A stretch of 23,404 nucleotides of DNA. Source: a virus. Position 1 is the stretch's first letter. The number at the start of each line of letters is the position of its first letter. The position numbers were made by a program, and so were the translations under genes. The notes under the pieces are model-generated. The model had not been told where the DNA came from and did not search any database. It saw only the letters and a list, made by a program, of their open reading frames with translations. The stretch spans positions 1 through 23,404 of IMG/VR virus record IMGVR_UViG_3300035698_005834; one strand, given 5' to 3'. Below, one piece after another: positions 1 through 23,404 of this stretch.

Positions 1-333
1 CTTAATGTCAATATAATCTCTCGGGTCTTGGCCACCTTCTTTTATCTGTTTTTCGACATTTTTAAGGCCTTTTTGACTCCAAGTTACTTTTTTCCCAACG
101 GTTACTTTTATATCGTAAAGGCCGCCGTCTACATGAACAGTGCCACACTTGTATTCCTTATCTTTAAGTCCCTTGGCGGCCTCTTTTGCGACCTCTTTTA
201 GAAAGGCCTCATTGGCTTTGTCGTATTCAGCTTGAACTTCAGCCAACGGCTTGGCAATCGTTTCACGCAAGTTTTGCATACGCTCCTTGCAATCATTAAT
301 CTCTTTTATGTATCCTTGGATTGATTTCTTCAT
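1..333 (-). CDS. Hypothetical phage early protein (3' end outside window)
   Basis: The reading frame is open for 111 codons from an ATG at 333 down to the left edge, so the C-terminus is missing. An AGAGGA ribosome site lies just upstream. The first half (residues 1-60) is charged and heptad-like, so probably a coiled coil or long helix. The second half, from about residue 65 (KDKEYKCGTVHVDGGLYDIKV onward), looks like beta strands and ends in a KEGGQDPRDYIDIK segment. I recall similar small phage proteins beside recombination genes, but I cannot name a function. It is the last visible gene of the leftward early operon, after the RusA-like gene, so a role in recombination or DNA metabolism is inferred from position only. 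Confidence 0.75.
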   Translation of the reverse strand, partial: MKKSIQGYIKEINDCKERMQNLRETIAKPLAEVQAEYDKANEAFLKEVAKEAAKGLKDKEYKCGTVHVDGGLYDIKVTVGKKVTWSQKGLKNVEKQIKEGGQDPRDYIDIK

Positions 334-364
334 TGGTGAATCCTCTCTTTATTGATCTGTTTGG

Positions 365-393
365 AGTTAACCATATGTTTTACATAGTGTCAA
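365..393 (-). promoter_or_regulatory. Possible internal promoter before the leftmost gene
   Basis: Read leftward, a perfect TTGACA (388-393) is followed after 17 bp by TTAACT (365-370), only 3/6 to the -10 consensus. The site lies in the 74-bp gap between the 51-aa gene and the gene at 333. ATGTTT (375-380) and AAACAT (392-397) form an inverted repeat over it. The good -35 and the position support it; the poor -10 does not. Confidence 0.3.
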
Positions 394-407
394 ACATTTT
401 TATTTAT

Positions 408-563
408 TTATTTTGTTAAAACTTTATATCCTTCGCATATAGACTCGCAAAAATATAACCACTCTTCCTCTGTAAATGATGCTAAGTCTGACTTTCCGAT
501 TGATTTAGCATAATCAAATCCCGCATCGCCTGCGGCTAAGTATTTCTTTTTTGAGGTTTCCAT
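408..563 (-). CDS. 51-aa hypothetical early protein
   Basis: A 51-residue frame starts at ATG 563, with a clear AAAGGA site nearby, and ends with TAA at 408. It begins METSKKKYLAAGDAGFDYAK and has an acidic middle (FTEEEWLYFCESICEGYK) with two Cys residues five apart in sequence. The start overlaps the end of the RusA-like gene by 28 bp, the packing seen throughout this operon, which together with the ribosome site supports it being real. No family is recognised. Its location between the resolvase and the leftmost gene says only that it is an early, probably accessory, protein. Confidence 0.6.
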   Translation of the reverse strand: METSKKKYLAAGDAGFDYAKSIGKSDLASFTEEEWLYFCESICEGYKVLTK

Positions 564-925
564 TTACATTCCTTTATTGTTATTTCAATTCTTGGGTTAT
601 CTCTATCCGTGCCGCCATCATACCACTGCTCCCCTTTAACAAACTTTCTATTATCATCATTAAGCACGCCTTGGCTCACAAGATAATCAAGGGGAACCTT
701 TTGATAATTCTGGCCATCCCTTGCAATCTCATCAGGAAAGAAAATGAGATAAGACACAGTGCAGGGGAGAGGGGCCTTTATACCATCAATTACGGGCGCT
801 TTCTTAATCCATTCCTTTAGCTTTTTAGATTTAACGCGCCTTGTTTTTCTTCCTCCCAACGATACGGTTGGGTATGCTGTGTTTGATGTAGGTGGGAAAG
901 GTATAGCTAGCTTAATGATGTCCAT
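536..925 (-). CDS. rusA: RusA-like Holliday junction resolvase, altered active site
   Basis: At 129 aa this is close to the usual RusA length of about 120. The RusA layout is clear: an N-terminal FPPTSNT (compare PWPPSNN), then a basic stretch, then a core (residues 69-92) collinear with the E. coli active-site region (RRDLDNLQKAAFDALTKAG, then LDDAQ). Asp70, Asn73, Lys76, Asp90 and Asp91 equivalents are all present (RD, N, K, NDD), but the Asp72 equivalent is Gln (RDGQN). In E. coli, Asp70, Asp72 and Asp91 bind the metal. The family resolves four-way junctions in phage recombination or prepares DNA for packaging. The gene overlaps the primase stop by 19 bp. The family call is firm; whether it cuts DNA is open. 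Confidence 0.85.
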   Translation of the reverse strand: MDIIKLAIPFPPTSNTAYPTVSLGGRKTRRVKSKKLKEWIKKAPVIDGIKAPLPCTVSYLIFFPDEIARDGQNYQKVPLDYLVSQGVLNDDNRKFVKGEQWYDGGTDRDNPRIEITIKECKWKPQKRNT

Positions 926-3162
926 AATGTGGTTGGTCTCCCTCTTCCTGTGGGCCCCATAAGCTCCTCATGGGCTAGATCAGCCTCCCTTAAGGCGTCA
1001 AGTATGTCTTTAAGGTCTCTAGCTTTATACTTAGAGTATGGAGGGGTCTTGTTCATAGCTGATTTAGTTATCCCTTTATCTCCGCGCTTACGCAAATCAG
1101 CCAATATTTCCTTTTTATCCGCCTCAAATTGAGAGTGAGAAATAGTTATTTTTAACTCCGATATGGTCTTTTTGAGACAAGACCTCACATAATCAATAGA
1201 CCATTGCATATCATCAGTGTTCACTATCGTCGCTTGAGGGTCTCTCGATAGGGCAACAATAAGGCTAACTTTCATGGCCATTTCATTGGAGCGCCCAGCT
1301 AATTCTGCCATGCCGTATTTTTCAAGGTTATCTTGAATTTCAATACATTCAATACTGAATTGCTTTTGAAGAGCCTCAGCTTCAGTAGAAAAACAAAGAA
1401 TATTGGGTGTAGCCTCTTCGGTGGCGCTCATTAGATAATCATTCCTCGCGACAGCCTCTTGCACCCAGTTTATAATCCTGTCCGGAACATCAATATCTGG
1501 TTTGTTTTTTCGAGGCGTTCTTTTCGCATCTGATATTGATATAATAAACCTATTTACAAATCCATCTTTTACAGCGCTTATATCAAGTGTATCATACAGG
1601 GTTGATGGCGTTGTCATTGTAAGTAATGTAATAGATGGGTTATGAATAAATCTATCCTCAAGAGATTTTGCATCCTTACTATTAAGCGTCATAGATGAGT
1701 AGTTTGGTGGCCTCATAACTCCACCAGACCTAGATATAGCCTCCATCAACTTAGTATTAGCCTCTCTTTGGTGTATATTTCCTTTGCCGCCAGCTTTAGA
1801 GGCTTCAAGATACCGGCCAAATTCATCAATCGACCCAAAGTGATTAGGCTTGCGCAAGAGTGTTGAGAAGACCCCTCCAGCTGATGTGTAGCCATCACCG
1901 CCAACCATATAACCTTGATCTGATGCATGAAATATTTTTTCACAAATAGATTTTGCATGCTCCTTTCCTGTTCCTGACTTGGCAACGTTAAGCAAGTAAA
2001 GGTTAGGCCAATTATTAAAGTTGGTTTTGTAGCGCCTTCCAAGAACAGCTGCGGCAACACCAAGGGCAGCTTGAATTGCAAACCCCTTCTGATCATTTCC
2101 TGATGTAGCGTTATAATAGTCATACATCTCACCAAGGATACCTGTAGGCCTACTTTTGGAGGGTTGGTTTTCTTCAATTAACCTAATGTCTGTTTGTTTT
2201 CTTGATGGGCGTAGGCACTCAGTTAAGGCGCCAAGGCCTTGAGTAACATGCATGTCATTAAAATCAACAACACCCACTGGAAATATCACAGACAAAGAAA
2301 GGCCATCAGCGGCTTGCTCTGCCCTCACACGGCCAACATTATTGGCAAGGTGAGCGTCATCATCGCCAGCAATGATAATATGAGATTCTGGATGTATGGT
2401 TTTGACATAGCTAGCCACCTCATATAGGTTGCTTGCATTAAATGCCACATACACGCTTGCGCCTGTCGCTTCATGGATGCTAGCTCCTGTGGCGTACCCC
2501 TCACATATATAAAAGACAGTATCACCGCCATATATAAAGAAATGGCCACCCTTAAGCTTTCCGCCTGAGAGAAACCTCTTATCGCCATTATCCGCAATAA
2601 ATTGAATAGAAGAAATATCACCCTCAATCGAGACTGGTAGAGCTAATCGACCATCGTTATTTAGGTAAAGATCACCATAAGCGCCCACTTGTTTGCGCTC
2701 TAAGTAAGGATGATTGGAGGGCGCAGGGCTAAGGGCTTGAATAATATTAACAGCTCTTTGTGCCGCTTCATTTTGGCGTTGAGTTGACTCCACCTCCTGA
2801 GCTTGGCGCATCGCCTCCCTAGCCTCCAAGTAATCGGCTCGCTCAACTTTATCCATCTTATGCTCACTGTAAGATGTCCAGCCATACGCGCCGCCTTCTT
2901 TCCATGAACCATATGAACCAAAGCCAATAATGCCGCTGGCGCCTTCAATTTCATTGTAGAAATACCAGCCTGACTTTTTTCCCTTAGTGTCGTCATTCAT
3001 GTCATGGCGCTGAATCTTGCCAAGAACAATTTGATGAATCCCAGATATGCCATATCCGATTAATTCATGATGAAAGTCAGTGCGCGGATCTGTTCCGCCA
3101 TAGTCTTTTATTTCTTTAAATGCTGCGTTAATCCCAGCTTGAAAGGGCGTTAAGTCTACCAT
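907..3162 (-). CDS. Toprim primase fused to DUF3987-type helicase
   Basis: A 751-aa replication protein. Residues 1-120 resemble phage primase N-terminal regions (FHHELIGYG, KKSGWYFYNE), and I see no Cys zinc ribbon. Residues 195-310 are a Toprim fold: EGYATG with the catalytic Glu at 221, and IIIAGDDD with Asp 267-269. Residues 340-560 are a P-loop module of the DUF3987 type: Walker A AKSGTGKE (394-401) and Walker B GSIDEFG (443-449). The C-terminus (about 690-751) looks like a small winged-helix region. The expected role is to lay RNA primers and unwind DNA at the phage fork. The ATG at 3162 lacks a well-placed ribosome site, and an 8-codon leader frame overlaps it. It is the largest early gene, followed directly by the RusA-like gene. 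Confidence 0.88.
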   Translation of the reverse strand: MVDLTPFQAGINAAFKEIKDYGGTDPRTDFHHELIGYGISGIHQIVLGKIQRHDMNDDTKGKKSGWYFYNEIEGASGIIGFGSYGSWKEGGAYGWTSYSEHKMDKVERADYLEAREAMRQAQEVESTQRQNEAAQRAVNIIQALSPAPSNHPYLERKQVGAYGDLYLNNDGRLALPVSIEGDISSIQFIADNGDKRFLSGGKLKGGHFFIYGGDTVFYICEGYATGASIHEATGASVYVAFNASNLYEVASYVKTIHPESHIIIAGDDDAHLANNVGRVRAEQAADGLSLSVIFPVGVVDFNDMHVTQGLGALTECLRPSRKQTDIRLIEENQPSKSRPTGILGEMYDYYNATSGNDQKGFAIQAALGVAAAVLGRRYKTNFNNWPNLYLLNVAKSGTGKEHAKSICEKIFHASDQGYMVGGDGYTSAGGVFSTLLRKPNHFGSIDEFGRYLEASKAGGKGNIHQREANTKLMEAISRSGGVMRPPNYSSMTLNSKDAKSLEDRFIHNPSITLLTMTTPSTLYDTLDISAVKDGFVNRFIISISDAKRTPRKNKPDIDVPDRIINWVQEAVARNDYLMSATEEATPNILCFSTEAEALQKQFSIECIEIQDNLEKYGMAELAGRSNEMAMKVSLIVALSRDPQATIVNTDDMQWSIDYVRSCLKKTISELKITISHSQFEADKKEILADLRKRGDKGITKSAMNKTPPYSKYKARDLKDILDALREADLAHEELMGPTGRGRPTTLWTSLS

Positions 3163-3182
3163 TTTATTAGTGTCTCTCTCAT
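3156..3182 (-). CDS. 8-codon leader ORF overlapping the primase start
   Basis: The frame starts at ATG 3182 and encodes MRETLIKW, ending with TAG at 3156-3158, just past the primase ATG (3160-3162). A strong ribosome site (GAGGG at 3188-3192) stands 5 nt before it, whereas the primase ATG has only a distant GAGAGA. Ribosomes ending here would be positioned to restart at the primase. The frame and site are seen; translation and coupling are inferred. Confidence 0.35.
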   Translation of the reverse strand: MRETLIKW

Positions 3183-3304
3183 TTTATCCCTCGTTTATTA
3201 TAATTAAAGGGCGGTTAGCGCACGAGAGAAACGCACCAAAAAGGGAGGGGATCAACCTCAACCGCCCAAACTATACCGTTGTAAGTATAGTATAGTTTAA
3301 TTTT
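3183..3304 (-). promoter_or_regulatory. Structured leader / operator region before the primase
   Basis: This is non-coding DNA between two leftward genes. GGGCGGTT (3209-3216) and AACCGCCC (3260-3267) form a perfect 8-bp inverted repeat around 43 nt, able to close a branched RNA hairpin in the primase leader. Further upstream, AAACTATA (3268-3275) and TATAGTTT (3291-3298) form a second inverted repeat, with CTATAC/GTATAG nested inside it. Neither is followed by a T run on the minus strand, so they look like operator or leader structures rather than terminators. A TATAAT-like -10 (3197-3202) has no good -35. Confidence 0.45.
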
Positions 3305-3535
3305 TCAATCGAATATATGTATAGAGTCGATATAATGTATTCCATTAGAAGTTTTTGTCTTTGGAACGACGTAATAAAACATTGAGCCTTTACATAGCCC
3401 CACCTTAACCCATGGGGCTCGCAAGTCTCCCCCAGTGGCAAAGGATCTTATCCCCCCGCCATAAAGCTCTATGCACCTCTTGTGCTTGCGGTCAGAGGCC
3501 TTTTTAAAGTTAAATTTTATTAAGTTTCCCATCAT
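3305..3535 (-). CDS. 76-aa hypothetical early protein
   Basis: The protein is small and basic (MMGNLIKFNFKKASDRKHKR...) with a C-terminal half rich in aromatic and beta-forming residues (GSMFYYVVPKTKT, IHYIDSIHIFD). The start is ATG 3535, or ATG 3532 directly after it; GAGGGAG sits a few bases before 3535 and favours that one. It overlaps the membrane-protein gene by 26 bp, as is typical of this operon. No known family is recognised. It is the last gene before the long leader of the primase. Confidence 0.65.
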   Translation of the reverse strand: MMGNLIKFNFKKASDRKHKRCIELYGGGIRSFATGGDLRAPWVKVGLCKGSMFYYVVPKTKTSNGIHYIDSIHIFD

Positions 3536-3830
3536 GAGGCTCCCTCAACTCACTCGCATAGGGAGCAAAGAACTCAAAGTACCACTCATGCTTACTCATA
3601 AATCTTTTTGTTTTAGGGTTTATTGGTTGGGAGTTTTTATGCAAAAACTCAAACTCCTTTTGAGATATAGACCAATATTTAAAAACCCTATTGTAGGCTC
3701 TTCTCCAGTCATCTACCGAACTAGACATAAGATGAAGGGCTATGGCTAGGTAAATAGCTATAGCCGTATTCAAAGCTAGGGCGAACATTAATACTTCGGA
3801 TGGTGACATTCTGTTGTAAAATTCAATCAT
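3510..3830 (-). CDS. Small membrane protein, one predicted helix
   Basis: A 106-aa protein with a short N-terminal segment, a strongly hydrophobic stretch at about residues 13-35 (VLMFALALNTAIAIYLAIALHLM), and a charged, aromatic C-terminal part (DDWRRAYNRVFKYWSISQKEFEF). This predicts one membrane helix and a cytoplasmic tail or a membrane-anchored helix bundle. The ATG at 3830 follows the stop of the 41-aa gene with no gap (TAAATG), so the two are almost certainly co-translated. Early phage membrane proteins of this size often act in superinfection exclusion or host membrane takeover, but nothing here proves that. No family is recognised. Confidence 0.65.
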   Translation of the reverse strand: MIEFYNRMSPSEVLMFALALNTAIAIYLAIALHLMSSSVDDWRRAYNRVFKYWSISQKEFEFLHKNSQPINPKTKRFMSKHEWYFEFFAPYASELREPHDGKLNKI

Positions 3831-3956
3831 TTATTCTCTTTCTTTTTGTTGGGGGGAGGCTCTTCTCAAATCTTGCCTTAGCTTTAGGTTTGTGCTTGAT
3901 CTGCCCTGTATATGTGGAATTTCGTTAAGTTTGTCTAATACGTCTTTAGCTGTCAT
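3831..3956 (-). CDS. 41-aa hypothetical early protein
   Basis: This short frame begins at ATG 3956 and ends with TAA at 3831, directly against the ATG of the membrane-protein gene. An AAGGGG ribosome site lies right before it and overlaps the stop of the upstream Ala/Ser-rich gene (TAAGGGG). The protein starts MTAKDVLDKLNEIPHI and ends in a basic and glutamine-rich tail (LRRASPQQKERE), predicting one amphipathic helix and a charged end. It fills the gap between two genes exactly, the best argument that it is real. No function can be assigned. Confidence 0.6.
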   Translation of the reverse strand: MTAKDVLDKLNEIPHIQGRSSTNLKLRQDLRRASPQQKERE

Positions 3957-3967
3957 CTTGTTGCCCC

Positions 3968-4630
3968 TTATCCGCGCGCTTGCTCAAGTAGTTCTATTAA
4001 TTTATCCGCGTATTGTTTGTAGGCCTCTATCCTTGCCCTTATCGATACTGCTGATGCTGCTGATGCTGCTGATGCTGATGCTGACCATGACGATGCCGCT
4101 GCTGCTGATGCTGCTTCTGCTGACCTTGCTGGCGATGCTGCGGCCGGCGCTGCTGCTGATGCTGCTGCTAACCTTGCGCTTCTCCACTCGTCGTTGGTTA
4201 CATCACCTCTTTTGTGTAAAGCAATCACGTCTTTAATCGCCGCCGCAATCTCGGGGTATTCCTCAATATCAAAGTTATGGAATAGCCCCTCAAGTATAAA
4301 TATCATAAATGGTTGCTTAACATTTTTATCAAACTGGCCCTCGGTCACACCTAAAGGAATAGCTTTAAGAAAATTCTCAGGCCATACCATCGCATCCTTT
4401 TGCTCCATACCTTCAAATAAGCTATCTTCAAGATGAGCCAGCCATTCAGGTATTCCCAATTCAATAGGATAACTTTCATGGGTGTAGGCTTCTAGTGTGC
4501 AACCAACCGCGCAGCCCTTTCCTTCTTCCCACCCAGCGCCTTGTATAATATTATCAGCCTTGCGATGTGCGATAACACGGTTAACGTGCTTGTCTTTAAC
4601 TTCTTGATCGTTATGAAATGCTTGTAACAT
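3968..4630 (-). CDS. Phage early protein with Ala/Ser low-complexity tract
   Basis: This 220-aa protein has a conserved-looking globular part (residues 1-150: MLQAFHNDQEVKDK, GKGCAVGC, ELGIPEWLAHLEDSLFEG, WPENFLKAIPLGV, TNDEWRSAR). It is followed by an Ala/Ser-rich tract (about 155-195) and a short helical tail. I recall phage and bacterial proteins with this same globular part followed by variable AAADAA or AAWAA tracts, so the family is probably widespread but of unknown function. The tract would form a long alanine helix. Start and stop are coupled to neighbours: ATG 4630 overlaps the previous stop (TAATG), with AAGGAT before it. Tract length may vary between relatives because its DNA is repetitive. 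Confidence 0.75.
   Translation of the reverse strand: MLQAFHNDQEVKDKHVNRVIAHRKADNIIQGAGWEEGKGCAVGCTLEAYTHESYPIELGIPEWLAHLEDSLFEGMEQKDAMVWPENFLKAIPLGVTEGQFDKNVKQPFMIFILEGLFHNFDIEEYPEIAAAIKDVIALHKRGDVTNDEWRSARLAAASAAAPAAASPARSAEAASAAAASSWSASASAASAASAVSIRARIEAYKQYADKLIELLEQARG
4046..4168. repeat. Trinucleotide-rich tract (GCT/GAT repeats on + strand)
   Basis: The plus strand is made of near-repeats of GCTGATGCT, most regular at about 4045-4080 and looser to 4168, read as Ala/Ser codons on the minus strand. The unit is 3 and 9 bp, so gain or loss keeps the frame. Such tracts vary by polymerase slippage. Confidence 0.7.
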
Positions 4631-5019
4631 TATTTATATCCTTTTTGAGTTTTCTCAAAAGTAACGCGAGCAACTCTGGCGCTTGAGTCCCTACCTAGCC
4701 CCCAATGTGGGTCAATTTCACGGCGAATATTGTATCTGTCCGTATTGCAGGAACCTGTATTAAAGGCGCCTGTGTTGCAGTCACCTGTATTGTTGGCACC
4801 TGTGTTGCAAACTCCTTTGTTAATATATTCGGTGAATAGGCTCTTTCCCCTACATTCATTGAATAGCCATTCCGCCCAATCTCTATGACCATCTGCCACA
4901 AGACCATCAACGGCACTCTTTAAATCCTCGCCCTTAGGAAATAGCTGGCAGTACCTCTTGTAGAAATATGGACAAGGATCCCATGATATGAGTAGTTCGT
5001 GTGTGATTATCTTTGTCAT
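4630..5019 (-). CDS. NTG pentapeptide-repeat phage protein
   Basis: A 129-aa protein. Residues 1-65 form a globular N-terminal part (ELLISWDPCPYFYKRYCQLFPKGEDLKSAVDGLVADGHRDW..). Residues 67-96 hold six tandem five-residue units ending in NTG or NTD (VCNTG, ANNTG, DCNTG, AFNTG, SCNTD). The tail is unrelated (HWGLGRDSSARVARVTF). Such xNTGx repeats match the second class of pentapeptide repeats, which fold as a right-handed beta helix, though six units make only about one and a half coils. Relatives with a varying number of units are common in phages and bacteria; function unknown. Both ends are coupled by TAATG overlaps. Confidence 0.72.
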   Translation of the reverse strand: MTKIITHELLISWDPCPYFYKRYCQLFPKGEDLKSAVDGLVADGHRDWAEWLFNECRGKSLFTEYINKGVCNTGANNTGDCNTGAFNTGSCNTDRYNIRREIDPHWGLGRDSSARVARVTFEKTQKGYK

Positions 5020-5177
5020 TACACATTCCCCTGATTAAGTATACCCTTACAATCGTAGCATATGTCCTTATGGATACAGCCACTACCATCGGATTCAATA
5101 ATCCATCCATCCTTACACTTATTGCATGGGGCTTTGTCCTGCTTCCAAACTTTGTGATCTGAATGTAATGTTGTCAT
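5019..5177 (-). CDS. 52-aa zinc-ribbon-like microprotein
   Basis: I place the start at ATG 5177, after a GAGAGAG-rich site; a longer frame from 5255 would start inside the promoter and is unlikely. The 52-aa product has C18-x2-C21, then C34 and H36, then C40-x2-C43, a plausible four-Cys zinc ribbon (PCNKCKDG and CYDCKG knuckles). It lacks other domains. It is the first gene after the strong leftward promoter, so it is made first and in quantity. Phage proteins of this type often bind nucleic acid or host RNA polymerase, but that is only a possibility here. The stop overlaps the next ATG (TAATG). Confidence 0.65.
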   Translation of the reverse strand: MTTLHSDHKVWKQDKAPCNKCKDGWIIESDGSGCIHKDICYDCKGILNQGNV

Positions 5178-5219
5178 TTGCTTACTCTCTCTCTTTATTG
5201 TTAGCTTTGATCTGCTTTT

Positions 5220-5238
5220 GTTATACGAAGTGTTATAC
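5220..5238 (-). promoter_or_regulatory. GTATAAC direct-repeat operator, copy 1
   Basis: On the minus strand the element is GTATAAC, 5 bp, GTATAAC (12-bp period), covering the -10 and spacer of the leftward promoter. Copy 2 at 5559-5577 has the same two heptamers and the same spacing in the opposite orientation. Confidence 0.55.
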
Positions 5239-5248
5239 GCTATGTCAA
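5220..5248 (-). promoter_or_regulatory. Strong leftward early promoter
   Basis: Read leftward: TTGACA (5243-5248), a 17-bp spacer, then TATAAC (5220-5225). This is 6/6 and 5/6 to the sigma-70 consensus with ideal spacing. It stands 43 bp before the ATG of the zinc-ribbon gene and heads the whole leftward operon. The -10 is part of a GTATAAC direct repeat, so a repressor binding that repeat would block it. Confidence 0.8.
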
Positions 5249-5287
5249 CATGCAAAATGAAAAAAGGTGAAACAAAATAGAGGATCG

Positions 5288-5452
5288 TTATGCAGCCTCA
5301 TATAGCGGCGCATCATCACGAAAGATATATTGGTAGTGATTAGCTAGAACAACAACATTGACCAGCGTCAGGCCTTTTAAATTTTGCTCTTGAACGAATT
5401 GATCCCCGTTTGCTCGTGAGTCTGTTTTATCAATCTCTAAATACCAGTGCAT
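5288..5452 (-). CDS. 54-aa hypothetical protein between the two operators
   Basis: The frame is open from a TTG at 5527, but the best start is ATG 5452 with AAGGA seven bases before it, giving 54 aa (MHWYLEIDKTDSRAN...FRDDAPLYEAA). The protein is acidic with a hydrophobic centre (LKGLTLVNVVVLANHYQYIF). Similar short phage proteins exist, but I cannot assign a family. It lies between the two GTATAAC elements and upstream of the main leftward promoter, so it is probably controlled separately, perhaps from the divide region. It might be a small regulator or a leftover frame; confidence is moderate. Confidence 0.5.
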   Translation of the reverse strand: MHWYLEIDKTDSRANGDQFVQEQNLKGLTLVNVVVLANHYQYIFRDDAPLYEAA

Positions 5453-5558
5453 ATCATCATTCCTTGGGCTGTTAATTAACTTAGCCACTTTAAGTAGGGC
5501 TTTGTTCAATAAATGACTTAATAGCAATAATATATTAATAAGAGGTTAATGGGTCATT

Positions 5559-5577
5559 GTATAACGAAAGGTATAAC
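5559..5577 (+). promoter_or_regulatory. GTATAAC direct-repeat operator, copy 2
   Basis: GTATAAC (5559-5565), 5 bp, GTATAAC (5571-5577) on the plus strand. It matches the element at 5220-5238 in heptamer and spacing but points the other way. It lies upstream of the 54-aa gene. I see no good -35 for either TATAAC hexamer here, so it may be an operator without its own promoter. Confidence 0.5.
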
Positions 5578-5932
5578 AATTAGGTTAAATTAATTTGTAA
5601 TTTTATTTTTATCTATTTATTACGAGGCGATTCTGTAATAATTCCGTAATTTATAACCCTTATGTAGCCTAGCTTTCAGTATTTATGTATTTAATAATAT
5701 ATATTATCCATTCTATATATATATATACCTGTATGTGAGAGAGATTTGATGTAAATATATAAGGATAACCCAAAAATGAAAATATTAATGACATAAATGC
5801 TCAAACGTAAGCAGGACAAGGCTTATAAACTACGGAATTATGTCGGATTTAATTAAATTTAATTCGTAATAAATAGTAAGTGGTTGATAATAAAGAGTGT
5901 TCTTGTTTTGTTCATGATGCAGGCATACTCAT

Positions 5933-5960
5933 TTGCAATCTTAGATGCGTGATGTATAGT
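5933..5960 (+). promoter_or_regulatory. Candidate promoter for the 6004 regulator gene
   Basis: TTGCAA (5933-5938), a 16-bp spacer and TATAGT (5955-5960) lie about 44 bp before the start of the next gene. The match is moderate, with short spacing. It is the best pair I found between the divide and the gene. Confidence 0.4.
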
Positions 5961-6003
5961 GAGGGATAGGTAACTTTTAAAGTAGAAATAGTGGAGAGTG
6001 ATG

Positions 6004-6510
6004 ATGAGTGAAGAGGTAATTGATTTTAGGAAAGACATAAAGAATCCAAACAGTGCTTTGTACTGGCTCTCCAAACAATTTGATGTTGATATTAACTTTA
6101 ATAGAGCTAAAGAGGGTGATGTTCTCAGGAATTATGACGAAACACCCTTAACCACTTATCTGCGTAGGCGGTATATTAACCAGCAAGAATATGACGCGGG
6201 TATGTATATAGCCAAGCTGTTTCAAATAGTGCGAGCCAACCCATGCAAGACAATGAATTTTGATAAGTTCCTTCATGGAGTAAGGGGAAATAGTGATCCT
6301 GATTATATCAGTCAAAAAGATGAAGAGTTGATAAAGATAATGAGGGATGTAGGAAGTGAATCTGCACGCATATTGATACATGTTTGTTATTCGGGGCATC
6401 ATATGAGCTCTTGGTGCAAGCAGGAGAACTTTGCTAAAGAGGCTGCAACCCCCCTATTAAGGGTGGCGTTGAGGTCTGCTGATAGCGCCATTGGATCATT
6501 ACGCTCTTAA
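6004..6510 (+). CDS. DUF6456-like protein, candidate late-gene regulator
   Basis: I use ATG 6004 (seven bases after GGAG); ATG 6001 and GTG 5998 are alternatives. The product is 168 aa. Residues about 45-165 resemble the alphaproteobacterial DUF6456 pattern: TPLTTYLRRRYINQQEYDAG, then an MNFDK segment, then a G-E-A-R-ILIHVC core followed by a Cys-bearing loop, and a closing AATPLLRVAL helix. This is from memory of the family, not a search. No clear helix-turn-helix or zinc site is seen. The gene is alone on its strand, sits directly before the late promoter and its leader terminator, and precedes all packaging genes, exactly where lambda Q lies. A role as antiterminator or activator of late transcription is inferred from that position. 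Confidence 0.7.
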   Translation: MSEEVIDFRKDIKNPNSALYWLSKQFDVDINFNRAKEGDVLRNYDETPLTTYLRRRYINQQEYDAGMYIAKLFQIVRANPCKTMNFDKFLHGVRGNSDPDYISQKDEELIKIMRDVGSESARILIHVCYSGHHMSSWCKQENFAKEAATPLLRVALRSADSAIGSLRS

Positions 6511-6539
6511 TATATTTATGATTTAGTCATTTTTTGTTC

Positions 6540-6569
6540 TTGACTTGACTCTGAATCAGATGCTATAAT
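6540..6569 (+). promoter_or_regulatory. Late promoter
   Basis: TTGACT (6540-6545), an 18-bp spacer and TATAAT (6564-6569) give 5/6 and 6/6 matches. The predicted start is near 6576. The spacer contains the palindrome TCTGAATCAGA (6550-6560), a plausible protein site. It is the only strong promoter seen for the 15-kb late operon. Confidence 0.8.
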
Positions 6570-6603
6570 ATGTTCATACTTAAGAAGTATGCCTAGGTAT
6601 ACC
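6550..6603. promoter_or_regulatory. Palindrome cluster at the late promoter and start site
   Basis: Three kinds of dyad occur within 54 bp: TCTGA-A-TCAGA (6550-6560) in the promoter spacer; CATACTT-AAG-AAGTATG (6575-6591), a perfect 7-bp dyad at the predicted +1; and the overlapping CCTAGG (6592-6597) and GGTATACC (6596-6603). They could be operators, or the second could fold as a hairpin at the 5' end of the transcript. Confidence 0.5.
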
Positions 6604-6664
6604 AATTAGGTTTCAATAGTTTCACTCAAGGTCGTTACCGTTCATTCGGTTGCGGCCTTTTTTT
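6576..6664 (+). ncRNA. Predicted short leader RNA of the late operon
   Basis: Transcription from the predicted start near 6576 to the terminator ending at 6664 would give an RNA of about 89 nt with a possible 5' hairpin (6575-6591) and a 3' terminator hairpin. It has no reading frame of note. By layout it resembles the 6S leader RNA of lambda, made when the late antiterminator is absent. This is a prediction from promoter and terminator only. Confidence 0.5.
6628..6664 (+). terminator. Strong intrinsic terminator in the late leader
   Basis: Left arm 6628-6640 pairs with right arm 6647-6659: twelve of thirteen positions pair (two of them G-T) with one T-T mismatch, around the loop TTCATT, and seven T follow from 6658. 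It lies after the late promoter and before the first late gene, so late expression requires read-through or antitermination. Confidence 0.85.
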
Positions 6665-6680
6665 ATTTCAGGATTTAGTT

Positions 6681-6878
6681 ATGTGTCTATTTGGTGAAGT
6701 TAATCACCCAGCTTTGCATTATATAAATGATGCCTATATCTCTGCGTGTGGAAGAGAAGATGATGATGCACACTATAGAAGAGAGCGCATTTTCCCATAC
6801 GGGAGACAGTACATTTATGGCGAAGTACCGTCAAAAAAATATTTAAAAGGAGAAGATAATGCCAACATTAGAGATTGA
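6681..6878 (+). CDS. 65-aa hypothetical protein, first late gene
   Basis: The start is ATG 6681 with AGGAT upstream, just after the leader terminator. The product (MCLFGEVNHPALHYIND...) is hydrophilic, with many Asp, Tyr and Arg residues and no membrane or zinc motif. Small MCLFGE- or MCFGG-starting proteins are common at the head of phage structural operons, but I cannot assign a role. Its end overlaps the next gene by 20 bp, so the two are probably co-translated. A head-related or packaging accessory role is inferred from position alone. Confidence 0.65.
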   Translation: MCLFGEVNHPALHYINDAYISACGREDDDAHYRRERIFPYGRQYIYGEVPSKKYLKGEDNANIRD

Positions 6879-7155
6879 TGAATATAGTGGTGCAGCAACC
6901 GTCAATGGGTCCACTGTACCTGTTTATTCATACCCTATTACAACCCAAAAGATTACTACCTCAGCTTCATCACAGAGATCATCTGCCCTAAATGTAGATA
7001 CACGTATTTGCTCATTAAAGGCTGTGGGTGGTAACTTACGCGTGGCCTTCGGGGGCGAGCCTACAGCATCAACCTCAACTAAATTACTTTCGACGAGCGA
7101 GGTGTATGACATTGCTGTTAAGGGTGGTGATAAAATAGCGGTAATAGATGCGTAA
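6859..7155 (+). CDS. Small beta-rich virion-associated protein
   Basis: 98 aa with an excellent AAGGAG site 7 nt before ATG 6859. The N-terminal half is Ser/Thr-rich. The C-terminal half (residues 50-98) has the pattern LKAVGGNLRVAFGGEPTASTSTKLLSTSEVYDIAVKGGDKIAVI, cut here for length, typical of small phage beta-sandwich proteins that recur near terminase or capsid genes (a xVAFGxxPxAxxxS motif). It is probably a minor capsid or decoration component; this is family memory and not proven. Its stop overlaps the terminase small subunit start (TAATG). Confidence 0.65.
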   Translation: MPTLEIDEYSGAATVNGSTVPVYSYPITTQKITTSASSQRSSALNVDTRICSLKAVGGNLRVAFGGEPTASTSTKLLSTSEVYDIAVKGGDKIAVIDA

Positions 7156-7460
7156 TGGCAGCAAGAAAAACAAAATTCCTAACAGATGAACACCGCCAAA
7201 AGATCAAGGTAAGTATGATCATTAATCGTTTGAATTCATTTGTAGAAGGTGAAGTAAAAATGGAAGGGCCTCAAGTAACTGCTGCTCTTGGGCTACTCAA
7301 GAAGGTATTGCCTGATATGCAAGCAACACAGTTATCGAATGACCCTGATAATCCTTTAATGCCAGTCATATCAAATAAGCCTTTAACGAAGCAGGAATGG
7401 AATGAACGGTACTCAAGTGATATGGGCTCCACAGGAGGGGCCACAGAAAGCACTGATTGA
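7155..7460 (+). CDS. Terminase small subunit-like protein
   Basis: 101 aa, starting in a TAATG overlap. The N-terminal part (FLTDEHRQKIKVSMIINRLNSFVEGEVKMEG, then PQVTAALGLLKKVLPDM) is the helical pattern of short podophage small terminases, which recognise viral DNA and load it onto the large subunit: a basic region, a MIINRL helix, and a QVTAALGLLKK helix. The tail is loose and polar. The large-subunit gene begins inside its last 59 bp in another frame, a strong sign of paired function. It is shorter than the P22 small subunit (162 aa). Confidence 0.75.
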   Translation: MAARKTKFLTDEHRQKIKVSMIINRLNSFVEGEVKMEGPQVTAALGLLKKVLPDMQATQLSNDPDNPLMPVISNKPLTKQEWNERYSSDMGSTGGATESTD

Positions 7461-8877
7461 TTGTCCTTTCACTGAGATATTCTTTGGAGGCGCTAGAGGC
7501 GGTGGAAAGACAGATGGTGTACTAGGCAAGTGGGCTCTCAAAGAGCAGAAGTATGGTGCAGATTTTAATGCCATTATGTTTAGACGTACTACGGTTTCAT
7601 CTGATGATGCGATTCAAAGAGCTAAAGAAATATACTTGCCCTTGGGTGCTGAATACGTAGATAAAGCAGGCGGCACATTTAGAATGCCTAACGGTGGCAG
7701 GGTTTCATTTAGATATCTGGAAAATGAAGATGATGCCAATGAGTATCAAGGTAGAAACCTAACAGATGCATGGGTAGAGGAAGTGGGGCAATATGCCTCA
7801 AGTGCAGCTATTGATATGCTATTTGGGGTGCTGCGCTCTGCTAAAGGGGTGCCAGTTCAGTTGATTCTTACCGGAAACCCGGGTGGAGTGGGGCAGCATT
7901 GGATTGCCCAGAGGTATGGTTTAATCCCATTCCCTAAGGGGCCACAGATTTTGTCTAGGGATTTACCTAATGGGAGCGTCCATCACTTTGCGGTTATACC
8001 GTCACGCATTCAAGACAACAAGATATTGTTGCAGGGTGATGCGGGTTACATGGATCGCTTGTATATGGTTGGCGGTGAAAGCTTAGTTAAGGCATGGCTT
8101 GATGGTGATTGGTCAGCAATCGAAGGGGCTTTCTTTAATGGATGGTCACAAGCCAATATCGTGGAACCATTTGAGATTCCTAAGCATTGGTATAAGTACA
8201 GATCATTTGATTGGGGCTATGCGGCGCCGTTCTCTGCTGGTTGGTGGGCAATAGCCTCGGATGATTACGAGATAGGCGGTAAAACCATCCCTAGGGGAGC
8301 AATGATTAGATATCGTGAATGGTATGGCTCTAGCGCTCCAAATAAGGGATTGCGAATGGAGGCTGAAGACATAGGTCGCGGTATATTGGAGCGTGAGGTA
8401 GAGGGCGAGATAAACGGCAAGAACGTTGCGGATCCTTCCATCTTTGCGACAGATAGGGGTCCATCTATAGCTGAGAGAATGTTTAAGGTAGGTGTTAAGT
8501 GGGCAAGAGCAGATAACAAGCGTGTAGGCATTAAAGGGTTTATGGGCGGTTGGGATCAAATGAGAACCCGCATGAAGAGTTATGACATAGTGGAAGGTAG
8601 CCCAGTAAGGGTTGCTCCTATGTTGTATGTTTTTTCAACGTGTAGAGATTTTATTCGTATAGTGCCTGTTTTGCAGCACGACATGAAGAAGCCAGAGGAT
8701 TTGGATACAGAATCAGAGGATCATATTGCTGATGAGGCTCGGTATGCCTGTATGGCGCGTCCATTTATTAAGAAGTTACCAGAACCAGATAAACCTAGAA
8801 AAACGTTACATAACATTAAAGCAAGTGAAGTGTTTGCCCTTGATAGCAAGCCCTCCGTAGGACATGCACGTATATGA
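7402..8877 (+). CDS. terL: Terminase large subunit (ATPase and nuclease)
   Basis: At 491 aa this is close to P22 gp2 (499). ATPase part: Walker A GARGGGKT (30-37), Walker B LTDAWVEE (120-127, with the catalytic Glu pair), and the coupling motif LTGNP (156-160). Nuclease part: Asp270 in SFDWGY, Asp344 in VADPS, and Asp440/Asp444 in DHIADEARYA, the three acidic clusters of the RNase H-like fold. It packages DNA into the prohead and cuts the concatemer. The ATG at 7402 has AGGA five bases before it and lies inside the small-subunit gene. The end overlaps the portal start (ATGA). Confidence 0.95.
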   Translation: MNGTQVIWAPQEGPQKALIDCPFTEIFFGGARGGGKTDGVLGKWALKEQKYGADFNAIMFRRTTVSSDDAIQRAKEIYLPLGAEYVDKAGGTFRMPNGGRVSFRYLENEDDANEYQGRNLTDAWVEEVGQYASSAAIDMLFGVLRSAKGVPVQLILTGNPGGVGQHWIAQRYGLIPFPKGPQILSRDLPNGSVHHFAVIPSRIQDNKILLQGDAGYMDRLYMVGGESLVKAWLDGDWSAIEGAFFNGWSQANIVEPFEIPKHWYKYRSFDWGYAAPFSAGWWAIASDDYEIGGKTIPRGAMIRYREWYGSSAPNKGLRMEAEDIGRGILEREVEGEINGKNVADPSIFATDRGPSIAERMFKVGVKWARADNKRVGIKGFMGGWDQMRTRMKSYDIVEGSPVRVAPMLYVFSTCRDFIRIVPVLQHDMKKPEDLDTESEDHIADEARYACMARPFIKKLPEPDKPRKTLHNIKASEVFALDSKPSVGHARI

Positions 8878-10862
8878 AGAATATGAATTACTCGTCAGCT
8901 ACTAAAAAATACATTGATGAGATAGATTTTTATACCAAAAAGTTTTCGGGCTGGGAGGGGAGAGCTGATAAGATTGTCAAACGTTATAAAGATGATCGTA
9001 AGAGCGCCAATTCTAAAGCCCAGTTTAATATTCTTTGGTCAAATACACAGACATTAGCTCCTGCTGTTTATTCCCAACCTCCAAAAACCAACATTGAGAG
9101 ACGCTTTCAAAGCGATGATGAATTAGGGTTGGTTGCATCTAATGTACTAGAGCGCGCTACAGGTTATTTTGTTGATGCTGATGAGTTTGATTACTCGATG
9201 AAACAAGTGGTCTTGGATTACCTTCTTGCAGGTCGTGGGCAGTCATGGGTGAGGTATGTTCCTCATTTTATGGACCCAGACATCGGTCAGTCTATTGAGG
9301 CGGAGGAAGAGGGTGTTCAGATTTCTGAGGATATAGTAGAAGGCGATGACGCTGAACTGGAACAAGAGTTGAAGTATGAAGATGTTGTAATTGATTATGT
9401 GCATTGGAAAGACTTTGGACATGCATGGGGGCGTACTTGGGAAGAGGTGCCGCTAGTATGGCGCTGTGTGTATATGGGAAAAAGAGAAGTAACAGATCGC
9501 TTTGGTGAAGAGGCTGCCGATAAAATATCATTTGAGAAAAAAGATGGTGACGAAGTAATTCGCAATAAAGCTGAAGTATTTGAGATCTGGGATAAGGAAA
9601 AGAAGAAAGTTATATGGTTATCCAAGCAGTGTGAAGACCCTCTTGATGAGATGGATGACCCTCTTAAATTAAAAGGATTTTTCCCATGTCCTAGACCTAT
9701 TTACAGTACAGTTGCTAACGATAATTTGGTTCCCACGCCCTTCTACATACAATACCAAGATCAAGCTCTTGAGATGGATGAGTTAACGGCTCGTATTGAT
9801 GGGATCACAAAATCAATTAGGGTTGCTGGTGTATATGATGCTGGTGTCCAAGGGTTGGAGGGACTACTAACAAGTGGATATGATAATAAGCTTGTCCCCG
9901 TTGATAGTTGGGCGATGTTTGCTGAAAAAGGTGGCTTATCTGGCGCTATAGACCTTCTGCCAATGCAAGATATTGTTCAAACTCTATTGTCACTGTATCA
10001 GGCGCGAGATCAGGTGAAGAAAGATCTTTATGAGATTAGTGGAATTTCCGATATTGTACGTGGGTTGTCTAATCCAAATGAGACGGCCACAGCTCAAAAG
10101 ATAAAGGGTCAATTTGCTACATTGCGTCTTGATGATATGCAAAAAGAGGTTCAGAGGTTCGCTCGTGATTTAGTGCGTATTATTGCAGAGATTATAGCAG
10201 AGCACTTTGATCCTGAAACAATCAAGCAGATTAGTGGCATACAACTCCTGTCTGAGCAAGAAAAACAGATCACTCAAATGAAGATTTTTCAAGCTCAAGA
10301 ATCTCAGCAGCCACCTCCTATCAAAGAGGAAACGATGGAGCTAATGAATCAACCCTCTTGGGAATCCGTCTTAGGCCTTATTGGTAACGATATGGCTAGG
10401 TGTTTCCGAATTTCTATTGAAACGGACTCTACAATTAAAGGTGACCAAGAGGCCGAAAAGCAAGCTCGTACAGAGTTTTTGGGAGCTGTTAGTGGATATT
10501 TGGAAAAGGCTATTATGATGCCTCCTGAGTTGCAGCCATTAGCAGGTGAAATGCTGTTGTTTGGCGTTCGTGGATTTAAAACTGGGCGCCAGTTAGAGCA
10601 AAGTATTAAGGCTGCCATCGATACAATAAAGAAAAAAGCAGAGCAGCCGCAGGGCAATTCCCAAGCGCAAGAGGTTCAGCGTGAGATTGAGGGTAAGAAG
10701 CTTGAAGCTGATATTGAGATGAAAAAACTAGACGTTCAGATGAAACAAATGGATATCCAGATAAAGGAAGCTGAAATTCAGCAAAAGATTATTGATCGTG
10801 ACATTAAGAAATTAGAGACAGTTAACACTCCGCAAGAACAAATTCTCCAAGCTATACTATGA
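8874..10862 (+). CDS. Portal protein (P22 type)
   Basis: At 662 aa it is somewhat shorter than P22 gp1 (725). The N-terminus (YTKKFSGWEGRADKIVKRYKDDR, then FNILWSNTQTLAPAVYSQPPKT) is the typical opening of P22/Bcep22 portals. The middle has the crown/wing pattern (DYVHWKDFGHAWGRTWEEV, VWRCVYMGKREVTDRFG). The region from about 360 to 410 (YQARDQVKKDLYEISGISDIVRG) is the long channel helix. Residues about 600-650 are a highly charged coiled coil with repeating KKLDVQMKQ-like units, probably the barrel. Twelve copies should form the DNA entry ring. It is coupled to both neighbours by ATGA overlaps. Confidence 0.92.
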   Translation: MKNMNYSSATKKYIDEIDFYTKKFSGWEGRADKIVKRYKDDRKSANSKAQFNILWSNTQTLAPAVYSQPPKTNIERRFQSDDELGLVASNVLERATGYFVDADEFDYSMKQVVLDYLLAGRGQSWVRYVPHFMDPDIGQSIEAEEEGVQISEDIVEGDDAELEQELKYEDVVIDYVHWKDFGHAWGRTWEEVPLVWRCVYMGKREVTDRFGEEAADKISFEKKDGDEVIRNKAEVFEIWDKEKKKVIWLSKQCEDPLDEMDDPLKLKGFFPCPRPIYSTVANDNLVPTPFYIQYQDQALEMDELTARIDGITKSIRVAGVYDAGVQGLEGLLTSGYDNKLVPVDSWAMFAEKGGLSGAIDLLPMQDIVQTLLSLYQARDQVKKDLYEISGISDIVRGLSNPNETATAQKIKGQFATLRLDDMQKEVQRFARDLVRIIAEIIAEHFDPETIKQISGIQLLSEQEKQITQMKIFQAQESQQPPPIKEETMELMNQPSWESVLGLIGNDMARCFRISIETDSTIKGDQEAEKQARTEFLGAVSGYLEKAIMMPPELQPLAGEMLLFGVRGFKTGRQLEQSIKAAIDTIKKKAEQPQGNSQAQEVQREIEGKKLEADIEMKKLDVQMKQMDIQIKEAEIQQKIIDRDIKKLETVNTPQEQILQAIL

Positions 10863-11254
10863 CATACGATGATTTGATTGAGTTAGGCTTATCCGATGTG
10901 GATGCAGCCCTTCTAACTACGCCTATACGTGATTTAAGCGCAGATGACAGGCTCGAGGCCATCCATGCACACGACAAAAAGGTGAGAGCAGTTCGTAAGT
11001 TAAATGAATCATTCAAAGAGAGGTTAGGCTTTTCTACACCTGTCATTATCAAGGATTCAATGGATGCAATATTCAATCCAATAAACGGCAAGATGTACGA
11101 CTCAAAATCCAAATATTACGCCGATGTAAGGGCAGCGGGGGGTGTTATTGCAGGCAACGACTCTGCGCTCACCAAACAAAAAGATATCCCTGATATGGCT
11201 GATCATGGTCGCAAGCAGGATATAGCGAACGCACTAAATGAAATGGGTTATTAA
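10859..11254 (+). CDS. Conserved podophage head-region protein, unknown role
   Basis: 131 aa. The N-terminal half is helical and charged (MTYDDLIELGLSDVDAALL, DDRLEAIHAHDKK). The C-terminal half has FNPINGKMYDSKSKYYADVRAAGGVIAGND, given here in part; it resembles a short motif (S/N-P-x-x-G-x-x-Y-D-S-x-x-x-Y) that recurs in podophage proteins coded between portal and scaffold. It is probably a minor head or assembly protein. The gene overlaps the portal stop by 4 bp and precedes the scaffold by 14 bp. No enzyme motif is seen. Confidence 0.72.
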   Translation: MTYDDLIELGLSDVDAALLTTPIRDLSADDRLEAIHAHDKKVRAVRKLNESFKERLGFSTPVIIKDSMDAIFNPINGKMYDSKSKYYADVRAAGGVIAGNDSALTKQKDIPDMADHGRKQDIANALNEMGY

Positions 11255-11268
11255 GAAGGGAAAATACC

Positions 11269-12336
11269 ATGGATAAAGAAACGAATGTACTAGATGATAT
11301 TGAAGCGGCTTATGAAGAGCTAACTCAGGACAATGAAGAAGCTAACAGTGAAATAGCAGAGGGAGCAGAAGATGAGATCAGCGAGCTACAAGATGAGCCA
11401 GAAGAATCAGGAGAAAAACCTGAAGGCGAAGAAACCAAAAGTGAAGAAAAAGAAAATCAAGAGCCCGCAGAAAGAGAGCCAGCCCAAGCAGAAGTAAAGG
11501 TTGAGGAGGATATTGCGCCACCGCAAAGCTGGTCGGGGCTACAAAAAGAAAAATGGAAAGAGATCCCCTTAGAGGCACGTAAATATATTACTCAACGTGA
11601 GGAAGAGGCTCACAAGGCTATTACTAAACATGATGAAGATCGTAACTTTGGCAAGATGGTTAAGGATCAATTCTCACCCTACACACCTATGATCGAAGCT
11701 GAGGGGGGTACACCAGAAGGTGTGATCAAAGATTACTTACAAATGTCGTATGTTGTACGTCAAGGAACACCAGAGCAAAAAGCAAATTTAGTGCGTCAGA
11801 CGATGCAGCAATTTAACATTGATCCACGTTTAGTTTTTGGGCAGCAGGCGACTCATGGGCAGCAGGGAGGAAGTTTTTCACCTGAAATTGCTGCTAAACT
11901 AAGTCATTTAGAGCAGAGAATCGCCCAAAGTGACCAAGAGAAAAATCAACAAAAAGAATTAGAGCAACAACAACAAACCACAGTTGCTCAGAAAGAAGTT
12001 GAAGCCTTCGCTTCAAATCCCGAAAACATTTACTTCAACGATGTGCGTTCCCATATGGCGGCGCTTATCGATAGTGAGCAAGTAAAGGATTTGAAAGAGG
12101 CATACGATACGGCTATATGGGCTCATCCAGAGATTCGCGCCAACCTTCTCGCCAAGAAAGAGGCAGAGGATACTCAAAAGCGCAAGCAATCTATGGAAGC
12201 CAAGAGGAAAGCCGCCTCATCTGTGACGGGTAGTCCAGGCAAGCAGGCCAACACCCGAAAACAACAAAATTCAAATAGTGTAGATGACGATATTGAGGCC
12301 GCTTGGGCTGAGGTGGAAACGTCTGCGCGTGTTTGA
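11269..12336 (+). CDS. Scaffolding protein
   Basis: 355 aa and very hydrophilic. Residues 1-80 are acidic (Glu-rich), 85-120 hold the QSWSGLQKEKWKEIPLEARKYI segment typical of podophage scaffolds, 120-235 are helical, and 220-245 are Gln-rich coiled coil. A basic linker precedes the C-terminal motif. It sits directly before the coat gene, as scaffolds do, and would template prohead assembly and then leave. The same motif occurs at both ends: DDIEAAYEEL (9-18) and DDIEAAWAEV (340-349). The start ATG 11269 follows AAGGGA. Confidence 0.85.
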   Translation: MDKETNVLDDIEAAYEELTQDNEEANSEIAEGAEDEISELQDEPEESGEKPEGEETKSEEKENQEPAEREPAQAEVKVEEDIAPPQSWSGLQKEKWKEIPLEARKYITQREEEAHKAITKHDEDRNFGKMVKDQFSPYTPMIEAEGGTPEGVIKDYLQMSYVVRQGTPEQKANLVRQTMQQFNIDPRLVFGQQATHGQQGGSFSPEIAAKLSHLEQRIAQSDQEKNQQKELEQQQQTTVAQKEVEAFASNPENIYFNDVRSHMAALIDSEQVKDLKEAYDTAIWAHPEIRANLLAKKEAEDTQKRKQSMEAKRKAASSVTGSPGKQANTRKQQNSNSVDDDIEAAWAEVETSARV

Positions 12337-12357
12337 ACTTAATTAACGGAGAACATT

Positions 12358-13335
12358 ATGGTTTCACCTAATCTATCGGAGTTGGTTACAACCACACTTC
12401 GCAATCGTACAGGTAAACTTGCCGATAACGTTACCAATAACAATGCCTTACTCTACAAGCTTAAAAAGCGCGGAAATGTAAAGACTGTTAGCGGTGGACG
12501 TACAATCGTGCAAGAGCTTGAATATGCCGAAAATAGTACATTTAAACGCTATTCTGGGTATGAAACACTCGATATTTCACCATCTGATGTGATGACAGCG
12601 GCGGAGTTTGCTTGGAAACAAGCGGCTGTTGCGGTTTCTATATCAGGTCTTGAGATGTTACAAAATGCGGGTAAAGAAGAGATTATCAATCTTTTAAGTA
12701 GCCGTATTAAAAATGCCGAACGTACACTAATGAATAATATCGCAGCCGATATTTATTCTGATGGTACTGCGGACGGCGGCAAGCAGATCGGTGGTTTGCA
12801 GTTACTTGTTTCGACAGCCCCTACAACGGGAACTGTTGGAGGAATTGACCGTGCAGCCTTCCCGTTTTGGCGCAATCAGGCTACAGTAAGTGGCTCAGAT
12901 GCAACATCAGCAAACATCAAAGATCGCATGAACGCAATGTCTACAAGCCTTGTTCGTGGGAATGATGGTGTTGACTTGATCGTTATGGATAGTAATTATT
13001 ACAATTTGTACCTCTCAAGCCTTCAGGACATCCAGCGCATCACGTCTGATGACATGGCAGGTGCTGGATTTATGTCATTGAAATATTTCGGTGCAGGTAA
13101 ATCAGCGGATGTTGTTCTTGATGGTGGCCAAGGCGGTGCTTGTCCTGAGAACACAGCATATTTCTTGAATACTGACTTTATTCACTTCCGTCCTCACTCA
13201 GGTCGCAACTTTGCACCTCTTGAGAATGCGGAGCGTGTTGCAGTCAATCAAGATGCGATGGTTCGTTTGATAGGCTTTGCTGGAAACATGACAACGTCTA
13301 ACGCGTCCCTTCAGGGCGTATTAACACAAAGCTAA
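12358..13335 (+). CDS. Major capsid (coat) protein
   Basis: 325 aa, with GGAGA before ATG 12358. The sequence has the usual opening of Bcep22-like coat proteins (SPNLSELVTTTLRNRTGKLADNVTNNNALLYKLKKRG), then TIVQELEYAENSTFKRYSGYETLDI (extended arm to E-loop region), then a long helix (SSRIKNAERTLMNNIAADIYSDG, spine-helix candidate), and a C-terminal beta-rich region. It is longer than a minimal HK97 fold and shorter than P22 coat (430). Its place after the scaffold and before a decoration-like gene fits. Hundreds of copies would build the shell. Confidence 0.9.
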   Translation: MVSPNLSELVTTTLRNRTGKLADNVTNNNALLYKLKKRGNVKTVSGGRTIVQELEYAENSTFKRYSGYETLDISPSDVMTAAEFAWKQAAVAVSISGLEMLQNAGKEEIINLLSSRIKNAERTLMNNIAADIYSDGTADGGKQIGGLQLLVSTAPTTGTVGGIDRAAFPFWRNQATVSGSDATSANIKDRMNAMSTSLVRGNDGVDLIVMDSNYYNLYLSSLQDIQRITSDDMAGAGFMSLKYFGAGKSADVVLDGGQGGACPENTAYFLNTDFIHFRPHSGRNFAPLENAERVAVNQDAMVRLIGFAGNMTTSNASLQGVLTQS

Positions 13336-13347
13336 GGAGACAAAACT

Positions 13348-13815
13348 ATGCCAAATACTAAACTAGGTGCCAATGTCGGCGCTACATCTACAACGGCTGA
13401 ATTCGGTCTTTTAGAGCGTCACTATGATGGAACAGATGATAAAGAATATATCTACGTTCAAGCAAGTGAAGCACTAACAGCTAATGCGGCTATCGTGATT
13501 ACTGAGGCGGGTCAAGCGGAGATGGTTGATACCACCTCTACGGCGTCTGCCTTTGGTGATCGAGTCAGTGTTATTAGTATAGCTTTTGCTGATAACGAGT
13601 ACGGCTGGGCTCAAGTGACTGGTGCTTGCACTTTGTCAGTTGGTTCATCTTGTGCGGCAAATACTGCAATTAACTCCACTGGCACAGCGGGGCGTTTAGA
13701 TGATGACGCTACCTCTGGCGCAGAAGTTATTGAGGGAATTGTTACCACTGGGACTGAAAGTTCCAATCTGGCGGCAGCATTCTTACAATACCCTTCTGTA
13801 GGAGCGACGCTTTAA
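13348..13815 (+). CDS. Probable capsid decoration protein
   Basis: 155 aa, GGAG before ATG 13348, 12 bp after the coat gene. It is rich in Ala, Thr, Ser and Gly with alternating hydrophobic residues, and so beta-rich (TANAAIVITEAGQAEMVD, YGWAQVTGACTLSVGSSC). Two or three Cys lie near the middle. Such proteins directly after the coat gene usually bind the outside of the shell at symmetry axes. The role is inferred from position and composition. A hairpin with a T-rich tail follows the stop, which would let coat and decoration messages end here in part. Confidence 0.75.
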   Translation: MPNTKLGANVGATSTTAEFGLLERHYDGTDDKEYIYVQASEALTANAAIVITEAGQAEMVDTTSTASAFGDRVSVISIAFADNEYGWAQVTGACTLSVGSSCAANTAINSTGTAGRLDDDATSGAEVIEGIVTTGTESSNLAAAFLQYPSVGATL

Positions 13816-13826
13816 GATTGGTAGGG

Positions 13827-13854
13827 AGAGGGGGAAACTCCTCTTTCTATTTTT
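13827..13854 (+). terminator. Moderate intrinsic terminator after the capsid genes
   Basis: AGAGGGG (13827-13833) pairs with CTCCTCT (13838-13844), six Watson-Crick pairs and one G-T, closed by a GAAA tetraloop and followed by a broken T tract (TTTCTATTTTT). It lies in the 65-bp gap after the decoration gene. It may partly stop transcription or protect the 3' end of capsid mRNA. Confidence 0.55.
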
Positions 13855-13880
13855 ATAAATAACTAAGAAGGGGAAGACTA

Positions 13881-14507
13881 ATGGAATACGCAGAATTAAC
13901 GGGGCCACAGCTAGTTAAGAGAGGATCGCAAGTACACGTAGTTTACGGTGATGACAACGGTCTTTATGTCAATTTTTATAGAGACGCAATCGAAGACAAA
14001 GAAAGGTCTCAACAAGAGGGAAGGCCAATTTTCAACGATATGCCTTTTATTGAGATTCGAGTACTGGGAGATAAAAGCACACATATTAAACGCCCAGTTA
14101 AGAATGAAGATAAGATGAGATTTGCACAGAAATGGCAAGCTTTTGAAAATTCTCAAGATCAAGACATCATTGATGGAACACCATTGACGGAATGGGCAAT
14201 GATTACAAAAGGGCAAGCCCTAGAGCTCAAGGCGGCAGGGATTCACACAGTTGAAAAACTTGCTGAGGTTAGTGATGCCAATTTATGGACAGGGTTGCGA
14301 GACTTGAGGAATAAAGCGCAAAAATGGCTCGAGTCCGCCAAAGATGGAGCGGGTGCGGCTAAATTCGAAGCACGTGAGCAAGAGCTGCTTAATCGTATTG
14401 ATGTTTTAGAGAAGCAAATAGAAGGGTTGATTGAAAACATCAAGAAAACACCCAAAAAGAAAGAGTTAAAAAATGAGCCTGTTAAGACTGGTACAAGCGG
14501 CAGCTAA
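13881..14507 (+). CDS. Conserved podophage structural-region protein
   Basis: 208 aa, AAGGGG before ATG 13881. Residues 50-125 carry a pattern I associate with Bcep22-like phages (FIEIRVLGDKSTHIKRPV, then KMRFAQKWQAFENSQ, then GTPLTEWAMI). Residues 110-145 (KGQALELKAAGIHTVEKLAEVSDANL) look like a helix-hairpin-helix or SAM-like motif that could bind DNA or protein. The C-terminal third is a coiled coil ending in a lysine-rich tail. It may be a head-completion or minor head protein. Its end overlaps the adaptor gene by 35 bp. Confidence 0.7.
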   Translation: MEYAELTGPQLVKRGSQVHVVYGDDNGLYVNFYRDAIEDKERSQQEGRPIFNDMPFIEIRVLGDKSTHIKRPVKNEDKMRFAQKWQAFENSQDQDIIDGTPLTEWAMITKGQALELKAAGIHTVEKLAEVSDANLWTGLRDLRNKAQKWLESAKDGAGAAKFEAREQELLNRIDVLEKQIEGLIENIKKTPKKKELKNEPVKTGTSGS

Positions 14508-15390
14508 TGAGTTAAGTCTACCAGAGCCTAGCCAGCTGTTTGGTTCTGTTGATGAGGATTCAAAGATATGGATATCTTTAGCTAATCGTGAAGGTGAAGA
14601 GTTTAGTAAAGCTTCTTCAAATAAAGGCGGCTGGCAGAACCTTCATGAAGAGGAGATTCTTACGACCATTGCTATCACAACCACAGGAAACACAACTGCG
14701 GGCTCCAAGGTCATAACAGGTATCCCAGATACGGCTGGTTTGTCGGTAGACTTTATGTTGTCTGGCGATGGGTTGCCTTACCAAGGTAAGATAATCAACG
14801 TTGATTCAAGCGCTCAGGTAACAATGGACCGACCAGCCTCAAAGACTGCCACAGGTGTTTCAATTATATTTGGTCAATTCGCATACGCTATGCCAAATGA
14901 CTTCGAATACTTTATTCATCGTACATTTTGGGATGGAGCTTATAATTGGGAATTATTGGGCCCTATACTTGCGCAAGAAAAACAGGTGCTGAGATATGGC
15001 GTTACACCCAACGGCCCACGACGTAAGTTTTACGTAAAAAACAATAAATTATGCTTGGATCCTATGCCTACACAAAGTGGTCAAGTCATAGCGTATGATT
15101 ATTATAGCAATGCATTTTGTGCCAATTCAGAAGCAGTAAGCCAAGCCTCGTGGCAAACAGACTCAGATGAATATCGTTTAGATGATAACTGTTTTGTCTT
15201 GGGTTTAAAGTGGAGGTTTTTACGCTCTAAGGGTATGGATTATGGGCAAGAGAAGTCAGATTATGACATTGCAACAGATCGGGCTGTTTCACGTGATGGA
15301 GGCTCTCGTGTTTTATCGTTAAATGCGCAATCTTCTGAGGCCCATTTTATAGACTCAAACAACATACCAGATACAGGGTTCGGTCAATAG
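14473..15390 (+). CDS. Head-tail adaptor (P22 gp4-like position)
   Basis: 305 aa. The N-terminal helix (SLLRLVQAAANELSLPEPSQLFGSVDEDSKIW) and the following helix (LANREGEEFSKASSNKGGWQNLHEE) are the classical opening of podophage adaptor proteins that dock below the portal. A beta-rich insert (about 65-140, TTTGNTTAGSKVITGIPDTAG) is followed by the AMPNDFEYFI segment and a C-terminal helical part (NCFVLGLKWRFLRSKGMDYGQEKSDYD). It is larger than P22 gp4 (166 aa), largely because of the insert. It would form the ring between the portal and the tail hub encoded next. Confidence 0.78.
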   Translation: MSLLRLVQAAANELSLPEPSQLFGSVDEDSKIWISLANREGEEFSKASSNKGGWQNLHEEEILTTIAITTTGNTTAGSKVITGIPDTAGLSVDFMLSGDGLPYQGKIINVDSSAQVTMDRPASKTATGVSIIFGQFAYAMPNDFEYFIHRTFWDGAYNWELLGPILAQEKQVLRYGVTPNGPRRKFYVKNNKLCLDPMPTQSGQVIAYDYYSNAFCANSEAVSQASWQTDSDEYRLDDNCFVLGLKWRFLRSKGMDYGQEKSDYDIATDRAVSRDGGSRVLSLNAQSSEAHFIDSNNIPDTGFGQ

Positions 15391-15392
15391 AA

Positions 15393-16943
15393 ATGATTCC
15401 CAGAGCATCTATTAGAAAATCACAAGTTAGTAGAACTCGTTCAGTTGTGGCGCCTATCGGTGGCCTTAATGCACGTGATGGGCTGGCCAATATGGGTGAA
15501 GATGATGCTGTGCTGCTCACTAACTGGTTTCCTGAAACAACCAGCGTTAATGTACGCAATGGGCATATTGAGCATGCAACAGGCATTAATGGCCCCGTTC
15601 AAACGCTACCTTTTTATAATAATGGGCCATCTCAAGAGCTCTTCGCAGTAGCTGGTGGTAACATATACAATGCCACGAGCGTAGGTAGCGTAGGCGCTGC
15701 TCTTGTCTCAGGCCTTTCAAATTCAAAGTTTCAGTACGTGAATTTTGGAACGACTGGCGGATTCTTCTTAATGATGGTCAATGGTCAAGATGACTTGCAA
15801 TATTATAACGGGTCGAGCTGGAGTGTAATTAACAGCAGCTCAAGCCCAGCCATCACAGGTGTTGATACAGCTGATTGTGATAACATTAATATCTTTAAAA
15901 ATAAAATCTGGTTGATCGAAAAAGAGAGCCTAAAGGCGTGGTATTTGCCTACATCGTCTATTGGTGGTGCGGCTAATGTTTTTGATTTATCTGGTTTGTT
16001 TCGTATGGGAGGCTCTCTTGTTACCATGGCGAACTGGACAATAGATAATTCTGCTGGAATTGATGATTACGCGGCTTTTATTACGTCAGAGGGTGAGGTT
16101 GCTCTTTATAAAGGAACAGATCCTTCAAGTGCCTCCACATGGGCGCTGGTTGGTACATTTCGCATCGGCAAGCCTATTGGTAAGCGTTGCGCAATTAAGG
16201 GCGGTGCAGATATTCTTATTCTCACAGAGGATGGTGCCTTTCCAATGTCTAAGTCGCTGTTAACGGACAGAGGTAAACAAAACCTTGCTGTAACAGATAA
16301 AATATCTCAATTATTTTTGCAGGATTCACGCTCTTATGGTGAATCTTTTGGGTGGCAGCCTATTATCTATCCTACTGGAAATAAGATGTTGATTAATGTA
16401 CCGAGTGTTGAAGATTCAACATCACACCAATACGTTATGAATATCATTACAGGTGCGTGGTGCAGATTTGAGGGGTGGAATGCATTTTGTTTTGAGGTGC
16501 TAGGAGATAAGCTTTATTTCGGCGGTGATGGTGTTGTTTATCAGGCTGACACAGGGCAATCAGATAATGATACTAATATTGTGGCGGACGCTCAACAGGC
16601 GTACTCTTACTTTAGGTCAAATACGGCACAAAAGAGATTTACAATGGCTCGTCCTATTTTCTCAAGTGAGGGGGAGATTACACCTGCAATCAAGATAAAT
16701 GTAGATTTTAAGTCGGGCCCTCCAACAGGTGCGCCGTCATTCACATCAAATGCCACATCTTTATGGGATGTGGCCCCTTGGGATACCTCTGATTGGGGTG
16801 GTCTCGATAGTATATCCAGACGTTGGCGCGGTGTGTCCGGCATTGGTTACAGTGGAGGTTTGCGTATGAAGATAGATACAAAAGATATCGGATGTAAATG
16901 GCAGTCAACAGATTTTGTCTATGAAGTAGGCGGCATTTTGTAG
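15393..16943 (+). CDS. Tail hub / nozzle protein (P22 gp10-like)
   Basis: 516 aa versus 472 in P22 gp10. The opening (VVAPIGGLNARDGLANMGEDDAVLLTNWFPETTSVNVRNG, cited in part) is the usual start of this family in podophages. The rest is a series of beta-propeller-like blades (GGNIYNATS, GGFFLMMVNGQDDLQYYNGSSW, EGEVALYKGTDPS, and so on). It ends with Trp-rich strands (SLWDVAPWDTSDWGG). It probably forms the hexameric tube closing the tail and holding the fibres or needle. It starts 2 bp after the adaptor gene and ends in a TAGTG overlap with the GNAT-like gene. Confidence 0.85.
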   Translation: MIPRASIRKSQVSRTRSVVAPIGGLNARDGLANMGEDDAVLLTNWFPETTSVNVRNGHIEHATGINGPVQTLPFYNNGPSQELFAVAGGNIYNATSVGSVGAALVSGLSNSKFQYVNFGTTGGFFLMMVNGQDDLQYYNGSSWSVINSSSSPAITGVDTADCDNINIFKNKIWLIEKESLKAWYLPTSSIGGAANVFDLSGLFRMGGSLVTMANWTIDNSAGIDDYAAFITSEGEVALYKGTDPSSASTWALVGTFRIGKPIGKRCAIKGGADILILTEDGAFPMSKSLLTDRGKQNLAVTDKISQLFLQDSRSYGESFGWQPIIYPTGNKMLINVPSVEDSTSHQYVMNIITGAWCRFEGWNAFCFEVLGDKLYFGGDGVVYQADTGQSDNDTNIVADAQQAYSYFRSNTAQKRFTMARPIFSSEGEITPAIKINVDFKSGPPTGAPSFTSNATSLWDVAPWDTSDWGGLDSISRRWRGVSGIGYSGGLRMKIDTKDIGCKWQSTDFVYEVGGIL

Positions 16944-17368
16944 TGTTGATATTCAATGCGCACGAAGAATTATGCGCTTGGGCCTCTCATCAACTATTTG
17001 GTCATTATGAGAATTTTTTAGGAGACTATGCTATAGGCGTAGTTAAAGATAAGAAGATTATTTGTGTCGTTACTTATGGTACTTTTACTTGCGGAGCGAA
17101 TAAAGAATATGTATCATGTGAGATGTCCATAGCTTCAACTGATAAGAGATGGGCGACAAGGTCTAATTTAAAGACTTTTTTTTCGTATCCCTTCATTCAA
17201 CTTAGTTTGAAAAGAGTTACGACACAATGCTCAAGTGATGAGCCAAGTGTTGTTTCTTTTAACAAACGCCTTGGGTTTATCCAAGAGGGTTATCATCGCG
17301 AGGCTTGGCCTCTTGGTGGAGATGCCCTCAGTTTTGGAATGTTAAAACAAGAATGTAGGTATATTTAA
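16943..17368 (+). CDS. GNAT-like acetyltransferase in the tail module
   Basis: 141 aa, GTG start in a TAGTG overlap with the tail hub gene. The C-terminal half has the GNAT closing pattern: SVVSFNKRLGFIQEGYHREAW (residues about 104-123; N..LGF..EG..R). The central strand region (CEMSIASTDKRWATRSNL) occupies the place of the acyl-CoA loop, but the classic Q/RxxGxG/A is not clear. Members of this family sit at the same place in Bcep22-like phages. The substrate is unknown: a virion protein, or a host protein modified at the end of infection. The family call is moderate, activity uncertain. Confidence 0.7.
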   Translation: MLIFNAHEELCAWASHQLFGHYENFLGDYAIGVVKDKKIICVVTYGTFTCGANKEYVSCEMSIASTDKRWATRSNLKTFFSYPFIQLSLKRVTTQCSSDEPSVVSFNKRLGFIQEGYHREAWPLGGDALSFGMLKQECRYI

Positions 17369-17369
17369 T

Positions 17370-18458
17370 ATGGGAAAAGGTTCAAGTTCGGCACCAGCCG
17401 CTCCAGATCCAAACGCAACAGCGGCAGCGCAGTCAGCGACGAACAAAGAGACCGCCTATTGGAATGCACAGCTAAATAATGTAAACCAATATACACCTTA
17501 TGGCAGCCTTGAGTACACCCAAACAGGTGATGGCACATATGACCCTAATAAACCTCCTCAATTTACATCTACGGTTAATTTAAGCCCAGAACAACAAAGA
17601 TTGTTTGATCTTCAAAATGAGGGACAGACTAGAACGGCTGAATTAGGCAACCAACAAATTGACCGTATTGGTGAAGCTGTATCAACGCCATATAACTACG
17701 AGGGTATACCTGCGTTATATGGAGCTGCTGATTTGGAAGCTGCACGTAAAGATACGCAAGATGCTTTATTCTCACGTTTGAACCCACAATTTGACCGTGA
17801 TGAGGAGGCAATGCGCTCACGTTTAATCAATCAAGGTATTGGGCAGGGTTCAGAAGCTTATAATACTGAGATGGCTCGCTTTAATGAAGCCAAAAATGAT
17901 GCGCGTTATGGTGCTGTTTTGGCGGGTGGTACAGAAGCTGACAGGTTATGTAATCAATCTCTTCTCTCTCGTCAGCAAGGTATCACGGAATATAGTACGG
18001 AGCGCAATGCACCATTGAATGAATACAGCGCGTTAAGTTCTGGCAGTCAGGTTCAAAACCCACAATTCCAAAATACTAACTATCAAGGGGCTGCCGCCCC
18101 TGATTATGCGGGTTTGGTGAATCAAAATTATCAGGCAAGTCTAGGTGCCTACAATGCGCAACAAGCGGGCGCCAACTCAAGTATGAATAGCCTGTTTAGT
18201 TTGGGTGGCTCTTTGGGTGGAGCGGCATTATTGGCCTCTGATAGGCGTTTAAAGCATGAGATCAAAGAGATTGGGGTACGCAACGGATTCCCTCTTTATA
18301 ACTTTAAGTATATTGGTGGAAATGAGACGGTTTATCGTGGCGTTATGGCTCAGGACGTTCAAGACATTCAGCCGAGCGCAGTTGTAGGTCGTGAAGACGG
18401 TATGTTGATGGTTGATTATTCTCAACTTGGATTTGGAATGGAGATAGCTCATGTCTAG
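17370..18458 (+). CDS. Virion protein with C-terminal S74-type self-cleaving domain
   Basis: 362 aa. The N-terminus (GKGSSSAPAAPDPNATAAAQ, then VNQYTPYGSLEY) is a signature I know from podophage internal or tail-associated proteins next to ejection proteins. The middle is helical and polar, then Gln/Asn-rich. Residues 272-289 are Gly/Ala/Leu-rich. Residues 290-362 look like a Peptidase S74 (intramolecular chaperone) domain: SDRRLK with Ser290 and Lys295 in the spacing of the known Ser/Lys pair, then GFPLYNFKYIG and YRGVMAQDVQDIQPSAV. Cleavage before Ser290 would release 73 residues. The domain normally trimerises tail spikes; this protein is not a spike. Confidence 0.8.
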   Translation: MGKGSSSAPAAPDPNATAAAQSATNKETAYWNAQLNNVNQYTPYGSLEYTQTGDGTYDPNKPPQFTSTVNLSPEQQRLFDLQNEGQTRTAELGNQQIDRIGEAVSTPYNYEGIPALYGAADLEAARKDTQDALFSRLNPQFDRDEEAMRSRLINQGIGQGSEAYNTEMARFNEAKNDARYGAVLAGGTEADRLCNQSLLSRQQGITEYSTERNAPLNEYSALSSGSQVQNPQFQNTNYQGAAAPDYAGLVNQNYQASLGAYNAQQAGANSSMNSLFSLGGSLGGAALLASDRRLKHEIKEIGVRNGFPLYNFKYIGGNETVYRGVMAQDVQDIQPSAVVGREDGMLMVDYSQLGFGMEIAHV

Positions 18459-18663
18459 TTTTTTTGATTTTGGCGCCTCTCAAGCAGTTAAAGGTGTTCC
18501 GCCACAAGAGCAGGGCGGTAGCCCACTATCAAGCCTAACGGCACTTGATGAGCGTAAGAAGCTGGCTAAAAACACTTTATTGGCTCAATTACTTAAGACG
18601 GGTGGGCCATTAGCTTTGCAGCACCCTGTTTTGAAAAATGTTATAGGTGATAAAATTGGTTAA
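18451..18663 (+). CDS. 70-aa protein, probable minor virion component
   Basis: The start is ATG 18451, after GGAG, with an 8-bp overlap with the preceding gene. The product (MSSFFDFGASQAVKGVPP...KNVIGDKIG) has a Pro/Gly/Ser linker and one amphipathic helix (LDERKKLAKNTLLAQLLKTGG). No domain is recognised. It lies between two large virion-type proteins, and its stop overlaps the next gene's start, so it is probably made in step with them. It may be a small internal virion or assembly protein. Confidence 0.65.
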   Translation: MSSFFDFGASQAVKGVPPQEQGGSPLSSLTALDERKKLAKNTLLAQLLKTGGPLALQHPVLKNVIGDKIG

Positions 18664-20026
18664 TTTCTTTAATAATGATGGTGAAAAATTAGAACGTAAA
18701 ACGCAGCAATTTCGCAGCATGGCGGACTCTTTGCGTGAATACGGCACATCACCTAACCAAACTCAAGTTGTGAGCGGTTTTGCGGTTAAGCAATCACCCT
18801 TAGAGGGATTGAGTCGCGCAATTTCACAGATGAGCGGTGCTTATATTGATAAAAAAGCCAATAATATTGAAGGTGAGGCGAAATCCCAAAAGAATGCTTT
18901 GATGGCACAAATACTATCTGGCGCAAGCCCTCAAATACAACAGCTAGCCGCTGTTAATCCTAATTTGGCACTCAAAACTTACGCTGATGATGTTAAGAAA
19001 ACAAAGGAGGCAAAGAACGCAACCCTATCTGGTTTTTCCAATCCTTTGGCTTATGAGGCTGGTTTAGCTGGCGCTAAAGACCGCTCAAGTGCTTCGTATG
19101 ACTTGGTTGATGTAACGGCTCCTGATGGCCGCACATACAAGATGACACGTGAGCAAGCTGTTAATATGGCGAATCAACAATCGCAAACGCCACAACGGCC
19201 AGCTTTCCAGCAACCTGCACCAGTACCGCAAGCCCCTCAACAGGAGGCACCACAGCGGCCGCAGCAAGAGCCATTTATCCCACCTCTTTCGCCAAATGAA
19301 TCGCAGAGTATAAATCAAATTGGCGGCCCGCCAGCTCCTCAAGGTTTTGCACCACAGCAAGCGCCAGCGCGACCTAATCCGTTTGGTGGGGTAGAGGTGC
19401 AGAGTGCGCCACGTGAGGCGGATAAATCCTTAAACAACGATTTTATATCCAATGAATATAGACCTGCACAACAGCAGGCTAACGGTGCACGCGAAGCTAA
19501 TGCTAGGCTGGATGCCCTGCAAAATTTAGGTATTACATCAAATACTGGATGGGGCACGGAAACAAAAGCTGGCGCTGCTAAGTTTTTAGTTGGTCTTGGG
19601 ATAGCGCCAGAAGAAGCTAGCCAGCTTGCAACTGATTCGCAAGTATTCCGCTCTATAGTCTCTAAGCAAGTTAATGAGGATTTAATGCTTCAAAAAGGTC
19701 CCCAAACGGAAGGGGACGCGCAACGTGCTTTTAATATTCAGGCTCAGTTAGGAAACACACCTCAAGCCAATAAATTTATTATTGATATGGCTAAAGCAAT
19801 TAATAACACGAAAATAAGAAAATCAGATTTTTATTCTCAAAGTGTAGGCTCTAGTCAAAACCCTTATGAGATTGAAAGTCAATGGGCTGCACAATCAAGG
19901 TCTATATTCGATGATCCTATAATGGAAAAGTATAAATCGATCCCAGAGTCTGCCAATGAAATGGGAGGCTTGACCCCAGAAGAAGAGGCGGAATTAGAAA
20001 GCTATAGGATTAAGTATGGACGCTAG
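18656..20026 (+). CDS. Probable DNA-ejection / internal virion protein 1
   Basis: I prefer TTG 18656 (AGGTG six bases upstream) over GTG 18647, giving 456 aa. Residues 1-150 are helical and polar (a coiled-coil-like KLERKTQQFRSMADSLREYG, later NPNLALKTYADDVKKTKEAKN). Residues 150-260 are Pro/Gln-rich and probably disordered. Residues 280-400 are helical (GAREANARLDALQNLGI, KFLVGLGIAPEEASQLATDSQ). No enzyme motif is seen. Placed between the S74-type protein and a second large Gly/Ala-rich protein, it fits the set of ejection proteins that leave the head before the DNA and help cross the host envelope. Confidence 0.72.
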   Translation: MVNFFNNDGEKLERKTQQFRSMADSLREYGTSPNQTQVVSGFAVKQSPLEGLSRAISQMSGAYIDKKANNIEGEAKSQKNALMAQILSGASPQIQQLAAVNPNLALKTYADDVKKTKEAKNATLSGFSNPLAYEAGLAGAKDRSSASYDLVDVTAPDGRTYKMTREQAVNMANQQSQTPQRPAFQQPAPVPQAPQQEAPQRPQQEPFIPPLSPNESQSINQIGGPPAPQGFAPQQAPARPNPFGGVEVQSAPREADKSLNNDFISNEYRPAQQQANGAREANARLDALQNLGITSNTGWGTETKAGAAKFLVGLGIAPEEASQLATDSQVFRSIVSKQVNEDLMLQKGPQTEGDAQRAFNIQAQLGNTPQANKFIIDMAKAINNTKIRKSDFYSQSVGSSQNPYEIESQWAAQSRSIFDDPIMEKYKSIPESANEMGGLTPEEEAELESYRIKYGR

Positions 20027-21620
20027 GCAAGAGCTTGAAGAATTAAGACGTTTTGACCAGCTGATGACACGTAAAGCGTCAGCAGAAGGCGCACCTAATG
20101 GTTTTACGCAAGGTTTAGGCGACGCTGGGGTAGGGGCTGGTCAACTTATGCCAAGAGCCTTTCAACAAATAACATCCCTTGGTGGTCTTGCTCCTAATTT
20201 CGTAAGTGAGGAACTGTTCGGGAAGCAAGGCGTTAAAAGCATGGATAGTTTTGCTAATAGACGTGAGGCGGATTATCAGGCTCGCCGTGAAGCAAGTGGG
20301 GAAGAGGGTTTTGATTGGACTAGGTTTGCGGGTAATGCTACTAATCCTGTTAATTTTGCAGGTGGTGCCGGTTGGATTCCTACTCTTGTTCGTGGTGCTG
20401 TTTATGGTGCAACCCAACCTGTAACAGGCGACGGTGATTTTGCTACCCAAAAAGTTTTGCAAACAGCGCTTGGTGGAGCAGGTGCAGCAGGCGGCAAGGT
20501 TGTAGGTGACAAAATATCTAAAGCAGTGGGGAGCAGGCCAAATGAAATAGCGCAGCTCCTTAAAGATAAAATACCTATGACGATCGGGCAAAGATTGGGT
20601 GGCGCGGCACGGGCTGTGGAAAATAAATTAACATCTGTACCAGTTTTGGGTGATTTTATTAAAGGCGCTCAAGATAGATCTGTTGAGGGGTTAAATAAAG
20701 CTGTTTATAAGCGTGTTCTTGATCCTGTAGGAGAGAAGGTGCCTTCTGGTACGAATGTGGGTCGCAGCTCCATTGATTATGCAACGAAAACCATCAATAA
20801 TAAATATAATTCATTGGCTCAAAAGTTAACGGCTAAGCTTGATGATCAGCTTATGCAAGATTTTAAAGGGCTAGATAAAAAGTTTGTAAAAAGCGAGGTG
20901 ATGGAGCCGCCAGAGGTTAAAAAACTAGGTAGATACTTAAAAAATACCGTCATATCTCGATTTGATAAAGATGGATCTCTTGATGGTCGTGCTATTTTAG
21001 ATATTAACGAAAGGTTGGGTGAAGATGCTGCATCTTTTTCATCTGGAAACCCGTCACAAAGGGCTTTGGCTGATGCTCTGAAAGAGATTCAAGATACAAT
21101 TAGAGGCTCCTTAACAAGGTCCAATCCTAAGTATGCAAAAGAGTTAGCCAATGTAAATAAATCTTTTGCAGGATTAACCTCATTACAAAGAGCGTCGTCT
21201 GCTGATAAATCAAGCGGTGGAGTGTTTACGCCTAATCAACTGCAAGCCGCAATCAAACAAGGTGATAAAACGGTAAGAAAGAATAAATTTGCCTCAGGTA
21301 ATGCTTATATGCAGGACTTAGGAGACGCAGCCGCTCAAAGATTGCCCAACAACATTCCAAATTCAGGCACAGCTGACAGATTGATGGCAGGCGCCTTGCC
21401 TTTAGCCTCGGTTGGGTTAGGAGGTGCGGGATCTGCGACTGACAATGATTATTTAAAATATGGCGCTTTGGCCTTGGCTCCCTCTTTGCTTTACACAAGG
21501 GCGGGTAACGCTGCTGCCAACTCAGCTTTAAATCTAGGCTCAAAGTCTGTACCCGCTATGGCAAAAGCTCTTAGATATTTGGGTGCACCAACTGGTGGAG
21601 CTATTGCAAATGGACAATAG
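20016..21620 (+). CDS. Probable DNA-ejection / internal virion protein 2
   Basis: 534 aa, ATG 20016 with AGGAT upstream, overlapping the previous gene by 11 bp. Residues 25-75 and 100-175 are Gly/Ala-rich and mildly hydrophobic (GLGDAGVGAGQLMPRAF, WIPTLVRGAVYGATQPV, ALGGAGAAGGKVVG). The middle (IPMTIGQRLGGAARAVENKLTSVPVLGDFI) is a segment I associate with Bcep22-like internal proteins. Residues 230-400 are helical. Residues 445-520 are again Gly/Ala/Leu-rich. Such proteins are thought to insert into the host membrane as a channel for DNA. A weak hairpin with a T run overlaps the stop codon. Confidence 0.75.
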   Translation: MDARQELEELRRFDQLMTRKASAEGAPNGFTQGLGDAGVGAGQLMPRAFQQITSLGGLAPNFVSEELFGKQGVKSMDSFANRREADYQARREASGEEGFDWTRFAGNATNPVNFAGGAGWIPTLVRGAVYGATQPVTGDGDFATQKVLQTALGGAGAAGGKVVGDKISKAVGSRPNEIAQLLKDKIPMTIGQRLGGAARAVENKLTSVPVLGDFIKGAQDRSVEGLNKAVYKRVLDPVGEKVPSGTNVGRSSIDYATKTINNKYNSLAQKLTAKLDDQLMQDFKGLDKKFVKSEVMEPPEVKKLGRYLKNTVISRFDKDGSLDGRAILDINERLGEDAASFSSGNPSQRALADALKEIQDTIRGSLTRSNPKYAKELANVNKSFAGLTSLQRASSADKSSGGVFTPNQLQAAIKQGDKTVRKNKFASGNAYMQDLGDAAAQRLPNNIPNSGTADRLMAGALPLASVGLGGAGSATDNDYLKYGALALAPSLLYTRAGNAAANSALNLGSKSVPAMAKALRYLGAPTGGAIANGQ

Positions 21621-21630
21621 ACTATTTTTT
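21601..21630 (+). terminator. Weak intrinsic terminator before the moron
   Basis: CTATTG (21601-21606) pairs with CAATAG (21615-21620) around an 8-nt loop, and ACTATTTTTTT follows. The stem is short and AT-rich, so at best a partial terminator; it overlaps the TAG stop of the preceding gene. Confidence 0.35.
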
Positions 21631-21792
21631 TATAGGTTTGCAATATGCCCAGAAAGCATCGTTTTTTCGAATGAGGTAATCACGAATGCGTGGGGGGCAG
21701 TAACGCATGTATAAAGCTATTACTTTGGGTTTTAAAAATTCATTGGCGAGGCCTGCTACAGCAGCCGATAGGGCTAATTCAAGTGGTTCCAT
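21622..21792 (-). CDS. 56-aa reverse-strand protein, probable moron
   Basis: I use ATG 21792 rather than a longer frame from 21834, which would begin in the next gene's start region. The product has a hydrophobic helix near the N-terminus (LELALSAAVAGLANEF) and a basic, aromatic C-terminal part (RYCPPRIRDYLIRKNDAFWAY). No ribosome site precedes the ATG, but a promoter (21800-21828) predicts an mRNA starting at about 21793, that is, leaderless. It is the only reverse gene inside the late operon, and an 11-bp repeat brackets it. These are marks of a moron, a gene expressed on its own schedule, often from the prophage. Function unknown; a small membrane-active or exclusion protein is possible. 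Confidence 0.5.
   Translation of the reverse strand: MEPLELALSAAVAGLANEFLKPKVIALYMRYCPPRIRDYLIRKNDAFWAYCKPIKK
21634..21644 (+). repeat. 11-bp direct repeat, left copy (AGGTTTGCAAT)
   Basis: AGGTTTGCAAT recurs at 21819-21829, where it includes part of the ribosome site and the first bases of the fibre gene start. Here it is followed by ATG and a short dead frame, so it may be the former start region left by an insertion. Confidence 0.6.
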
Positions 21793-21799
21793 AAAAATT

Positions 21800-21828
21800 T
21801 TTATACACATAAATAAGGAGGTTTGCAA
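21800..21828 (-). promoter_or_regulatory. Reverse promoter of the moron
   Basis: Read leftward, TTGCAA (21823-21828, 4/6), a 17-bp spacer and TATAAA (21800-21805, 5/6). The predicted start is near 21793, one base before the ATG. A perfect 14-bp AT palindrome (21791-21804) covers the start and -10, a possible operator. Confidence 0.55.
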
Positions 21829-21829
21829 T
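21819..21829 (+). repeat. 11-bp direct repeat, right copy (AGGTTTGCAAT)
   Basis: This copy forms the AGGAGGT ribosome-site end and the spacer of the tail-fibre gene (ATG 21828). It matches 21634-21644 exactly and is separated from it by 174 bp, which holds the reverse gene. Confidence 0.6.
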
Positions 21830-23000
21830 GGCATTTAATGGGTCTGGCGTTTTCCAACGTCTTCATAATTGGGTAAATGATGCAGCGGCGAATATCAAAA
21901 TACGTGCAGATCGTATGGATGCTGAAATGGACGGATTTGCATCTGGATTAAGCACTTGTATAACAAAAGATGGTCAAACTACGATTGCAGCTAACCTGCC
22001 AATGGCTGGCTTTAAGCATACAGCGGTAGGTGCCTCTAGTGCTAGAACGGACTACACAAGGCTAGACCAATCACAGGACGGCAAGCTTGCGTGGGCTGCG
22101 GCTGGTGGTACGGCTGATGTTATTACGGCCTCTTATGGGATCACATTAAGCGCGCTTGTGGATGGGCAGCTTTGTTATATTCGTGCAAGCGCTGCCAATG
22201 CCACTACCACACCAACGTTCTCGCCTGACGGGTTAACAGCTCGCGTGATTGTCAAAGAGGGTGGAGCGGCTCTTGTTGCTGGGGATATTGCAGGCGCAGG
22301 CCATGAGTTGATTCTGCGCTATGATTTATCAAATACACGCTGGGAGTTAATGAACCCAAAATCAGAAGTATTCACTTTAGATGATAATTCGGTGACCAAC
22401 GCTAAGCTTGCACAAGTAGATACGGCTACAATTAAAGGCCGCACAACGGCGGGCACTGGCAATGTAGAAGATTTGACGGCAACTCAAGGGCGTGGAGTGC
22501 TAGACGTTTATTCAACAGCTCAAGTTGATGCAGCGGTGGCAGCGGCTGGGATTTATAAACAAATAGTATCTAGCGTTTTAGTTACTACACCCACAGTATC
22601 CGGTGATATTCCCATTGATAATACAATCCCGCAAAATACAGAGGGGACGGAAGTATTTTCACTAGCCATTACACCTACAAGCGGTTCAAGCACACTGATT
22701 TTTGATGTGATAGTTATAGGGGATACTGATTCGACAAATTTTTTCACCAAGTTTGCACTCTTTAAAGATAGTGGCACTAGCGCAGTTGCGGCATCTCCTT
22801 TACCTCTTTTAAGTTCTACTTTTCCCAATACATGTACGGCCAGATTTATAATAGCTGCGGGCTCAACATCCGCTGCCACATATAAATTAAGAATGGGTAT
22901 CAATGGTGGTGCAAATTTCCAATTAAACGCAAATGGTGGAACGCGAATATTTGGGGGTGTTTGTCAATCAAGTATAACCATAACTGAGGTTTCAACATAA
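21828..23000 (+). CDS. Tail fibre / receptor-binding protein
   Basis: 390 aa, with a perfect AGGAGG ribosome site, pointing to high expression. The N-terminal ~75 residues (FNGSGVFQRLHNWVNDAAANIKIRADRMDAEMDGF, cited in part; TKDGQTT, ANLPMAGFKHT) are the conserved attachment domain of Bcep22-like podophage fibres that docks to the tail. The central part (90-220) is beta-rich (IRASAANATTTPTFSPDGL). VFTLDDNSVTNAKLAQVDTATIKGR (about 180-205) is the short helix/beta motif found in many trimeric fibres. The C-terminal part (240-390) is a beta-sandwich-like tip, the likely receptor contact. It ends in a TAATG overlap with the lectin-like gene. Confidence 0.85.
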   Translation: MAFNGSGVFQRLHNWVNDAAANIKIRADRMDAEMDGFASGLSTCITKDGQTTIAANLPMAGFKHTAVGASSARTDYTRLDQSQDGKLAWAAAGGTADVITASYGITLSALVDGQLCYIRASAANATTTPTFSPDGLTARVIVKEGGAALVAGDIAGAGHELILRYDLSNTRWELMNPKSEVFTLDDNSVTNAKLAQVDTATIKGRTTAGTGNVEDLTATQGRGVLDVYSTAQVDAAVAAAGIYKQIVSSVLVTTPTVSGDIPIDNTIPQNTEGTEVFSLAITPTSGSSTLIFDVIVIGDTDSTNFFTKFALFKDSGTSAVAASPLPLLSSTFPNTCTARFIIAAGSTSAATYKLRMGINGGANFQLNANGGTRIFGGVCQSSITITEVST

Positions 23001-23404
23001 TGGTATTGCAGCTTAGAAATAGAATTGGCTTAAACCGTGGCGGGTCATTCTCTCCTATTAATCTAGTTAACCTCAGTCTTTGGTTGGATGCTTACGAAGC
23101 AAAGACCCTCATCACTGATGGCGCTGCCCAGTTTACAGCGACTAATAGCGAATACCTATCACGCGCAGACGCGGTAGGTGGTGTTTTTGATTTTGGCAGC
23201 CGCACTAGTAGCTTTACGGTTTTTGGTTGGTTGAGACTTGATAGTTTAACAGGCACCCGCTGGATAGCGGGAAAGTACAACACCACTGGCGATAAGCGTT
23301 CCTACGGTTTACAGTACGAAGATTCTTCCCCGGATGCTTTTCACTTTTACATCAGCACAGACGGAACCAACCCGGGTAAGACTACGGTATCTATCACCTC
23401 TACA
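23000..23404 (+). CDS. LamG/concanavalin-like fibre protein (5' part only)
   Basis: The frame opens at ATG 23000, in a TAATG overlap with the fibre gene, and stays open for 135 codons to the window edge. After a short start (MVLQLRNRIGLNRGGSFSP) comes NLSLWLDAYEAKTL, then TATNSEYLSRADAVGGVFDFGS, SFTVFGWLRLDSL, RWIAGKYNTTGDKRSYGL and FHFYISTDG. This is the strand order of a LamG-like jellyroll that binds sugars or surface polymers. It lacks the attachment domain of the previous gene, so it may cap that fibre or act as a second adhesin. Full length and C-terminal domains cannot be seen. Confidence 0.8.
   Translation, partial: MVLQLRNRIGLNRGGSFSPINLVNLSLWLDAYEAKTLITDGAAQFTATNSEYLSRADAVGGVFDFGSRTSSFTVFGWLRLDSLTGTRWIAGKYNTTGDKRSYGLQYEDSSPDAFHFYISTDGTNPGKTTVSITST

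Follow-up and report, generated by a model that had tools for sequence, protein, structure and literature searches.

DUF6456 is the annotation carried by homologues of GafA, the activator of the Rhodobacter capsulatus gene transfer agent (GTA) (PMC9638019). The C-terminal part of GafA corresponds to GafZ of Caulobacter, for which a role as antiterminator of the GTA is experimentally supported (PMC11150451). GafZ passes terminators with NusA, NusE and NusG, and its binding element is embedded in the promoter (PMC11150451). Carriage of GafA by a phage was noted earlier for RDJL Phi 1 (PMC6363796). A phage arrangement of DUF6456 gene, promoter and terminator is not described in the DUF6456 literature that was searched; the search was limited, and absence from it is no proof of novelty.

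The window analysed here is a whole virus record of 23,404 bases. Genes before about position 5,530 lie on the minus strand and include those for a RusA-like nuclease and a Toprim/DUF3987 protein, and the virion genes lie on the plus strand from 6681 onward. The early region also encodes a pentapeptide-repeat protein (PF01469; 4630-5019, minus strand). Positions 3968-4630 (minus strand) encode a protein with a long Ala/Ser-rich low-complexity stretch and no family match, and 21828-23000 a tail-fibre-like protein that ends in a match to the Pgp3 C-terminal domain (PF05475, E 9.5e-7). The features on which the analysis rests are the following:

5993-5996, plus strand: ribosome-binding site GGAG of the regulator gene, read directly from the sequence
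6004-6510, plus strand: DUF6456 (GafZ-like) regulator gene, proposed late antiterminator (Pfam, hhalign, AlphaFold2 model)
6540-6545, plus strand: -35 element TTGACT of the late promoter
6550-6560, plus strand: spacer inverted repeat TCTGA-A-TCAGA, possible analogue of the GafZ-binding element (sequence; shuffle test, p 0.15)
6564-6569, plus strand: -10 element TATAAT, with TG at 6561-6562
6576-6664, plus strand: predicted leader RNA of about 89 nt, reaching from the inferred transcription start as far as the T run (promoter position; fold)
6578-6611, plus strand: first leader hairpin (MFE and centroid structure)
6628-6664, plus strand: intrinsic terminator, hairpin with seven T
6681-6878, plus strand: first gene 3' of the terminator, 65 aa, no family match
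7155-7460, plus strand: likely small terminase subunit gene (position directly before terL; no Pfam match)
7402-8877, plus strand: large terminase subunit gene, terL (63% identity to the annotated TerL of phage Pam5)
13824-13855, plus strand: terminator-like hairpin followed by a T-rich tail, in a gap between genes of the late operon (terminator scan)

The original prediction claimed an order of regulator gene, near-consensus promoter, hairpin with seven T and only then the late operon. This order holds in its coordinates, in RNA folding and in a pair-shuffle test. The regulator ORF runs from an ATG at 6004 to a stop at 6510 (168 aa). The promoter that follows (TTGACT-18-TATAAT, 6540-6569) matches 11 of 12 consensus bases and carries a TG one base 5' of the -10. 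Such a promoter match alone is not rare (one in the window against 0.25 expected in shuffled windows). The pair of promoter and terminator, for which the promoter had to score 11/12 or better and a terminator of -12 kcal/mol or lower had to follow no more than 130 nt on, is observed once against a shuffle mean of 0.01 (1 in 100 shuffled windows). The terminator consists of a hairpin at 6628-6659 and a T run at 6658-6664; its stem has internal mismatches. One terminator scan missed this hairpin; a second scanner and RNA folding found it. The predicted leader (6576-6665) folds with an MFE of -27.3 kcal/mol (z -4.84), which none of 200 shuffles equals. Between the terminator and terL there is no better promoter; the next plus-strand candidate reaches only 9/12 and sits inside a gene (6859-6888). 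This anatomy is shown. The transcription start near 6576 and the leader length of about 89 nt are inferred from promoter position without RNA data, and the start site, the strength of the terminator and its dependence on the regulator protein are predictions, as no RNA data exist for the record.

Two inverted repeats lie close to the promoter. The spacer palindrome TCTGA-A-TCAGA is not significant in the window (p 0.15, shuffle test). A significant palindrome of the GafZ-binding type, which the window and one relative (L091) seem to suggest, is not claimed, as 21 promoters summed gave 73 paired bases against 68 expected. A perfect inverted repeat, CATACTT-AAG-AAGTATG, spans the inferred start (6575-6591) and might be an operator or a pause-related element.

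The product of 6004-6510 is a member of DUF6456 (PF20057; E 7.8e-8, 32.9 bits against a curated cut-off of 26.3), the family of the GTA regulators GafA and GafZ, and it contains the DUF6456 domain and little else. Profile-profile comparison by hhalign of 11 phage members, this product included, with nine chromosomal GafA/GafZ domains aligns the phage proteins to the GafA/GafZ C-termini over 125 columns (98.9%, E 1.4e-17), and the product alone still matches these domains at E 9.7e-7. Control profiles that were reversed or column-permuted stay below 1% and give no match. A family search of 14 control genomes returns a match in Caulobacter only, and a GTA cluster is present in all 12 tested genomes that carry the high-scoring chromosomal form of DUF6456. 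The product has no PHROG match and no close relative in isolate phages or, by a single-sequence scan, in IMG/VR. No GafY is adjacent or fused to it, and the neighbouring ORFs of the window have no GafY-like or other relevant Pfam match.

The AlphaFold2 model of the product is made up of helices, and its pLDDT exceeds 90 for most of residues 50-75 and 100-168. Foldseek returns sigma region 4 chains (3hug) with a probability of up to 0.87 and a target TM of up to 0.80; no PDB match falls below E 0.001. The likeness to sigma region 4 is weak, and that to other phage DUF6456 proteins is clear. The claim that the protein does not resemble the Q proteins of lambda, P21 or 82 holds: DUF6456 is the sole Pfam match, with no Q family at E<=10, and the structure search, a kind of check that had been proposed, lists 50 PDB matches, none of them a structure of Q, Q21 or AlpA. 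The suggestion of an unrecognised antiterminator class holds in part; the protein is not a known Q, yet it belongs to the GafA/GafZ family.

Relatives were collected by way of terL, which gave 80 viral and 73 genomic loci, and they show that the linkage of gene, promoter, leader and terminator is conserved. With a cleaned profile and ORFs read on both strands, DUF6456 genes near terL occur only on the plus strand and only upstream of terL, in more than 20 loci. TTGAC stands at or just after the end of the DUF6456 gene in 16 of 25 loci, against 2.5 expected from shuffling and 11% at other ORF ends, and in several loci the TGA stop codon of the gene forms part of the -35. Seven of the 16 TTGAC loci also have a -10 match (1.6 expected). 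TTGAC and a terminator occur together in 10 of 14 clear slots; these 10 sites fall within 18.5 kb, whereas the other 256 kb of the same sequences hold 24 (p 6e-5). Conservation of the promoter-terminator pair with the upstream gene, which the original prediction put forward as a check, is found, and its Q-like reading of the switch is supported by an order that stays with the gene in many relatives; read-through itself is inferred.

The promoters of these relatives share further features. In nine of the ten relatives with a terminator the stem begins 39-52 nt after the -35, and 16 of 21 promoters (1.9 expected) carry a TGCG/TCGCG-like element at about +10 to +15. The window differs from its relatives in a leader about 40 nt longer and in the absence of the TGCG element. 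A -10-like element near the start is only weakly raised (11 of 35 promoters against 6.0 +/- 2.2 in shuffled sequence), and a clear pause element of the lambda Q type (-10-like at +1 to +6, with a sigma-dependent pause at about +16) is not claimed on so weak an enrichment. The -10 proper is poor in several GC-rich relatives, and a T-run terminator is missing, under the criteria used, in about a third of the gene-bearing slots. The locus counts are not fully independent, since the set includes related phages of common ancestry.

A second form of the protein (A5), shorter and more divergent, includes Pam5_65; its relationship to the longer form is supported at E 7.6e-12 and that to GafZ at E 3.9e-8. 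Pam5 (L086) is the only isolated close relative; its short-type regulator relative Pam5_65, annotated as hypothetical, occupies 37431-37970. At 38295 Pam5 has a candidate promoter, TTGACG-17-CATAAT, that carries the GATTTGCG element, and some 250 nt further on, at 38560-38581, a terminator. A Mesorhizobium ciceri prophage (L087) is another carrier of the module.

A reverse search that used no protein information recovers the same gene. The DNA pattern TTGACN{38,46}TGCGCCCGGAGC was searched in IMG/VR, and a DUF6456 gene lies upstream on the same strand within 2.6 kb in 47 of the 119 loci read, or in 38 of 60 loci when a terminator is also present. Read backwards, the pattern occurs at 36 loci in the whole IMG/VR collection, none of which has a DUF6456 gene. 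Among bacterial genomes it is no commoner than chance predicts, with 1 in 289 and 1 in 274 genomes. Several DUF6456 loci found by the pattern precede terminases of the Terminase_3, Terminase_6 and TerL_ATPase types; phages with unrelated packaging genes therefore have the whole module in common, from the gene through promoter and leader to the terminator. A TTGAC..TGCG promoter was also sought before chromosomal GTA clusters but was not convincing in nine clusters, where the published promoter differs. Across many phages among the pattern loci (L205-L320), a sequence-conserved terminator hairpin, TGCGCCCGGAGCC..AGGCTGCCGGGC-TTTT, sits at the start of the late transcript, and its sequence is conserved beyond what a terminator needs.

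Some relatives carry a different protein in this position. Six terL-related records, from at least four distinct phages, encode a NusG-domain protein upstream of terL without a DUF6456 match: L003 (ORF at about 4444-4743), L010 (3611-3919), L002 (3532-3840), L080, L012 and the record of L041. These might be phage NusG-type late antiterminators, and their place in the DUF6456 position would fit a slot for elongation regulators, a possibility that rests on small numbers. DUF6456 and NusG never occur together in 48 records; the numbers are too small for significance, and strict mutual exclusion, though observed, is not claimed.

The likely reading, held at a probability of roughly 0.78, is that the 6004-6510 product is a GafZ-class (DUF6456), Q-analogous processive antiterminator of the virion genes that acts without GafY. 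Host polymerase would initiate constitutively at 6540-6569, a strong promoter; as long as the regulator protein is absent, it would stop at the 6628-6664 terminator after about 89 nt. Once accumulated, the protein would load on polymerase at or just after the late promoter and travel along with it. Polymerase would then pass 6628-6664 and later terminators such as 13824-13855, which is inferred from sequence to be a further site that late transcription would have to pass, and read-through would reach the terminase, portal, capsid and tail genes. With a near-consensus promoter and, in contrast to Caulobacter GafYZ, no detectable GafY, activation of initiation should be unnecessary. That the protein loads at the promoter, that read-through follows and that its accumulation sets the timing are all inferred.

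Several observations weigh against an antiterminator. GafA was first described as an initiation activator that works via the omega subunit (PMC9638019). The longer leader of the window and its lack of TGCG, the non-significant palindrome, the poor -10 elements and missing terminators of some relatives, and the weakness of the sigma-4 likeness count against it as well. An unlikely rival is that the DUF6456 protein is a GafA-like initiation activator at the late promoter and that the terminator merely limits leak-through in the off state. In its favour, GafA of R. capsulatus works via RpoZ and has its binding site close to the -10 and -35 of the GTA promoter (PMC9638019), and the modelled protein has sigma-4-like helices. 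Against it, the promoter of the window is near consensus (11/12, with TG), unlike the activation-dependent GTA promoter with its weak -35, AATCAT. A terminator right behind an activated promoter would demand a second device to pass it, and in the GafYZ pair antitermination is assigned to GafZ and activation to GafY.

The antiterminator reading also has to be weighed against two rivals in which the protein has no part in read-through, both of them very unlikely. The terminator might merely end the regulator mRNA, with late genes using another promoter and the promoter-terminator pair incidental. Terminators are common behind genes, and a promoter match by itself is expected 0.25 times per window; however, nothing better than the 6540-6569 promoter lies between the terminator and terL, the same arrangement fills the same slot in relatives (p 6e-5), and a search by DNA pattern alone rediscovers the DUF6456 gene. 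Alternatively, the leader RNA might itself antiterminate, like HK022 put, or be a regulatory small RNA, leaving the protein another role. The original prediction had kept a leader RNA system open as its alternative, and the two leader hairpins (z -4.84) and the sequence-conserved hairpin common to relatives speak for it. The second hairpin, however, ends in a T run and is terminator-like, the region has no match to Rfam families, and leaders differ widely between the window and its relatives while the protein gene stays linked.

A bolder reading joins several claims, and the evidence tips only narrowly in favour of the whole. DUF6456 would be a large, unrecognised class of phage late antiterminators that work through the Z component only, with a constitutive promoter and a conserved promoter-proximal leader element, in a module that moves between terminase types; GafZ and GafA would be a domesticated branch to which activation by GafY was added. 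The antiterminator reading by itself already gives DUF6456, a widespread phage domain without assigned function, a likely role, and it predicts where the late genes of these phages switch on. It links gene transfer agents to a still-active phage switch, which makes the origin of the GafZ antiterminator testable. The parts of the phage version are a single protein, a strong promoter and, within 50-90 nt, a terminator; it should therefore be a much simpler substrate, both in vitro and for solving the structure of a GafZ-class antitermination complex, than the Caulobacter GTA promoter.

Among known systems, AlpA of Pseudomonas aeruginosa and the NusG paralogues of phages and plasmids are likewise processive antiterminators that load at promoters or bind the elongating polymerase, but they belong to protein families unrelated to DUF6456. 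The Roseobacter phages RDJL Phi 1 and 2 carry DUF6456 proteins that are GafA homologues. In RDJL Phi 1, however, the 310-aa GafA-type gene lies in the early region beside ctrA-like and DNA-metabolism genes rather than before a terminase together with a promoter-terminator pair.

The arrangement of lambda Q, pR', the 6S leader and tR', shared by the Q systems of phages 21 and 82, runs in the same succession, from the regulator via a strong promoter, a short leader and a terminator to the late genes, and its logic is inferred to be the same. The 6004-6510 product has no sequence match or listed structural match to Q proteins, and the window has no established Q-binding element or sigma-dependent pause. 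The DUF6456 switch is inferred to work like the lambda Q switch, but within the Pfam and PDB comparisons it is not detectably descended from Q.

The GafZ/GafY pair of Caulobacter crescentus and GafA of Rhodobacter capsulatus share with the phage protein the DUF6456 domain and, by inference on the phage side, control of a head-tail cluster past terminators, with a proposed promoter-linked loading. The phage protein differs in standing alone, without GafY. Its promoter is strong, whereas the GTA promoter depends on an activator and on IHF, and its terminator lies within about 90 nt of the start, whereas that of the GTA follows the first gene. Unlike GafYZ, the phage regulator is encoded beside its own target.
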